Shown here in pieces: positions 1-61,783 of a stretch of DNA of 61,783 nucleotides (the stretch's first letter is position 1; the number at the start of each line of letters is the position of its first letter). Made by a program: the position numbers and the translations under genes. The stretch covers positions 1-61,783 of the forward strand of contig JAFXLG010000028.1 of the NCBI GenBank assembly GCA_017531305.1, read 5' to 3'. The notes below the pieces were generated by a model. It made no database searches and was not told the DNA's origin. It saw only the letters and a program-made list of their open reading frames with translations. The stretch comes from Alistipes sp. (GTDB lineage: Bacteria; Bacteroidota; Bacteroidia; Bacteroidales; Rikenellaceae).

Positions 1-251
1 AGACCATCTCTCTTCGATTTTGTCAATTCAAAAATTATTCGTAAATTTGTCGTAAGCAACTGTAGTCCTGAAGTTTGTATGTCAAAAGTCGGACTCGAAA
101 ACGACACCTTGAAACAACCCAAGTGTCCCTCGAATTGGGAGTATAGTACTGGGCAAAGGCAATTGCTTGATATACAGAGTGGAGAGCAGATGGACAGACT
201 CTCGTTTTCCGCTCAACGCACAGCGATAATCGAAAGATTATCGCTTTTTTT
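1..251 (+). ncRNA. Probable structured small RNA, 6S-like
   Basis: No protein reads convincingly here. The first ~194 bases can fold with closed ends: 4-13 (ccatctctct) pairs with 183-193 (agagcagatgg) with one bulge, aagcaa at 54-59 pairs with ttgctt at 163-168, and an inner hairpin forms from 103-110 and 121-127. A strong intrinsic terminator follows at 222-251, so the transcript would be about 250 nt on the plus strand. A long closing stem, internal loops and a ~190-nt body resemble 6S RNA, which binds RNA polymerase and is known to be abundant in Bacteroides. The family assignment is inference; an unrelated small RNA or a 3' UTR of a gene left of the window is possible. The 5' end may lie outside the window. 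Confidence 0.33.
222..251 (+). terminator. Intrinsic terminator after candidate small RNA
   Basis: A perfect 10-bp stem (agcgataatc at 222-231, gattatcgct at 236-245) is closed by a GAAA tetraloop and followed by T at 245-251. The flanks cgcac and gtgcg extend the symmetry. The U-tract lies only on the plus-strand side, which fixes the direction. Confidence 0.85.
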
Positions 252-291
252 GTGCGTTTCGCGGAAGAGTCCGCGACCATATAGACAATCC

Positions 292-330
292 CTCCAAACC
301 TCCCTTTGACAAGGGAGGCTTCGCTTGGAG
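292..330. repeat. REP-like hairpin
   Basis: An 8-bp perfect stem (cctccctt at 299-306, aagggagg at 311-318) with loop tgac sits inside a second arm pair, ctccaa at 292-297 and ttggag at 325-330. There is no T-tract, so it does not look like a terminator. Short hairpins of this kind are frequent between genes in Bacteroidales; only one copy is visible in this window. Confidence 0.5.
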
Positions 331-844
331 CAGAAAACGAGATTCGCCACGAGTGATCCCAAGTTGCCCCCTTTCAGGTGCTGGGGGTGTAAATATAATT
401 CGCGAGAAATTGCCTACGCGAAGCGTGGGCTCGAGTCTCCTTTTATAAAGTTTTAATTATTAAGGTTTATGGTTTTTTGGCGGGGTTGCGGTGTCTGAAA
501 TCGCGAATTCGTTGAAACTTTCGTGCGATTAGTTTTAACTTTTGTTAAATTTTGTGGTTATAACTTAAAAAAATCTAGCACCGATTTTTTAAAAAAGCCC
601 CATATTGAATTTTAAATCTAATTCAAATTTCGAGTAAAAATATGTAAGTATATAGGCTTTGAAAGTTATAAATAATAATTAAAATTACTCAAAATGCTTA
701 ATAAACGTAATTTGAAAAAATGTCATTTAGGTAGAATTTTCTCTCCTTTTTTGACTAAAAGAGATGATATTTAACTTTCTAAAATGCAGATAATCAGTAA
801 GTTATAAGGGGGGGGGGATTTTTCAAAAAAAAGTTTTCAAAACT
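331..844. other. AT-rich non-coding region before the fimbrial operon
   Basis: This 514-base stretch has no supportable reading frame. From about 430 it becomes strongly AT-rich with many short A and T runs, typical of a promoter and regulator-binding region. It contains the G10 run described separately. I found no long inverted repeat pair that would mark an invertible promoter. Confidence 0.6.
808..817 (+). repeat. Homopolymer G10 tract (possible contingency site)
   Basis: Ten consecutive G lie in an otherwise AT-rich region, about 28 bp upstream of the -33 part of the putative fimbrial promoter and 180 bp before the first gene. Runs of this length slip readily during replication. At this location a length change would alter the spacing between an upstream binding site and the promoter, which is a known way to switch surface structures. 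The switching role is inference. Confidence 0.6.
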
Positions 845-845
845 A

Positions 846-876
846 TTGCATGAATAAATATTTTGTTATAGCTTTG
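846..876 (+). promoter_or_regulatory. Putative Bacteroidota promoter of the fimbrial operon
   Basis: TAgcTTTG at 869-876 matches the Bacteroidota -7 consensus TAnnTTTG, with TTG at 846-848 about 20 bp upstream as a -33 element. The predicted start point is near 882, giving a ~115-nt leader before the first fimbrial gene at 998. Confidence 0.5.
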
Positions 877-997
877 TGTTCGGAAAGTTAAAACAGCCTT
901 TTTGGTATTTATTTATAGATGTGGCTTACGATTTATAAATAATTTTAAAATGCGCTAATATTTCCCCTAAAACGGCAATTGAAAAATTTCGAGGTAA

Positions 998-1582
998 ATG
1001 AAAAAATATCTTTTATTTCTATTGGTGATTTGTTCTGCGAGCTTTTTTAATAGGCTTTCAGCACAGGAGTGGGCTATTAAGAGCAACCTCCTTTATGACG
1101 CTACTACATCAATGAACATTGGAGTGGAGAAGGCGTTGGCAGAGAAGTGGACTTTGGATATTTCGGGTAACTGGAATCCATTTCAGTTCTCGGAGAATAA
1201 GAAGTGGAAGCATTGGTTTGTGCAACCCGAGGCGCGATACTGGACTTGTCGTAAGTTTGGTGGACATTTCCTTGCTGGACATCTTTGGGGTGGACAGTAT
1301 AATGTCGGCAATATCGACAATCTGCCCGATTTTCTTGGGACTAACTTCTCGCAGCTTGCTGACCACCGCTACGAAGGTTGGTTTGTAGGTGCGGGTGTTG
1401 GTTATGGATACGCGTGGATGCTTGGTAAGCATTGGAACTTGGAGGCGCAGATATGTATCGGAGTTGCCTATACCGACTACGAGAAGGCTTACTGTCCTAA
1501 GTGTGGTGAGATCATCAAGCGCGATGATCATGTATATTACGGTCCTACCAAGGCGGCGATCAATTTAGTTTATCTGTTCTAA
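998..1582 (+). CDS. DUF3575 outer-membrane beta-barrel protein
   Basis: A 194-residue protein with a signal peptide (cleavage probably after Ala22 in LSA-QEW), alternating aromatic beta-strand segments and a C-terminal Phe, as expected for an outer-membrane barrel. Sequence pattern and position fit the DUF3575 family, which in Bacteroidales is found at the head of Mfa-type fimbrial loci. A CPKC pair near residues 165-168 sits in an extracellular or periplasmic loop. The ATG at 998 follows gagg closely, and the next gene starts 12 nt downstream, so it is the first gene of the operon. The role in fimbrial assembly or anchoring is inferred from context; the molecular function is not known. Confidence 0.8.
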   Translation: MKKYLLFLLVICSASFFNRLSAQEWAIKSNLLYDATTSMNIGVEKALAEKWTLDISGNWNPFQFSENKKWKHWFVQPEARYWTCRKFGGHFLAGHLWGGQYNVGNIDNLPDFLGTNFSQLADHRYEGWFVGAGVGYGYAWMLGKHWNLEAQICIGVAYTDYEKAYCPKCGEIIKRDDHVYYGPTKAAINLVYLF

Positions 1583-1594
1583 TATCGTGGCAAT

Positions 1595-3055
1595 ATGAAA
1601 AAGATATACCTTATATATATTTTAGCATTTGTGCTTTGTTCAGCAGTTCAGGCACAGCCAATTTTGCAGGGAGCCGATCAGGTGAAGAATCTGCAGATCT
1701 CCCGCAACAACAATAATGTGTCGGTAGCGATGGATGTTGATATCTCGAACATCGAGGTTGGTGCCGATGAGACAGTTGTTTTGACTCCCTATATCGAGAA
1801 GAATGGCAAGGAGTTGAGATTGCCATCTATCGAGGTTATGGGTCGCCGCGCATATCTCTATTTCTTGCGTAATGGCGAGGTCACCGTTACTCTCGATCCT
1901 TTGTATTCTGAGCGCGTAGCTAAGCGTGCTGAGCGTAAGAATGGTAAGACTCAGCTGGTTAACTATGCTACCAATGTTGCGTTCGAGGAGTGGATGCGTG
2001 GCGGTAAAGTCGTGGTTAAGGAGGAGAGCTGCGGTTGCAACTCCGAGCTTATCGCTCAGGATGAGAAGCAGATCGGACGTTTCTTGCACGAGATCTACAA
2101 TCCTCAGTATATCATCTCGTTCATCGAGCCTGAGCCAGAGCCCGTTAAGGTGCGTGATGAGTCTCATACTGCCTACATCAACTTCAAGGTCGATAAGTAT
2201 GATATCTTGGAGGATTATAAGAATAACAATGTCGAGTTGGCATCTATCATCAACTCTATCAATAAGGTTAAGGAGGATGAGGATCTTACCATCACCTCTA
2301 TCACTATCGAGGGTTGGGCATCACCTGAGGCTACTCAGCAGCATAACCAGACTCTTTCTCAGAACCGTGCCAATTCGCTCTCTAACTACGTTGCCGAGAA
2401 GACAGGCATCGCCCGTGATCGTATCGAGGCTATCGGTCGTGGTGAGGATTGGAATGGCTTGCGCGAGTTGGTTGTAGCCACTCCGAGACTCTTGTCGCAG
2501 GATAAGGTGTTGGCTGTTATCGATGATTCATCGCTCACTCTCGACCAGAAGGATAAGAAACTTGAGGATATGATCCCTCCTACCATCTACCAGCGTTTGA
2601 TGAACGAGATGTATCCTAAGTTGCGCCGCAACGACTACCGCATTGTCTATAACGTGCGTAACTTCAACCTTGAGGAGGCTCGCGCTCTGATCAACTCCGA
2701 CCCACGCAAGCTCTCTTTGTCAGAGATGTATAGGGTTGCAGGCTCTTACGCTAAGGACTCACAGGAGTATAAGAAGGTGATGGCTATCGCTGCCAAGACC
2801 TATCCTCAGGCTGTTGCCGCTGCCGTAAATCATGCGGCTCAGCAGATCGCAGTTAAGAACTATGCTGGCGCACTCCAGACTTTGGCGGCTACCAATCGCG
2901 AGGATGCACGTGTGCTTGCTACCGAGGGTTATGTTTATATCAATATGGGCGATCAGGCTAAGGCGCGTGATGCGTGGACCAAGGCTGCCGCAAAGGGCAA
3001 TGCCGAGGCTAAGCACAACCTTGCTGAGCTGGATAAGCACCTCAAGAGCTTGTAG
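1595..3055 (+). CDS. DUF3868/OmpA-like protein with C-terminal TPR region
   Basis: A 486-residue secreted protein. The signal peptide ends at about Ala20 (VQA-QPI). Residues ~21-180 fit the DUF3868 region with CGC at 146-148; residues ~190-290 resemble an OmpA C-terminal peptidoglycan-binding domain (a beta strand, then GWASPE and the NQTLSQNRA helix); residues ~395-480 are Ala-rich TPR-like helices. Proteins with this arrangement accompany DUF3575 and Mfa1-type fimbrillins, so it probably links the fimbrial machinery to the cell wall. It ends with two TAG codons in tandem. The 83-nt gap before the major fimbrillin is AT-rich. Confidence 0.8.
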   Translation: MKKIYLIYILAFVLCSAVQAQPILQGADQVKNLQISRNNNNVSVAMDVDISNIEVGADETVVLTPYIEKNGKELRLPSIEVMGRRAYLYFLRNGEVTVTLDPLYSERVAKRAERKNGKTQLVNYATNVAFEEWMRGGKVVVKEESCGCNSELIAQDEKQIGRFLHEIYNPQYIISFIEPEPEPVKVRDESHTAYINFKVDKYDILEDYKNNNVELASIINSINKVKEDEDLTITSITIEGWASPEATQQHNQTLSQNRANSLSNYVAEKTGIARDRIEAIGRGEDWNGLRELVVATPRLLSQDKVLAVIDDSSLTLDQKDKKLEDMIPPTIYQRLMNEMYPKLRRNDYRIVYNVRNFNLEEARALINSDPRKLSLSEMYRVAGSYAKDSQEYKKVMAIAAKTYPQAVAAAVNHAAQQIAVKNYAGALQTLAATNREDARVLATEGYVYINMGDQAKARDAWTKAAAKGNAEAKHNLAELDKHLKSL

Positions 3056-3138
3056 TAGAACTATTGTAATGAACCAAAACAATACGAAACAAATTTTTAA
3101 ATTAACACATTTATTAACTTATTTAAAACTATTCTACA

Positions 3139-4386
3139 ATGAAGAAAATTTTTATCGTAGCTATGGCGCTTGCAGCATTTGTAAGCTGTAGCAAAGATGA
3201 TGGTGTGAAGCAGTTGCAGTCTTCAAAGAAGGCAGTTGCAATTACAATCGCTAACGGATCAACAGAAACACGTGCTGCTGTTGTCACTACACCTGTTGCA
3301 GCTGATAAAATTGCTGGCGGTACCGCTACAATTCAGGATCAGGCTGTAGATGGAGCTCCTTGTGCTGATGTAAATGAACTCGTAGTGTTGTTTGCTAATG
3401 CTAATGGTACTGTTGAGGAAGCTTATACATTCCCTCAGGGACAGGCTGTAGGTGAGGATGGTAAATACACTTACAGATGGCATAATGTTAGCGAGTCTGT
3501 AACTCAGGTTGCGGTTGTTCGTGATATTAATGAAAATGGCGTGGCTAATGTTAATACTGAAGATTATAAAGGTAAAAATATCTCAGAATACAAGGCAAAA
3601 GCTGAGGATGTAGATGCTATGGAGAATATCGACATCACTAAGATCGATCTTTATGTTTCTTCTACATTGGAACCTAATGGTAACTGTACAATCACAGATA
3701 CTCACACAAATACAGAATGGACATATAAACTTTATACTGCTGACGTAACTATCGCTCCTGCAATTGCACGTGTTGAGATTACAGGTATTGCTTGTGATGT
3801 AGAGACTTGTTCTGCTACAGATCATGCTACTGCTCACGTTTCTCACGTTCTTGGTGGTACAACTTTGGCTGCTGCAAATGGTCAGTTGGTATCTGGTGGT
3901 TATGATGAGTTGGCATTGGGTGAGCTTACTTGGGGTGATAACGACGAGTACAAATTCAATCTTACAGGTAATACTTTGAAGGGTATTTATAAGGGTAATA
4001 AAGCTGAGGATTATAAAACTGCTCGTACCCCTGTTTGGTATACTCCAACTGAGGTTGTTGCTGAGGGTGAAACAGCAGATGGAACAGCAGATGCTATCGT
4101 TTGGAATATCAACCCAAGCGCTAAGGTTCCTCAGATAGGTGATGATCCTATGGTAATCAAAATGGAGGCTTCGGCATACGACTATACTGTTGTAAACACA
4201 AGTAAGACTTTGTCTATCGGATTTAAGAATGTAACAGAGTTTGCACCAGGTAATATTTATCGTTTTAATATCAATTTTGGCGAGAACAATCTTGATGAGT
4301 CAAACGAGGCTATTTGTGTTGAGGTTAAGGTAACTATCCAACCTTGGGTAGTTGTTACTGTACAACCAGAGTTTGGTAACAACTAA
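3139..4386 (+). CDS. Mfa1-like major fimbrillin (lipoprotein precursor)
   Basis: A 415-residue precursor with a lipobox ending at Cys17 (AAFVSC). A T-R-A site at Arg45 resembles the Arg-specific cleavage point that frees the donor strand of Porphyromonas fimbrillins during assembly. The beta-rich body and the C-terminal run with PWVVVTVQPEF match the Mfa1 major-subunit family, which exports as a lipoprotein and polymerises on the cell surface. Codon use is richer in A/T than in the division genes downstream. A strong terminator follows directly, so this gene is probably made in large excess over the later subunits. Confidence 0.88.
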   Translation: MKKIFIVAMALAAFVSCSKDDGVKQLQSSKKAVAITIANGSTETRAAVVTTPVAADKIAGGTATIQDQAVDGAPCADVNELVVLFANANGTVEEAYTFPQGQAVGEDGKYTYRWHNVSESVTQVAVVRDINENGVANVNTEDYKGKNISEYKAKAEDVDAMENIDITKIDLYVSSTLEPNGNCTITDTHTNTEWTYKLYTADVTIAPAIARVEITGIACDVETCSATDHATAHVSHVLGGTTLAAANGQLVSGGYDELALGELTWGDNDEYKFNLTGNTLKGIYKGNKAEDYKTARTPVWYTPTEVVAEGETADGTADAIVWNINPSAKVPQIGDDPMVIKMEASAYDYTVVNTSKTLSIGFKNVTEFAPGNIYRFNINFGENNLDESNEAICVEVKVTIQPWVVVTVQPEFGNN

Positions 4387-4426
4387 TCCTTTGCTAACAG
4401 CAAATTAGAATCTAATCTATACTTTG

Positions 4427-4461
4427 GTCCTCCCCTCGGTGGGAGGGGAGGACTGTTTTTT
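4427..4461 (+). terminator. Terminator between major fimbrillin and minor subunits
   Basis: The 9-bp GC-rich stem gtcctcccc (4427-4435) / ggggaggac (4445-4453) is followed by a T run at 4456-4461. It lies 40 nt past the fimbrillin stop codon and would end most transcripts there, allowing limited readthrough into the anchor and tip genes. Confidence 0.85.
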
Positions 4462-4466
4462 AATCG

Positions 4467-4500
4467 AGAGGCTTTAGGCTTCGGTATCAGAGGCTTTAGG
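4467..4500. repeat. Direct 12-bp repeat in the intergenic gap
   Basis: agaggctttagg occurs at 4467-4478 and again at 4489-4500, start to start 22 bp, directly after the fimbrillin terminator. Function unknown; it could be a binding site for a regulator or simply repetitive sequence. Confidence 0.5.
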
Positions 4501-4609
4501 TTTCTTATGAGGGGGTCCCACTCCGAGAGGACAAGCAAAAAAATTTAGCCACCCCAAGGTGGTAGAACAATCAGGCGCGTGTGTGCGCCCTACTAAAAGT
4601 AAATTAAGG

Positions 4610-5530
4610 ATGAAGAAACTTCTATACTTGTGTTTGCCACTCGTCTCTTTCGTTCTGCTCGCGAGTTGCATCAAGGAGAATTATGACGACTGTGAAAGGT
4701 GTGAACTCACCTTTAGTTACACGGGCGATGTTAGTTACGATATATTCCCACAACAGATTACGCGCGTAAGCCTGTATGTTTTCGATGCAGATGATCGTTT
4801 GGTACAAACCAAGCGCATCGAGCAGAACGAACTGAGAGCATTTCAAGGCACAAAACTCAACCTCTCACCAGGTCGTTACCGAGTGGTAGGTGTGGGTAAC
4901 GAATTCGACAAGACTGTTGTTGAGAATACTTCTGCCAACGATATGAGCCAAATCATTTTCCGCCATCCAAATGCCAATACCGAGCAGGTTGTCGAGGGCA
5001 ACGACTCGTTGTATTTGGGTCAGAAGATGATCACAATCCCCGAGGAGTATTGGTACAAGGATGATGTACCTTTCCGCTCTTCGCACCTCAAGGTATCTTA
5101 TACCGTAAAGGGTTATGTAGATATCCCAGAGAGTAACCAGCAGGCGACACGAGCCACAGAGAGCTTGTTGGAGCTTAGAGTAAAGAACCTCTTGCCAAAG
5201 ACCGATTTTACGAATCGCGCTCATGGCGATAAGATGACTTATCACCCACAGCTTACGCTCACACCTTCTAACGCTGAGCATAAGGGCTACTTTAATATCA
5301 TGCGTCACGCCAAGGACTCTGACGTGGAGTTCGAGTTGGTGGACAAGGCATCGGGTGAGGTTGTCCATACATTGATGCTGAAGGATTTCTTGGAGATGTA
5401 TCCTCAGATTGATGTGACTAAACAGGAAGTTTTGATTCCAATTATAGTGGAATTTAAGAATATAGGCGTTACAGTGACCATCCCCGACTGGATGATTCAA
5501 GATGTAACCCCAGATTATGGTAACAATTAA
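4610..5530 (+). CDS. FimB/Mfa2-family fimbrial anchor subunit
   Basis: A 306-residue lipoprotein with lipobox Cys20 (VLLASC). The early segment (ITRVSLYVFDADDRLV) is the typical first beta strands of the FimB/Mfa2 family, which cap the fimbrial shaft at the outer membrane and control its length. It closes with the strand pattern VTVTIPDW...DYGNN, parallel to the end of the major subunit. An ATR site occurs inside the protein near residue 200. The ATG at 4610 after taagga is preferred over a further upstream in-frame start because the signal peptide begins here. It sits 14 nt before the next gene. Confidence 0.85.
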   Translation: MKKLLYLCLPLVSFVLLASCIKENYDDCERCELTFSYTGDVSYDIFPQQITRVSLYVFDADDRLVQTKRIEQNELRAFQGTKLNLSPGRYRVVGVGNEFDKTVVENTSANDMSQIIFRHPNANTEQVVEGNDSLYLGQKMITIPEEYWYKDDVPFRSSHLKVSYTVKGYVDIPESNQQATRATESLLELRVKNLLPKTDFTNRAHGDKMTYHPQLTLTPSNAEHKGYFNIMRHAKDSDVEFELVDKASGEVVHTLMLKDFLEMYPQIDVTKQEVLIPIIVEFKNIGVTVTIPDWMIQDVTPDYGNN

Positions 5531-5544
5531 TAAGGATACGGACG

Positions 5545-7329
5545 ATGAAAAGAGTCAATTACATAATCACACTTGCCGCTTGCCTCGCCGCACTCCTTAC
5601 CTCATGTATCAAGGAGGAGAATTATGAGGTTAGTACGGCATATTTGGATGTGTCGCTTAATACGCGTGGTGCAGCCTCATCACAGTCGCAAGGTGACGGT
5701 ATCACAGATGTAATGCTTTGGGCGTTCAAGTGTAGTAGTGTCGATCCTGAGACAGGTATTCCTACTGTGGAGCAGCAAACAGCATCAGCTTGGCGTACCA
5801 TTACAGGTATTAGTACCTATGAGTCGCTTGAAGATATCCATTTATACCTGCCTTTGTGCGATGCTGAACCTCAGAACTACGTTTTGATAGCTGTTCTCAA
5901 TCAGGGCTCGTTTGGAAAGATTTTCGATAGAACGAAGGATAAGGTCGCAGATGCGAATGGTAATGAGCAGTATCAAGAGTTGGTACTCGATAAGGATACT
6001 CAATACAATCAGTTGATTAACGCTTCGTTCGATGCAACAACTTGGACGGGTTGGAATAACTATGTATATGGTGATGCCAATACTCAGGATAAGACCCCAA
6101 CGCATATGCCTGTGTCGCATTGGAAGGTAGTGCAGATGACTAATGAATATAAGCATGATACAAATTGTAAGCAAGAAACTTTAGATGTTTTTAGAGCTGT
6201 TGCCAAGGCGCAGTTGTTCATGATCAAGGAGAGCGATACATTTGATCTTGAGGTAATTGAGGCAAAGTTGACTCACTATAGTTTACCTAAGGAGGGAATC
6301 CTATTGTCGAAGTTAAAAGCTGAAGCTTTGCAGCGCGAGTATAGTCCTGGTACCGACCAGCCTGCACCTGCATGGTTTGGTAATAACCCTGAGATAGATG
6401 AGTGGGTGGATGTGCGTGCTCTGATGAACACTAATGGTTATATAGATGATAAAGATAATAAAGATAAAGATAATAAATTCTTTGTCACAAGTGTAAAGGA
6501 TGCGTCTGCTACGTCTCAGCAATATCAGTTCGTTGGCTCTACCTTTATGTACGAAGCTCCTGGTAAGTGTGCTCAGGAGGATGATGTTTATAACATAGTA
6601 AGTGGCAACGGCTACTTTCTTGAGGTGACCTATACGGTTAATGGCACGCCTCAGACTAGGCGTGTTGCTATCCCTTGTGAGGTTTTGCGTAACCACGACT
6701 ATCAGATCAAGGCTACCGTCAAGAACGATGGTGGCGTGGCGGTGGAATACACCGTAGCCGACTGGGAGGATGTTCCGTGGGATTTGGAGTTCGATGCGGC
6801 TCAGAATTCTGAGTTGTTGCCATTCCCAAGCAAGGGCTCTGAACCAGCAGAGAATCAGTTTGCGGCAGTATCTTTTATTCAGGGAACTGAGGACGGCGCA
6901 GCCAAGTTGTTCTTCCAGATGGAAGGTCCTGACGGTATCACTTGGAAGCCTACGATCCTCAATGCGAGTCAGGATCACTATATCACTCGCGTGTATGAGG
7001 TTATCCCTCAGACTTACGATGCAGAAGGCAATATTGCTACTTATGAATTGTCGTCTGAACCCGTAGAGGGCGATATCGAGGCAGATCCTGATAAATTCTA
7101 CTGTATCAAGGTAATCGCTTTGGATGCTACGGCACACACGGCACGTACCGAGCCTATTAAGTTGGGTATTACTCATGCTCCGCAGTGGAACGATGAGAAA
7201 TCCAATCTGTTGGTTGTAAATCCAAAGGATAGTGATGAAAATTACTTCTGGTATGGTAAGGATACCTCTGGTAATCCTTCAAAGAAGGTTGGAGATGAGT
7301 TGATGGTATATATCTACCCTGAAAAATAG
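5545..7329 (+). CDS. Fimbrial accessory lipoprotein (Mfa-type minor subunit)
   Basis: A 594-residue protein with lipobox Cys21 (ALLTSC) followed by negatively charged residues, and a T-R-G site at Arg41 resembling the maturation site of fimbrillins. The N-terminal half contains a strand pattern (DVMLWAFKC) shared with the neighbouring subunits. The middle ends with YTVADWEDVPWDL, the terminal strand motif of fimbrillin domains, at about residue 410, and an additional C-terminal domain of ~180 residues follows. It is probably a minor shaft or tip component; the exact class cannot be assigned by eye. Confidence 0.72.
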   Translation: MKRVNYIITLAACLAALLTSCIKEENYEVSTAYLDVSLNTRGAASSQSQGDGITDVMLWAFKCSSVDPETGIPTVEQQTASAWRTITGISTYESLEDIHLYLPLCDAEPQNYVLIAVLNQGSFGKIFDRTKDKVADANGNEQYQELVLDKDTQYNQLINASFDATTWTGWNNYVYGDANTQDKTPTHMPVSHWKVVQMTNEYKHDTNCKQETLDVFRAVAKAQLFMIKESDTFDLEVIEAKLTHYSLPKEGILLSKLKAEALQREYSPGTDQPAPAWFGNNPEIDEWVDVRALMNTNGYIDDKDNKDKDNKFFVTSVKDASATSQQYQFVGSTFMYEAPGKCAQEDDVYNIVSGNGYFLEVTYTVNGTPQTRRVAIPCEVLRNHDYQIKATVKNDGGVAVEYTVADWEDVPWDLEFDAAQNSELLPFPSKGSEPAENQFAAVSFIQGTEDGAAKLFFQMEGPDGITWKPTILNASQDHYITRVYEVIPQTYDAEGNIATYELSSEPVEGDIEADPDKFYCIKVIALDATAHTARTEPIKLGITHAPQWNDEKSNLLVVNPKDSDENYFWYGKDTSGNPSKKVGDELMVYIYPEK

Positions 7330-7356
7330 TGTAACTAATTAATCAAACTGAATAAG

Positions 7357-10266
7357 ATGAAGAGGTTTGCATATTATATAGCTTGTTGTTCGCTTGTGGC
7401 TTTGTTCTCGTGTACACACGATGATGTAGATGGGAGCTTGGTATCGGCTGGCGATGGCAAAATCACTATACAATCTACGCTCGATGATATGATCATTACG
7501 CGAGCAGCCGATAACAAGCCAGAGCGTACGATCACTCATATAGATGTCTTTGCAGTCGATAAGAATGGTGCTATTGTCTATTACGAGCGTGATAAAACAG
7601 GTAACAATAGTGATAATGACCAAGGCAAGGGTAAATTGACTTTGGGTGTTGCACGCCAAGCTAAGAAAGCCGATGGCTCTTTCTATTTCGCTCAGGGCGA
7701 GGAGTATAGCTTCGTTCTCGTAGCTAATGCTGTTGCTGATGAAGACGCGATGCAGGCGATTACGTCTTTGGATGAGTTGGAGCTTGCGGTGCAGGATGAT
7801 TCGTTCGAGACTAATTTTGGTGAAGCGGAGGGCAGCTCAAGTGTCGATCCTTCTATGTCTCGCCAGACGTTGTTGCACCTTACTGGTACGAAGCAGGGTA
7901 CGAATGAGGATCATCCGATCCCAGAGGTCTTCTTGATGGATGCCGTGGCTACCGATTCTAAGGGTAATACCAAGTGGGTGGTAAACTCTACCTCTGATAA
8001 AGGCAATCTGGATCTGAGTGCCGAGTTCAAGCGTGCAGCGTCAAAGATTATCGTGAATATCACTCAGGGCGAAGATGTGGAGTTCCACACCGAGCTTGAC
8101 AAAGAGAACACGCAGTATGATTTCTATAAGTTGCCTGCCAGCACATTCGTGTTGCCTAATCAGAGTAAGTTGGTCGGTCTTCAGCTTATCAATACTGCTC
8201 CTATGGGTCCTAACGATGAGACCTTTATTTGGGCGGCTGATGGGGCTGCCGCGAACAATATCCAAGTCATTGGCTACGCCTATTCACACTCGTGGAGCGA
8301 TGTCGATTTGGCAAACGAGACCAGCCTTATCCTCAATATCCCTATGATGTGGAATAAGGATAATGATGCCAACCATACAAAGGAGGCAGCTGCTCCCAGA
8401 TCATGGTATAAGGTGCCGTTGAGCCAGGGAAAGAAGTTTGAGCGCAATAAGTGCTACATCGTGAATGTTAAGATCAATGCTGTGGGTGCTCAGTCACGAT
8501 CTACCGCCATCAAGTTGGAAGATATCGAGTATGTTACACTCGATTGGGTTGATGTGCCTATCAGTGTAGGTAATTCTGAAGAGAGACCTAAGTATTTGAT
8601 CCTCAATACCGATTTGGTGGAGATGTATAATGTCAATTTCGACAATACATCACTCTCGTTCTCTTCTTCTTCGGCTATCACCAGCGTTAAGTTGAAGGAT
8701 ATTTATACTCAGAATGCCAATGGCACATTCACCGTTGCTGCCGACTCACATAGTGCTTATTATATCAATAAGTTTGGTATTCCTACCGACCTCTCTGCGA
8801 CAGTGCGTAATACTATCTCGGCTACTCCTGAGTGGGATGTATTGAATGGTAATATCTCGATCCTTTCTCCTATTCTCAAAACTACTCCAGAGGAGAGAAA
8901 GCTTGCCATGGCAGCTTTGGGCGAACAGCCCGAAGAGCCTACTGAGGTTGCTGCTCCATCGGGTATGCCAGAACCTAAGCTTCCATCTTCTACCAGTAGT
9001 TCTTCTACGAAAGAAGAGAATGTCAATTTCAATGGCTACAACATTACACTGGATGTAAAAACTACTACTACAACTTCATATAGTTATGAAGGAGTGGGAG
9101 AGAATATTAAGTTCTATAAAACTACAACTGTAAATAAAACATATCAAGGTTGGGGTGGTGGTACTAACAATGTCGATGGATATCCTCAAACAACAACCGA
9201 GGAATATGTTGACGAAGATCTTAAGAACACGTATGTAACTGTATATAACGCTTGGGTTGCTGACAATGCGGAGAATGTTCTTAAGTATCAGCAATATCTT
9301 GAGGCGAAGGCTAAATATGATGCATACAACACTGCAAAGACTGCTATCGAAAACTCGGGTAATGCCACGGAGTCTCATTACAACACCATCCGTTATTTGG
9401 AGTTCGAGGTTACCAATGCCGATGGTCTGACAGCAACCTTCCGCGTAATGCAGTATCCTGTGATTTATATTACTAATCAGCAGGGTTGGTATTCATATCG
9501 TGACGACTTCAATTCTCACTATCAGTATAAGGGCGACAGATATGTAAGTATTGCATTAAGTACCAATAATAATGGTACTTGGAATGGAGGATACTCGTAT
9601 AGTAGATCTGCTGGTAGCCGTGATTACTTTTGGCATTCAAAGGTTGTGTCAAGTTATGATGAAAATACAGGAAAGTCAACAACTTCATTCTACTCGTGGA
9701 GTCAGAATTCAACAGCCTCAACAGCTTCTGTTGGTAATGATGCTACTTGTGAAACTGATGCCAATGCCCGAATGTATCATGTTCGAGTGACAGCGACATC
9801 CAAAGATTATACTATTGGTCGTCCACGATTAGATAGCAATGGTTTTACATTGGGAGATGCAGCTAATTCAAAACTTGTTTCACCTTCATTTATGATTGCA
9901 TCGCGATTAGGTGCTATATATTCAAGTTATGGTGGACTTTCTTATGTTGAAGATGGTGAAGATAATGATAATGATGGGGTTGCAGATCGTCTTGAGATAT
10001 TTAGAGAGCACTGTAAGCAATATGTAGAGGTGTATAAGGATGCAAATGGAAACCCTGTGAAATTTGATGATTGGCGTTTGCCTACTGAAAAAGAAATTGA
10101 GATTATCATTAGCTTGCAGGGTACTGAAGATCAGGATGCTCCAGCAATTGATTACTTGTTGAATGGATATTACTATATGAGTGCAAGTGGTCCTGTCTAT
10201 AACAGTAAGGGAGATAATGATAATACAAATACTTCTGCTATCCGTTGTGTGCGTGATGCCTATTAG
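7357..10266 (+). CDS. Large fimbrial tip or accessory lipoprotein with FISUMP-like C-terminus
   Basis: A 969-residue lipoprotein (lipobox Cys19, ALFSC; TRA site at Arg49). The first ~400 residues look like fimbrillin modules ending in a VTLDWVDVPI strand. After a Thr/Ser-rich linker with paired repeats of Thr, the C-terminal ~300 residues differ: a Ca-site-like DNDNDGVADR, then DDWRLPTEKEIE and a final AIRCVRD, the pattern of FISUMP/DUF1566-like domains. This suggests an adhesin head on a fimbrial base. The C-terminal coding part is clearly more AT-rich than the N-terminal part (samples of 60 bases: 40, 40, 35 and 38% GC against 45-47%), hinting at domain exchange. Ends with tandem TAG TAG. 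Confidence 0.72.
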   Translation: MKRFAYYIACCSLVALFSCTHDDVDGSLVSAGDGKITIQSTLDDMIITRAADNKPERTITHIDVFAVDKNGAIVYYERDKTGNNSDNDQGKGKLTLGVARQAKKADGSFYFAQGEEYSFVLVANAVADEDAMQAITSLDELELAVQDDSFETNFGEAEGSSSVDPSMSRQTLLHLTGTKQGTNEDHPIPEVFLMDAVATDSKGNTKWVVNSTSDKGNLDLSAEFKRAASKIIVNITQGEDVEFHTELDKENTQYDFYKLPASTFVLPNQSKLVGLQLINTAPMGPNDETFIWAADGAAANNIQVIGYAYSHSWSDVDLANETSLILNIPMMWNKDNDANHTKEAAAPRSWYKVPLSQGKKFERNKCYIVNVKINAVGAQSRSTAIKLEDIEYVTLDWVDVPISVGNSEERPKYLILNTDLVEMYNVNFDNTSLSFSSSSAITSVKLKDIYTQNANGTFTVAADSHSAYYINKFGIPTDLSATVRNTISATPEWDVLNGNISILSPILKTTPEERKLAMAALGEQPEEPTEVAAPSGMPEPKLPSSTSSSSTKEENVNFNGYNITLDVKTTTTTSYSYEGVGENIKFYKTTTVNKTYQGWGGGTNNVDGYPQTTTEEYVDEDLKNTYVTVYNAWVADNAENVLKYQQYLEAKAKYDAYNTAKTAIENSGNATESHYNTIRYLEFEVTNADGLTATFRVMQYPVIYITNQQGWYSYRDDFNSHYQYKGDRYVSIALSTNNNGTWNGGYSYSRSAGSRDYFWHSKVVSSYDENTGKSTTSFYSWSQNSTASTASVGNDATCETDANARMYHVRVTATSKDYTIGRPRLDSNGFTLGDAANSKLVSPSFMIASRLGAIYSSYGGLSYVEDGEDNDNDGVADRLEIFREHCKQYVEVYKDANGNPVKFDDWRLPTEKEIEIIISLQGTEDQDAPAIDYLLNGYYYMSASGPVYNSKGDNDNTNTSAIRCVRDAY

Positions 10267-10320
10267 TAGAGTAAGAATAGTGAGATGTTTTAAGTAATAA
10301 GAGTAAAACATAAAAGAGAT

Positions 10321-13300
10321 ATGAAAAGAATTTTCATTAACATATTGTCTGTGGCGTTGATGGCGGTGGCTTTGACCGCCTGCCACGTGGATAGTCTGGA
10401 TAACCCGATCGTGGAGGAGCAGCAGCAGGCTGATGGCTCACTCGTTAGAGTCAGGATGAATGTCCAGATTCCTGACCCAATCGAGGTGGCTACGCGCGCC
10501 GTAGATCCCGATGGTAACGGCATCCAGAATATGACACTATTCTGCTTCGATGGCGAGGGCTTGTTGATCTCGACTGCCAACGCTATCCTCAGTCCTAATA
10601 CAGATAGTCAGGGTAACATCCTTGAGTCGGGTGGTATCTTCGATGCCGACATCCCCAACACCACACGTGTGATTCACCTCTTGGCAAACCAGAATATGGC
10701 GCAGTTCAAGGAGGATGAGTTCCGCAACCTCTCGGAGGATCAGGTAATCGCCAACTTGGAGGGATCATCGGGCATGATGATCTATTGGGCGAGAGTCGAG
10801 ATCCCTAAAGATGTGGTAGGTAATGCAGGTATCTTGCAGTGGATTACTGTGATGACAAATCCCACAGGTACGGCGTACGGCATATATAACGGCGAGAATT
10901 TCCCTATCGTGATGTTGCGTAATCAGGCAAAGGTGGTGGTCGATGCTGGTGGCACTGCCGATGCTCAGGGTAGAAAATGGGACGGTAGCTATTTCCAGGT
11001 GTCGGGCTTCACCGTGGTGAACACTCAGGCATTTGGTACCGTAGCTCCTTATCATACCGAGTACGGATATCCAACCTACGCCTGCAAGGTGCAAGATGAA
11101 ACTAACAAAACCAACCTCGGCGACAAGGTTGATAATTGGACTTCTGCTCCAGAGTTTGGTTTGACTACAGGCTCCGTAGCAAATTGGCGCGGGACAAACT
11201 ACATCAATGCTCCAAGAAAGTCTGACAAGTTCTCTAATATCACCGATGTTGACACCGCACCGCAGACCTATGTTTTCGAGACCGAGAACTCAAGTGCCGA
11301 CCCTGTGAGCGTGATTATCAAGGGTCGCAACGTGGTGAATGGTGTGGCTCAGGCGGAGAAGTATTATCGTGTGACTCTCACCGACTCGGAGGGTGAGCAG
11401 GTGTTGGTACGCCGTAACCACTGCTACACAGTCAATATCGCGGGTAACTTGCTCTATGGTGTTGATTCGTTTAGCGAGGCGTTGGATGCCCCTGCAACAA
11501 ATAACGTGTGGTTGTCAATCTCAGACGAGATTAAGTCGGTGCAGAATGGCAATTTCCGCCTTACCGTTGAGAAGACAAGTGTAGTAAAGGATGAGACGCA
11601 GTTCAACGCAGAGGGAGAGACTACGCTGACGCTCAATTTCAACGTTGATAAGCTGGGTGATGCGCCTATCTCTACGTCTGATCTGAAGATTTCGTGGGTC
11701 GATAGCAATCAGGATGTATCGCGTACCAATGTTTTTGCTGTTGGCTCAAATGTGTCTTTCTCGGAAGGAACAGGTGTTGGCTTTATCACGTTCCCTTTGT
11801 ATGACTTTAATACTCCAGCAAATAAGGATAAGGATATGCTGGAAGGTACTATCCTTGTGAAGTATGGTCACTTGCAGCGTAAAATCAAGGTCATCATCGT
11901 TCGACAGCAGAAGTTTATCCCAACTTGGGTGACAGGTCAGGTTTATACCGAGGCTGGTACAGGTGGTACCAAGATCGAGGCATCAAATGCTACGTTCGTA
12001 TTTACCATCCCTGAGGATTGCCCTGCCGAGCTCTTCCCGATGAGAGTGCTTATCACCACAAACGATCTTGACGTGCGCTCGGAGACTGGACAGGTGTTGC
12101 CTATTATTCGTAAGGGCGAAGAGGGCTACGGCGAGGTGAGAACTGATGATATCGGCTATAAGTATATCTATGAGGTGACAGAGCCTGGTGAGCAGTTTGT
12201 ATATCTGAGATCAATCCTTAATCAGGATACGGGAGCGTCTATCAATATCACTGTCGAGGCAGAGCATTTCCAGACAGTGACCAAGCCTGTAGTGTTTGCA
12301 GATAATCAGCGTGCTATTACGGTGACAAATGTTTCGTCATTTGTATATGTTCCTGGTACAGACACAAGTGTAACAAATAATGAGTCAAACAAGGTTTATT
12401 ATGTATATCTGCCTCAGAAGCAATATGCACCATGGTCTATCGACTTGCGCATGATCAATCTGAGTGATTATGCAGAAGTATCAGTTAATCAGTATGATGA
12501 GTTCTTGATCTATTCAAAGAACTTGGATGCGTATGCTGATACCGAGATTAGAGGAGTAACGAATCTTTTACCAAACGATCCTTGGCTTAGTAGCTCTGGA
12601 TATTTCCCTTGCCAATTTACTTCGTATGAGGAAGATACATGGGGTACAGGAGGTCGAGTTCATGCATTTATGCCTCGTTACACTTATTGGGAATGGGCGA
12701 ATGCTCAAGCAAGTACAGAGTTGAAAAGCAAGTTCTCGATATATATGAAGACCAATAAGGCAAAGAGTGCCGAGGTTATTCGTATAGCATCGAATCAGTT
12801 GGAGGCTCAGGCTGCGTTTGGAGAACTTGCTTCATATGATGGAGTTAGTTGGACTGACGTATATCCAAATAACGCCGATGAAGCAAAACTTTATAAAAAT
12901 AAGGGCACTGTTAACACCTACCGTTCAATGGTCTTTGAGTTGCGTAATTACCCAGCCTTCCGCTTTGCGGCGCAGGTGAATGGTGTGCCTGAATATGCCT
13001 CAGGCTATAAGGATCTCTCAGACGATGAGGAGGAGAATACACCTGTTCAGATTGCCTACCAGCCAGGCTCAGAGGTGACGGTAGCATTTGATATCACAAG
13101 CTTCATGGAGGAGGAAGATGATGGTAAAGAGGCGGAGGTTGATCCATTTGGCTCTGTATTCTTCGTTTACATTCAGACTCCTGATCTTGAATTGGTAGAA
13201 GGACAAAACAACAAGATTCAGGCAGTTGATGGTACTCCTGGATTGTACCGATATATAGTGGATAATGGTCGTACTGTAGAGTCAAATGGTTGGACTACTC

Positions 13301-13740
13301 CTGCTATTCAATCCAATAAGGCTGGTGAGCGAAAGGAGATCAGATTCCGCACAAAGGATAATGCGATTGTGACCGAGGGCGATATCGTTATTTATACTAA
13401 TCAGGAGCAGATAGGTTACAAGACCAAGACCTTCAATGTTACAAATGCTCCAATCAAAGGTACAATCACTTACGGCGCAGAAAATAGCCCTGTTCCTGCA
13501 GATACCTTCGTGTCGTTCTCTCGTGAGCTGGATGGTAGCCGTATCGGTTCTCTCGTAGTTACATCAAACGGTCAATACCAGTTGCGTTTGCGTAAGGAGT
13601 ACGATTTTACTTGGGCACAGCAGGGTGACTCCGTTAAACTCTATGCGAGAATCAACACAAAGTATTATGTTGCGACATACCCTAACCTTAAGGCTCTGTA
13701 TGATGCTCCTAATATCCAACTCGTGGAAGAGACCGAGTAA
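10321..13740 (+). CDS. Very large fimbrial tip protein, DUF4906-like
   Basis: A 1139-residue lipoprotein (lipobox Cys21, ALTAC; TRA site at Arg59). The N-terminal fimbrillin-like domain carries the strand pattern IQNMTLFCFD, and a VWLSISDEI strand closes it at about residue 400. Several beta-rich domains follow. Size, order and features fit the DUF4906-type proteins that end Bacteroidales fimbrial operons and probably form the distal tip. The region coding for about residues 675-880 is more AT-rich than its flanks. A terminator follows at 13766, ending the operon. Confidence 0.7.
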   Translation: MKRIFINILSVALMAVALTACHVDSLDNPIVEEQQQADGSLVRVRMNVQIPDPIEVATRAVDPDGNGIQNMTLFCFDGEGLLISTANAILSPNTDSQGNILESGGIFDADIPNTTRVIHLLANQNMAQFKEDEFRNLSEDQVIANLEGSSGMMIYWARVEIPKDVVGNAGILQWITVMTNPTGTAYGIYNGENFPIVMLRNQAKVVVDAGGTADAQGRKWDGSYFQVSGFTVVNTQAFGTVAPYHTEYGYPTYACKVQDETNKTNLGDKVDNWTSAPEFGLTTGSVANWRGTNYINAPRKSDKFSNITDVDTAPQTYVFETENSSADPVSVIIKGRNVVNGVAQAEKYYRVTLTDSEGEQVLVRRNHCYTVNIAGNLLYGVDSFSEALDAPATNNVWLSISDEIKSVQNGNFRLTVEKTSVVKDETQFNAEGETTLTLNFNVDKLGDAPISTSDLKISWVDSNQDVSRTNVFAVGSNVSFSEGTGVGFITFPLYDFNTPANKDKDMLEGTILVKYGHLQRKIKVIIVRQQKFIPTWVTGQVYTEAGTGGTKIEASNATFVFTIPEDCPAELFPMRVLITTNDLDVRSETGQVLPIIRKGEEGYGEVRTDDIGYKYIYEVTEPGEQFVYLRSILNQDTGASINITVEAEHFQTVTKPVVFADNQRAITVTNVSSFVYVPGTDTSVTNNESNKVYYVYLPQKQYAPWSIDLRMINLSDYAEVSVNQYDEFLIYSKNLDAYADTEIRGVTNLLPNDPWLSSSGYFPCQFTSYEEDTWGTGGRVHAFMPRYTYWEWANAQASTELKSKFSIYMKTNKAKSAEVIRIASNQLEAQAAFGELASYDGVSWTDVYPNNADEAKLYKNKGTVNTYRSMVFELRNYPAFRFAAQVNGVPEYASGYKDLSDDEEENTPVQIAYQPGSEVTVAFDITSFMEEEDDGKEAEVDPFGSVFFVYIQTPDLELVEGQNNKIQAVDGTPGLYRYIVDNGRTVESNGWTTPAIQSNKAGERKEIRFRTKDNAIVTEGDIVIYTNQEQIGYKTKTFNVTNAPIKGTITYGAENSPVPADTFVSFSRELDGSRIGSLVVTSNGQYQLRLRKEYDFTWAQQGDSVKLYARINTKYYVATYPNLKALYDAPNIQLVEETE

Positions 13741-13765
13741 TTAAGCATTATATAATATATTTCTC

Positions 13766-13805
13766 CGCCCCCATTCTGTGATTTCATCGGATGGGGGTGT
13801 TTTTG
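13766..13805 (+). terminator. Terminator of the fimbrial operon
   Basis: Stem ccgcccccat (13766-13774 core) / atgggggtg (13791-13799) followed by tgtttttg. It lies 26 nt after the last fimbrial stop codon. Confidence 0.82.
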
Positions 13806-13916
13806 TGTTATAATGCGTTTGTCGATATCGTTTTTAGCATTCAGATTGAATCTGATTACAGGTCTGCCTACGACATAGATTTTATATTCCCCAATCGCAG
13901 AATCGAAATAATTGGT

Positions 13917-13924
13917 TATATTTG
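13917..13924 (+). promoter_or_regulatory. Putative -7 element (TAtaTTTG)
   Basis: A perfect TAnnTTTG match 54 bp before the ATG at 13978. It supports that start over an in-frame GTG further upstream, which would lie before the promoter. Confidence 0.55.
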
Positions 13925-13977
13925 TAGTGAAAACGCCTCGGAAGGGGCTTGCCTTTAATGCAAAAAAATTATCGACC

Positions 13978-14481
13978 ATGAACAAGAAATATCGTCAATA
14001 CATAGGTCTTGCCGTTGCGGTACTGACCTATTATGTGATTCACGAGGGCGCGCATTTTGTTGTGGCTTTGGCGCAAGGGGTTTTTAAGCAGATTAATCTG
14101 ATCGGCTTGGGCGTGCAGATTGACGTCTATGCCGAACAAATGAGCCAAACCCAGATGGGCATCTTCTGCCTTGCAGGGGCTGTGGCTACATTGTTGGTCG
14201 GCTGGCTGATGGTGGCATTTGTACGACAGATTTGTCGCATCGAGTCAGAAGTTGTGAGAGCCGCGGCGTGGTATAGCTCGATAACGATGTTGATGCTCGA
14301 TCCCATATATCTGAGCATCTTCTACCGCTGGGTGGGCGGTGGCGACATGAACGGCATAGCTCTGCTCGCGCCCGAAGGGGTGGTCTCGGCAATTGCCGCT
14401 ACGGTGGGTGTTGTGAATGCCCTGCTGATATGGAAAGTGCTTTATCCAGCCTACAAAGAGTCGTTTGCAAAGAGTAAATAA
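13978..14481 (+). CDS. Small multispanning membrane protein with HEGAH motif (M50-like)
   Basis: A 167-residue membrane protein with four or five hydrophobic segments. HEGAH at residues 22-26 lies within the first membrane segment and matches the HExxH zinc motif of M50/site-2-type intramembrane metalloproteases. A third zinc ligand could be Asp108 (MLMLDPIY) or Asp123 (GGGDMNG), but the usual NxxPxxxxDG motif is not evident. It stands alone between terminators and promoter. It may be a small protease or only a structural relative; the substrate is unknown. Start chosen from the promoter position and the charged MNKKYR N-terminus. Confidence 0.65.
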   Translation: MNKKYRQYIGLAVAVLTYYVIHEGAHFVVALAQGVFKQINLIGLGVQIDVYAEQMSQTQMGIFCLAGAVATLLVGWLMVAFVRQICRIESEVVRAAAWYSSITMLMLDPIYLSIFYRWVGGGDMNGIALLAPEGVVSAIAATVGVVNALLIWKVLYPAYKESFAKSK

Positions 14482-14510
14482 CATAAAATTTCGCCCCGCA
14501 ACACGACTGA

Positions 14511-14615
14511 GCCTGCCCCGATGGCAATGGCTTCAAGGCAACCTTCGAGGGCTTCAAGATCAAACACCAGCCCGACCAACGCCGCTTAGAGTGGTTAGAG
14601 AAGAACAAGGAGTAG
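14511..14615 (+). pseudogene. C-terminal remnant of an unrecognised gene
   Basis: After a TGA at 14508-14510 the frame reads ACPDGNGFKATFEGFK and continues with charged residues to LEWLEKNKE and a TAG at 14613-14615. Just upstream a different frame gives TTEPAP, which would join it by a one-base shift. Composition looks protein-like and a good terminator follows at 14673. There is no start codon or upstream gene for it. I read it as the 3' end of a decayed gene; the family is not recognised. Confidence 0.4.
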
Positions 14616-14672
14616 GGTGTAGATAGCTTTGTTACAGGATATACAGCAAGCAAGATATTCGATAAGAGAATT

Positions 14673-14707
14673 TAGGGCATGGACTTATAGTTGGTGCCCT
14701 ATTTTTT
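14673..14707 (+). terminator. Intrinsic terminator after the gene remnant
   Basis: tagggca (14673-14679) pairs with tgcccta (14695-14701), followed by T at 14702-14707. No intact gene ends close to it, which supports the view that a former gene ended just upstream. Confidence 0.75.
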
Positions 14708-14785
14708 GTGGAGTATGAAAAAAGTAGTGGGTTTTCGAGAAAAGTATGGTTACATTTTGTATTTTTGTGAAAATCAAATTTGTTT

Positions 14786-15373
14786 ATGAAGAAAATTTTG
14801 GTGCTTCTGGCAGTTGAGGAGGAGCTGGGAGTAGAGAATGTGAAGGCACTCAGTGAAGTTGCCGATGTGAAGTATATTGGCGTGGGCAAGCTGAATGCCT
14901 ACGAGGCGACTATGGAGGCTTTGTGGGCTAAAGAGTACGATGTGCTGATTAATGTGGGCACTTGCGGATCGCTGCATCACCCCTATGCCACGCTGTTGCG
15001 TCCATCTTTGGTGGCGCAGGGCGATATATATGTCGATTCGATCTTTGCCAGCGCAGCCGAGCATCTGACTTCGGGCGAAGAGGGGGTATCGGTATATTCA
15101 TCGGATAACTTCATCGGCGAGGACTCTTCCGAGGCTACGCGCAGTGTGGTCGGACGTTTCGACTGCATGGAGATGGAGTCGTATGCCATAATCCGTGCCA
15201 AGCGTTTCTATGCCCGCCTAAGTGGTAAGCCTGAGCCAGAACTACACCTGATAAAGATCGTGAGCGATCAAGCCGATGGCACCATCGAGGCGTGGGAGAC
15301 TCGCATCGAGCGTCTGCGTCCGACATTGATGAAGACGACTTTGGAACTGATTGAAAACCTTAATAACCGATAA
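14786..15373 (+). CDS. Nucleosidase of the purine phosphorylase superfamily
   Basis: A 195-residue protein. Features of the MTA/SAH nucleosidase-futalosine hydrolase superfamily are visible: a strand-rich N-terminus ending in NVGTCGSL, the nucleoside-binding MEMES at about residues 131-135, and a catalytic-Asp region VSDQADG near 157-163. It would split N-glycosidic bonds in a purine salvage or menaquinone-related step; which substrate cannot be told by eye. The ATG at 14786 is used; an in-frame TTG six bases upstream is less likely. It is the first gene of a tight operon, with ispE starting one nucleotide after its stop. Confidence 0.75.
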   Translation: MKKILVLLAVEEELGVENVKALSEVADVKYIGVGKLNAYEATMEALWAKEYDVLINVGTCGSLHHPYATLLRPSLVAQGDIYVDSIFASAAEHLTSGEEGVSVYSSDNFIGEDSSEATRSVVGRFDCMEMESYAIIRAKRFYARLSGKPEPELHLIKIVSDQADGTIEAWETRIERLRPTLMKTTLELIENLNNR

Positions 15374-15374
15374 G

Positions 15375-16187
15375 ATGAAACTCAGAGCTAATTGTAAGAT
15401 AAATTTAGGTTTGGATGTGATCCGCAAGCGCGAGGATGGCTATCACGATTTGCAGAGCGTGATGATTCCCGTCAAGGGACTCTTCGATGAGATAGAGATT
15501 GTGCCCATCGAGGGCGATGAGCCTCAGTTTTATGCCAAGGGTATAGCCATAGATTGCGCGGCGGAGGATAACCTCTGTCTCAAGGCGTGGCGTCTGATGC
15601 ACGAGCGTTATGGCGTGGGTGCGGTGCATATCACACTCGACAAATATATCCCCTTTGGGGCTGGTTTGGGTGGTGGTTCTTCGGATGCTACTGCGGTGAT
15701 TATGGCACTGAATGAGATCTTTGAACTTGGCTTGGATGAGCCTACGCTCATCTCGCTGGCTTCGGAGTTGGGTAGCGATACCGCATTTTTTGTGCGCAAT
15801 TCGCCACAGCTGTGTGAGGGCAGGGGCGAGATCATGACTCCTGTGAAGGTCGATCTGGATTATATGTGGCTGGTGTTGATTAAACCCGATGAGAGCGTCT
15901 CGACCCGCGAGGCGTATGCTGGTGTGAAGCCTCAGGAGCCAGAAGTTCCGCTTCTGGAGCGATTGAATCTTCCTATGGAGGAGTGGCAGAATGTGGTGAA
16001 AAATGACTTCGAAGCATCGGTTTTCGAGGCTCATCCCGCCATTGCCAAGGCTAAGGCAGATCTGTTGGAGGCGGGAGCTATCTATGCCGCCATGTCGGGT
16101 AGTGGCTCTGTGGTATATGGAATCTTCTCGGATCGTGGCAGGGCAGAGATGATGCTCAACCAGACTCCTTATCTATATATGCTTTAG
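15375..16187 (+). CDS. ispE: 4-diphosphocytidyl-2-C-methyl-D-erythritol kinase
   Basis: A 270-residue GHMP kinase. It phosphorylates CDP-methylerythritol in the MEP route to isoprenoid precursors, which feed undecaprenyl phosphate and quinones. N-terminal CKINLGLDV and GYHDL are the substrate-side motifs of IspE; the ATP loop PFGAGLGGGSSDA is at residues 93-106; SDTAFF carries the catalytic Asp; MSGSGSVVYG near residue 240 is the third GHMP motif. Length is normal for the family. It starts one nucleotide after the nucleosidase stop and ends one nucleotide before the GH20 gene, so these are translationally coupled. Confidence 0.95.
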   Translation: MKLRANCKINLGLDVIRKREDGYHDLQSVMIPVKGLFDEIEIVPIEGDEPQFYAKGIAIDCAAEDNLCLKAWRLMHERYGVGAVHITLDKYIPFGAGLGGGSSDATAVIMALNEIFELGLDEPTLISLASELGSDTAFFVRNSPQLCEGRGEIMTPVKVDLDYMWLVLIKPDESVSTREAYAGVKPQEPEVPLLERLNLPMEEWQNVVKNDFEASVFEAHPAIAKAKADLLEAGAIYAAMSGSGSVVYGIFSDRGRAEMMLNQTPYLYML

Positions 16188-16188
16188 T

Positions 16189-18360
16189 ATGATGTTGCTT
16201 AGAAAAGTGATTATGGCTCTTGCGTTGCTCCTGCCTTTGGGTGTAGGAGCAGGGAATATCGTGCCTGAGCCAAAGAGGATAGAGAAAAGGGGCGAAGCAT
16301 TTACCATACTAACAACAACTAAGATTACACACTCCGAAAAGCTACGCCCCTTAGCCGATTATCTTACGAAGTTCCTTCCTTTAACTACTCAGTCAGCAAA
16401 CGAAGCCGAGGGCGGAGTTATTGCCTTAGGGGAAGAAAAAAATTTAGCTGCCGAGGAGTATCGCCTGACTATCGGCAAGGAGGGCATGCGGATCGTGGGT
16501 GGCTCGTATGCAGGCGTGCATTGCGGTGTGGAGACCTTTTTGCAGCTGTTGCCCTCGGAGGTCTATGGCGGAGAGATCAGGCTGCCCATCGTGGTGGGCG
16601 GATGCTTGGTGGAGGATAGTCCCCGATTCTCATATCGAGGTTTCATGCTCGATGTCTGCCGTACTTGGATCGAGGTGGAGGAGCTGAAAGCCTTTATCGA
16701 AAATCTGGCACACCATAAAATCAATAAGCTACATCTCCATCTCTCGGACGATGAGGGTTGGCGTATCGAGATCAAGTCGCATCCCGAGCTTACCGAGGTG
16801 GGAGGTTTTCGTGGCGTAGGCTCTCCCGTTGCGGCACGTTATGGCGAGTGGGATAAACGCTATGGCGGATTCTACACTCAGGAGCAGATGCGTCAGGTGG
16901 TGGAGTATGCCGCGGTGAGGGGCATCGAGATCATCCCTGAGATTGATCTGCCTGGTCATAGTCACAATCTGGCGAGGGTGCATCCCGAAGTGTTGTGTGA
17001 CTATACGCCCGGTTTGAAGGCTTCGGACGGTTACGATACGCGCAATGTCATGTGTGTGGCTAAGGAGTCGAATTATGCCTTGTTGGATGACGTTTTGCGC
17101 GAGGTGGCGGAGATCTTCCCTTCGTCACATATCCATATCGGTGGCGATGAGGTCTCTACAGCTCAGTGGATGAAGTGTCCCGACTGCAAGGCTCTGATGG
17201 CAAAGCATGGCATGACTCAGGGCGAGCAGTTGCAGGCTCACTTCATGAATCGCGTGGCAAAGATCGTAGAGAAATATGGCAAACAACCCAGCGTCTGGAA
17301 CGAGGCTATCAATTCGGGCGATATGAGCCACAAGGCGCAGGTCTATGGCTGGAAGGATGTTGCCGCCTGCCGTAAATCGGCAAGCGAGGGTTACTCTACG
17401 GTGGTGATGCCTGGAGCATTCTTCTATTTCGATATGCGTCAGACTCCACGCGAGCATGGTCACGATTGGGCGGGGATATTTGACGCTCGCAAGACCTTGT
17501 CGTTTGACTTTAAGGAGCAGGGCTTTACTAAGGAGGAGATGGCTCATGTGGTGGGAGTGCAGGGCGCATTCTGGAGCGAAGCCTACATCTCGCATCGCCA
17601 TACGGAGTATAACTACCTCGAATATCAGGTCTATCCACGTATCTGCGCTCTGAGTCAGTTGGCGTGGTGTGGCGCGGGCGGCGAGTGGAGTGAGTTCTAT
17701 TCCACACTCGTGCAGAGCCATTATAGCCGCATGGTAGCTATGGGTATTGATTTTCGCCTCTTCCCACCAGTGGTGAGTCATCAGGATGGTGTGCTGAGTG
17801 CCAAAAGCGATGATAAGAGTCACATCTACTATAAAATTGTAGGCTCTGCCGAGGAGCATCTCTATACCGAGCCGATCAAAACCGATAAGCCTGCGCGTTA
17901 TGGTTTTTATAGCCGTTTTGGCGGGGCACGAAGCCCCGAAGCAGGCGTTAAGGCACACTTCAGAGTGCTTCAGCCTAAGGTGAAGATCACCTCTTCGATC
18001 GAGGCGAGCGAGCGTTTCCCATTCAGCAATGCCGAGAGCTATGGTCGTATCTCTCGTACGGCTCGCGTGGGGCGCGAGGGCGATTGGATTCTCTACACCT
18101 TCGAGCAGGCGGTGTCGTGTCGCCGTATGGAGGTGCGTACGGGTAATCTGCAGTTGCCGCGATTCATCTTCAATGCTGGCTATATGGAGCTGAGCTATGA
18201 CGGTAAGAATTTCAGCCGTGTGTGCGATCTAAAGTGCGGTGGCGGCGTGATCGAGAATCCGCCGAAGCCTATCAAGGCGGTACGAATCATCTGCACTGAG
18301 AGTGGCAACGGAGCCGATTTTGTAACTATCCAAGCCCCGATAGTATATCCTAAATTGTAA
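16189..18360 (+). CDS. Beta-N-acetylhexosaminidase, GH20 family
   Basis: A 723-residue secreted enzyme. Signal peptide 1-22; a GH20b-like N-terminal domain to about residue 145; then the catalytic barrel beginning at YRGFMLDVCRTW. HLHLSDDEGWR and HIGGDEV are family signatures, with the catalytic pair Asp320-Glu321. After the barrel (ending ~residue 510) lies a C-terminal region with a strand set resembling a discoidin-like carbohydrate-binding domain. It releases terminal GlcNAc or GalNAc from host or microbial glycans in the periplasm. It is coupled to ispE and a LOG-family gene rather than to a SusC/SusD locus. Confidence 0.93.
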   Translation: MMLLRKVIMALALLLPLGVGAGNIVPEPKRIEKRGEAFTILTTTKITHSEKLRPLADYLTKFLPLTTQSANEAEGGVIALGEEKNLAAEEYRLTIGKEGMRIVGGSYAGVHCGVETFLQLLPSEVYGGEIRLPIVVGGCLVEDSPRFSYRGFMLDVCRTWIEVEELKAFIENLAHHKINKLHLHLSDDEGWRIEIKSHPELTEVGGFRGVGSPVAARYGEWDKRYGGFYTQEQMRQVVEYAAVRGIEIIPEIDLPGHSHNLARVHPEVLCDYTPGLKASDGYDTRNVMCVAKESNYALLDDVLREVAEIFPSSHIHIGGDEVSTAQWMKCPDCKALMAKHGMTQGEQLQAHFMNRVAKIVEKYGKQPSVWNEAINSGDMSHKAQVYGWKDVAACRKSASEGYSTVVMPGAFFYFDMRQTPREHGHDWAGIFDARKTLSFDFKEQGFTKEEMAHVVGVQGAFWSEAYISHRHTEYNYLEYQVYPRICALSQLAWCGAGGEWSEFYSTLVQSHYSRMVAMGIDFRLFPPVVSHQDGVLSAKSDDKSHIYYKIVGSAEEHLYTEPIKTDKPARYGFYSRFGGARSPEAGVKAHFRVLQPKVKITSSIEASERFPFSNAESYGRISRTARVGREGDWILYTFEQAVSCRRMEVRTGNLQLPRFIFNAGYMELSYDGKNFSRVCDLKCGGGVIENPPKPIKAVRIICTESGNGADFVTIQAPIVYPKL

Positions 18361-18366
18361 TCTGAT

Positions 18367-19491
18367 ATGGAGCAGAATTATCATGAGGTGGAGTCGCAAG
18401 CCTCTCTCAGAGAACTGATGTTGCAAGGGGGCGTTGTGCGTAGACAAGCGTTTCAGAATCTGGATTTTACGCGCGAGTCCGTCAGCGAGGATCTCGCGTT
18501 TGAGGAGTGCATCTTTTTGGGGTGCGCGCTGCCTCAGAGCGTAAAGGAACGTATCGCCGAGAGTTGTTACATCTTTCCGCGTATGGAGAGCGAGTATAAT
18601 CCTTTTCGTAGCAAGCTATATTCTGCTCAGGAACTATATGCGGGATTCGATCGCTTCAGTCCCGAAAGTTACGAAGATACATTCGACAGCAGAGTCTATA
18701 AGTGCTATATGCGCTATGGTCGCCAGACCAGAGATATCAGCCGTACGCTGATGCGCACCCTGCACGACCACTCGATCACAAATGCTCTGAACGATATGAT
18801 CGGTGAGTATGAGCCACGTCAGGTGGTGGCGGTTATGGGTGGTCATGCCATGAGGCGCGATGAAGGTCGTTATCTGGATATAGCCCATATCAGCAAGTCG
18901 CTCACCGAGCGCGGTCTGCTCATCATAAGCGGAGGAGGTCCTGGGGCTATGGAGGCTGCCCACTTGGGAGCATGGATGGCAGGCAGGGAGGATGAAGAGT
19001 TGTGCGAGGCAGTCAGATTCTTGTCATCAGCACCATCCTATAAGGATCGCCAGTGGCTGAGCCTTTCGTTCAAGGTCATGGAGCGTTATCCGCGCCGAGA
19101 GTCGTTCCGCAGCATCGGAATCCCGACATGGTTCTACGGACACGAGCCTGCCACACCTTTTGCCAGCCACATAGCCAAATATTTTGACAACAGCATCCGC
19201 GAAGATGGACTCTTGGCATTGGCTAAGGGCGGTGTGATCTATTCGCCTGGAAGTGCTGGCACTATGCAGGAGATTTTTCAGGATGCGGCGCAGAATCATT
19301 ATCTCACCTTTGATATTGCCTCGCCCATGGTCTTTTTGGGTAGGGAGTATTGGGCGGAGCAGATGCCCATATACGATCTTTTGCAGCGTCTGCAGGAGCA
19401 GGGACGTTACCAGAATCTCAAGCTTATGCTTGCAGATGAGTGGGAAGAGGTGGTGCGCCGTATAGAGCGTTTTTCTATTTCGGGAGAGTAG
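18367..19491 (+). CDS. LOG-family nucleotide-processing protein (PpnN-like)
   Basis: A 374-residue cytosolic protein. GGGPGAMEAAHLGAW from residue 189 and SPGSAGTMQE at 293-302 correspond to the two nucleotide-binding motifs of the LOG/lysine decarboxylase-like fold. The size and extra N-terminal region match the larger PpnN (YgdH) type, which cleaves purine and pyrimidine nucleoside 5'-monophosphates to base and ribose 5-phosphate, rather than the short cytokinin-activating LOG enzymes. The gene starts 6 nt after the GH20 stop and closes the four-gene operon. Substrate is inferred from the family. Confidence 0.8.
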   Translation: MEQNYHEVESQASLRELMLQGGVVRRQAFQNLDFTRESVSEDLAFEECIFLGCALPQSVKERIAESCYIFPRMESEYNPFRSKLYSAQELYAGFDRFSPESYEDTFDSRVYKCYMRYGRQTRDISRTLMRTLHDHSITNALNDMIGEYEPRQVVAVMGGHAMRRDEGRYLDIAHISKSLTERGLLIISGGGPGAMEAAHLGAWMAGREDEELCEAVRFLSSAPSYKDRQWLSLSFKVMERYPRRESFRSIGIPTWFYGHEPATPFASHIAKYFDNSIREDGLLALAKGGVIYSPGSAGTMQEIFQDAAQNHYLTFDIASPMVFLGREYWAEQMPIYDLLQRLQEQGRYQNLKLMLADEWEEVVRRIERFSISGE

Positions 19492-19581
19492 AATCTTCTG
19501 TCTGTGGCTCTTGCGGCACTCGGCTTTGCATATTTTAGTCCCAAAAATATTCTAATTCGTTATTAATTTACGGTTTTTTCG

Positions 19582-19589
19582 TATATTTG
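19582..19589 (+). promoter_or_regulatory. Putative -7 element (TAtaTTTG)
   Basis: Perfect TAnnTTTG match 72 bp upstream of the FAD oxidoreductase start, in the 170-bp gap after the LOG gene. The upstream T-rich stretch may hold the -33 element. Confidence 0.55.
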
Positions 19590-19661
19590 CTATTGCTCAA
19601 AGTGTGACCATACGTTTTGAGCCGAGGAAAAGGCAGATAATAATTCTAAAAAAATATAACT

Positions 19662-21575
19662 ATGAAGACCTTGAGACTTCTCTCTTTTGCTATCGTCACA
19701 TTGTTTGTGATGAGTTGCTCAGCTCCCGAAAAGGATATCTTTTTCGAGGCAGAATCTATGGCTGACCACGGTGGTTGGGTGTTGGATGATCAATCTATGA
19801 CGCAGATGGGTTCTCCATATCTGATGGCTCACGGTATGGGTGAAGTGGTAGCCGATGCATCGACAGTAATCAATGTCGAGCAAGCGGGACGTTATCATTT
19901 GTGGGTACGTACACGCGATTGGACAGCTCGTTGGGATAAGGAGGAGTCGGCAGGTCAGTTCCAAGTGCTCGTAAACGGCAAGGCAGTCAAGACCACCTTC
20001 GGTACTGAGGATGAGAATTGGCATTGGCAGGATGGCGGTATGGTAAGCCTCAAGGCAGGCGAGAATACCATAGCTCTGCACGACCTGACAGGCTTCAATG
20101 GTCGTTGTGATGCTATCTATTTTGCTGCCGATAAGTCGTTTGTGCCTCCCGTTGGTGAGGCTTTGGCTTCGTTCCGCCGCGAGAAGACTCAGATGCCAGC
20201 CGAGCCAGAGCTCAAGGGCGAATACGACTTGGTGGTTGTCGGTGGCGGTATTGCAGGATGTACCGCTGCGGTGAGTGCTGCACGTCTGGGCTGTAAGGTT
20301 GCCGTAGTACAGAACCGTTATGTCTTGGGAGGTAACAACTCGTCAGAGGTCAGAGTAGGTCTTTCAGGTCTTATCATGCAGAAGCCTTACGAGAATTTGG
20401 GTAATCTTGTGGATGAGTTGGGTGGTGTAGGTCACTGGACAAACCATGAGGCTCGCAAGAATCCTAATACCGAGCGTAGCCGTCAGATCTTGAAGATTTT
20501 GGAGAAGAATCCAGAGAAGATTCAGCACAATGCTGGTCCAAAGTCTAACTATGAGGATGAGAAGAAACTCAACCTTTTGCTCGCAGAGAAGAATATATCG
20601 TTGTTCTTGGGAGTACGTGTTATAGGCGTGGAGAAGTCGGGTAGCAAGATCACCGCAGTTGTAGGTCGAGATATCACTACAGGTAAGGATTATAAGTTCA
20701 AGGGAACGCTCTTCGCCGATTGTACGGGCGATGGCGATGTAGGTTATTTGGCAGGTGCCGACTACCGCATGGGTCGTGAGAGCAAGGCTGAGACAGGTGA
20801 GGATCGCGCTCCAGAGAAGGCAGACTCGCTGGTGATGGGTACATCTGTTCAGTGGTATGCCGAGCCTCAGAAGGAGAATTCTCCATTCCCAGAGTGTAGC
20901 TGGGCTGTAGAGTTCAACGAGAAGACATATTGCCCGCTGAGCCGTGGCGATTGGGATTGGGAGGCAGGTCTGAATGACAATCAGATCACCGAGATCGAGT
21001 ATATCCGCGACTATGCTTTGCGTGCCGTATATGGTAACTGGGATTATCTGAAGAATCGCAGTCCTAAGCGCGAGGAGTATGCCAAGCATAAGTTGCAGTG
21101 GGTAGCATATATCGGCGGTAAGCGCGAGTCACGCCGCTTGATGGGAGATGTGGTATTGAAGGAGCAGGATATTGTTCAGGCACGAAAGTATGATGATGCT
21201 TCGTTTACTACTACATGGGGTGTCGACCTGCACTATCCTAAGCAGATCGAGGGTTTTAGCGAGGAACCATTCCGTTCATATTGCGATGTCCTCGACATCA
21301 AGCCTTACGCCGTACCTTATCGTTGCCTCTATTCGCGTAATGTGGAGAACCTCTTCATGGCGGGACGTAACATCAGCGTAACTCACGTAGCGTTGGGTAC
21401 TGTGCGCGTGATGCGTACAGGCGGCATGATGGGTGAGGTTGTCGGTATGGCGGCTTCGATCTGTAAGGAGCATGGCGTATTGCCACGTGGTGTATATCAG
21501 AAACATCTGCCTGAGCTTAAGAGCCTGATGCAGAAGGGTGTGGGTACACTTGGATTCCCCGAGGCAGATAAATAA
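19662..21575 (+). CDS. Secreted FAD-dependent oxidoreductase with N-terminal carbohydrate-binding-like domain
   Basis: A 637-residue lipoprotein (lipobox Cys19, FVMSC). Residues ~28-160 form a beta-sandwich of the kind found in carbohydrate-binding modules (FEAESM start, HLWVRTRDW). The dinucleotide fold follows, VVVGGGIAGCTAA with its glycines at ~194-199, and the FAD_oxidored pattern includes LGGNNSSEVRVG, ADCTGDGDV and a C-terminal MAGRNISVTH loop. Such enzymes probably oxidise sugar hydroxyls outside the cytoplasm, as in redox-assisted glycan cleavage. Substrate unknown. The stop is 19 nt before mazG. Confidence 0.8.
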   Translation: MKTLRLLSFAIVTLFVMSCSAPEKDIFFEAESMADHGGWVLDDQSMTQMGSPYLMAHGMGEVVADASTVINVEQAGRYHLWVRTRDWTARWDKEESAGQFQVLVNGKAVKTTFGTEDENWHWQDGGMVSLKAGENTIALHDLTGFNGRCDAIYFAADKSFVPPVGEALASFRREKTQMPAEPELKGEYDLVVVGGGIAGCTAAVSAARLGCKVAVVQNRYVLGGNNSSEVRVGLSGLIMQKPYENLGNLVDELGGVGHWTNHEARKNPNTERSRQILKILEKNPEKIQHNAGPKSNYEDEKKLNLLLAEKNISLFLGVRVIGVEKSGSKITAVVGRDITTGKDYKFKGTLFADCTGDGDVGYLAGADYRMGRESKAETGEDRAPEKADSLVMGTSVQWYAEPQKENSPFPECSWAVEFNEKTYCPLSRGDWDWEAGLNDNQITEIEYIRDYALRAVYGNWDYLKNRSPKREEYAKHKLQWVAYIGGKRESRRLMGDVVLKEQDIVQARKYDDASFTTTWGVDLHYPKQIEGFSEEPFRSYCDVLDIKPYAVPYRCLYSRNVENLFMAGRNISVTHVALGTVRVMRTGGMMGEVVGMAASICKEHGVLPRGVYQKHLPELKSLMQKGVGTLGFPEADK

Positions 21576-21594
21576 TGTTTAACGAAATATAGCA

Positions 21595-22371
21595 ATGCAA
21601 AATAAACTAAAAGCGGCGGAACGATTGTTGGAGGTGATGGATACCCTCCGCCAGAAGTGTCCGTGGGATCGAGAGCAGACCTTCACCTCGCTTAGAAACA
21701 ACACCATCGAGGAGATGTACGAGCTGGTGGATGCCATTGCCGATGAGAATATGGAGGGCATCAAGGAGGAGTTGGGCGACCTGCTTCTGCATGTGGTCTT
21801 CTACTCTAAGCTCGGCGAAGAGGTGGGAGCCTTCAACTTTGGCGATGTGGCGAATGCCGAGTGTGATAAACTTATCTATCGCCATCCCCATGTCTATAGC
21901 GATATCCACGCCTCTACTCCCGATGAGGTGATGAAGAATTGGGAAGAGCTTAAGCTTCGCAAAAAGAAGCGTCAGGGCGGTATCTTGGGTGGCGTGCCAC
22001 GTTCATTGCCAGCCATGGTGAAGGCTTATCGCGTGGGCGAGAAGGCTGCCAGCGCGGGTTTCGATTGGGAGCAGAAAGAGGATGTATGGGCTAAGGTCAA
22101 GGAGGAGATTGCAGAGATCGAGGCTGAGATGGCTCGTGGCGATAAGCAGCGTACCGAGGAGGAGGTGGGCGACCTGTTCTTTGCTCTGATCAATATGTGT
22201 CGCCTGTATGGCATCGACCCTGAGTTGGCGTTGGAGAAGACCAATAAGAAGTTTATCTCTCGCTTCCAGCACATGGAGGCAGAGGCGGGCGATAAGATTC
22301 TGAGCCAGATGAATGCCGAGGAGCTGGATGAGCTTTGGCGTTCGGCAAAGAAGGCGGAGGCTTCGGCATAA
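21595..22371 (+). CDS. mazG: Nucleoside triphosphate pyrophosphohydrolase MazG
   Basis: A 258-residue enzyme with two tandem MazG domains. The first has CPWD followed by EEMYELVDA and EELGDLLLHV; the second has EIAEIEAEM and EEVGDLFFALIN. The paired E-x-x-E/E-x-x-D sets bind Mg. It hydrolyses NTPs or dNTPs to monophosphates and pyrophosphate, cleaning up aberrant nucleotides and possibly lowering ppGpp. Length equals the usual two-domain form. The ATG at 21595 gives the standard N-terminus before the MDTLRQKCPWD block. Confidence 0.94.
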   Translation: MQNKLKAAERLLEVMDTLRQKCPWDREQTFTSLRNNTIEEMYELVDAIADENMEGIKEELGDLLLHVVFYSKLGEEVGAFNFGDVANAECDKLIYRHPHVYSDIHASTPDEVMKNWEELKLRKKKRQGGILGGVPRSLPAMVKAYRVGEKAASAGFDWEQKEDVWAKVKEEIAEIEAEMARGDKQRTEEEVGDLFFALINMCRLYGIDPELALEKTNKKFISRFQHMEAEAGDKILSQMNAEELDELWRSAKKAEASA

Positions 22372-22438
22372 GGAGTCTTTTCGGGGGTGAGTGACCGAGA
22401 GAGAGATTGTTTTTGAGGGTGATGTTGCAAAGGTGATT

Positions 22439-23689
22439 ATGAAAAGGATTATAGGTGTTGTAATTTTGGGGGCGGTTGTGGCGTTTGGTGCTTGCTCAAG
22501 GGCAAATGTGAGGAGTGCCGATAACGAAGATCCGCAAACCTCTCAGTTGATTCCTCGGAGCGAGCAGAAGCGTAATCTGCCTGAGCAGGCGATTGCGTTT
22601 GACTACTCGAATCATCTATATTTCGATGTCTTGTTGCGCGACTCTATCTCGGCAAGAATGATTTTCGATACGGGCAACACCAACTTGTTGATGGACACCA
22701 AGTTTTATAAAAAATACTTTGCGCCATCGGACAATTTGCAGCGAATAGTCATTCAAGGTTCTGGTAATAGTTTGGAAGCGGCATATCGCGATGTGGGCGA
22801 TTGGAGCTATAAAGTCGGCGAGCATAGCAAAACCGAGCAGGGTGCTGTGGTGATGGATTTGCGTAAAATTCTGGGCAACGAGGTTGACGGAATGTTCGGA
22901 ATGGAGTTTATGCGAGGTCGCAAGGTGGAGATTAATTATGCTGACGAGTATATGCTCATTGTCGGGCGTGATGAGCAACCATCTGAGGGCTATACCCGCA
23001 TCAAGTGTGAGAGCATAGACAAGCGTGGATCGAAGATCCTGATGCCGCTGAGCATTAAGCTAAACGACAAGATCTCGTTTGATGGGAAATTTATTGTGGA
23101 TCTCGGATCGAGTGGCGGCGTTAGTCTCAATAGCGGCGTGGCTGCAAAATTGGGCTTGAATAGAGCCCTGACAAATGTCAGAAAGAAGATATACGATACG
23201 GGTGGCGTAGGAGGCTCTCGCACAGATTATATCTTCAAGGCTAAAAGCATATCGGTCGGTGGCGTTGAGCTTGTCGATATGCGAGCGACCTTTTCGGGTA
23301 ATACTCAGGGCATTATGGCTAATAATGAGTATGCGGGAATTGTCGGCAATGCGTTTTTTGAACGTTTCGATGTGATTTTTGACTTTAAGCGAGGCGAGAT
23401 ATGGCTTCGACCTAACAGAAACTTCAATATTTCAGAGCAATATGATTCGGGCATGACTCTGACGCCACAGGATGAGGGCTGGGTTGTAAATGGCTTGATC
23501 GAGGGTGGTAATGCTCATCGGGCAGGGGTTCGGCGAGGAGATTTTATCACTTCGATAAACGGGCTCTCGCGTCAAAAGATTAGCTACAAGGCTCTCAAAA
23601 TGATGAATCGCTCGGCTGAGGAGTGGCGCGTTGTTGTAAAGCGAGGAGAGAGCAGCTCAGAGATTGAGTTTCGGAAGGAGAAGATTTAG
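22439..23689 (+). CDS. Retropepsin-like aspartyl protease with PDZ domain, lipoprotein
   Basis: A 416-residue lipoprotein (lipobox Cys19, AFGAC). Two half-domains each carry an aspartyl-protease loop: FDTGNTN with Asp77 and VDLGSSG with Asp221, so the active site is formed within one chain. A C-terminal PDZ domain lies at about 330-410 (GWVVNGLIEGG, GVRRGDFITSINGL). Families with this build are common in Bacteroidota and act in the periplasm; the target is unknown. Asp-Leu-Gly in the second loop is a mild departure from the usual DTG. The start at 22439 follows aaaggtg and begins the signal peptide; an earlier in-frame start would precede it with a charged stretch. Confidence 0.82.
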   Translation: MKRIIGVVILGAVVAFGACSRANVRSADNEDPQTSQLIPRSEQKRNLPEQAIAFDYSNHLYFDVLLRDSISARMIFDTGNTNLLMDTKFYKKYFAPSDNLQRIVIQGSGNSLEAAYRDVGDWSYKVGEHSKTEQGAVVMDLRKILGNEVDGMFGMEFMRGRKVEINYADEYMLIVGRDEQPSEGYTRIKCESIDKRGSKILMPLSIKLNDKISFDGKFIVDLGSSGGVSLNSGVAAKLGLNRALTNVRKKIYDTGGVGGSRTDYIFKAKSISVGGVELVDMRATFSGNTQGIMANNEYAGIVGNAFFERFDVIFDFKRGEIWLRPNRNFNISEQYDSGMTLTPQDEGWVVNGLIEGGNAHRAGVRRGDFITSINGLSRQKISYKALKMMNRSAEEWRVVVKRGESSSEIEFRKEKI

Positions 23690-23731
23690 AGTTAATTTAA
23701 GAGAAGATCATAATAATTTCGAAATAGAGAA

Positions 23732-24262
23732 ATGGCAATAATTAAAGAAGTAAGAGGACATAAACCCTCAATCGGTGAGAATACATTTTTGGCAGAGACT
23801 GCCGTAATCATTGGCGACACTACCATTGGTCGCGATTGCTCGATCTGGTTTGGAGCGGTGTTGCGTGGCGATGTAAATAAAATCACCATCGGGGACCGTA
23901 CCAACATTCAAGATGGTGCGGTGATCCACACCCTCTACGACAAATCGCCAAAGCCTTCGCAGACTCATATCGGTAACGATGTTTCGGTAGGTCACAATGC
24001 CACAATCCATGGCGCAACAATCGGCGACAGCGTGCTTATCGGCATGGGTGCAACAGTTTTGGATAATGCCGTAGTGCCAGAGGGATGTATCATCGCAGCC
24101 AACGCTTTGGTGTTGTCGGGTGCGCAGTTGGAGCCAAATTCGGTCTATGCGGGCGTACCTGCTAAGAAGGTCAAGGAGATCACTCCCGAACAGCGTGAGA
24201 CCATTGTTAAGCGTACGGCACGTGACTATCAACTTTATGCCTCATGGTATAAGGAGGAGTAG
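23732..24262 (+). CDS. Gamma-class carbonic anhydrase-like hexapeptide protein
   Basis: A 176-residue left-handed beta-helix protein with hexapeptide repeats (IGDTTIGRDCSIWFGAVL). The three zinc-ligand histidines of the gamma-carbonic anhydrase/YrdA family are present: VIHT near 66, SVGHNATIHG near 89 and 94. RGD at 45-47 is the usual family loop. It probably binds metal in the cytosol; many family members have no measurable anhydrase activity. It begins 42 nt after the protease gene. Confidence 0.9.
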   Translation: MAIIKEVRGHKPSIGENTFLAETAVIIGDTTIGRDCSIWFGAVLRGDVNKITIGDRTNIQDGAVIHTLYDKSPKPSQTHIGNDVSVGHNATIHGATIGDSVLIGMGATVLDNAVVPEGCIIAANALVLSGAQLEPNSVYAGVPAKKVKEITPEQRETIVKRTARDYQLYASWYKEE

Positions 24263-24490
24263 AATGTAGAATGTCTCTAACATGGTGATTTTGTCGTTAC
24301 GCTCGACCTCGAAATCCTCATTTACGCCCGAAGGTTAGAGACTCCAATCCTCGCCTACGGCTCGGTGGAGTGACGTTATATTAACAAGATTAAATCATAT
24401 ATTACCAAAATAATTTAGCCAGATTCAAACACCCTAAAACTCTGTCGCTGCCCGATTGAAGTTTCAGAAAATAATTAAAACTTTGTCGAG
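24263..24490. other. Intergenic gap holding a dispersed repeat element
   Basis: No gene is visible in these 228 bases. A segment at 24334-24374 (gttagagactccaatcctc, then ggctcggtggagtgac) recurs in diverged form at 32237-32279. The stretch just before (ggtgattttg...) resembles the start of the gap between mraY and murD at 39306. No clear promoter for the sensor kinase was found here. Confidence 0.45.
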
Positions 24491-25852
24491 ATGAACCTAC
24501 TAAGAAAACGACATTCAAGCCTTGTGCTGAACGTCCTTATTGCGATTGTTATCACCCTGACGGTGAACTTCTCGTATCTGTTGTCGATCATCGTGGAGCA
24601 GCGCGAGACATCGGGCGGACCTCAGCAGCAGGCGCAAGAGGTGGTAGTTCACGTTCGTCCCGAGGTGCGCGGGCAGTTGCATCTTTCGAAGGATGGCTAT
24701 GGCTATATCTTGTGCGGCACAGTGATTAATACGCCTCACGGAGAGGGGCGTGTAGACTCGATCTTTGTCTCTAACCGCAAGGCTCGTTGGTATAATCTGT
24801 GCGATGGCGATCAGATCGTCTGCAACTTCTTCCCGCCACGTGGCGATGCCAACCCTCAGTTGGATAAGGTGCTTGTGCAGAACGGCAACGAGATCCCTGC
24901 ACCAGTGATCTACGACCGCCCCAAGCGCAATCAGGACATGGCGGTGCAGATACTCTATTACTTTGCTCTGACTTTTGTCCTGCTCACGATCATGACCGTC
25001 AAGCTCGACCTGCACAATACCCACAACAAGACGCATTATATGCAGCGTGCTATGGCTGTTGTGGCGGTTACGGTGGCTTGCTACTTCATAGCTCCATTTA
25101 CCAATTGGCAGACAGGCAAGGTGATGATGATCTTCCAGATGAAGCCGATGATGATGGATTGGATGGTGATCCTAAAGTGTATCGTGGTGCTGGTGGTGGC
25201 AATCCTCTATGGTCGCATCTACACCCTCTTGTTTGAGCAGCGAAAGATCCTGTTGGAGAATGAGCAGTTGCGCACGGAGAATCTCCAGAATCAGTACAAC
25301 ATGCTCATGGGTCAGATCTCGCCTCACTTCTTCTTCAACTCGCTCAACTCGCTCTCGATGTTGGTGCGTGGCAAGGATGAGCAGAAGGCTTTAGAGTATA
25401 TCGACCAGCTCTCATATACCTTCCGTTACATAATCCAGAATGGACAAAACACCAAATCTACGTTGCATGACGAGATGGAGTTTGCGCGTGCCTATGGCGA
25501 GCTTTTCAAGGTGCGTTATGCCGACAAACTCTTCTTCGATGTGGATGTCGATGAGCGATATAACGAGTGGTTGTTGCCAGCCTTGACGCTCCAGCCTCTT
25601 ATCGGTAATGCCGTAAAGCACAACACCATCACACGCAAACATCCGTTCCATATCTCTATCCGCACCGAGGGCTCTACGCTCGTGGTGTCGAATCTCAAGT
25701 CGCCAAAGTTAGAGCCTGAGCCATCGACAGGCATCGGTTTGCAGAATCTCAGCTCGCGCTGGAGACTTATCGCTGGCACCGACATCGAGATTATAGACAA
25801 CGAGAAGGAGTTTATCGTCAGACTCCCATTGCAAAAACCATCAGAAGAGTAA
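24491..25852 (+). CDS. LytS-type sensor histidine kinase
   Basis: A 453-residue membrane kinase. A first membrane segment (~13-35), an extracytoplasmic domain of about 115 residues, then three more segments (~153-247) precede a short coiled coil and the His_kinase box. QISPHFFFNSL carries the probable phospho-His279, matching the QINPHFLFN motif of the LytS/YehU group. A HATPase domain follows (LTLQPLIGNAVKHN; STGIGLQNLSSRW). It should phosphorylate the LytTR regulator encoded 77 nt downstream. The signal sensed is unknown. Confidence 0.92.
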   Translation: MNLLRKRHSSLVLNVLIAIVITLTVNFSYLLSIIVEQRETSGGPQQQAQEVVVHVRPEVRGQLHLSKDGYGYILCGTVINTPHGEGRVDSIFVSNRKARWYNLCDGDQIVCNFFPPRGDANPQLDKVLVQNGNEIPAPVIYDRPKRNQDMAVQILYYFALTFVLLTIMTVKLDLHNTHNKTHYMQRAMAVVAVTVACYFIAPFTNWQTGKVMMIFQMKPMMMDWMVILKCIVVLVVAILYGRIYTLLFEQRKILLENEQLRTENLQNQYNMLMGQISPHFFFNSLNSLSMLVRGKDEQKALEYIDQLSYTFRYIIQNGQNTKSTLHDEMEFARAYGELFKVRYADKLFFDVDVDERYNEWLLPALTLQPLIGNAVKHNTITRKHPFHISIRTEGSTLVVSNLKSPKLEPEPSTGIGLQNLSSRWRLIAGTDIEIIDNEKEFIVRLPLQKPSEE

Positions 25853-25929
25853 AATGTTTTGAATTCTGATTCCCCTCGGTGGCATAATATATAATGTAGT
25901 ATGCCCGTTATATAAGAAAATGTAAGCAG

Positions 25930-26721
25930 ATGATGAAGAAAGTATTGATAATTGAGGATGAGACGGCTGCTGCCGTAAATCTGCAAGCTATTCTGAGTAA
26001 GGTCATCCCTTCACATCAGGTAATTACCGTGCTGGAGAGCGTGGAAGAGGCGGTGGAGTTCTTCGAAGATGAGAGCCAGCCGACTCCCGATCTGGTGTTT
26101 CTGGATATCCATCTGGCGGATGGAGAGTCGTTCCGTATCTTCGATAAGGTCGATATCTCCTCGCCCATTATCTTCACTACGGCGTACGATGAGTATGCCT
26201 TGCGAGCCTTTAAGGTCAATAGCATAGATTATATCCTCAAACCCATCAAGGAGGATGATCTTAGGCGTGCCATCGACAAACTCTCGATGCTCAGCGGTGC
26301 GGAGCGTGGCGAGTATAATTCGCGTGTGAAGGAGATGGTCGAGGTGCATCGCGATGAGCGTCAGGAGAATCAGCACACATTTTTGGTACATTATAAAGAT
26401 AAGATAATACCGCTGTCGATTGATGATATAGCCTACTTCCACACCAACAACGAGAAGGTCACCGCTACCACCCATAGCGGCGATAAGTATCAGGTGGATC
26501 GTACGTTGGAGGTGTTGCAAGGCTCGTTGCCTGCGGGCGACTTCTTCCGTGCCAATCGCCAATTCATCGTTTCGCGTCAGGCGGTCAAGGATATCGTAGT
26601 GTGGTTTGGCAGCCGTTTGGCATTGAATCTCAAGGTTGAGACCCCCGAAAGGATTATCATCTCGAAGGCTCGTACCCCAGAGTTCAAACAGTGGCTCATG
26701 GCAATTCACCCCTCGAAATAG
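25930..26721 (+). CDS. LytTR-family response regulator
   Basis: A 263-residue regulator. The receiver domain (residues 4-125) has the acidic pair Glu9-Asp10, phospho-acceptor Asp59 in VFLDIHL, TTAYDEYAL and the conserved Lys in YILKPI. The C-terminal LytTR DNA-binding domain runs from about 150 (HTFLVHYKDKIIPL) to the end, with FFRANRQFIVS typical of the fold. It forms a pair with the kinase upstream. Near its own 3' end starts a 9-12-9 direct repeat of the LytTR type, which suggests control of the next gene and possibly feedback. Start is the first of two adjacent ATG codons. Confidence 0.94.
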   Translation: MMKKVLIIEDETAAAVNLQAILSKVIPSHQVITVLESVEEAVEFFEDESQPTPDLVFLDIHLADGESFRIFDKVDISSPIIFTTAYDEYALRAFKVNSIDYILKPIKEDDLRRAIDKLSMLSGAERGEYNSRVKEMVEVHRDERQENQHTFLVHYKDKIIPLSIDDIAYFHTNNEKVTATTHSGDKYQVDRTLEVLQGSLPAGDFFRANRQFIVSRQAVKDIVVWFGSRLALNLKVETPERIIISKARTPEFKQWLMAIHPSK

Positions 26722-26765
26722 TCGATTCACCCCCTTAGTTGGTCTTTTTACCTTAGTGGGTGAAT
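26704..26765 (+). promoter_or_regulatory. Putative LytTR operator upstream of DUF4890 gene
   Basis: attcacccc occurs at 26704-26712 and 26725-26733, two 9-bp direct repeats separated by 12 bp, the exact geometry known for LytTR regulators such as AgrA. A third, inverted copy (gggtgaat) is at 26758-26765. The site overlaps the end of the LytTR gene and lies upstream of the next promoter. Confidence 0.5.
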
Positions 26766-26784
26766 TGATCGGAACATTTGTTAT

Positions 26785-26792
26785 TACCTTTG
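26785..26792 (+). promoter_or_regulatory. Putative -7 element (TAccTTTG)
   Basis: Perfect TAnnTTTG match 31 bp before the DUF4890 gene, just downstream of the putative LytTR operator. Confidence 0.6.
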
Positions 26793-26823
26793 TAACAGTT
26801 AAATATTTTTAGTAAAGTTAGTT

Positions 26824-27405
26824 ATGAAAAAAGTAAAATTGCTTATCGTTGCCCTCGCACTTATGGTTGGCGTAGGTGCTATGGCTCAAGAGCCACAGGA
26901 TCAGGGTCAGCGACCACGTCAGGGTCAGCGTCAGCGTATGACTTCAGAGCAGATGGCTAAATCTCAGACAGATCGTTTGGTTAAGAGCCTCGAACTTTCG
27001 GAGGATCAGCAGAAGAAGTTGTATGAGTACAACTTGGCTAATATCAAGAAGCAGCAGGCTGAGCGCGAGAAGATGATGGGTAACCGCGAGGATATGCAGA
27101 AGAGAATGGAGGAGTTCCGTAACATGACCGATGAGCAGCGTCAGGAGCGTTTTGCCCAGATGCGTAAGGAGCAGGAGGCTAACAAGGCGGCTCAGACCAA
27201 GGCTATGAAGGAGATCCTCACAGAGGCTCAGTTCAAGAAGTGGGAGAAGCAGCAGAAGCAGCAGGAGGCTCGTATGCGTGAGCGCATGCAGGGTGGCTTC
27301 GGTGGCGGTCAAGGTGGCTTTGGCGGCGGTCAGGGCGGCTTCGGCGGCGGACAAGGTGGCTTTGGCGGTGGTCAGGGCGGCTTCGGCGGCGGTGATGGCT
27401 TCTAA
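26824..27405 (+). CDS. DUF4890-type exported protein with Gly-rich repeat tail
   Basis: A 193-residue exported protein. Signal peptide 1-21 (GAMA-QEP), then a charged alpha-helical body with LELSEDQQKKLYEYN and a late LTEAQFKKWEKQ, reminiscent of LTxxQ helices in CpxP/Spy-type envelope stress proteins and of the DUF4890 family. Residues 157-191 are five units of seven residues (GGFGGGQ four times, then GGFGGGD). The DNA units of 21 bp differ at third positions, so they are not fresh duplications. Expression is probably under the LytTR regulator next door. Role inferred: envelope maintenance. Confidence 0.75.
   Translation: MKKVKLLIVALALMVGVGAMAQEPQDQGQRPRQGQRQRMTSEQMAKSQTDRLVKSLELSEDQQKKLYEYNLANIKKQQAEREKMMGNREDMQKRMEEFRNMTDEQRQERFAQMRKEQEANKAAQTKAMKEILTEAQFKKWEKQQKQQEARMRERMQGGFGGGQGGFGGGQGGFGGGQGGFGGGQGGFGGGDGF
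27292..27396 (+). repeat. Five tandem 21-bp repeats coding GGFGGGQ
   Basis: In-frame tandem units at the 3' end of the DUF4890 gene. Copy-number change by slippage would keep the frame and vary tail length in steps of seven residues. Confidence 0.9.
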
Positions 27406-27411
27406 TTCAGC

Positions 27412-27534
27412 GTTATAACTCGCCCATGCAGACCTAATCTTGGGAGTGAGTTAAAGAGTTCCATTGGGGCAGTAATGGAAATTAGGTTGTTTTTCAGTAG
27501 GGTGTCGGTCTTGGATCGACACCCTCGTTTTTTT
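27412..27534 (+). terminator. Structured 3' region with intrinsic terminator
   Basis: acctaat (27432-27438) pairs with attaggt (27481-27487), stacking on ttccatt (27459-27465) / aatggaa (27474-27480). Then a clear terminator: agggtgtcg (27499-27507), cgacaccct (27517-27525) and T at 27528-27534. The terminator is strong; the preceding fold may protect the 3' end or have a separate role. Confidence 0.75.
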
Positions 27535-27628
27535 GTCTGACGGAGTAAATTTCCTCGTTTGTTGCAGAAAATAAGCCTAAGAAACTAAAAAATGGGCAAG
27601 GTAAGAGGTGTAATATCCAAAATTTGAG

Positions 27629-27636
27629 TACATTTG
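27629..27636 (+). promoter_or_regulatory. Putative -7 element (TAcaTTTG)
   Basis: Perfect TAnnTTTG match 56 bp upstream of the GH123 gene, after the terminator of the previous gene. Confidence 0.55.
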
Positions 27637-27692
27637 TAGTGATATAGGATTAGAAAATAAATAAATCATTAACAAACAAATAACTCAAACGT

Positions 27693-29426
27693 ATGAAATC
27701 ATTGATGAAATTTATGCTTTTGCTCGCCGTGGCAACTTCTGTTGCTTGTGCTGAGTATGTGCCTGTGGAGACCTATGCCGAGGTAGACGATCCTGTTGCT
27801 CTTACTGCTGAGGATGAGGCAGCATGGACAGCCGTAGGTAAAAATATGAATGTAGCGTGGGGTGATGCCGATTGCCGTTATTCACGCAGTTTGGTGCCTC
27901 AGCCTGCAGATGTTGAGACCTTGAAGATCACTCTCTGGCGAGGTGAGAAGGGTCAGGCTCAGGCTTTGGTTTGGACTCCTGAGGGTCTGAATGGTGTGGA
28001 GTGTGAGTTCGCAGACTTTAAGTCTAAGGATGCAGTTTTGCCAGCCTCTATCGCCAAGTCATTCTTCGTGCGCTACACTTTGGCAGATCAGTTTATCCCT
28101 ACCAAGCAGAGTGCTGTTTTGATGGCAGATATGTTGGATCCTATCGAGCGTTTCGATATGGCAGCTAAGACTACTCGTCCTGTATGGGTTACTCTCGACA
28201 TCCCAGAGGATGCACAGCCAGGCATCTATACATCTACTCTTACCATCAGCCATGCAGGTTGGGGCAAAGCTAAGCTCCCATTGGAGGTTGAGGTTGTTAA
28301 GCACCTCTTGCCATCGGCTAAGGAGTGGTCATACCACCTCGATTTGTGGCAGCATCCAACAGCCGTAGCTCGCGCCAACGGTTTGAAGCTCTGGAGCGAT
28401 GAGCACTTTGCTGAGGCAAAGCGTCAGATGCAGTTGTTGGCAGATGCAGGTCAGAAGGTTATCACTACTAACCTCAATAAGGATCCATGGAACCACCAGT
28501 GCTACGATGCTTATGAGGATATGATCAAGTGGACCTTGAAGAAGGATGGCACATGGACTTACGACTATAAGATCTTCGACCGCTGGGTTGAGATGATGCT
28601 CTCGATCGGCATCAACAAGATGATCAACTGCTACTCTATGGTGCCTTGGAACTGTGAGCTTCACTATATGGACGAGGCTAAGGGCGAGATGGTTACCGTT
28701 AAGGCTGAGCCTAACACCCCTATCTTCCCAAAGATCTGGAAGCCATTCTTGATCGACTTCAAAAAGCACCTCAAGGAGAAGGGTTGGCTTGAGTTTACAA
28801 ACATCGCTATGGACGAGCGTTCACCTGAGCAGATGGATGCAGCGGTGAAGGTATTGCAGGAGTGCGCTCCAGAGATGGGCTTTGCGTTGGCAGATAACCA
28901 CAACTCATACAAGAAGTACACAATGATGGAGGATGTATGTGCTGCTATCCGCCGTCAGATGGTAGATCACGAGGATATTCTGATGCGCCGTGCTAAGGGT
29001 CAGAATACTACATTCTATGTATGCTGCGGTCCTCACTATCCTAACACCTTCACATGGTCTCAGCCTTATGAGTCAGAGATGCTCGGTTGGTTGAACGTCA
29101 CTTTCGACTATGACGGAATGTTGCGTTGGGCTTACAACTCATGGCCTGAGAACCCAATGATGGATTCACGCTTCGGTAATTGGCCAGCAGGTGATACATA
29201 CCTAACATATCCTGGTTGCCGTTCATCACTCCGCTTCGAGCGTTTGATCGATGGTATCGAGAATGCCGAGAAGGTACGCCGCTTGCGTGCTGCAGGTGTT
29301 GACACCAAGGAGGTAGAGCAGGTTTTGGAGAAGATCCGTAAGACTAACTTCCTCGATCACAAGCAGCCATGGATGGAGATCATCAAGGAGGCAAACGAGG
29401 CTTTGAACGCTGTATCGCGTAAATAA
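27693..29426 (+). CDS. Beta-N-acetylgalactosaminidase-like lipoprotein, GH123 (DUF4091)
   Basis: A 577-residue protein with a lipobox Cys19 (TSVAC). An N-terminal beta-sandwich of ~200 residues is followed by a barrel with LDLWQHP at its start and NIAMDERSPEQM, where Asp374-Glu375 correspond to the adjacent Asp-Glu pair used by GH123 for substrate-assisted cleavage. The C-terminal YPG...SLRFERLIDGIE block is typical of DUF4091/GH123. It should remove beta-linked GalNAc from glycosphingolipid- or mucin-type glycans. Together with the GH20 enzyme it points to host-glycan use. Flanked by its own promoter and terminator. Confidence 0.9.
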   Translation: MKSLMKFMLLLAVATSVACAEYVPVETYAEVDDPVALTAEDEAAWTAVGKNMNVAWGDADCRYSRSLVPQPADVETLKITLWRGEKGQAQALVWTPEGLNGVECEFADFKSKDAVLPASIAKSFFVRYTLADQFIPTKQSAVLMADMLDPIERFDMAAKTTRPVWVTLDIPEDAQPGIYTSTLTISHAGWGKAKLPLEVEVVKHLLPSAKEWSYHLDLWQHPTAVARANGLKLWSDEHFAEAKRQMQLLADAGQKVITTNLNKDPWNHQCYDAYEDMIKWTLKKDGTWTYDYKIFDRWVEMMLSIGINKMINCYSMVPWNCELHYMDEAKGEMVTVKAEPNTPIFPKIWKPFLIDFKKHLKEKGWLEFTNIAMDERSPEQMDAAVKVLQECAPEMGFALADNHNSYKKYTMMEDVCAAIRRQMVDHEDILMRRAKGQNTTFYVCCGPHYPNTFTWSQPYESEMLGWLNVTFDYDGMLRWAYNSWPENPMMDSRFGNWPAGDTYLTYPGCRSSLRFERLIDGIENAEKVRRLRAAGVDTKEVEQVLEKIRKTNFLDHKQPWMEIIKEANEALNAVSRK

Positions 29427-29447
29427 GCGAGGCAGAATATAAGTTTT

Positions 29448-29479
29448 AGGGGCGGAACTCAATCGAGTTTCGCCCTTTT
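29448..29479 (+). terminator. Terminator after GH123 gene
   Basis: aggggcggaactc (29448-29460), loop aatc, gagtttcgccctttt (29465-29479): a long stem with one or two G-U pairs and a 3' T run. Confidence 0.85.
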
Positions 29480-29633
29480 AAGTTTTATATTGTCTGAGAG
29501 ATTAAACATTTAGAGACTTTGCAATGCTCTTAGGCTTGCTTTCGCCTATAAAAAGAGAACAAAAACCCTAAATGATTGGTTAAATTTTCGTTAAGAGTAT
29601 ATTGCGCCTATTCCGTATATAGATAAATACCAT

Positions 29634-29641
29634 TATCTTTG
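29634..29641 (+). promoter_or_regulatory. Putative -7 element (TAtcTTTG)
   Basis: Perfect TAnnTTTG match 67 bp before the phosphate transporter start. Confidence 0.55.
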
Positions 29642-29708
29642 AAATCGGAAATTGCCAAAAAAATGAGCCGTTTTCGTGAAAAAAGGCTTTGGCACAAAGA
29701 AAAATTTT

Positions 29709-31949
29709 ATGAGTGAATTGTACACTGTAGTTTTAGCCGTGCTTGCCATTCTGGCAGTATCGGGACTCTATGTGGGAGTGACTAATGATGCCGTTAACTT
29801 CCTGAATGCAGCTATCGGAAGTAAGGTTGCCAAGATGAAGACAATTTTGCTGGTTGCATCCGTAGGTATCATTTTGGGAGTGTTGACATCGAGCGGAATG
29901 ATGGAGGTGGCCCGTAGCGGTATGTTTAACCCTGCACTCTTTACTTTCCACGAAATCATGATGCTCTATGTGAGTGTGATGTTTGCCAATGTGATCTTGC
30001 TCGACATCTACAACTCGTTGGGTCTGCCGACCTCTACTACCGTAGCGTTGGTATTCAGTTTGTTGGGTGCAGCAATTTCTGTTTCGCTGTATAAGATCGC
30101 GGGCGATCCATCGTTGTCGATTGCAAATTTGGGTGGCTTTATCAACACCACTCGTGCTATGGGTGTTATTTCGGCAATCCTTCTCTCGGTAGTCATCGCC
30201 TTTATCTTCGGTACCATCATCATGTGGTTCTCGCGTATGCTCTTCTCGTTCCGCTACATTGCCATGTTCCGTAAGATGGGAGCCGTTTGGTGCGGTCTTT
30301 CGTTTACTGCCATTGCATATTTTGCAGTTTTCAAGGCTTTGAAGGGTATTCTGGCAGGTACAGCACTCTACACTTGGATCAGCGATAATCTCTTGTTGGC
30401 GTTGGTTCTTTGCTGGATCTCCTGCTCGGTATTGTTGGCTTTCTTGCAGCTCTTCAAGGTAAATATCTTGCGCATCAACATCCTTTCGGGTACATTCGCT
30501 TTGGCGTTGGCATTTGCGGGTAACGACTTGGTGAACTTCATCGGTGTGCCTATCGCAGGTTTGGATGCCTACAATATCGCCAAAGAGGCTGGCTCTATTG
30601 ACATCACCATGGAGGCTCTGAGTACCAACCTGCCAGCACAGTTCATCTGGATGTTGCTCTCGGGTGTGGTGATGGTCCTCACGCTTTGGACCTCTACCAA
30701 GTCTATGAATGTGTCGCAGACCGAGATCTCGCTCGCAGGTCAGGGTGATGATATGATCTCTGGTGAGCAGGATTCAAACGTATTCTCACGTTCTATTGTT
30801 CGCGCTTCGCTCTCGATCTCAAATTTCTTGGATAGAGTCATCCCACAGAGTGTGCAGGAGTTCACCAACAAACGCTTCGAGTACGTGGATGTGGAGAAGA
30901 ATGGCGCACCATATGATAAGATCCGTGCCGTAGTGAATCTGACTACCGCAGCGTTGCTCATTTCGGTGGGTACTTCTCTCAAGTTGCCACTTTCGACTAC
31001 CTATGTATGTTTCATGGTTGCGATGGGTTCTTCTTTGGCGGATAAGGCTTGGGGTAGAGAGTCGGCGGTACACCGTATCACAGGTGTTATGACTGTGGTG
31101 ATGGGTTGGTTCGTGACAGGTATCGGAGCATTTATCATCGCTATCGTTGTGGGCTTGTTGCTCATCTGGGGCGGTACACCAGCCTTTATCGTGGTGACTA
31201 TCGCTTGTGCCTATATGCTCATCAAGAGTAACTTCATTGATGCTAAGAAGGCTTCTGATTCTATGCCTAAGTCGGCTACCGAGAACAACGCCGTTGACAA
31301 TGTGATGGATGAGACTTGCCGCATGATGAAGCTCACAACTCAGATCTACGACCGTACTTTGGTGGCGGTATTCAAGGAGGATCGTAAGGCTTTGAAGGAT
31401 CTGGTGCGTGAGTCGGATGAGATCTATAGCCAGTGCCACAAGATCAAATATAGCCTGATGCCTACCCTGCGCGAGATGAAGGGCTTGGGTTTGGAGCTTT
31501 CGCTCTACTATATTCAGGTTGTGGATTATCTGAATGAGATTTCCAAGGCGTTGGTACATATCACACGTCCAGCATTCGACCATATCGACAACAATCACAA
31601 GGGTCTCTCGGAGCAGCAGACCGAGGATCTGAAGCATATCAACGAGGATGTAGCCGAGATCTATGCCAACATCAACCGCATGATCACTACCAACGACTTC
31701 TCGGATATTGACATGGTTTTGACCATGCGTGATGAGCTTTTCGAGCGTATTGCATCGACCATCAAGTCTGAGATCGGACGTATCAACAGCGGCGAGACCA
31801 ATACCAAGGCAAGTATGTTCTACCTCACAGTTTTGAGTGAGACTAAGGCTATGGTGTTGCAGGCGCGTAACCTGCTGAAGGCTCAGCGATACTTCCTTGA
31901 GCATGCTGAGGCTACTAAGAATTGGGCTTCGATGAACAGAGCCAAGTAG
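29709..31949 (+). CDS. PiT-family inorganic phosphate transporter with PhoU-like C-terminus
   Basis: A 746-residue inner-membrane protein. Both inverted PiT repeats are visible: NDAVNFLNAAIGS with LPTSTTVALVFSLLGAA in the first, and GNDLVNFIGVP with LPLSTTYVCFMVAMGSSLADKAWG in the second. About ten to twelve hydrophobic segments span residues 1-505; the remaining ~230 residues are soluble helices like PhoU, common in the large Bacteroidota PiT proteins. It moves phosphate with a cation. The ATG at 29709 is chosen because the protein then begins MSELYTV with the first membrane helix; an in-frame GTG at 29676 would add eleven charged residues. Confidence 0.93.
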   Translation: MSELYTVVLAVLAILAVSGLYVGVTNDAVNFLNAAIGSKVAKMKTILLVASVGIILGVLTSSGMMEVARSGMFNPALFTFHEIMMLYVSVMFANVILLDIYNSLGLPTSTTVALVFSLLGAAISVSLYKIAGDPSLSIANLGGFINTTRAMGVISAILLSVVIAFIFGTIIMWFSRMLFSFRYIAMFRKMGAVWCGLSFTAIAYFAVFKALKGILAGTALYTWISDNLLLALVLCWISCSVLLAFLQLFKVNILRINILSGTFALALAFAGNDLVNFIGVPIAGLDAYNIAKEAGSIDITMEALSTNLPAQFIWMLLSGVVMVLTLWTSTKSMNVSQTEISLAGQGDDMISGEQDSNVFSRSIVRASLSISNFLDRVIPQSVQEFTNKRFEYVDVEKNGAPYDKIRAVVNLTTAALLISVGTSLKLPLSTTYVCFMVAMGSSLADKAWGRESAVHRITGVMTVVMGWFVTGIGAFIIAIVVGLLLIWGGTPAFIVVTIACAYMLIKSNFIDAKKASDSMPKSATENNAVDNVMDETCRMMKLTTQIYDRTLVAVFKEDRKALKDLVRESDEIYSQCHKIKYSLMPTLREMKGLGLELSLYYIQVVDYLNEISKALVHITRPAFDHIDNNHKGLSEQQTEDLKHINEDVAEIYANINRMITTNDFSDIDMVLTMRDELFERIASTIKSEIGRINSGETNTKASMFYLTVLSETKAMVLQARNLLKAQRYFLEHAEATKNWASMNRAK

Positions 31950-32013
31950 CTTCTTCTTAGAACATGAATTAGGGAGGTTGTCCAACGGGAGTTGAGGCAA
32001 CCTTCTTTTTTAC

Positions 32014-32100
32014 ACCCCTAAGGGGTGTTTTATTAGTGGGGCACAGATCCTGCTAATGAGTGTTTGGCGAGAAAACTAATAAAACAGCTCTTAGACCTGC
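32014..32100. repeat. Intergenic repeat, copy 1
   Basis: Begins with the palindrome acccctaaggggt (32014-32026), then a 59-bp unit with perfect 11-bp ends, gttttattagt (32027-32037) and actaataaaac (32075-32085), then agctcttagacctgc. The shape is that of a short foldback or miniature element. The palindrome may also serve as terminator for the phosphate transporter gene. Confidence 0.75.
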
Positions 32101-32294
32101 ACCCGTAACGGGAAATTCAAAATTCAGAATTCAAAATTAGATTTTGGATAATGCTTGATAAAGCACACCTTAGTGGTGTCATGCCACAGAGGGCTGCAAG
32201 CCCGATGATTGGCATCTCTAACGGTTTTGCCTGAGGGTAGAGACTCCAATCCTCAGCTTAAAGGCTTCGGTGGAGTGACAGGCGTAACGCCTGC

Positions 32295-32382
32295 ACCCGT
32301 AACGGGTGCTTTATTAGTGGGAAGCAGATATTGCTAATGGGCGTTTAGTAGGAAAATTTAATAAAACGGGTCTTAGACCTGC
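32295..32382. repeat. Intergenic repeat, copy 2
   Basis: acccgtaacgggt, then ctttattagtggg ... tttaataaaacgggtcttagacctgc. It is the most diverged of the three copies and its inverted ends are imperfect. Confidence 0.75.
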
Positions 32383-32394
32383 GTTATGCCTACA

Positions 32395-32479
32395 TCCCTA
32401 ACGGGTGTTTTATTAGCGGGGCGCAGATCCTGCTAATGAGTGTATGGCAAGAAACTAATAAAACAGCTCTTAGACCTGC
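32395..32479. repeat. Intergenic repeat, copy 3
   Basis: atccctaacgggt, then gttttattagcgg ... aactaataaaacagctcttagacctgc. Closer to copy 1 than to copy 2; separated from copy 2 by only 12 bp. Confidence 0.75.
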
Positions 32480-32596
32480 GCTGCGATAATAGGCTGAAAG
32501 CCTCTCGGTAATAGTTGAGCCTATTTTCAGCAAGTATAAATAAGAATTGTTGAAAAATATATGTTGAAAATTTGGCAACAATTATGCTAAATTGAG

Positions 32597-32604
32597 TAAC
32601 TTTA
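32597..32604 (+). promoter_or_regulatory. Putative promoter of the dcw cluster (TAacTTTA)
   Basis: One mismatch from TAnnTTTG, 30 bp before the rsmH ATG. It excludes an in-frame TTG at 32592 as the rsmH start. Confidence 0.45.
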
Positions 32605-32633
32605 CACCCAAATATACCTATTTAATTGAGAAG

Positions 32634-33548
32634 ATGTCAACTGAGAGTACAACATACCACGTCCCCGTATTGCTGGAGGAGTCTGTGTCGCTGATGCAGA
32701 TCGAGCCTGAGGGCGTATATTGCGACCTTACATTCGGTGGCGGAGGTCATTCGCGCCATATTTTGCAGCAGTTGGGAGCTGCGGGGCGTCTCTATGCCTT
32801 CGATCAGGATCGAGATACGATGCGCAATGCGCCCGATGATGATCGTCTGCACTATGTGGAGAGTAATTTCCGCTTCCTTCGAGGTGCTTTGCGCCTGAGA
32901 GGGGTAAGGCAGGTGGATGCCATACTTGCCGACTTGGGAGTGTCGTCACATCACTTCGATGCTACCGAGCGCGGTTTCTCGTTCCGTGGCGAGGCTCCAC
33001 TCGATATGCGTATGAATCAGCGTGGCGGTAAGACTGCCGCCGATGTGGTCAATGGTTACTCTTCGGAGGAGCTGGCGCGTATCTTCAAGGAGTATGGCGA
33101 GCTGGATACTACGTGGAAAATTGCCTCTTGCATTGATCGTAGTCGCTCGGTGGAGCCTATCCAGACCACCGCACAACTTGTCGAGGCGGTGAAGCCATGT
33201 ACCCCCAAAGCTGCCGAGGCTAAGTTCCTGACCAAGCTCTTTCAGGCTCTGCGCATCGAGGTCAATGGCGAGATGGAGGCTCTGAAGATGGCTCTGGAGC
33301 AGTCGCTCAAGGTGCTGAAACCGGGTGGCAGGTTGGTCGTGATCTCGTACCACTCGTTGGAGGATCGCTTGGTTAAGAATTTCATGCGTAGCGGTAATTT
33401 CGAAGGTAAGCTCAAGCAGGATTTCTTTGGTCGTGTGGAGCAACCTTTCGAGGTTGTGACGCGTAAGGCGGTGATACCCAGCGATGAGGAGATCGCCCGT
33501 AATCCACGCTCACGCTCGGCAAAGTTGCGTGCAGCGATAAAATTGTAG
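32634..33548 (+). CDS. rsmH: 16S rRNA m4C1402 methyltransferase RsmH
   Basis: A 304-residue SAM-dependent enzyme (also called MraW) that methylates N4 of C1402 in the ribosomal P site. HVPVLLEE at the N-terminus, the SAM loop FGGGGHSRHIL, LADLGVSSHHFD, GFSFRGEAPLDMRM and SYHSLEDRLVKNF are all family signatures, ending with NPRSRSAKLRAAIK. It is the first gene of the dcw cluster here. The ATG at 32634 follows ttgagaag and gives the normal N-terminus. Confidence 0.97.
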   Translation: MSTESTTYHVPVLLEESVSLMQIEPEGVYCDLTFGGGGHSRHILQQLGAAGRLYAFDQDRDTMRNAPDDDRLHYVESNFRFLRGALRLRGVRQVDAILADLGVSSHHFDATERGFSFRGEAPLDMRMNQRGGKTAADVVNGYSSEELARIFKEYGELDTTWKIASCIDRSRSVEPIQTTAQLVEAVKPCTPKAAEAKFLTKLFQALRIEVNGEMEALKMALEQSLKVLKPGGRLVVISYHSLEDRLVKNFMRSGNFEGKLKQDFFGRVEQPFEVVTRKAVIPSDEEIARNPRSRSAKLRAAIKL

Positions 33549-33608
33549 GGCGAGGGATGATAGTTTTTGGAGCAAACAATGCTCTATAATATATAAGATT
33601 TTTGCGAT

Positions 33609-34127
33609 ATGAATTCTATGCACGATGAATTTAATCCCCTCTCAGAGGAGGAGTTGGAGCAGCGACAGGCAGACGAGAAGCTCGAACGTCTGATACGCTC
33701 CCAGATTCGCCGTGTGCAGAGCGGTGAGGCAGACGAGCAGATGCGTCAGGAGGCAGAGGAGGAGCGTGAGCAGGAGCAGGAACAGATGCGCGAGGAGGCT
33801 CGCAAACGATTGAAGCGTTCGCGCCTTTTCTGGCAGTTGTTCTCGGGTAATATCTTGGTCAATCGCAATGTAGCAGAGAATTATCGTTACTTCATAGCCA
33901 TCGCCATCACAAGCTTTGTGAGCATTGCTGTACTCTTTATGGCTCTCTATGCCGAGGATCGTTTCTCGAAGGTGGAGCGTGAGGTACAACTCTTGCGAGA
34001 GCGTTCGATACGTCTGCAGGAGCAACTCTTCAGTCGTACCACCCACGCCGCCATTGCCAAGGAGGTTGAGGAGCGAGGTTTGGGCTTGCAGGAGCCTCGT
34101 AAGTCGCGCGAGGTTGTAGAGGATTAG
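33609..34127 (+). CDS. FtsL-like division protein
   Basis: A 172-residue bitopic protein. A very acidic and Gln-rich cytoplasmic part (1-75), one membrane segment at about 93-114 and a periplasmic coiled coil (117-155, RFSKVEREVQLLRERSIRLQEQL). Position between rsmH and ftsI is that of ftsL, and the Bacteroidota FtsL-like family has this build. The cytoplasmic tail of ~90 residues is long compared with proteobacterial FtsL. It would bridge FtsQ and FtsI/FtsW in the divisome. Assignment rests on topology and position. Confidence 0.8.
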   Translation: MNSMHDEFNPLSEEELEQRQADEKLERLIRSQIRRVQSGEADEQMRQEAEEEREQEQEQMREEARKRLKRSRLFWQLFSGNILVNRNVAENYRYFIAIAITSFVSIAVLFMALYAEDRFSKVEREVQLLRERSIRLQEQLFSRTTHAAIAKEVEERGLGLQEPRKSREVVED

Positions 34128-34132
34128 ATACC

Positions 34133-34207
34133 CCGTCATGACGGAGGTGATTATAGGTGCGACCTATGGTCGCAAATTATTAAGCGTCAGTAGCAAGACT
34201 ACCTGAC
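34133..34207. other. Three consecutive hairpins between ftsL-like gene and ftsI
   Basis: ccgtcatgacgg (34133-34144), gcgacc/ggtcgc (34159-34164/34168-34173) and gtcagtag/ctacctgac (34186-34193/34199-34207). None has a T-tract, so they are not classical terminators. They may be processing or stability elements or a short repeat. Confidence 0.5.
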
Positions 34208-34235
34208 AGATAAAGTAATAACTTAGATTAGCACA

Positions 34236-36524
34236 ATGGTTCGTAAACGATCGGATGTTGACGTAAAAAGCGAGATGTATCAGAGGGTGAAGTGGCTCTA
34301 TGCCACCTTCATCATCTTTGGCATCGGCGTGTTCGTGCGTCTGTTGTGGGTGCTCTTCTTCAGCGTGGAGATTGCCCACAATGCCGAGCGTCTGGAGGAG
34401 CGTATCTTTATCCCCGATTCGATCTATTCGCGCCGAGGCTCTATCTTGGCACGTAGTGGTGAGCCGTTGGCGACCTCGCTTTTGCGATATAGGGTTGATT
34501 TCGATATGGCGAGTGAGGGCTTTGACTCGCTGGCTCTCTATAAGGAGCAGGTCGATACCCTCTCGAAGTTGCTCTCAGGCTTCTTCAAGGATCGCACTGC
34601 GGCAGAGTATAGCCGTGCCATGATCAAGGCGCATGATGACCATTACAAAGTCATCTATCGTAAAGATACCAACGTCTTGCGCAACGAAGGCTTCTTTGCC
34701 CGCGTGTGGGACATGTTGCGTAGGGATGAGTGGAAGACGGTGAAGCTCTACGATACCATCCGCGACCATAGACCTGTGGCGATTTTGCCACGTGAGGTAG
34801 ATTATAACGAGTGGCAGACGCTCAAAAAATACCCCATCCTGAATTGGAATCTGGGTATGACCTATCATCTGGAGACCACCGATCAACGAGTCTATCCCTA
34901 CAACGAGCTTGGTCGCCGCACGTTGGGTTTGGTGGGCGATAAGGGTAATTACGGTATCGAGGCATATTATCGCGATATTCTGGAGGGTACCGATGGCTAT
35001 AATCTGCGTCAGCGCATTGCCCCTGGATTCTCCACCGTGGTGCATCATAAGGATAATGTCGATGCCGAGGATGGTATGGATCTGGTTACCACTCTGGATG
35101 TGGAGATACAGCATATTGCCGATGCTGCCTTGCGCCGACAGATGACAGCGCAGAATGCCATTTGGGGTACTGCCATGGTAATGGAGGTTGAAACGGGCGA
35201 CCTGTTGGCGTTGGTGAATCTTGGCGAGACCAAGGAGCGTAGCGGAGTCTATTATGAGAAGGAGAACTACGCCTTCAAACGCCGTATCGAGCCAGGCTCT
35301 ACATTCAAGTTGGCGGCGGCTTTGGCTCTGGTCGAGGATTGCGGTCATGGACTTGATTATAAACATCGCACCAATAAAGGTCGCAGAACTCAGGTGGGTA
35401 GCGCATTTATCACCGATGACCATCCTATACGCCGTGCCGATGGCACTATTGTAGATACCATTGATCTGAAGACTGCTATTGCGCAATCTTCGAATCTCTA
35501 TTTTGCCGAGTCGATATACGATAATTATAAGGCGAATAAGGCTCGTTACCATAAATTCCTCACCGAGGAGTTGCATTTGGGCGAGATGCTCGGCTTCGAG
35601 GCTATGGAGGAGGCGAAGCCCAAGATCCACGATCCTAAGGATTGGTCGGCTGCGACTCTGCCCAATATGGGTTATGGCTACGGTTTCGATATTCCGCCAA
35701 TCCGTACATTGGTGCTCTATAACGCCATTGCCAACGGTGGTCGTATGGTTGCTCCGCGCCTGATCAAGGAGGTTCGCCGAGGCGAGGATGTGGTGCAGGA
35801 GTTTGGCGTGGAGGTTATTGATGAAGCTATCTGCTCGGCAGAGTCTCGCCAGATTATCCATGAGGCACTCTTGGAGACTGCCCGTACGGGTACTACCAAA
35901 ACCTTCTTCACCGACACCACAGCCTATCGCGTGGCATCGAAGACAGGTACAGCCAATGTGGCGCAGAATGGCACAGGAGGCGGTGCGACCTATGCTGAGA
36001 AATACTATTTGGGTAGCGTGGTGGCATACTTCCCTGCCGACAAACCCAAATATACGGTGCAGGTTTCGATCCACACCCAGCGCGGACGAGGTGTCACCTA
36101 TGGTGGTCCTCTGGCAGGACCTGTGGTGAGGGATATCGTGCGTTATATTTATTTTAGAGATGAAGATTGGCATCAGCAGATTGCCCAAACAGATAAGGAG
36201 TATTATCCGCCAACGGTCAAGGGTGGCTCGATAGCCAACGTAAGACGTGTGGCAGATAAATTCTCGCCTCGTGTGTCGTTCACCGATCGTGAGGGTTGGG
36301 GCGTGGCTCGTGCCGATACGTTGCGAAATATAAATGTCAAAACCATAGAGGACAACTCGCTCATGCCCAATGTCGTGGGTATGGGACTCAAGGATGCTCT
36401 CTACATCTTGGAGAGCCGAGGCTTGAGGGTGCAGTTCTCGGGCAAGGGTAGTGTCCGCCAGCAAAGTATTCCTGTCGGAGCAAAGATCTCGGCAGGGGCT
36501 TCGGTGAGTCTCACGTTGCGTTAG
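34236..36524 (+). CDS. ftsI: Septal peptidoglycan transpeptidase FtsI (PBP3) with PASTA domain
   Basis: A 762-residue class B penicillin-binding protein. One membrane segment (~20-45), a dimerisation/pedestal region (IYSRRGSILAR), then the transpeptidase with SxxK Ser355 (EPGSTFKLA), SSN at 418-420 and KTG at 569-571 (ASKTGTAN). A PASTA domain occupies about 710-762 (MPNVVGMGLKDALYILE). It crosslinks septal peptidoglycan with FtsW. The length with one PASTA domain is normal for Bacteroidota. Confidence 0.96.
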   Translation: MVRKRSDVDVKSEMYQRVKWLYATFIIFGIGVFVRLLWVLFFSVEIAHNAERLEERIFIPDSIYSRRGSILARSGEPLATSLLRYRVDFDMASEGFDSLALYKEQVDTLSKLLSGFFKDRTAAEYSRAMIKAHDDHYKVIYRKDTNVLRNEGFFARVWDMLRRDEWKTVKLYDTIRDHRPVAILPREVDYNEWQTLKKYPILNWNLGMTYHLETTDQRVYPYNELGRRTLGLVGDKGNYGIEAYYRDILEGTDGYNLRQRIAPGFSTVVHHKDNVDAEDGMDLVTTLDVEIQHIADAALRRQMTAQNAIWGTAMVMEVETGDLLALVNLGETKERSGVYYEKENYAFKRRIEPGSTFKLAAALALVEDCGHGLDYKHRTNKGRRTQVGSAFITDDHPIRRADGTIVDTIDLKTAIAQSSNLYFAESIYDNYKANKARYHKFLTEELHLGEMLGFEAMEEAKPKIHDPKDWSAATLPNMGYGYGFDIPPIRTLVLYNAIANGGRMVAPRLIKEVRRGEDVVQEFGVEVIDEAICSAESRQIIHEALLETARTGTTKTFFTDTTAYRVASKTGTANVAQNGTGGGATYAEKYYLGSVVAYFPADKPKYTVQVSIHTQRGRGVTYGGPLAGPVVRDIVRYIYFRDEDWHQQIAQTDKEYYPPTVKGGSIANVRRVADKFSPRVSFTDREGWGVARADTLRNINVKTIEDNSLMPNVVGMGLKDALYILESRGLRVQFSGKGSVRQQSIPVGAKISAGASVSLTLR

Positions 36525-36568
36525 AGAGGGGTTTTGATGGAGAAAAGTATAGAAAAGAGAATTTTAGG

Positions 36569-38026
36569 ATGAAAACATTGAGTTCATTGCTGCTCTCGAC
36601 AGCAGTAGATTCATTCATAACTGAGGCAGATCCTACGATCAGGGCTTTGCAGTATGACTCTCGCCGTGTGGAGGCGGGTGACTGCTTCTTTGCCATCAGG
36701 GGTACGCAGTCCGATGGACACGATTACATATCTTCGGCAATCGCTTCGGGCGCTTCAGCCATTGTCTGTGAGCAGTTGCCGCAGCAGCAGGTTGCGGGCG
36801 TGAGCTATGTTGTCGTTGCAGACAGCAATGCGGCTATGGCAGATATGGCGGCAGCCTTTTATGACTACCCTTCGGAGCAGTTGCAGCTGGTGGGCGTGAC
36901 AGGTACCAATGGCAAGACCACTACCGCTACGTTGCTCTACGACCTGCATCGCAAGATGGGTTACGAGGCGGGATTGATCTCTACGGTGGTCTATAGGATT
37001 GGCGAAAGAGAGGTAGAATCGACCCATACCACTCCCGATGTGGTACGCCTGAATGCCATGTTGCGCGAGATGGTCGATATTGGTTGTCAATACTGCTTCA
37101 TGGAGGTCTCTTCGCACTCTATCGTGCAGCAGCGCATACGAGGTCTGCATTTCCGCGGAGCTATTTTCAGCAACATTACACACGACCATCTGGATTACCA
37201 TGGCACCTTTGCCGAGTATATCAAGGCTAAGAAGCTGTTGTTCGATTCGCTGGGCAAGGATGCCTTTGCGTTGGTGAATATAGATGATCGCAATGGCGAA
37301 GTGATGTTGCAGAATACGGTGGCGAAGCCATATCGTTATTCGCTTCGCTCGATGGCGGATTTTAAGTGCAAAATTCTGGAGATGCACTTCGATGGAATGC
37401 TCCTGAATGTAGATTCGCAGGGGGTGTGGGTTGGATTTTTGGGACGTTTCAATGCCTATAATCTCTTGGCGGTCTATGGCACGGCGGTGTTGCTTGGTGC
37501 CGAGCCTTTGGAGGTGTTGCAGGCGTTGAGTTCGCTCCATTCGGTGAGTGGACGCTTCGAACCTATGCGCTCTGAGCGAGGGCTTACCGCCATTGTCGAT
37601 TACGCTCATACGCCCGATGCGTTGGAGAATGTTATCTCGACCATCAACGAGATCCGCACCCCCAATCAGCGTCTGATTGTGGTTGCAGGATGCGGTGGCG
37701 ATCGAGACCGTACAAAACGCCCTAAGATGGGGCAGATCATTTCGCGCGAAGCCGATATGGCGATCTTCACTTCGGATAATCCGCGTACCGAAGATCCCGA
37801 GGCGATCTTAGATGAGATCGTTCAAGGTGCCGAGATCGGCAAGCAGTATCTGCGCATCAGCGACCGCCGCGAGGCGATACGTGCTGCGGTGATGTTTGCT
37901 CAGGGCGAGGATATAATTTTGGTTGCGGGTAAGGGACACGAGACCTACCAGATTATCGGTAAGACCAAACACCATTTCGATGACAGAGAGCAGCTTAAGG
38001 AGGCTTTCGAAACATTTAATAAGTAG
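36569..38026 (+). CDS. murE: UDP-MurNAc-tripeptide synthetase MurE
   Basis: A 485-residue Mur ligase. It adds the third amino acid to UDP-MurNAc-L-Ala-D-Glu. The UDP-binding domain carries YDSRRVEAGDCFFAI; the ATP loop is GTNGKTTT at 112-119; the central domain has THTTPDV and EVSSHS; DNPR at residues 403-406 is the signature for meso-diaminopimelate rather than lysine. C-terminal GKGHETYQ is also typical. It follows ftsI by 44 nt and precedes mraY by 15 nt. Confidence 0.97.
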   Translation: MKTLSSLLLSTAVDSFITEADPTIRALQYDSRRVEAGDCFFAIRGTQSDGHDYISSAIASGASAIVCEQLPQQQVAGVSYVVVADSNAAMADMAAAFYDYPSEQLQLVGVTGTNGKTTTATLLYDLHRKMGYEAGLISTVVYRIGEREVESTHTTPDVVRLNAMLREMVDIGCQYCFMEVSSHSIVQQRIRGLHFRGAIFSNITHDHLDYHGTFAEYIKAKKLLFDSLGKDAFALVNIDDRNGEVMLQNTVAKPYRYSLRSMADFKCKILEMHFDGMLLNVDSQGVWVGFLGRFNAYNLLAVYGTAVLLGAEPLEVLQALSSLHSVSGRFEPMRSERGLTAIVDYAHTPDALENVISTINEIRTPNQRLIVVAGCGGDRDRTKRPKMGQIISREADMAIFTSDNPRTEDPEAILDEIVQGAEIGKQYLRISDRREAIRAAVMFAQGEDIILVAGKGHETYQIIGKTKHHFDDREQLKEAFETFNK

Positions 38027-38041
38027 AAACGAAACGAAAAT

Positions 38042-39289
38042 ATGCTATACTCACTTTTTCACTATTTAGAAGAGACTTATGACCTTCCAGGTGCGGGAAT
38101 GTTCCAATATATCTCGTTCCGTTCGGCAGTTGCCATCATCTTGGCATTGCTGATCACGATTCTGTTTGGACGAAATATCATCCGTATGCTACAACGCCAT
38201 CAGATCGGCGAGGAGATTCGTGATCTGGGGCTTGAGGGTCAGCTCTCGAAGAAGGGAACACCTACCATGGGTGGTGTGCTGATTCTTTTGGCGGTGCTGG
38301 TGCCTATGCTTCTGTTGGGTAAGTTGGATAATATCTACATCCAGCTGATGCTTATCTCTACCGTCTGGTTGGGTACTCTGGGCTTTCTGGACGATTATAT
38401 CAAGACCTTTCGCCACAATAAAGATGGTCTGAAGGGTAAGTTCAAGATCGTAGGTCAGGTAGGTCTGGGCATTATCGTGGGTACGGTGATGTGCTTCTCG
38501 CAGGAGGTTGTGATCCGCGAAAAGGTCGAAGCTCCCGTACAGAAGATCTATATGAACGAGGATGGTCAGACCATCGTGGAGCATATGCAACCACGAGCTG
38601 TGATCGACTCTTCGCCTCAGAAGACCACCAAAACCACCATCCCATTCATCAAGGATAATGAGTTTGACTATGGCTGGTTGGTGGGCGGCAACGACCTGCT
38701 GACATGGTTGTTGTATATCGCCATCGCCATTTTTGTGGTCACGGCGGTCTCCAACGGAGCCAATCTGACGGATGGTCTGGATGGTCTGCTTACGATGACC
38801 TCGGTGCCGATAGTCATGGTGTTGGGTACGTTGGCATATCTTTCGGGACATATCATCTATGCCGACTATCTGAACATTATGTATATCCCCGAATCTGCCG
38901 AGCTGGTGGTCTTTGCTGCAGCTTTGGTGGGTGCGCTGATGGGCTTTTTGTGGTATAATTCGTTCCCAGCGCAGATCTTCATGGGCGATACAGGATCGTT
39001 GGCTATCGGAGGTATCATTGCCGTCTTTGCGCTCTGTATCCGCAAGGAGCTTTTGTTGCCACTTATGTGCGGAATTTTCTTGGCGGAGGCTCTCTCGGTG
39101 ATGGTGCAGGTGAGCTACTTTAAGCACACCAAACGTAAATATGGCGAGGGTAGGCGCATCCTGCTCATGGCACCTCTGCATCACCATTACCAGAAGCGAG
39201 GTGTCTTCGAGACCAAGATCGTCATGCGATTCTTCATCGTTTCGATGTTGTTGTGTGCTGTGACGCTCGTTACCCTTAAGATGCGATAG
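38042..39289 (+). CDS. mraY: Phospho-MurNAc-pentapeptide transferase MraY
   Basis: A 415-residue membrane enzyme that forms lipid I on undecaprenyl phosphate. [21 protein letters not shown] (the Asp pair), NLTDGLDGL and PLHHHYQ are the family motifs. An enlarged loop (about residues 155-215, including [12 protein letters not shown]-like hydrophilic sequence and [10 protein letters not shown]) is usual in Bacteroidota MraY. About ten membrane segments. Confidence 0.97.
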
Positions 39290-39464
39290 AAGTTCTCTAA
39301 AGAGGTGATTTTGGTGTCTGGCTTGTGTGCGAAATGCACTTTTACCATTGAGTAAACTCTGCTTTCGCCCTCGGCAACCAGCCTCAGAATAGCATCATTA
39401 TATTGACTTTGCAGTATAGATTTATAGAAAATTTCGCTAAGCGGAAAGATATATAACGGCTTTT
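39290..39464. other. Gap between mraY and murD
   Basis: These 175 bases are unusually long for the middle of the cell-wall cluster. The beginning (aggtgattttggtgtctggc) resembles the sequence at 24282 in another gap. There is no gene, and no clear terminator or TAnnTTTG promoter was found. Confidence 0.5.
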
Positions 39465-40826
39465 ATGAAAAAGATAGTAGTTTTAGGAGGAGGAATCAGC
39501 GGCTATGGCTCGGCTGTATTGGCTAAGAAGCAGGGCTTCGATGTCTTGCTGAGCGATGCTGGTCATCTGGCAGATAAATATCGTAAGGTACTCGATGAGT
39601 GAGGCGTAGAGTATGAGCAGGGCGGTCACACCATGGAGCGACTGCTCGCCGCCGATGAGGTGATTAAGTCACCGGGCATACCCGAGAAGGCACCTGCTGT
39701 AATGGCTATCAGAGAGAAGGGTATCCCCGTGATCTCGGAGATGGAGTTTGCCTCGCGCTATATGGGGCGTGCCAAGACCATCTGTATCACAGGTTCCAAC
39801 GGTAAGACTACCACCACCTCGCTCATCTATAAGATCATGCGCGAGGCGGGCATGAATGTCTCTTTGGGTGGCAACATCGGCGAGAGCTTCGCCTACTCGG
39901 TGGCAACCGCTGAGTACGATTGGTATGTGCTGGAGCTTAGCTCGTTCCAGTTGGACGGCATGTATCGCTTCAAAGCCGATGTGGCGGTGCTGATGAACAT
40001 CACGCCCGACCATCTGGATAGATATGACTATAAGTTCCAGAATTATATAGACTCCAAGATGCGCATCATCCGCAATCAGAATACCCGTTCAGCATTTGTC
40101 TATTCGGCAGATGACGAGGTGATCGCGGCGGAGCTTCCGAAGTATGATTTGCCGATGCGTCAGTTGCCTTTTGCCGCTAAGTGTGCGGTAGCCAGCTCTT
40201 CTGGAGATGCCTTTTTGACCGAGGATGGCGAGTTTACTACCCGCGTGGGTAAAAAGTCGCTTACGATAGACGTTTCGAAGCTTAAAATCAAGGGCTTGCA
40301 TAACTCCTACAACTCTATGGCGGCAGCTTTGGCTACCTTAGCGGCGGGTGTTGAGCCAGAGCAGGTGGCTGAGTCGATCTACGACTTCTCGCCCGTTGAG
40401 CATCGTTTGGAGCCAGCTGGTGAACGCGATGGCGTGGAGTGGATCAACGACTCGAAGGCTACCAATGTCGATTCGGTGTGGTATGCTTTGGAGAGCATGA
40501 CTCGCCCTGTGGTATGGATCGCAGGAGGTACCGATAAGGGCAACGATTACGAACCCCTCAAGCCTTTTGCCCGCCAAAAGGTGAAGGCTCTGATCTGCAT
40601 GGGCGTGGATAACGAGAAACTCCTCAAGGAGTTCACAGGCGTAGTCCCCACCATTGTCTCAACCTCATCTTTGGAGGAGGCGATGCAGTCGGCTCAGAGA
40701 CTTTCGGAGTCGGGCGATACGGTATTGCTCTCGCCTGCGTGCGCAAGTTTCGACCTCTTCAAGAGCTATGAACATCGTGGCAAGCTCTTTAAGGAGTGGG
40801 TTGTAGAGAATGTTTTGAAGAAGTAA
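39465..40826 (+). CDS. murD: UDP-MurNAc-L-Ala:D-Glu ligase MurD, cut by in-frame TGA at codon 46
   Basis: The frame from ATG 39465 encodes a complete MurD of 453 positions: N-terminal Rossmann-type UDP-binding loop GGGISGYGS, ATP loop GSNGKTTT at 110-117, NITPDHLDRY, EHRLE and WINDSKATN, then GGTDKGNDY. It adds D-glutamate to UDP-MurNAc-L-alanine, an essential step. But codon 46 (39600-39602) is TGA, inside the N-terminal domain between LDE and GVEYEQGG. Alignment to the family continues with no gap, so only one base differs from a sense codon. Restart at ATG 39633 would lose the UDP-binding domain. No second copy lies in the window. Either the stop is read through, or it is a mutation or sequence error. 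Confidence 0.93.
39600..39602 (+). other. In-frame TGA within murD
   Basis: Context gat gag TGA ggc gta. A single transition would restore sense: CGA (Arg) by C-to-T or TGG (Trp) by G-to-A. The next base is G. No selenocysteine context is expected for MurD. Upstream and downstream parts share one frame (39465 and 39633 are both in phase). Confidence 0.95.
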
Positions 40827-40847
40827 CGGAGCAACTTTTTTCGTGTT

Positions 40848-42188
40848 ATGGCGGAAGTAGATTATAGCAAACATATCAGACGTGTGGATGATGAGCCGCA
40901 GCAAAATGCAACAAATGTTGCAGACAATGCTACGGATGATGTTGCCGTGCGCCCCGATATGGTGCAGGAGAGTGGTTTTCTTAGCTTCGTCAAGAGCTTT
41001 TTTGGCGGAGATAAGGTGTTGTGGGTAATTATCATTGCGCTTATGACCATCTCGGTGCTTGTGGTCTATTCCTCTACTGCCAAGATGGCGTATAATCCTC
41101 GTTCGGCTGCCACCACCATGCAATTCCTCAAGACTCAGTTCTTCACTCTGGGTATCAGCATCGTGGCATTGTGTATTGCGCATCGACTCAATAGTGCCTT
41201 CTATCGCAGATGGGTAAGGCACATGTTCTGGCTTGCCGTGTTGGCAACTTTGGCGGTATATTTCACGGGACAAACCACCAATGGCGCAGCGCGTTGGATC
41301 TCGATTTTTGGATTCCAATTCCAGCCTTCCGAGATGCTCAAACTCTGTACGGTAGCCTATCTGGCTTTGGCTTTGGCTAAACGTCAATCCACCATCCGTA
41401 CGTTGCAGATCGTGCCGAGCATGAAGTTCTGGACTTGGAATACTCCCAAGCAGATGCGTATCATCAAGGAGGGTTTCATCCCCTTGTTCCTGCCCATTAT
41501 CATTGCCTGTCTGGTGATCTTCCCCGCCCATACATCTTCGGCGGTGCTGGTGTTCGGCATGTCGCTGGTGATGCTCTACATCGGACGTGTAAGGTGGGTG
41601 GAGCTTTTCCGCATCCTGAAGTGGGCGTTGGTGGGTGTTGCGTTTGTCTTTGTGTTGGGACTCGGACGTAGCCATACTGCGGGAGGGCGTGTCTCGACAT
41701 GGATTGAGGTGTGGACTACCGACCGCACGGAGGTTGATGTGGATGAGCTGAGCGATACCGAGCGTTCGATGATTGCCATACATAATGGCGGTATCATGGG
41801 GCGTGGAGCAGGTCAGAGTGCCGTCAGAGTCGAGATGACTCACCCCGAAAGTGATTACGCCTTTGCCTTCTTTGTCGAGGAGTATGGTTTGGGCTTGTCG
41901 ATAATTCTGATTGCGCTCTATGTGTGGATCTTCTTCCGCGCCATCGAGATCTTTGAGCGATGTCCCAAAAAGTTCCCTGCCATGCTTTCGTTGGGTGTGG
42001 CACTTCTGATTACGATGCAGGCTCTGCTGCATCTGATGGTGACGGTAAATATAATCCCCGAAACGGGACAAACCCTGCCACTGATCTCGCGTGGAGGCTC
42101 TTCGATGTTGTTTACCTCGATTGGTCTGGGCATTATCCTTAGCGTGAGTCGCCAAAATGCCGAAGGCTCATACGGTGACGAGCAGTAG
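40848..42188 (+). CDS. ftsW: Septal peptidoglycan glycosyltransferase FtsW
   Basis: A 446-residue SEDS-family protein with about ten membrane segments after a ~60-residue hydrophilic N-terminal extension. Family signatures include NGAARWISIFGFQFQPSE, VEEYGL and the late NIIPETGQTLPLISRGGSS block. It polymerises glycan strands together with FtsI. It starts 21 nt after murD. In most Bacteroidales murG follows directly; here murG is 8.8 kb away. Confidence 0.96.
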   Translation: MAEVDYSKHIRRVDDEPQQNATNVADNATDDVAVRPDMVQESGFLSFVKSFFGGDKVLWVIIIALMTISVLVVYSSTAKMAYNPRSAATTMQFLKTQFFTLGISIVALCIAHRLNSAFYRRWVRHMFWLAVLATLAVYFTGQTTNGAARWISIFGFQFQPSEMLKLCTVAYLALALAKRQSTIRTLQIVPSMKFWTWNTPKQMRIIKEGFIPLFLPIIIACLVIFPAHTSSAVLVFGMSLVMLYIGRVRWVELFRILKWALVGVAFVFVLGLGRSHTAGGRVSTWIEVWTTDRTEVDVDELSDTERSMIAIHNGGIMGRGAGQSAVRVEMTHPESDYAFAFFVEEYGLGLSIILIALYVWIFFRAIEIFERCPKKFPAMLSLGVALLITMQALLHLMVTVNIIPETGQTLPLISRGGSSMLFTSIGLGIILSVSRQNAEGSYGDEQ

Positions 42189-42193
42189 CGTGA

Positions 42194-42202
42194 GGGGGGG
42201 GG
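42194..42202 (+). repeat. Homopolymer G9 tract
   Basis: Nine G directly after the ftsW stop, 27 bp before the S4-domain gene start. It could serve as an overlong Shine-Dalgarno-like run or vary by slippage. Confidence 0.6.
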
Positions 42203-42228
42203 AGTCTAATGTAAAGAAAGTTCAAACG

Positions 42229-42645
42229 ATGAGTCAAGTAAGATTAGATAAATATCTCTGGGCGGTGCGAGTGTTTAAGACTCGCAGCGATGCCGCCGAT
42301 GCCATACGCAACAACCGCGTGCTGGTCAATAACGCCTATGCCAAACCTTCGCGTGAGGTCAAGCAAGGCGATGTGATCGCCGTCAAGCGTATGCCTGTGA
42401 CCTACCAATATAAAGTCTTGGAGTTGGTGTCGAGCCGTCAAGGTGCGAAGAATGTTCCTCAATATTGTCTCAACATCACCCCCGAGGAGGAGTTGCAGAA
42501 GCTCTCTGCGCCACGCGAGACGATCTTTGTATTCCGCGAGCGAGGTACAGGTCGCCCAACCAAGAAGGAACGCCGAGATATTGATGCCTTGATGGAGGAT
42601 TTCTACCTCGATGATGAGGCTTGGGATGAAGATGATGACGAGTAG
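42229..42645 (+). CDS. S4-domain RNA-binding protein (Hsp15-like)
   Basis: A 138-residue protein starting MSQVRLDKYLWAVRVFKTRSDA, the S4 alpha-L fold found in Hsp15/HslR, which rescues stalled 50S subunits carrying nascent chains. The first ~60 residues are the S4 domain; the rest is a short linker and a basic GTGRPTKKERRD segment, then an acidic tail (DDEAWDEDDDE). The ATG at 42229 removes an unlikely upstream extension that would read through the G9 run. First gene of the non-dcw block. Confidence 0.87.
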   Translation: MSQVRLDKYLWAVRVFKTRSDAADAIRNNRVLVNNAYAKPSREVKQGDVIAVKRMPVTYQYKVLELVSSRQGAKNVPQYCLNITPEEELQKLSAPRETIFVFRERGTGRPTKKERRDIDALMEDFYLDDEAWDEDDDE

Positions 42646-42695
42646 AGATATTTTGCTTATCGTAAAACCAATACCAACCGTTATACTAACCAATC

Positions 42696-44957
42696 ATGCC
42701 ACGCTATGCCGACATATTGTTGCCACTCGCGCAACCCACCTACTCATTCTCTGTGCCCGAGGGTGTGGAGATCGGTGTGGGCGATGCTGTGGCTGTTCAG
42801 TTCGGACCTCGCAATACCTATACAGGTATCGTGTGGCGACTGCATGATCGCCGTCCCGATGTCAAACGCGTAAAGAGCATTGGTCGCCGACTCTATGACT
42901 ATCCGTTGGTCGATGAGGCTCAGATGCGCCTGTGGGAGTGGATGGCGGAGTATTATATGTGTAGTCTGGGCGAGGTGATGCGTATGGCGTTGCCTTCGAT
43001 GATCAAGCCTCAAGGCTCTTCGGAGGAGGATTTTCGTGCCGAGGAGTTTCAGCCTCGCAAGGAGTCATATCTGAGTCTTGCCCCACAGTGGCAGGATCGC
43101 GCGGCTCTGAAGGCGGAGTGTGAGCGTATTGCCCGCCGTGCGCCGCGCCGTAAGGCTTTGCTTGAGGTGATTGCCGATTTTCCCAAAGAGAGTCTTAATT
43201 CCTATGGCGAGATGCCTCGCCGACTCGTTGATTGTGATTCAGCGATGCTTGCGGCACTTCGCAAGGCGGGATACATCTCAGTGGCGGAGCGTGAGCGAAG
43301 TGTAGAGCAGGTGCGCGAGAAGATGTTTCGCCTGCCTGAGCTTACAGCGCAACAAGCCACGGCGTTGAGCCAAATCAAGCAATCGTGGGAGCAGGGGCGT
43401 AACGTGCATCTTCTGCATGGTATTACAGGATCGGGTAAGACTGAGGTTTATATACATTTGATAGCCAAAGCGTTGAGCGAAGAGAAGGATGTGCTGTTGC
43501 TATTGCCTGAGATCGCTTTGACTTCGCAACTTATCGAACGTCTGGAGCGTGTGTTTGGCTCGCGCGTGACGGCATATCACTCCAAACTCTCGAATCTGCG
43601 CCGTACGGAGATCTACCTCAGGATGATGCGTAGCCGAGGCGGAGAATTGGTGGTGGGAGCGCGCTCGGCTCTCTTTCTGCCGTTTAAGCGTTTGGGAGTG
43701 GTCGTTGTCGATGAGGAGCATGATTCAAGCTATAAGCAGAGCGATACAGCACCACGATACAATGGTCGCGATTGTGCCACGATTTTGGCTTCGATGCATG
43801 GGGCAAAGACCTTGCTTTCGAGTGCCACACCTTCGTTGGAGAGCTATGCCAATTCGCAATGGGGAAAATATGGCTATTCGCGTCTGACTGAGCGTTATGG
43901 CGAAGCCCGACCACCGCGTATAATCCTCTCTGAGACAATGCGATCTGTCAAGCGTGGCGAGCGCAAGGCTCACTTCAATCAACCTCTGCTCAGGGCTATT
44001 TCGGAGGCTCTGGAGCGCGGTGAGCAGGTGATGCTTTTCCAGAATAGACGTGGCTTTTCGCCCTATGTCGGGTGTAAGGAGTGCGGTTGGACACTACGTT
44101 GCCCGAATTGTAATGTCACGCTGACCATGCATCGGGGTAAAAATCGTATGGAGTGCCATTATTGCGGTCATAGCGAGGAGATACCTCGCGTCTGTCCGCA
44201 GTGCAAAAGAGCAGATATCCATACCATGGGATTTGGCACTGAGCGTGTCGAGGAGGCTATCTCGGAGATCTTCCCAGAGGCTCGCGTGGCGCGTCTGGAT
44301 CGTGATACCTCGACCTCGATTAGTGCCTATAATCGTATAATCAAGAGCTTCGAGAGTGGCGAAACCGATATCTTGGTCGGCACGCAGATGATCACCAAAG
44401 GCTTCGACTTCGGGCGTGTCTCGGTGGTGGGAATCCTCAATGCCGACAATATGATCTCCTCGCCCGACTTCCGTTCTTCGGAGCGAGCCTTCCAACTTAT
44501 GACTCAGGTTGCGGGGCGTGCTGGCAGAAGAGAGCGCGAGGGTGTGGTTGTGGTGCAAAGCTCAGAAGTAGATAATCCCGTCATAGGATGGGTTCTGAGG
44601 GGTGATTACGAGGCTATGGCACGCAGCGAGTTGCAGGAGCGTCATGCCTTTGCCTATCCGCCCTATTCGCATATCGTGCAATTCACTATGCGTCACGAAG
44701 ATCCACGCCTTTTGCTCGGCGGTGCGACAAACTTTGCCCAACTGCTTAGAGACAGTTTCGGCAGACGTGTCATAGGTCCTGTAGCTCCTCCCATTGATCG
44801 CATCCGTGGGGTTTATGCCCTACGCATAATGATCAAGATCGAGAGTGGTCGCTCCATGGCGAAGGCGCGTGAGTTGATTCGCAAGGCGTTGGCTCAGATT
44901 GCCGAGCAGAAGAGTTATAAACCCATTAGCATAGCTATTGATGTCGATCCTCAGTAG
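42696..44957 (+). CDS. priA: Primosomal helicase PriA
   Basis: A 753-residue replication-restart helicase. The N-terminal 3'-DNA-binding domain covers about 1-105; the Walker A loop GITGSGKT is at 242-249; DEEHD is the Walker B; paired zinc-binding Cys motifs appear in CKECGW, CPNCN, CHYCGH and CPQCK; TQMITKGFDF and QVAGRAGR are late helicase motifs. It reloads DnaB at stalled forks. It overlaps the comF start by 17 nt, so the two are coupled; dnaB itself is two genes downstream. Confidence 0.97.
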   Translation: MPRYADILLPLAQPTYSFSVPEGVEIGVGDAVAVQFGPRNTYTGIVWRLHDRRPDVKRVKSIGRRLYDYPLVDEAQMRLWEWMAEYYMCSLGEVMRMALPSMIKPQGSSEEDFRAEEFQPRKESYLSLAPQWQDRAALKAECERIARRAPRRKALLEVIADFPKESLNSYGEMPRRLVDCDSAMLAALRKAGYISVAERERSVEQVREKMFRLPELTAQQATALSQIKQSWEQGRNVHLLHGITGSGKTEVYIHLIAKALSEEKDVLLLLPEIALTSQLIERLERVFGSRVTAYHSKLSNLRRTEIYLRMMRSRGGELVVGARSALFLPFKRLGVVVVDEEHDSSYKQSDTAPRYNGRDCATILASMHGAKTLLSSATPSLESYANSQWGKYGYSRLTERYGEARPPRIILSETMRSVKRGERKAHFNQPLLRAISEALERGEQVMLFQNRRGFSPYVGCKECGWTLRCPNCNVTLTMHRGKNRMECHYCGHSEEIPRVCPQCKRADIHTMGFGTERVEEAISEIFPEARVARLDRDTSTSISAYNRIIKSFESGETDILVGTQMITKGFDFGRVSVVGILNADNMISSPDFRSSERAFQLMTQVAGRAGRREREGVVVVQSSEVDNPVIGWVLRGDYEAMARSELQERHAFAYPPYSHIVQFTMRHEDPRLLLGGATNFAQLLRDSFGRRVIGPVAPPIDRIRGVYALRIMIKIESGRSMAKARELIRKALAQIAEQKSYKPISIAIDVDPQ

Positions 44958-45657
44958 AATCCTCTCCGATATACTCTCGGTGGCAGCACCTCGAAGCTGT
45001 CCTCTGTGCGGAAAGATGCTGCATGGCGATGAGTCTGTATGTTCGATGTGCGAGGCTATGGCTCCACTGACCATGCTGTGGCGCGAGGAGGAGAATCCCA
45101 TGCATCAACGATTCTGGGGGCAGATGCCCATCGAAAAGGCAGTCTCGATGTTGTGGTTTGTCGATGGGAGCGTGTGGCAGGATGCGGTGCATCGTTTCAA
45201 GTATAAAGGCGAGTGGCGCACGGCGTATGATTTGGGACGTTGGTGGGGTGCTACGCTCAGACAAGAGTCTCTGTTCGAAGATGTGGATATGATTGTCCCC
45301 GTGCCGTTGCATTGGAGACGCCGCCTTCAGCGCGGATACAACCAAGCCGAGGAGTTGGCGTTGGGCATGGCTAAGGAGTTGGCAAAACCCGTCAGGCAGG
45401 ATGTGGTGCGCCGTCACCGTTACAATGCCAGCCAGACACAAAGCTCCTATTCGGAACGCTGGGAGAATGTCGAAGGTATCTTCCGTGTGCGCCGAGCCGA
45501 GAGCCTTGAGGGGCGTCATATACTTTTGGTGGATGATGTCTTTACCACAGGTGCAACTCTCATCTCGCTTGGTTGTGAGATTCTTCGCGCTGTTCCGAGT
45601 GCCAGAATCAGCGTTGCTACACTCTTCTGTACGCGCAGCGGCATCAGCAAAAAATAA
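44941..45657 (+). CDS. ComF-family phosphoribosyltransferase-like protein
   Basis: A 238-residue protein. An N-terminal zinc-finger-like set CPLCGK...CSMC is followed by the ComF body: FKYKGEWR, VPVPLHWRRRLQRGYNQAE and the PRPP loop ILLVDDVFTTGATL. ComF relatives take part in uptake or handling of transforming DNA, in concert with PriA. ATG 44941 lies inside the end of priA; an adjacent TTG at 44938 is the only alternative nearby. Confidence 0.9.
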   Translation: MSILSRILSDILSVAAPRSCPLCGKMLHGDESVCSMCEAMAPLTMLWREEENPMHQRFWGQMPIEKAVSMLWFVDGSVWQDAVHRFKYKGEWRTAYDLGRWWGATLRQESLFEDVDMIVPVPLHWRRRLQRGYNQAEELALGMAKELAKPVRQDVVRRHRYNASQTQSSYSERWENVEGIFRVRRAESLEGRHILLVDDVFTTGATLISLGCEILRAVPSARISVATLFCTRSGISKK

Positions 45658-45684
45658 CGCCCCCGTAGGAGTTATTATTTTTTT
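45653..45684 (+). terminator. Weak terminator after comF
   Basis: aataac (45653-45658, overlapping the stop codon) pairs with gttatt (45671-45676), followed by an AT-rich run with eight T. The stem is AT-rich, so termination is likely incomplete. Confidence 0.5.
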
Positions 45685-45718
45685 GTAAACAACTACTTGC
45701 CGTTTGTCTAAAATTTAT

Positions 45719-45726
45719 TAATTTTG
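45719..45726 (+). promoter_or_regulatory. Putative -7 element (TAatTTTG)
   Basis: Perfect TAnnTTTG match 24 bp before the dnaB start, so dnaB may have its own promoter inside the block. Confidence 0.45.
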
Positions 45727-45749
45727 GAATTTGAAAATTATCGACTTTT

Positions 45750-47357
45750 ATGGCAAAAAATTATACCCCATCTGCCTCGAATAAGGAGGCTTACGAGAAA
45801 GTGACCGATGCTGCCGTTATAGGCACCGTTCCTCCTCAGGCTGTGGAGCTTGAGCAGGCAGTTTTGGGTGCGCTGATGTTGGAGAAGGATAGTATCATCT
45901 CGGTGCAGGAGTATGTCACTTCGGATGCCTTCTATACCGAGGAGCATCGCACGATATATCGAGCTATCGAGTCGCTCTCGGCAGAGCTTAAGCCTATCGA
46001 CCTCTATACCGTCACCGAGCGTTTGAAGGTGCGTAAGGAGCTTAAGAAGGTGGGTGGTGCCGCATATCTGGCTAACCTGACGCAGAAGGTGGGCTCGGCA
46101 GCCAATGTGGAGTTCCATGCCAAGATCATCGCTCAGAAATATGTGCAGCGTGAGTTGATTCGCTCGGCTACGGAGATTCAACGCCGTTCGTATGATGAGG
46201 ATCAGGATGTGACCGATCTTATCGGCTATGCCGAGGGTGAGATCTTCAAGGTTGCCGAAGGTCATGTGCGCCGTTCGGTGCAGAATGCCAAGGATGTCTT
46301 GGCTAAGGCGTTGATGCAGATCGAGGAGGCAAGTAAGAATACTTCGGCTTTCAATGGCGTGCCATCGGGTTTTATGGCTTTGGATCGTGTGACACTCGGT
46401 TGGCAGCCCAGCGATTTGGTTATCATCGCGGCACGTCCTTCTATGGGTAAGACTGCGTTTGTGCTCTCCATGGCGCGTAATATGGCAATCGACTATGAGT
46501 CGCCTGTGGCGTTCTTCTCGTTGGAGATGTCGGCAGTGCAGTTGATGATGCGTCTGATTGTTGCCGAGACTGGTTTGGCAGGTAACGATATCAAGTCGGG
46601 ACGCTTGACTCCCGACCAGTGGCGACATCTGGAGAGTGCTACTCGTCCTTTGGGTACAGCCCCGCTATATATTGACGATACGCCAGCTCTCTCGGTCTTT
46701 GAGTTCCGTTCGAAGGCACGCCGACTGAAGATGCGTCACGATATCAAGATCATCGTCATCGACTACCTGCAGCTCATGACAGGTAATCAGGATTCGAAGG
46801 GTAACCGTGAGCAGGAGGTGGCATTTATCTCGCGTACGTTGAAGGCTATCGCCAAGGAGTTGAATGTACCGATGATCGCCCTCTCGCAGCTCAGCCGTGC
46901 AACTGAAACCCGTGGTGGCTCTAAGCGACCTCAGCTTAGTGATCTGCGTGAGTCTGGAGCCATCGAGCAGGATGCCGATATCGTAGCATTTATCCACCGC
47001 CCTGAGTATTACGGCATCAATACCGATGAGAACGGTATGCCTACGGCAGGTATGGCTGAAATCATCTTGGCTAAGCACCGTAATGGTGCGGTGACCGATG
47101 TGAAGCTCCGATTCTTGAAGGATCAGGCACGTTTTGCCGATATGGATGTCAGCGAAGACTCTACTGCAGCCAACCCTATGGGTGGCGGAGGATATAAAGA
47201 GATCGCCAGCAGCATAGGTGGTGGCGTGGAGGATCCTTTGGCAGAGCCTGCGGGTGGAGGTTTAGCTTCGGCTATGGGTGGCGGAGAGTTCGACCTGATG
47301 CAAGGTCCGACAAATATAGATCAGCAGCCACCTATCTCGGAAGAGGTACCATTCTAA
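45750..47357 (+). CDS. dnaB: Replicative DNA helicase DnaB
   Basis: A 535-residue helicase. N-terminal domain ~25-130 (QAVELEQAVLGALMLE), linker helix, then the RecA-like domain with Walker A ARPSMGKT at 228-235, IIVIDYLQLM (Walker B) and LSQLSRATE, SDLRESGAIEQDAD. The C-terminal ~60 residues are Gly/acid-rich (MGGGGYKE, GGGLASAMGGGE), a flexible tail. It unwinds DNA at the replication fork. A run of aattc-type repeats begins at its stop codon. Confidence 0.97.
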   Translation: MAKNYTPSASNKEAYEKVTDAAVIGTVPPQAVELEQAVLGALMLEKDSIISVQEYVTSDAFYTEEHRTIYRAIESLSAELKPIDLYTVTERLKVRKELKKVGGAAYLANLTQKVGSAANVEFHAKIIAQKYVQRELIRSATEIQRRSYDEDQDVTDLIGYAEGEIFKVAEGHVRRSVQNAKDVLAKALMQIEEASKNTSAFNGVPSGFMALDRVTLGWQPSDLVIIAARPSMGKTAFVLSMARNMAIDYESPVAFFSLEMSAVQLMMRLIVAETGLAGNDIKSGRLTPDQWRHLESATRPLGTAPLYIDDTPALSVFEFRSKARRLKMRHDIKIIVIDYLQLMTGNQDSKGNREQEVAFISRTLKAIAKELNVPMIALSQLSRATETRGGSKRPQLSDLRESGAIEQDADIVAFIHRPEYYGINTDENGMPTAGMAEIILAKHRNGAVTDVKLRFLKDQARFADMDVSEDSTAANPMGGGGYKEIASSIGGGVEDPLAEPAGGGLASAMGGGEFDLMQGPTNIDQQPPISEEVPF

Positions 47358-47400
47358 ATTCAGAATTCAAAATTCAGGATTCAGGATTCAAAATTAGAGT
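47357..47400. repeat. AATTC-type tandem short repeat
   Basis: Units of aattcag/aaattca/ggattca repeated five to six times directly after dnaB. Closely similar runs occur at 32113-32140 and 52144-52176, each between genes. Confidence 0.7.
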
Positions 47401-47466
47401 TTTTGGGGGGATTTAGAATTTAAAGAAAGATAGAAAACTTCAACGATTGCCAAACAATCTACAACA

Positions 47467-49002
47467 ATGGTTATCAGCACACATACAGGAGCTTTGGTCG
47501 GTATCGGTGCTCTCGGCGTGAGAGTCGAGGTGAGCATCACGGGTGGCGGCTTGGGGCTCTTTATTGTGGGGTTGCCCGATAATGCCGTTAAGGAGAGCGA
47601 GCAACGTGTGCGTGCCGCCTTCGAAAATTCGGGTTTTAGGATGACCGCCCGTAAATGTGTGGTGAATCTTGCTCCTGCCGATCTGCGTAAGGAGGGTTCG
47701 GGCTTCGATTTGCCTATCGCAGTGGCTATCCTTGCCGCTACCGAGCAGATTCCTACTGAGGGATTGGACGCTTCGGCTTTTGTCGGCGAGCTTTCGCTCG
47801 ATGGCAGCGTCAGGGGTGTCAAGGGCATTTTGCCAATCACTATCGCCGCCAAGGAGCAGGGGCTAAAGCGCATCTTCGTGCCACGCGAAAATGGCGATGA
47901 GGCTTCGGTTGTGGATGGCATAGAGGTCTATGGCGTTGGCTCACTGAGCGAGATCACGGCACTTCTGTCGGGGCAGATGGAGTTGCAACCTGTGGCAGAG
48001 GAGCGCGATCTGGAGCAGATTTGTGAGCCGCAATATGCCGATGACTTTGCCGATGTCAAGGGTCAGCGTCACGTCAAGCGTGCGTTGGAGATTGCTGCTG
48101 CGGGAGGTCACAATGTCATCATGATAGGTCCCCCGGGGTCGGGTAAGACCATGCTGGCACGCAGGATGCCTTCGATCCTGCCACCGATGAGTATGGCAGA
48201 GGCGTTGGAGACCACCAAGATCCACTCCGTAGCGGGTAAGTTGGGTAGGCATCAGGGCTTGATCAAGGAGCGTCCGTTCCGTTCTCCGCACCATCTTGCT
48301 TCGCCCGTTGCGTTGATTGGCGGTGGACAGTCGCCCCAACCAGGTGAGGTCTCGTTAGCACACAACGGAGTGCTGTTTTTGGATGAGTTGCCCGAATTCG
48401 GGCATGGAGTGCTGGAGGTGTTGCGCCAGCCGTTGGAGGATAAACATATCTCCATCGTCAGGGCAAAATATGCGGTGGATTATCCATCGAACTTCACTTT
48501 GGTGGCTTCGATGAATCCATGCCCTTGCGGATACTATAATCACCCCACCAAGGAGTGTACCTGCTCGCAAGGTGCGGTGAAACGATATCTGGGACGTATC
48601 TCAGGACCTTTGATGGATCGAATAGATCTGCATGTTGAGGTTACGTCCGTCAGCAGCGAGGAGCTATCTTCTTCTGTGGCAGAGGAGAGCAGCCGCGAGG
48701 TTAGAGAGAGGGTGAAGCGCGCCCGCGAAGTGCAGGCACGCCGTTTTGAGGGTACAGAGATCTATACCAATACGATGATGACCTCTTCGATGTTGCGCCG
48801 ATTCTGCCCGCTGGATGAGACCTCGCGCCGATTGTTGGATATGGCTATGGAGCGATTGCAGCTCTCGGCACGTGCCTACGACCGTATAATCAAGGTTGCG
48901 CGTACGATTGCCGACCTGAGTGGTGCAGAGAATATCTCGGCAGAGCATATCACCGAGGCTATAACCTATCGCTCGCTCGATAGAGATAATTGGGGCAAGT
49001 GA
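47467..49002 (+). CDS. comM: ComM/YifB-family AAA+ ATPase
   Basis: A 511-residue protein with an N-terminal Lon-protease-like fold (GLPDNAVKESEQRV; PADLRKEGSGFDLPIA) and a Mg-chelatase-type AAA+ domain with Walker A GPPGSGKT at 221-228, LFLDELPEF (Walker B) and zinc Cys in NPCPCGYYNH...CTCS. The C-terminal ISAEHITEAITYRSLDR is the usual end. ComM promotes branch migration during transformation; near comF and priA this fits a DNA-uptake theme. It is the only complete gene in the window ending in TGA (49000-49002), and the frame beyond that TGA stays open into the next gene. Confidence 0.95.
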   Translation: MVISTHTGALVGIGALGVRVEVSITGGGLGLFIVGLPDNAVKESEQRVRAAFENSGFRMTARKCVVNLAPADLRKEGSGFDLPIAVAILAATEQIPTEGLDASAFVGELSLDGSVRGVKGILPITIAAKEQGLKRIFVPRENGDEASVVDGIEVYGVGSLSEITALLSGQMELQPVAEERDLEQICEPQYADDFADVKGQRHVKRALEIAAAGGHNVIMIGPPGSGKTMLARRMPSILPPMSMAEALETTKIHSVAGKLGRHQGLIKERPFRSPHHLASPVALIGGGQSPQPGEVSLAHNGVLFLDELPEFGHGVLEVLRQPLEDKHISIVRAKYAVDYPSNFTLVASMNPCPCGYYNHPTKECTCSQGAVKRYLGRISGPLMDRIDLHVEVTSVSSEELSSSVAEESSREVRERVKRAREVQARRFEGTEIYTNTMMTSSMLRRFCPLDETSRRLLDMAMERLQLSARAYDRIIKVARTIADLSGAENISAEHITEAITYRSLDRDNWGK

Positions 49003-49041
49003 TGGCGTTTTGAGATAGATTTGGAAGTAATACACGACTGT

Positions 49042-49986
49042 ATGAAATACGATGTTTTTATATCACATTCGAGTGCTGATCTTGAATTGTCGGAGAAGAT
49101 ATATGATTATCTGCAGGAGCAGGGGATCAAATGCTGGATTGACTCCCGTAATGTGACAGGTCTCTATGCCAGATCCATTATCGAGGGAATCGAGCAGTCG
49201 GAGATGATGGTCCTGATCTACTCTGAGAAGTCAAATAGCTCTGCTCACGTTGAGAATGAGATTGACAACGCATTCTGCTTGGGAAAGATGATTATCCCGT
49301 TTCGTATAGAGGGGACTCCCTATTCGACAGTGTTGCGTTACTATCTGAATAAGAGTCATTATGTCGATGGTATGCCCCAGCCGCTTGATGCATTGGAGCA
49401 GTTGCGAGACCAGATTAGACGCAATATGTCGGAGCAGAAGAAGTTGGAGACTTTGGATGAAGCTTTTAATGTCATTGCTCAATGGGCTCAGGTCGATGTA
49501 GCTCAGCTACGCGATGCTGTTAAACAATTAAAGCAACGTCCAACGTCAGTCAATGAGAAGGAGGATGAGTTTGATAAGTTGCTCAATGAGTTTGTTGAGC
49601 GAGAATTTTCAGGCGAGGGTGATGAGATCAATCGTACGGAAAATGTCGAGGAATACAAGTCTGAGGCTTCTAATCAGAGTAACGATAATGAAGATACCTC
49701 AAGTAGATATGAAATACTTCAAAATGCAGCAGGGGAGATCATGCTTATCATTCACGCCCGCGAGGGTGAGCCTGATAATCCGCGCATAGTATATGATGGT
49801 GGGGACGAAGCATTGCTCTATCGTAACAGAGAGTGCTCAATTATTTTAGAAGGCATAGCTGAAAAGGCAAGAGAACCTTTTTTGAAAGTTGAACAAGTGC
49901 TTGTTGTAGAAGTGAAGAATGATGATGTAGCTCGTGAGTATAAGGTTCCGCTGCGTAAGATAAAATCTTTACAGTCAATATATTAA
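49042..49986 (+). CDS. TIR-domain protein with unknown C-terminal region
   Basis: A 314-residue protein. Residues 1-~130 form a bacterial TIR domain: YDVFISHSSADLELSEKI, CWIDSRNV (BB loop), and SSAHVENEIDNA, in which Glu73 fits the catalytic glutamate of NADase-type TIRs. An acidic, Gln/Glu-rich linker (~170-225) leads to a C-terminal domain of ~90 residues of no recognised family. Such proteins may act in antiphage defence or in host interaction, but there is no partner such as ThsA nearby. Its frame is continuous with comM apart from the TGA. Codon usage is slightly more AT-rich than flanking genes. Confidence 0.85.
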   Translation: MKYDVFISHSSADLELSEKIYDYLQEQGIKCWIDSRNVTGLYARSIIEGIEQSEMMVLIYSEKSNSSAHVENEIDNAFCLGKMIIPFRIEGTPYSTVLRYYLNKSHYVDGMPQPLDALEQLRDQIRRNMSEQKKLETLDEAFNVIAQWAQVDVAQLRDAVKQLKQRPTSVNEKEDEFDKLLNEFVEREFSGEGDEINRTENVEEYKSEASNQSNDNEDTSSRYEILQNAAGEIMLIIHAREGEPDNPRIVYDGGDEALLYRNRECSIILEGIAEKAREPFLKVEQVLVVEVKNDDVAREYKVPLRKIKSLQSIY

Positions 49987-50002
49987 TTAAAATAGGACTA
50001 CG

Positions 50003-50992
50003 ATGAAAGCGAAATTTATCTGTGGTGTGATAATGTTGTTGGCATTGTGTGTGGCTTTTATGCCATGTAGTGTGGAGGCTAAAGTTTCAAAAGAGAGAAA
50101 AGCCAACCAGTTATCCAACCAAAAGGCTTCGCCTGAGGCTCGAAAGTTATTCAAGGAGTTGCTCAGCTACCATGCCGATGGTAAGATTCTCTCGGGTCAG
50201 ATGTGGGCTCCATGGGGAATTGATGAGATAGAGTATGTCTATAAAACTACGGGTAAATATCCTGCCGTCAGAGGTCATGATCTGATCCATGAGCGTAGCA
50301 ATGCCCGCGAGGTGGAGCTGCTCATCGAGTGGTACCGCAAGGGAGGTATCCCAACGCTGATGTGGCATTGGGGTGCGCCGACCAAAGGCGAGGGCTATGA
50401 GCAGAGCAAGATGCAGATCGACATCAAACGTTGTTTCGTAGAGGGCTCACCCGAGAATAAGGCTATGTGGGCAGATCTGAAGCGCGTAGCCGTATGGCTC
50501 ACTAAGCTCCGCGATGCCAAAGTACCTATCCTGTGGCGACCCATGCATGAGTGCGATGGCGATTGGTTCTGGTATGGCAAAGGTACAGGCGAGGAGTTTG
50601 TCAAACTGTGGCGCACGATGTACGATTACTTTACCCATGAGTGCGGACTCGACAACCTGATTTGGGTGTTGCCTCATAGCGATTGGCTCGACAAGAGCTA
50701 CTATCCCGGTGCCGATTATGTCGATATGGCAGGTCCCGACACCTACCGTAAGGAGTGGCAGGGCAAGCTTTACAATGAGGTGCGCCAGATGTATGGCGAG
50801 GATAACCTCATTCCTCTGCACGAGTGCGGTACTATCCCAAGCCCTGAGGAGTGCAAGCAGAATGGTACCATGTGGTCGTGGTGGATGTTGTGGCATACCA
50901 TGCACGTGACAGGTCACGATAAAGAGGAGCTGAAGAGGATCTATAACCACGATATGATCCTGACGCTCGATGAGCTCAAGCGAGCCAAATAG
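50003..50992 (+). CDS. GH26 family glycosidase, probable beta-mannanase
   Basis: A 329-residue secreted enzyme. A signal peptide of ~26 residues (SVEA-KVS) precedes one barrel domain beginning LLSYHADGKILSGQ, the usual GH26 start. RPMHECDGDWFWYG has the acid/base Glu183, and PLHECG has the nucleophile Glu274; MWHWGAP is also typical. It would cleave beta-mannans in the periplasm or at the surface. It is alone, without SusC/SusD or other mannan genes, inside a block splitting ftsW from murG. Confidence 0.9.
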   Translation: MKAKFICGVIMLLALCVAFMPCSVEAKVSKERKANQLSNQKASPEARKLFKELLSYHADGKILSGQMWAPWGIDEIEYVYKTTGKYPAVRGHDLIHERSNAREVELLIEWYRKGGIPTLMWHWGAPTKGEGYEQSKMQIDIKRCFVEGSPENKAMWADLKRVAVWLTKLRDAKVPILWRPMHECDGDWFWYGKGTGEEFVKLWRTMYDYFTHECGLDNLIWVLPHSDWLDKSYYPGADYVDMAGPDTYRKEWQGKLYNEVRQMYGEDNLIPLHECGTIPSPEECKQNGTMWSWWMLWHTMHVTGHDKEELKRIYNHDMILTLDELKRAK

Positions 50993-51036
50993 AATCATAT
51001 GCCCCGATTGAGGGGGATAAAAGTAAATAACAACCT

Positions 51037-52137
51037 ATGAAAAGAGTTATACTATCGGGAGGCGGCACGGGAGGACACATATACCCCGCCGTGGCGGTTG
51101 CCGAAGCGTTGAAACGTAAACATCGAGATAATGTGGAGATCCTCTTCGTGGGTGCCGAAGGCAAGATGGAGATGGAGAAGATTCCACAGCTCGGATATAA
51201 TATTGTGGGATTGCCGATTTTGGGTCTGCAACGCCGCCTTGAGCCTAAAAACCTGCTTGTACCATTTAAGGTCGTAAGCAGTGTAAACAAGGCGCGTAAG
51301 ATTATTCGCGATTTCTCTGCCGATGTGGTCGTAGGCTTTGGAGGCTATGCCAGCGCACCCGTCTTGTGGGCTGCGCAGGGTATGGGTGTGCCTACGATCA
51401 TACAGGAGCAGAACTCCTATGCTGGATTGACCAACAAACTCCTCTCGCGCCGTGCCAAACGTATCTGCGTGGCGTATGAGGATATGGATCGTTATTTCCG
51501 CCGCGACCGTATCATCATGACGGGAAATCCCCTGCGAGGAAATTTCGCTCCAAGCGTGGGCAAGAGTGCTCAGGCGTTGGAGTATTACGGTCTGAACGCA
51601 GAGTTGCCCATCCTGCTTGTGGTAGGTGGCTCGCTCGGTACACGTACGCTCAACGAGATGATGAAGAGCTGGATCCTTCAGCTCGATGGTGCCGATGCTC
51701 CTGTGCAGGTAATATGGCAGACAGGTAAATACTACGAGAAGGAGATGCAGGCGTTTTTAGCTGAGCATCCTACGCGTAACATCTGGCAAGGCGCATTTAT
51801 CGAGCGCATGGATTATGCCTATGAGGTTGCTGATCTGGTTGTTTCGCGCAGTGGAGCATGTACCGTTTCGGAGCTTTCGCTCATCGGTAAGCCTACGCTA
51901 TTTATCCCTTCGCCCAACGTGGCAGAGGATCATCAGACCAAGAATGCTATGGCACTGGTCGAGCGCGATGCGGCAGAGTATGTAGCCGACAAGGATGCTG
52001 TGGCTCAAGGCATGGAGCGAGCTTTGGCTCTGTTGTCGGACGCGGAGCGACTTAAGACCTTGAGCTACAATATACTCAAACTCGGTGTCAAGGATGCTGC
52101 CGAGCGTGTTGTGCGCCAGATCGAGAAGGAGTGGTAA
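51037..52137 (+). CDS. murG: UDP-GlcNAc:lipid I transferase MurG
   Basis: A 366-residue GT28 glycosyltransferase that turns lipid I into lipid II at the inner face of the membrane. N-terminal SGGGTGGHIYPA, FGGYAS, QEQNSYAG, VVGGSLG and the C-terminal SRSGACTVSEL...PSPNVAEDHQTKNA are the family motifs. Length normal. It resumes the dcw cluster after the inserted block. Confidence 0.97.
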   Translation: MKRVILSGGGTGGHIYPAVAVAEALKRKHRDNVEILFVGAEGKMEMEKIPQLGYNIVGLPILGLQRRLEPKNLLVPFKVVSSVNKARKIIRDFSADVVVGFGGYASAPVLWAAQGMGVPTIIQEQNSYAGLTNKLLSRRAKRICVAYEDMDRYFRRDRIIMTGNPLRGNFAPSVGKSAQALEYYGLNAELPILLVVGGSLGTRTLNEMMKSWILQLDGADAPVQVIWQTGKYYEKEMQAFLAEHPTRNIWQGAFIERMDYAYEVADLVVSRSGACTVSELSLIGKPTLFIPSPNVAEDHQTKNAMALVERDAAEYVADKDAVAQGMERALALLSDAERLKTLSYNILKLGVKDAAERVVRQIEKEW

Positions 52138-52143
52138 AGGGGG

Positions 52144-52176
52144 AATTCAAAATTCAGAATTCAAAATTCAGAATTG
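52144..52176. repeat. AATTC-type tandem short repeat
   Basis: aattcaaaattcagaattc followed by aaaattcagaatt, lying between murG and murC. Same unit as at 32113 and 47357. Confidence 0.7.
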
Positions 52177-52228
52177 GGGATTGGTTGATGCGGTCATTAG
52201 ATAAGATAGCAAAATAGATAAGATAGAT

Positions 52229-53608
52229 ATGAAGGAGCAAAAGATATATTTCATGGGTATTGGCGGTATAGGTATGAGTGCTTTGGCGCGTTATTTCCTG
52301 CACGAAGGGTGGCAGGTGGCGGGTTATGACCGTACCGAAACCCCTCTTACACATGAACTTGCGGCAGAAGGTGCTGCCGTGAATTATGAGGATTCGGTGG
52401 AGGCTATCCCCGAGGCTTTTCGCTCGGCGGAGGATACCATCGTGGTATATACTCCTGCCGTTCCGCAGGATCATCCTCAGATGCAGTTCTTTGTGCAGGG
52501 AGGCTTCAAAGTGGAGAAACGCTCACAGATGTTGGGGCATCTCTCTGCGGGTAAATATGTGATGGCGGTGGCTGGCACACATGGCAAGACCACTACCTCT
52601 ACGCTGATTGCGTGGCTCAATTACTCGATGCAGGAGGATGGCAACGCCTTTTTGGGTGGCATATCGAAGAATTTTGGAGGCAACATGGTCTTAGGTAGCG
52701 GCAAGCGACTTGCAGTCGAGGCAGATGAGTTTGACCGTTCATTCCTCAGACTCAAGCCCGATGTGGCTGTGATTACGGCTGTGGCGGCAGATCATCTGGA
52801 TATCTATGGTACGTTCGAAGCCGTTGTGGAGGCTTTCGGGCAGTTTGCAGCGTTGATCAAGCAGGGTGGTCATCTGATCCTCAAGCATGGCGTAAATATC
52901 CCACTTCCAGAGGGTATCTCCATCTGGCGATATAGCTACGATGAGCCTTGCGACTTCTATGCTCGCAACGTGCGTTTGCAGCAGGGCGGTTATTACCTTT
53001 ACGATGTGGTTACGCCCGATGGCGTGATTGAGGATTGTACGCTCGGCATCCCAGGGTGGGTGAATATCGAAAATTCGGTGGCTGCCGTGGCTTCTATGTG
53101 GTGCGCAGCCAAAGCTGAGGGTAAGGCTTTGGACAAGGAACTTCTGAAGCAAGGACTCGCTTCGTATCAGGGAGTTAAACGCCGTTTCGAGTTCTATGTC
53201 AACACTCCTCGTCAGGTCTATATGGACGACTATGCCCACCATCCTGAGGAGCTGGAGGCTACCATCACATCGGTGCGTAAGATGTTCCCCGAGCGTAGGT
53301 TGATGGCTATCTTCCAGCCTCATCTCTATTCTCGTACCAAGGATCTGTATCTGGAGTTTGCTGAGGCGTTGTCGCATGCCGATGAGGTGGTTTTGGTGCC
53401 GATCTATCCTGCGCGTGAGTTGCCTGTGGAGGGTGTTTGTTCGGAGATGATTGGCGAGCATGTCACCAAGCCATGGGTTGTGCGCGAGCGCGAGGAACTG
53501 GCAGGTTATCTCGCCGAGGCAGATACCGATGTTGTGGTGAGCTTCGGTGCGGGAAATATTGATGTCTATTGTCAGGCTATAGCCGATGTTTTGGCTAAGA
53601 AGGCGTAG
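52229..53608 (+). CDS. murC: UDP-MurNAc:L-alanine ligase MurC
   Basis: A 459-residue Mur ligase that starts the peptide stem. GIGGIGMSALARYF is the UDP-binding loop, GTHGKTTTSTLI the ATP loop, EADEFDRSFL and TAVAADHLDIYG the central motifs, and DDYAHHPEELEATI the C-terminal signature. It lies 91 nt after murG and 75 nt before ftsQ. Confidence 0.97.
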   Translation: MKEQKIYFMGIGGIGMSALARYFLHEGWQVAGYDRTETPLTHELAAEGAAVNYEDSVEAIPEAFRSAEDTIVVYTPAVPQDHPQMQFFVQGGFKVEKRSQMLGHLSAGKYVMAVAGTHGKTTTSTLIAWLNYSMQEDGNAFLGGISKNFGGNMVLGSGKRLAVEADEFDRSFLRLKPDVAVITAVAADHLDIYGTFEAVVEAFGQFAALIKQGGHLILKHGVNIPLPEGISIWRYSYDEPCDFYARNVRLQQGGYYLYDVVTPDGVIEDCTLGIPGWVNIENSVAAVASMWCAAKAEGKALDKELLKQGLASYQGVKRRFEFYVNTPRQVYMDDYAHHPEELEATITSVRKMFPERRLMAIFQPHLYSRTKDLYLEFAEALSHADEVVLVPIYPARELPVEGVCSEMIGEHVTKPWVVREREELAGYLAEADTDVVVSFGAGNIDVYCQAIADVLAKKA

Positions 53609-53683
53609 AGGTTTTTGGACTACGAACCCCACAAACAATTTTGAATTCTTGGGTGGGTTTCAAGTATTTACGAAGGATAAAAT

Positions 53684-54781
53684 ATGCAGCGCATAGGTAA
53701 AATAGCGGGAATGATAGCTTTGTGGCTCTTTGTTGCGGGCTTCGTCTTCTTCTTTCAGAAGCGAGCCACCCAGCATAGGGCTACCACCCCCATACGCTCT
53801 ATGAGTATCATCATTACCGATAGCCTGCGCGATGAGATGCTGATCTCTACCGAGTCGGTGGAGCGTTGGATTGCGGCAAGCAAAATCCCCACCATCGGAG
53901 TCATGATGAGCGAGGCAAACCTATCGGGCTTGGAGCAGTCGATCCGCAATAATGGCTTTGTGGATCGTGCCAGCGCGTATCTTACCTACAACGGCGAGTT
54001 GCGTATCGAGGTGAGCCAGCGGCGTCCGCTGTTGCGAATGAGGGTTGATGGCTATGATTGCTACTCCACATCGGAGGGTTTTGTGTTTCCTGCGCCCAAG
54101 ATGACCTCGGTCTATGTGCCTGTGGTGACGGGTAGCTATAAACCTCCTGTGCCTAAAAGTTATGTGGGTAGCGTGAAGGATTATATCGAGTCTTTGAAAC
54201 GCGAATCCAACGAGCGTATTGCTCAGATGCAGTTGGAGAAGAAGCCTCTGTTTGAGATGCGCGACACCATCGCTCAGCGCGATCGTGCGGAGCGTAAACG
54301 CCGCATCAGCAAGGGATTTTTCGAGACCTACGACAATTTCGACAAGCGTGTAGCGGCTCTTCGAGCCGAGAAAACTGCCAATCGCCGACACCTGAGATAT
54401 CTGGATCGTGAGAACGATAAAAAGATTGATGCCATCACCGCTCGACAGGATGCAGAGTATGAGAAGCAAAAAAAGTTGCAAAAAAGGTATGAAGATTTCC
54501 TGAAACTCATTAACTTTGTAAAATATATCGAGGATGATTCATTTTGGAGTGCCGAAATCGTGCAGATCATAGCTTCAGAGATGTCGAGTGGCGACATAGA
54601 ATTGGAGCTTGTACCACGTACGGGACGCCATACTGTTCTTTTTGGTGAGATCGTCAGGGTGGAGGAGAAGTTGGATAACCTGATGACCTTCTACCAAAAG
54701 GGGTTGAATCGTATCGGCTGGGATGAGTTCCGTACCATCTCGGTCAAGTATAAGGGGCAGGTGGTCTGCACCAAATTTTAG
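53684..54781 (+). CDS. ftsQ: Division protein FtsQ with charged insertion
   Basis: A 365-residue bitopic protein: one membrane segment (~6-25), a POTRA-like part (~60-115), and the beta domain. FWSAEIVQI, ELVPRTGRHTVLFG and the end FYQKGLNRIGWDEF...VCTKF match Bacteroidota FtsQ. Those proteins are usually near 250 residues. Here residues ~160-272 form a highly charged, helical insertion (for example ESLKRESNERIAQMQLEKK and EYEKQKKLQKRYEDF) placed between the two halves of the beta domain. It scaffolds FtsL and FtsB-type partners at the septum; the insertion may extend that contact. Confidence 0.88.
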   Translation: MQRIGKIAGMIALWLFVAGFVFFFQKRATQHRATTPIRSMSIIITDSLRDEMLISTESVERWIAASKIPTIGVMMSEANLSGLEQSIRNNGFVDRASAYLTYNGELRIEVSQRRPLLRMRVDGYDCYSTSEGFVFPAPKMTSVYVPVVTGSYKPPVPKSYVGSVKDYIESLKRESNERIAQMQLEKKPLFEMRDTIAQRDRAERKRRISKGFFETYDNFDKRVAALRAEKTANRRHLRYLDRENDKKIDAITARQDAEYEKQKKLQKRYEDFLKLINFVKYIEDDSFWSAEIVQIIASEMSSGDIELELVPRTGRHTVLFGEIVRVEEKLDNLMTFYQKGLNRIGWDEFRTISVKYKGQVVCTKF

Positions 54782-54813
54782 TTTCGACAAGAGAAAATAA
54801 AAGAGATAACGCA

Positions 54814-56298
54814 GTGGAAAAGAAGAATTACATCGTAGCTGTCGATGTGGGTACATCAGAAGTGGTGGTTGCCGTAGGATCGATAGCTGATAACGGAGAG
54901 CTTCACATCGAAGCCGTTGTGGCAGAGCCTACCACAGGTATGTCGGCAGGCATGGTAGATAATAGTCAAAGCGTGGGGGATGCCTTGTGCCGAGCTCGTG
55001 ATAAAGCTCAGGAGCTGACAGGCGTAGCCATCACCGATGCCTATGTATCTATCTCAGGCAAGTTTGTGCGTTGTGCCCGTTATACCGATCATGTCTTTGT
55101 GATGGATTCAGAGAACCGCATTTCGCGCGGCGATCTGAAGGCATTGAGTGATCGTATGCACAATGTCAAGGCTTCCGATGGAGAGATCATCATGGATCTC
55201 TATCCTACAACCTATAAGGGCGACACAGGCTCAGAGATGCCTAACCCTGTGGGTTGCTATAGCAAGCAGCTCAGCTCGACCTACAACTTCATCCTTTGTG
55301 AGCGTATGGCTAAGGATCGTTTGATGCGTGTCTTCTTGGATGCCAAGATCAAGATCCGCAACCTCTACGCTGGTGCAGCCATCGTGTCGCGTGCCGTAGT
55401 GAACGAGGATGAGATGAACGATGGAGTTGCAGTGGTAGATATCGGTAGCGGCTTGACCGATGTGGCGGTATATTATGGCGGTATTCTGCGTTATATCGCA
55501 TCTATTCCGTTGGGAGGTGCGGCTATCAACTCCGATATTCACATCTACGACTCTCTGATCCCTGCCAAGACCATCGAGAGTCTGAAGTGCAGCTATGGCT
55601 CGGCTTTGGTCGAGGAGACTCCCGATCAGCTGATTGAGATGCGCAATCGTGGTCGCTCGATTAAGCCTATCCAGCGTTTGAATCTTGCGGCTGTGATCGA
55701 GGCGCGTATGACCGATATCGCCGAGTATGTCTGGAATGAGATCCGCGAGTCGGGCTATGCCAAGAAGCTGGCTGCAGGTATCGTTCTGACAGGTGGCGGT
55801 GCCAGCCTGATGAATGCCGATAAGCTCTTCCAGAAGGTTACAGGTCAGGAGGTGCGTGTATCGTGTGCCGAGATGGGTCTTTCGACTGAGGAGCAGGCGA
55901 AGGTTGCCTCTCCATCGAAGACTTTGGCGGTGGCTCTCTTGCTCAAGGGTATGGAGGCAGGAGCTTGCCCTGTGGGTATGTTGCAAGGCTCAGCACCTGT
56001 GAAGCCTGCGGTTAATCAGTACGAGGAGAAGAGATCAATCCAGAACTCTGTGCAGGAGGTACGTCCGTTAGAGGAGGAGCCTCTGAAACCTCAGTCTAAG
56101 ACTTCGGTTGAGGTGGAGCCTAAGAACGATGAGGGCGGCAACGAAGGCGATAGCTGGAATGGTGTGACCGAGGATATCCCTCAGACAGGGAATAAGACTA
56201 AGGGTCGTTTACAGAAATTACTGGATAAGCTGAAGGGCTCGTTGGATGATGCATTCCGCAATCCAGATGAGGGCGCAGATGGTGATGATGATTATTAA
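54814..56298 (+). CDS. ftsA: Division ATPase FtsA
   Basis: A 494-residue actin-like protein that anchors FtsZ. VAVDVGTSEVVVAVG is the phosphate-1 loop, VVDIGSGLTDVAVY the phosphate-2 loop, GIVLTGGGASLM the adenosine motif. Beyond the core (~400) comes an acidic, variable region, then an amphipathic segment RLQKLLDKLKGSLDDAF that should bind the membrane, and a final acidic tail. GTG start at 54814, 32 nt after ftsQ. Confidence 0.96.
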   Translation: MEKKNYIVAVDVGTSEVVVAVGSIADNGELHIEAVVAEPTTGMSAGMVDNSQSVGDALCRARDKAQELTGVAITDAYVSISGKFVRCARYTDHVFVMDSENRISRGDLKALSDRMHNVKASDGEIIMDLYPTTYKGDTGSEMPNPVGCYSKQLSSTYNFILCERMAKDRLMRVFLDAKIKIRNLYAGAAIVSRAVVNEDEMNDGVAVVDIGSGLTDVAVYYGGILRYIASIPLGGAAINSDIHIYDSLIPAKTIESLKCSYGSALVEETPDQLIEMRNRGRSIKPIQRLNLAAVIEARMTDIAEYVWNEIRESGYAKKLAAGIVLTGGGASLMNADKLFQKVTGQEVRVSCAEMGLSTEEQAKVASPSKTLAVALLLKGMEAGACPVGMLQGSAPVKPAVNQYEEKRSIQNSVQEVRPLEEEPLKPQSKTSVEVEPKNDEGGNEGDSWNGVTEDIPQTGNKTKGRLQKLLDKLKGSLDDAFRNPDEGADGDDDY

Positions 56299-56314
56299 AA
56301 TTTAGAAAAGAGAG

Positions 56315-57625
56315 ATGAAGGAAGATCTTTTGAATGAGTTGTCGGAGCCAAAGCAGACTCCATCAATCATAACAGTCATAGGTGTTGGCGGAGCAGGAGG
56401 TAATGCTCTGGATTATATGTGGAAAGTCGGTATCAAGGATGTCAATTTCTTGGCTTGTAATACCGATCAGAGAGCATTGAATAACCTGAGCCTGCCTGAG
56501 GAGTGTAAAATCGTCTTGGGCGATGGTCAGGGCGCGGGTAACGATCCTGAGCGTGGTCGTCAGCTGGTGACCGAGTCTTTGGAGCAGATCCGTGACTATG
56601 TGTTGTCGAAGGGTACTCGTATGGTCTTTATCACCGCAGGTATGGGTGGTGGTACAGGTACAGGAGCTTCACCCGTTATCGCCAAGATGGCGCATGACGA
56701 GGGCTTGCTGACTGTAGCCAACGTTACATCACCTCTTTTGGTCGAGGGTCCTATGCGCTGCAAGCAGGCTGCTAAGGGTATCGAGGAGTTGCGCCAGTAT
56801 GCCGATTCGTTGCTTGTGATCAACAACGAGAGCATCCTTGAGATGTATGGTAAGTTGCCGATCCGTTCGGCTTTTGGTAAGGCAGACGACATCTTGGCTG
56901 CTGCAACTAAAGGTATTGCCGAGTTGGTGACTGTTTCGCACGCCTTTGTACGTGTCGATTTTGCCGATTTGGATCGCGTGATGCGCGGTAGTGGTCGCGC
57001 ACACATGGGTGTCGCTTCTGCCGAGGGTGAGGGTAGAGCCAAGGAGGCTGCGCGCCGTTCGTTGTGCTCGCCATTGCTTAACGATAAGGAGATCATCGGT
57101 GCCAAGAAGATTCTGATCAATATCTCGGCTGCCGATGTCGATAAGGTGCAGTATTCTGAGATGATGGATGTCTTGACCTACATTCAGGATTACGCCAGCT
57201 ATGTGGATGATGATGGCGTGGAGCACCATGCAGATATCATCTGGGGTATGAGTTCGAAGCCTATGGCTGAGGATGAGTTGGAGGTTGTGGTTGTTGCCAC
57301 AGGCTTCAGCGAGGGCGAGTACCTCAAACATATCGAGGATGTTCCCGATGATATAGAGTTGGTAGCGGAAGAGTCTGCCGAGCCTCAGAAGGAGACCTCT
57401 AAGGTGCCTGAGGTTGCACCGCAGCCACCTGTGCGCCGTTCAAATAATCTGCCACCTGTTTTGGAGCGTAAGAGCTCGCGTTATACCGACATCCCCACAG
57501 GAGCTGCATATCTCAGACGCGGTGTGAAATTTGTCAAGGATAACACTTCTCGCCGTAAGGAGGTCCTTGCCGATGATCGTTCGGATAGCAAGGTTGCAGA
57601 GAAGGATCTTTTCGGAACTAATTAA
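56315..57625 (+). CDS. ftsZ: Tubulin-like division protein FtsZ
   Basis: A 436-residue GTPase forming the Z ring. GVGGAGGNA is the nucleotide loop, GMGGGTGTGA at 109-118 the tubulin signature, and NNESILEMYG with FGKADDILAAATKGI the T7 region. An unstructured linker from ~345 leads to the C-terminus EKDLFGTN. It follows ftsA by 16 nt and precedes gldE by 8 nt. Confidence 0.98.
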   Translation: MKEDLLNELSEPKQTPSIITVIGVGGAGGNALDYMWKVGIKDVNFLACNTDQRALNNLSLPEECKIVLGDGQGAGNDPERGRQLVTESLEQIRDYVLSKGTRMVFITAGMGGGTGTGASPVIAKMAHDEGLLTVANVTSPLLVEGPMRCKQAAKGIEELRQYADSLLVINNESILEMYGKLPIRSAFGKADDILAAATKGIAELVTVSHAFVRVDFADLDRVMRGSGRAHMGVASAEGEGRAKEAARRSLCSPLLNDKEIIGAKKILINISAADVDKVQYSEMMDVLTYIQDYASYVDDDGVEHHADIIWGMSSKPMAEDELEVVVVATGFSEGEYLKHIEDVPDDIELVAEESAEPQKETSKVPEVAPQPPVRRSNNLPPVLERKSSRYTDIPTGAAYLRRGVKFVKDNTSRRKEVLADDRSDSKVAEKDLFGTN

Positions 57626-57633
57626 TACCCAAT

Positions 57634-58929
57634 TTGGATACTTCTGTAATCACATATTTAGGCTTCTCGTGGGAGGTAGGACTAATGTTGGTAGGGGCTG
57701 TGCTTCTGCTCTGCATCTCGGCACTCGTTTCGGGTTCCGAGGTTGCCTTTTTTGCGCTGACACCCCGCGAGTTGAACCGTATGCGCGAAGGGTCGAACCA
57801 GCGCGATAAGGCTGTCCTGAAACTCTTGGACGATGTGGAGATGTTGTTGGCTACCATTCTGGTTACCAACAATCTGGTCAACATCTGTATCGTAATCCTC
57901 ACCTCCAAGGTTGTCGATATGCTCTTTATCTTCAATCGCTTTGAGTTCCTCTTTAAGACGGTGTTGGTGACCTTCCTCTTGCTCTTGTTTGGCGAGATCC
58001 TGCCTAAGGTCTTTTCTCAGAATAATAGGAAGGAGTTTGCTCGCTTTGCCGTCTATCCGATCACGTTTTTCCGCTTTGCGACCTATCCTTTGTCGTATAT
58101 TCTGGTGCGTACGGGAGGTCGTATCAGCCGCTTGGCATCGCGTAATACCGAGATCTCGATGGAGGAGTTGGCGGACGCTGTGGATCTGGCTAAGGATTCG
58201 GGCGAGTCAATTCCTGAGCATCAGATGTTGTCGGGCATCGTGAATTTCGTAAATACCGAGGTCGAGGAGATCATGCGCCCTCGTATCGACATCACCGCGC
58301 TGGATATCAAATCCACTTTCGAGCAGGTCAAGCAAGTGATTATCGAGTCGGGTTATTCGCGTATCCCCATCTATGATGAGGATCTGGATGATATCAAGGG
58401 AGCGTTGTATGTGAAGGATCTCTTGCCCCATATCTCTTGTGGCAATGAGTTTGGATGGCAGCAGCTTCTGCGTAAGATCTATTTTGTCCCCAAGCATAAG
58501 AAGATTGACGACCTGCTGAGAGATTTTCAGGAGAATAAGATCCATGTCGCCATCGTTGTCGATGAGTATGGAGCCACTCAAGGTTTGGTATCGTTGGAAG
58601 ATATTCTGGAGGAGGTCGTGGGTGAGATCTCGGATGAGAGCGATGAGGATGAGTCATTCTATGAGCGTCTGGATAAACATACCTACATCTTCGATGGCAA
58701 GACCCACATAGTCGATTTCGAGCGCGTGGTGGGTTGCGGCGAAGATATCTTCTCGGATGTGCAGGGACGTGCCGAGACTTTGGCAGGATTGATGCTTGAG
58801 CTCAAGCAGGATCTGCTCAAGCAGGGCGATAAGGTTGAGGCTCACGATATCAGCTTTACCGTACAGGCTATGGATTCTCGCCGCGTAGATAAGATCAAGG
58901 TTGTAGTTGGTAAGAGCTACGATGATTAG
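57634..58929 (+). CDS. gldE: GldE-type CNNM/CBS membrane protein
   Basis: A 431-residue protein: DUF21/CNNM domain with four membrane segments (ALVSGSEVAFFALTPRELNRM), a CBS pair (~200-330; IMRPRIDITALD, VAIVVDEYGATQGLVSLEDILEEVVGE) and a CorC-HlyC domain to the end. It matches the GldE group that lies beside division genes in Bacteroidota and is related to Mg/Co exporters. Here it probably has a transport or envelope role; gliding is not implied. A TTG start at 57634 gives the normal N-terminus; the next ATG at 57682-57684 would cut into it. Confidence 0.85.
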   Translation: MDTSVITYLGFSWEVGLMLVGAVLLLCISALVSGSEVAFFALTPRELNRMREGSNQRDKAVLKLLDDVEMLLATILVTNNLVNICIVILTSKVVDMLFIFNRFEFLFKTVLVTFLLLLFGEILPKVFSQNNRKEFARFAVYPITFFRFATYPLSYILVRTGGRISRLASRNTEISMEELADAVDLAKDSGESIPEHQMLSGIVNFVNTEVEEIMRPRIDITALDIKSTFEQVKQVIIESGYSRIPIYDEDLDDIKGALYVKDLLPHISCGNEFGWQQLLRKIYFVPKHKKIDDLLRDFQENKIHVAIVVDEYGATQGLVSLEDILEEVVGEISDESDEDESFYERLDKHTYIFDGKTHIVDFERVVGCGEDIFSDVQGRAETLAGLMLELKQDLLKQGDKVEAHDISFTVQAMDSRRVDKIKVVVGKSYDD

Positions 58930-59515
58930 TCAGCGTATAGATACCCCCTCGGGGTGCGTGCTTGTGGCGCGAATGGCTCAGTTAGAGGTGTTGGAGGCTT
59001 TGGCTACTGCGGAGGAGTTGCAGTCGGTGGCTTCTTTCAGCTCCTATTCACGCCGCCGTGAGCGTTTGGCTTGGAGGGCGTTGCTCAGAGAGTCTCAGGG
59101 CGAGCAGGTCGAGGTCAGGTATCAGGAGTCGGGTGCGCCCATTATTTCAAATTCCCTTTATAAATATATATCGGTCTCGCATAGCCGCACGCATGTGGCT
59201 ATCGCTTTGTCGCATACCCCCTGCGGAGTAGATATCGAATCGCTCGATAGAGATTTCTCGAAGGTCGCGAGCCGCTATCTGTGCGATGAGGAACGCACTT
59301 TGTGCTGCGAGGAGTGGTGGTCGGCAGCTGTCTGGTGTGCTAAGGAGACACTCTATAAGGTGGCTCAGCCAGAAGGCGTTGATCTGCTCAGCGGTCTAAG
59401 GATTGAGGCTCTGGATAGCGCAGCCTCAGTCATAGAAGCGAGAGTTATGCAGGGTGAGCCGATTCAGCTTGGACTAAAGTTTGTGGAAGATCAGATGCTG
59501 GTCTATACATTATAA
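58922..59515 (+). CDS. 4'-phosphopantetheinyl transferase
   Basis: A 197-residue Sfp/AcpS-superfamily protein. ISVSHSRTHVAIA, CGVDIESLDR (Mg-binding Asp-Glu) and WCAKETLYKV (the WxxKEA-type motif) are all present. It transfers phosphopantetheine from CoA to acyl or peptidyl carrier proteins. The start ATG overlaps the end of gldE by 8 nt. Confidence 0.9.
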   Translation: MISQRIDTPSGCVLVARMAQLEVLEALATAEELQSVASFSSYSRRRERLAWRALLRESQGEQVEVRYQESGAPIISNSLYKYISVSHSRTHVAIALSHTPCGVDIESLDRDFSKVASRYLCDEERTLCCEEWWSAAVWCAKETLYKVAQPEGVDLLSGLRIEALDSAASVIEARVMQGEPIQLGLKFVEDQMLVYTL

Positions 59516-59595
59516 TATTATAAGGTGATATTTGTTGTTGGTGGGGCTTAGTGGTTTTGCCGCCAATGATTTTATTTTTTTTAAGACAAATTTTC

Positions 59596-59603
59596 TATCT
59601 TTG
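59596..59603 (+). promoter_or_regulatory. Putative -7 element (TAtcTTTG), near-leaderless
   Basis: Perfect TAnnTTTG match, followed by C, ending only 8 bp before the MATE gene ATG. The transcript would start within a few bases of the start codon. Confidence 0.55.
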
Positions 59604-59611
59604 CGCTCGTT

Positions 59612-60997
59612 ATGAGTAATCAAGATTCACCGCTATCGTTAGGTACGGATAACCTATCCACATTGCTAAGACGCTACGCCATGCCGTCAATCATTGCCAT
59701 GGTGTCGTCTTCGCTCTATAATATCGTTGACAGCATCTTCATCGGGCAGGGCTGTGGACCTCTGGCAATTGCAGGTCTGGCTCTCACCATGCCTATGATG
59801 AACCTTGCTGCGGCGTTTGGTGCAATGGTGGGTGCAGGTTCGGCTGCCATTACCTCGATCCGCTTGGGGCAGGGCAATAGAGCCGCAGCCGAGCATATCT
59901 TGGGAAATGTCGTACTGCTCAATACGATAATGGGCGTCTTGTTCACCTTCTTGGGATTGTTTTTCCTCGAAGAGTTGTTGTATTTCTTTGGCGCAAGTCC
60001 CGATACGATCGGTTATGCCAGCGATTTCATGCGCGTGATCTTGTATGGTAACGTGGTGACGCATATGTATCTGGGTCTTAATAATATGTTGCGTGTGTCG
60101 GGCTATCCCAAGATGGCGATGTATCTGATGTTGTTGTCCGTAGCTATCAATCTTGCCCTCTGTCCACTCTTTATCTTCGGCTTCGGCTGGGGTATTGCTG
60201 GCTCGGCGTGGGCAACGGTGATAGGTCAGACCGTGCCACTGATCCTGCAAATCATACACTTCAGTAAGCCTACCACCTTCCTGCGCTTCAGGCGTGGCAT
60301 ATTCCGCCTGAGTGGCAGTATTATCAAGAGTATTCTCAGCATCGGCATGGCTCCATTTATGATACAGTCGTGCGCCTGCGTGGTGGTTATCATCGTCAAT
60401 AATACGCTGGCTACGCATGGTGGCGATTTGCAGATCGGAGCCTATGGTATTGCCAACCGCGTGGCGTTCCTCTTCACGATGGTGGTTTTGGGCTTGAGTC
60501 AGGGTATGCAGCCCATTGTCGGCTATAACTACGGAGCCAAGAAGTATGACCGCGTGCGTAAAATCCTCTTTATGACCATGGCATGGGGTACCGCCATCAC
60601 TACCGTGGGATTCGTTGTGTGTGAGGTCTTTCCGCGCGAGGTGGTGCGCCTTTTTGTCAGTGAGGATGGGTCGGGCGATGCCACCAAGCTAATTGAGGCA
60701 ACGGTGCATGGTATGCGAGTTCTGCTCTTGATGTTCCCCGTTGTCGGTTTCTCGATTATCGTGGGTAACTTCTTCCAATTCATCGGTAAAGCTAAGCGAG
60801 CCATCGTCTTGTCGATGACGCGTCAGTTGCTATTTATCGTACCGTTGCTGCTTATTTTGCCCAAATATTGGGGCTCTGACGGTGTGTGGTACTCTATCCC
60901 TATTGCCGATGCAGGAGCCACTCTGCTTGCGGCTGTGCTGCTCATTTATCAGCTTCGTAAGCTCCGCTTGAGTCCCGATTCGGAGTCGAGTATTTAG
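59612..60997 (+). CDS. MATE-family efflux transporter
   Basis: A 461-residue protein with twelve membrane segments in two six-helix halves. PSIIAMVSSSLYNIVDSIFIGQG and GLALTMPMMNLAAAFGAMVGAGSAA are the first-half family patterns, and LGLSQGMQPIVGYNYGAKKYDRV the second-half counterpart. It exports drugs or metabolites with cation exchange; substrate unknown. Likely expressed from a near-leaderless promoter. Confidence 0.93.
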   Translation: MSNQDSPLSLGTDNLSTLLRRYAMPSIIAMVSSSLYNIVDSIFIGQGCGPLAIAGLALTMPMMNLAAAFGAMVGAGSAAITSIRLGQGNRAAAEHILGNVVLLNTIMGVLFTFLGLFFLEELLYFFGASPDTIGYASDFMRVILYGNVVTHMYLGLNNMLRVSGYPKMAMYLMLLSVAINLALCPLFIFGFGWGIAGSAWATVIGQTVPLILQIIHFSKPTTFLRFRRGIFRLSGSIIKSILSIGMAPFMIQSCACVVVIIVNNTLATHGGDLQIGAYGIANRVAFLFTMVVLGLSQGMQPIVGYNYGAKKYDRVRKILFMTMAWGTAITTVGFVVCEVFPREVVRLFVSEDGSGDATKLIEATVHGMRVLLLMFPVVGFSIIVGNFFQFIGKAKRAIVLSMTRQLLFIVPLLLILPKYWGSDGVWYSIPIADAGATLLAAVLLIYQLRKLRLSPDSESSI

Positions 60998-61421
60998 TCT
61001 TTGGCGGGGTAGATTTTTTCATTTTTCGTGCGATTTTTTCTCTCTTTTAGGGTTTCTCGAAGTCCTAAAATGGGAAGTTTTTTGCTGTTTTTTTAGCCGA
61101 AATCGACCTTTCGTGGGACGGAATTTTTGGGGAATGATGACCTGCTTTTCGGGTTGTTTTTCTCTTTTTTTTGTCAATTTTGGACGGAATTGAACGGTGT
61201 TGATAACCTGTCAGTAACTTTTTTTGAGCCCGATTTTTCTCGCCCTAATGTTAAGAAATTGTAAACGTAACTCGCTGATGTTGATAGCTATAATTTTGAG
61301 TATATAAATAAAACCTTATAGTATCACAAATCTGATAAGCAAAAAGAATTGGATTAGGGTTAAAATGCTGAAAAAAGGCAAAAAAAAAGTCATATATATA
61401 GTGTTATTAAAAAATTTTCAT
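60998..61421. other. T-rich gap before rpsL
   Basis: These 424 bases carry no gene on either strand. The first ~200 bases are very T-rich on the plus strand, with six or more T runs of six to eight. No clean terminator stem for the MATE gene was found. The rpsL promoter follows. Confidence 0.6.
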
Positions 61422-61429
61422 TACCTTTG
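61422..61429 (+). promoter_or_regulatory. Putative -7 element of rpsL (TAccTTTG)
   Basis: Perfect TAnnTTTG match followed by C, 71 bp before the rpsL ATG. The leader contains a short gttttagaagacgaaaac hairpin (61445-61462). Confidence 0.65.
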
Positions 61430-61499
61430 CCCTCCGAATTGGACGTTTTAGAAGACGAAAACAGATTAATTAACAAATTAAAGGACAAAAGTTTTTACA

Positions 61500-61783
61500 A
61501 TGCCAACTATTCAACAGTTAGTAAGAAACGGTCGAGTACGCATGGAGGACAAGAGTAAGTCTCCAGCACTCGCAGCGTGTCCTCAGCGCCGTGGTGTTTG
61601 TACACGTGTGTACACTACAACACCAAAGAAGCCAAACTCGGCTATGCGTAAGGTGGCACGTGTTAGATTGACAAATGGCAAGGAGGTCAACGCCTACATC
61701 CCAGGCGAGGGTCACAACTTGCAGGAGCACTCAATCGTGCTCGTACGTGGTGGTCGTGTTAAGGACCTTCCAGGTGTACGTTA
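61500..61783 (+). CDS. rpsL: 30S ribosomal protein S12, cut by window end
   Basis: The first 94 codons of S12 are present: [27 protein letters not shown], the [21 protein letters not shown] decoding loop with the wild-type lysine of the streptomycin-sensitive form, and ending in DLPGVR. It binds 16S rRNA at the decoding site. Normally it heads the rpsL-rpsG-fusA operon; that part lies beyond the window. Confidence 0.97.

Follow-up and report, generated by a model that had tools for sequence, protein, structure and literature searches.

An in-frame TGA at a tryptophan codon of murD in a draft Alistipes genome most probably reflects a sequence error or a transient variant

Single stop codons inside bacterial genes that are otherwise under selection, with dN/dS below 1 around the stop, have been described by Belinky et al. 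(2021; PMC7918605). Among the sources of such stops named there are annotation artefacts, sequencing errors, pseudogenes and premature stops in functional genes; the in-frame stops are argued to be widespread and short-lived, and a TGA readthrough of 6% in prfB+ Bacillus subtilis is cited. A reassignment of UGA to tryptophan is listed for the Mycoplasmatales, Entomoplasmatales, Hodgkinia, Nasuia, Zinderia and Stammera among bacteria (PMC8629427), and gene conversion of release factors is the topic of a separate study (PMC4530459). In Escherichia coli, the G24A (Hirsh) change in tRNA-Trp facilitates UGA readthrough (PMC13092985).

The in-frame stop considered here lies in murD of a draft genome of an uncultured, Alistipes-like gut bacterium (2.05 Mb in 72 contigs, 86.8% complete), on a contig (C10) that as a whole constitutes the window analyzed (61,783 bases). 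The nearest named relatives are drafts titled Alistipes sp. and Rikenellaceae bacterium, many of them of ruminant gut origin. The closest one, RGIG941 (L036), shares 82% DNA identity over 9.2 kb. The nearest genome of the genus has 86% identity within the murD DNA, and its murD does not contain the stop. The murD frame and the genes around it are arranged as follows:

34236 to 36524, + strand: penicillin-binding-protein-like gene, open, scoring below the curated cut-off
36569 to 38026, + strand: murE, open
38042 to 39289, + strand: mraY, open
39465 to 40826, + strand: murD frame (UDP-N-acetylmuramoyl-L-alanine--D-glutamate ligase), 453 codons before the terminal TAA, including the internal TGA
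39600 to 39602, + strand: in-frame TGA at codon 46, read from the sequence and placed in an alignment column
39633 to 40826, + strand: downstream open frame from the first in-frame ATG past the stop, 397 aa
40848 to 42188, + strand: ftsW-like gene, open, scoring below the curated cut-off
47467 to 49002, + strand: yifB (Mg-chelatase-like AAA ATPase), the sole TGA-ended gene among the hand-picked genes of the window
51037 to 52137, + strand: murG, open
52229 to 53608, + strand: murC, open
54814 to 56298, + strand: ftsA, open
56315 to 57625, + strand: ftsZ, open, 294 bits versus a cut-off of 295.2

Translation of positions 39465 to 40826 yields a single murD frame whose sole internal stop is the TGA at codon 46, found in the context GAG TGA GGC; under the standard bacterial code, the gene is thus not an uninterrupted frame. 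When the stop is read through, the murD model TIGR01087 matches positions 39471 to 40802 with 398.2 bits, well above its curated cut-off of 211.95, and covers profile positions 1 to 439 of 441 with one TGA inside. Translation, the codon itself and the profile match all agree with the sequence-only reading, which had described one frame broken by this TGA only. That reading had also seen MurD homology on both sides of the stop. This holds for the part after the stop, which alone scores 385.2 bits, whereas the 45 residues before it, taken alone, gave no TIGR01087 match at an E value of 0.001; for them, the homology is borne out by alignment, with 97.8% identity to the nearest relative. A shorter working MurD translated from the ATG at 39633 was set aside, since this restart would drop the first 56 residues including the N-terminal GGGISGYGS loop, which is kept by the aligned relatives with a complete N-terminus, and would probably lead to a loss of MurD function.

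Flanked by mraY and the ftsW-like gene, murD belongs to the division and cell-wall cluster, which is otherwise intact as had been claimed: murE, mraY, the ftsW-like gene, murG, murC, ftsA and ftsZ are all open. A second murD, for which a search had been proposed, is not present in the assembly above the TIGR01087 cut-off; the five other matches to this model all fall below it, with at most 82.5 bits.

The residue at the stop column was determined in an alignment of 51 relatives (L036-L086) out of 80 fetched loci, the other 29 having been dropped before counting. In all 46 aligned records titled Alistipes or Rikenellaceae bacterium the column is tryptophan, always encoded by TGG, which answers the question of the residue at position 46 raised by the sequence-only reading. 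The five aligned records titled Tidjanibacter all carry glutamate (GAG), and tryptophan is therefore not strictly required at this murD column in the wider group. The tryptophan column speaks against a selenoprotein UGA, which appears implausible here. Among all one-step nonsense changes in an intact relative's murD, those from tryptophan to TGA account for 3.5% when equal rates are assumed and for 10% with a fourfold weight on transitions.

Selection on the gene was assessed against RGIG941. The dN/dS of murD is 0.037 before and 0.065 after the stop, and the values of six neighbor genes range from 0.021 to 0.122. Besides the stop, murD departs at two positions from the columns that are invariant in the 46 records, both times from alanine to serine, while the other aligned members show zero to two departures each from otherwise invariant columns. 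The low dN/dS within the range of the neighbors and the few departures suggest that murD either still works or lost its function only a very short time ago, and an old pseudogene was rejected on the same grounds.

To place the stop against a background, 180 genomes of the genus were queried per gene for murD, rpoB and rpoC, with totals given as table sums. Internal stops were found in one of 150 murD matches listed (173 in all), the one being the genome studied here, in one of 140 rpoB matches, and in three of 150 rpoC matches listed (153 in all). Pooled over the matches listed for the three genes, this amounts to 5 of 440 (two TGA, two TAA and one TAG). Two of the rpoC cases are a clean in-frame TAA and a clean in-frame TAG in two other genomes of the genus (L295 in G001, L296 in G119), while the third, a TGA in G123, sits at the extreme end of the match and may be a frameshift. 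The rpoB case comes from the very bin that contains the interrupted murD: on contig C47 (4,682 bases), a TAA stands at match residue 70, where the other copy has tyrosine. The two rpoB copies of the bin, at C47:633-4472 (L293) and, intact, at C43:966-4805 (L292), share 85.7% DNA identity. As C47 is closer than C43 to the sister genome G100 (murD contig L036), with 93.5 and 86.9% identity, respectively, C47 looks foreign and the bin slightly mixed. In-frame stops of all three types therefore occur in other indispensable genes of comparable drafts. Since RNA polymerase is indispensable and tRNA-Trp should not decode TAA, such stops in drafts need no special biology. Two further cases, in genomes of the same taxonomic order, lie outside these counts, namely a TGA within an acyl-CoA synthetase match of G050 (L231), a gene outside the base-rate sets, and a TAG within a weak partial murD match (G039:C38:29440-30024) that was left out of the base rate.

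Other mid-gene stops in this genome were sought by scanning 61 stretches with a total of 1,026,212 bases (3,436 N), about half of the assembly, for coding potential. The scan returned 24 stops between coding-like stretches, 22 of which (18 TAA and 4 TAG) are by eye the junctions of neighboring genes, mostly with a new start just downstream. The remaining two lie within genes and are both TGA: the one in murD and one at C6:14601-14603 (L158) in an AMP-binding acyl-CoA synthetase, at a position occupied by glycine in 24 of 24 relatives. That the two TGAs stand at different residues argues against one new meaning of UGA. Matches of the genome to PF00501 number four, of which the acyl-CoA synthetase contains an internal stop and three do not; none of its 26 matches to PF00005 has one. 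Training a coding-potential scan on mixed relatives led to 154 hits, mostly antisense shadow frames, and this version was not used as a control, and a first homology scan was likewise swamped by such frames. After filtering, the homology scan covered 95,547 codons of this genome and 301,185 codons of relatives, with a skew toward the neighborhood of murD. Here, 13 relative queries supported the murD stop, whereas each of the other 12 stops in this genome (13 in total) and each of the 36 in relatives had the support of a single query and was by eye a shadow frame or a gene junction. The acyl-CoA synthetase stop was not recovered by the filtered homology scan.

We consider it probable, at roughly 0.72, that the TGA is an isolated single-base nonsense change at a tryptophan codon that represents a consensus or assembly error, or else a minority or short-lived variant, and that it is absent from most living cells of the species. 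A single base change would have turned the tryptophan codon into TGA in an otherwise normally selected murD and would have entered the contig through such an error or variant; the stop would then carry no mechanism of its own. The observations beneath this reading are the stop, the tryptophan column, the lack of a second assembled copy, the purifying selection and the genus-wide background of stops that includes this bin, and with these an error or a transient variant is the most likely status of the base at 39600. It is favored by the background of 5 in 440 matches listed with its mixture of stop types, by the TAA-bearing rpoB copy in the same bin, by the result that the only other mid-gene stop found in the 1.03 Mb scanned is a TGA at a glycine column, by the lack of decay after the stop, and by the uninterrupted murD of the nearest genome of the genus.

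Several observations point the other way. The contig is long, the cluster on it is otherwise open, and it does not look poor. A TGA at a tryptophan codon is a modest but real coincidence, given its 3.5 to 10% share of the one-step nonsense changes. Both mid-gene stops in the sampled half of the genome are TGA and none is TAA or TAG, although two are too few to weigh. As for the background, the coverage of rpoB and rpoC may differ from that of murD, the rpoB stop of the bin lies on the foreign contig and not in the main genome, and one of the three rpoC cases may be a frameshift. A base-call or assembly error had been among the options offered from the sequence alone, and with stops also present in rpoB and rpoC of the genus it remains the most likely one. 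Like the cases of Belinky et al. (2021; PMC7918605), the murD stop is a lone one whose flanking gene parts have dN/dS below 1. It differs in that the study kept stops common to at least two genomes in order to remove errors, a filter that a murD stop seen in one genome would fail.

An unlikely alternative, and the one that survives best, is that the TGA is a real and recent nonsense allele, at which the ordinary tRNA-Trp (CCA) misreads UGA and inserts the ancestral tryptophan, so that wild-type MurD would be made in reduced amount. A partial tRNA-Trp with the anticodon CCA lies at a contig edge (C43), and this fragment carries A where E. coli trpT has G24, as do nine loci from eight relatives; nine relatives had been queried, G016 was without a match, and the loci compared are L273-L276, L278-L282 and L277. 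By our numbering of position 24, this A24 would presumably match the base that the G24A (Hirsh) change gives to the E. coli UGA suppressor. In addition to A24, the tRNA-Trp of the genus has a top anticodon-stem pair capable of G-U, both unlike E. coli trpT. The genome resembles the system of the UGA-reading G24A tRNA-Trp (PMC13092985) in having UGA at a tryptophan column together with a CCA tRNA-Trp with A24 in the genus. As to the tRNA-Trp with a 4-bp anticodon stem in the same report, the top stem pair can form G-U here, so that the tRNA is no clear case of the unpinned 4-bp form. The reported 6% readthrough in B. subtilis and the argued prevalence of in-frame stops (PMC7918605) would fit a leaky allele as well, and so do the lack of a second murD in the assembly and the persistently low dN/dS. 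However, A24 is common to the genus and not special to this genome: every tRNA-Trp examined in the genus has it, yet the stop occurs in one of the 150 murD matches listed. Readthrough at this codon is a prediction from sequence. Moreover, the other mid-gene TGA stands at a glycine column, three of the four other rpoB and rpoC stops listed are TAA or TAG, for which no rescue by tRNA-Trp would be expected, and the RF2 gene is complete with its frameshift site (see below). Still more doubtful is the specific form in which the allele is real and fixed, and the essential MurD is made only through natural misreading by the A24 tRNA-Trp, without a suppressor mutation.

A true loss of murD function, with an intact copy in the unassembled 13% of the genome or in a dying or dependent lineage, is very unlikely. 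The completeness of 86.8% leaves room for such a copy, and one relative, G118, has two murD matches; yet 171 of 172 genomes of the genus with a murD match have a single one, murD shows no sign of the decay that a redundant copy would undergo (dN/dS 0.065), and murE, mraY, murG, murC, ftsA and ftsZ are retained in the cluster.

UGA functions as a stop in this genome. The RF2 gene prfB scores 453.5 bits against a cut-off of 370, covers profile positions 12 to 353 of 353 and has no internal stop, and its head contains CTTTGAC (L146:1509-1515), which we take to be the UGA-dependent programmed frameshift site of the RF2 gene. A second, weaker release-factor-family match (245 bits) at the edge of contig C41 was taken as RF1. 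No tRNA with a UCA anticodon was found in the assembly, which is 86.8% complete; 35 of 35 tRNA matches carry ordinary anticodons.

The use of TGA at gene ends was counted in mechanically derived ORF sets in which shadow frames are included. In the sampled half of the genome, the 625 ORFs of 200 aa or more include 37 with a terminal TGA, and the 43 hand-picked genes of the window include one; a second window TGA in the mechanical count may belong to an antisense frame (40665-42155). In relatives, TGA accounts for 9 of 218 stops in 19 stretches with a GC content of at most 52% and for 60 of 231 in 21 stretches above this limit, which was picked after the TGA count of this genome had been seen. 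As the share in relatives of similar GC is similar, the scarcity tracks GC and is no peculiarity of this genome. The sequence-only reading had noted this scarcity and taken it to make UGA readthrough or a low-frequency sense UGA worth testing. The scarcity itself is true for the window, but it does not support these two options, being typical of the genus at this GC content. Where a TGA-ended ORF of this genome could be compared with an ORF of a relative, five of seven share the relative's end, among them YifB, whose TGA falls where the YifB of a relative terminates with TAG. The two exceptions are an antisense shadow frame and an ORF that exceeds its relative by 45 residues. For ORFs with the other stops, the ends agree in 72 of 76 cases (TAA) and in 41 of 42 (TAG).

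With regard to yifB, its TGA is followed in the same frame by the next gene without a further stop (window 49000-49986), and readthrough would fuse both. The start of this next gene resembles a TIR domain by eye (MKYDVFISHSSAD), and no NCBIfam match was obtained for it at an E value of 1e-20. TAG is the stop of 22 of the 43 hand-picked window genes and, across the sampled half of the genome, of 185 of the 625 mechanically derived ORFs.

That UGA would be a sense codon for tryptophan here, either throughout or at a low rate in many genes, is suggested by the UGA at a tryptophan column of an essential gene and by the rarity of TGA as a stop, yet is extremely improbable given the full-length RF2 with its retained frameshift site, the five of seven TGA-ended ORFs that end with their relatives, the ordinary anticodons, the single TGA found at a tryptophan column in the 1.03 Mb scanned and the comparable TGA share in relatives of similar GC (9/218). 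Full codon reassignment is contradicted by RF2 and its frameshift site, the TGA-ended ORFs, the anticodons and the small number of mid-gene TGAs. The murD locus shares with the bacterial UGA-to-Trp codes compiled in PMC8629427 a UGA where relatives have tryptophan; unlike in those codes, one such gene was found here, RF2 and the frameshift site are kept, TGA ends genes and no UCA tRNA was detected.

Taken together, a lone stop that interrupts an essential gene in a draft assembly, even at a tryptophan column, lies within the background and is not by itself evidence of recoding. A real allele would provide a minimum estimate of natural UGA readthrough in a member of the Bacteroidota with an A24 tRNA-Trp.
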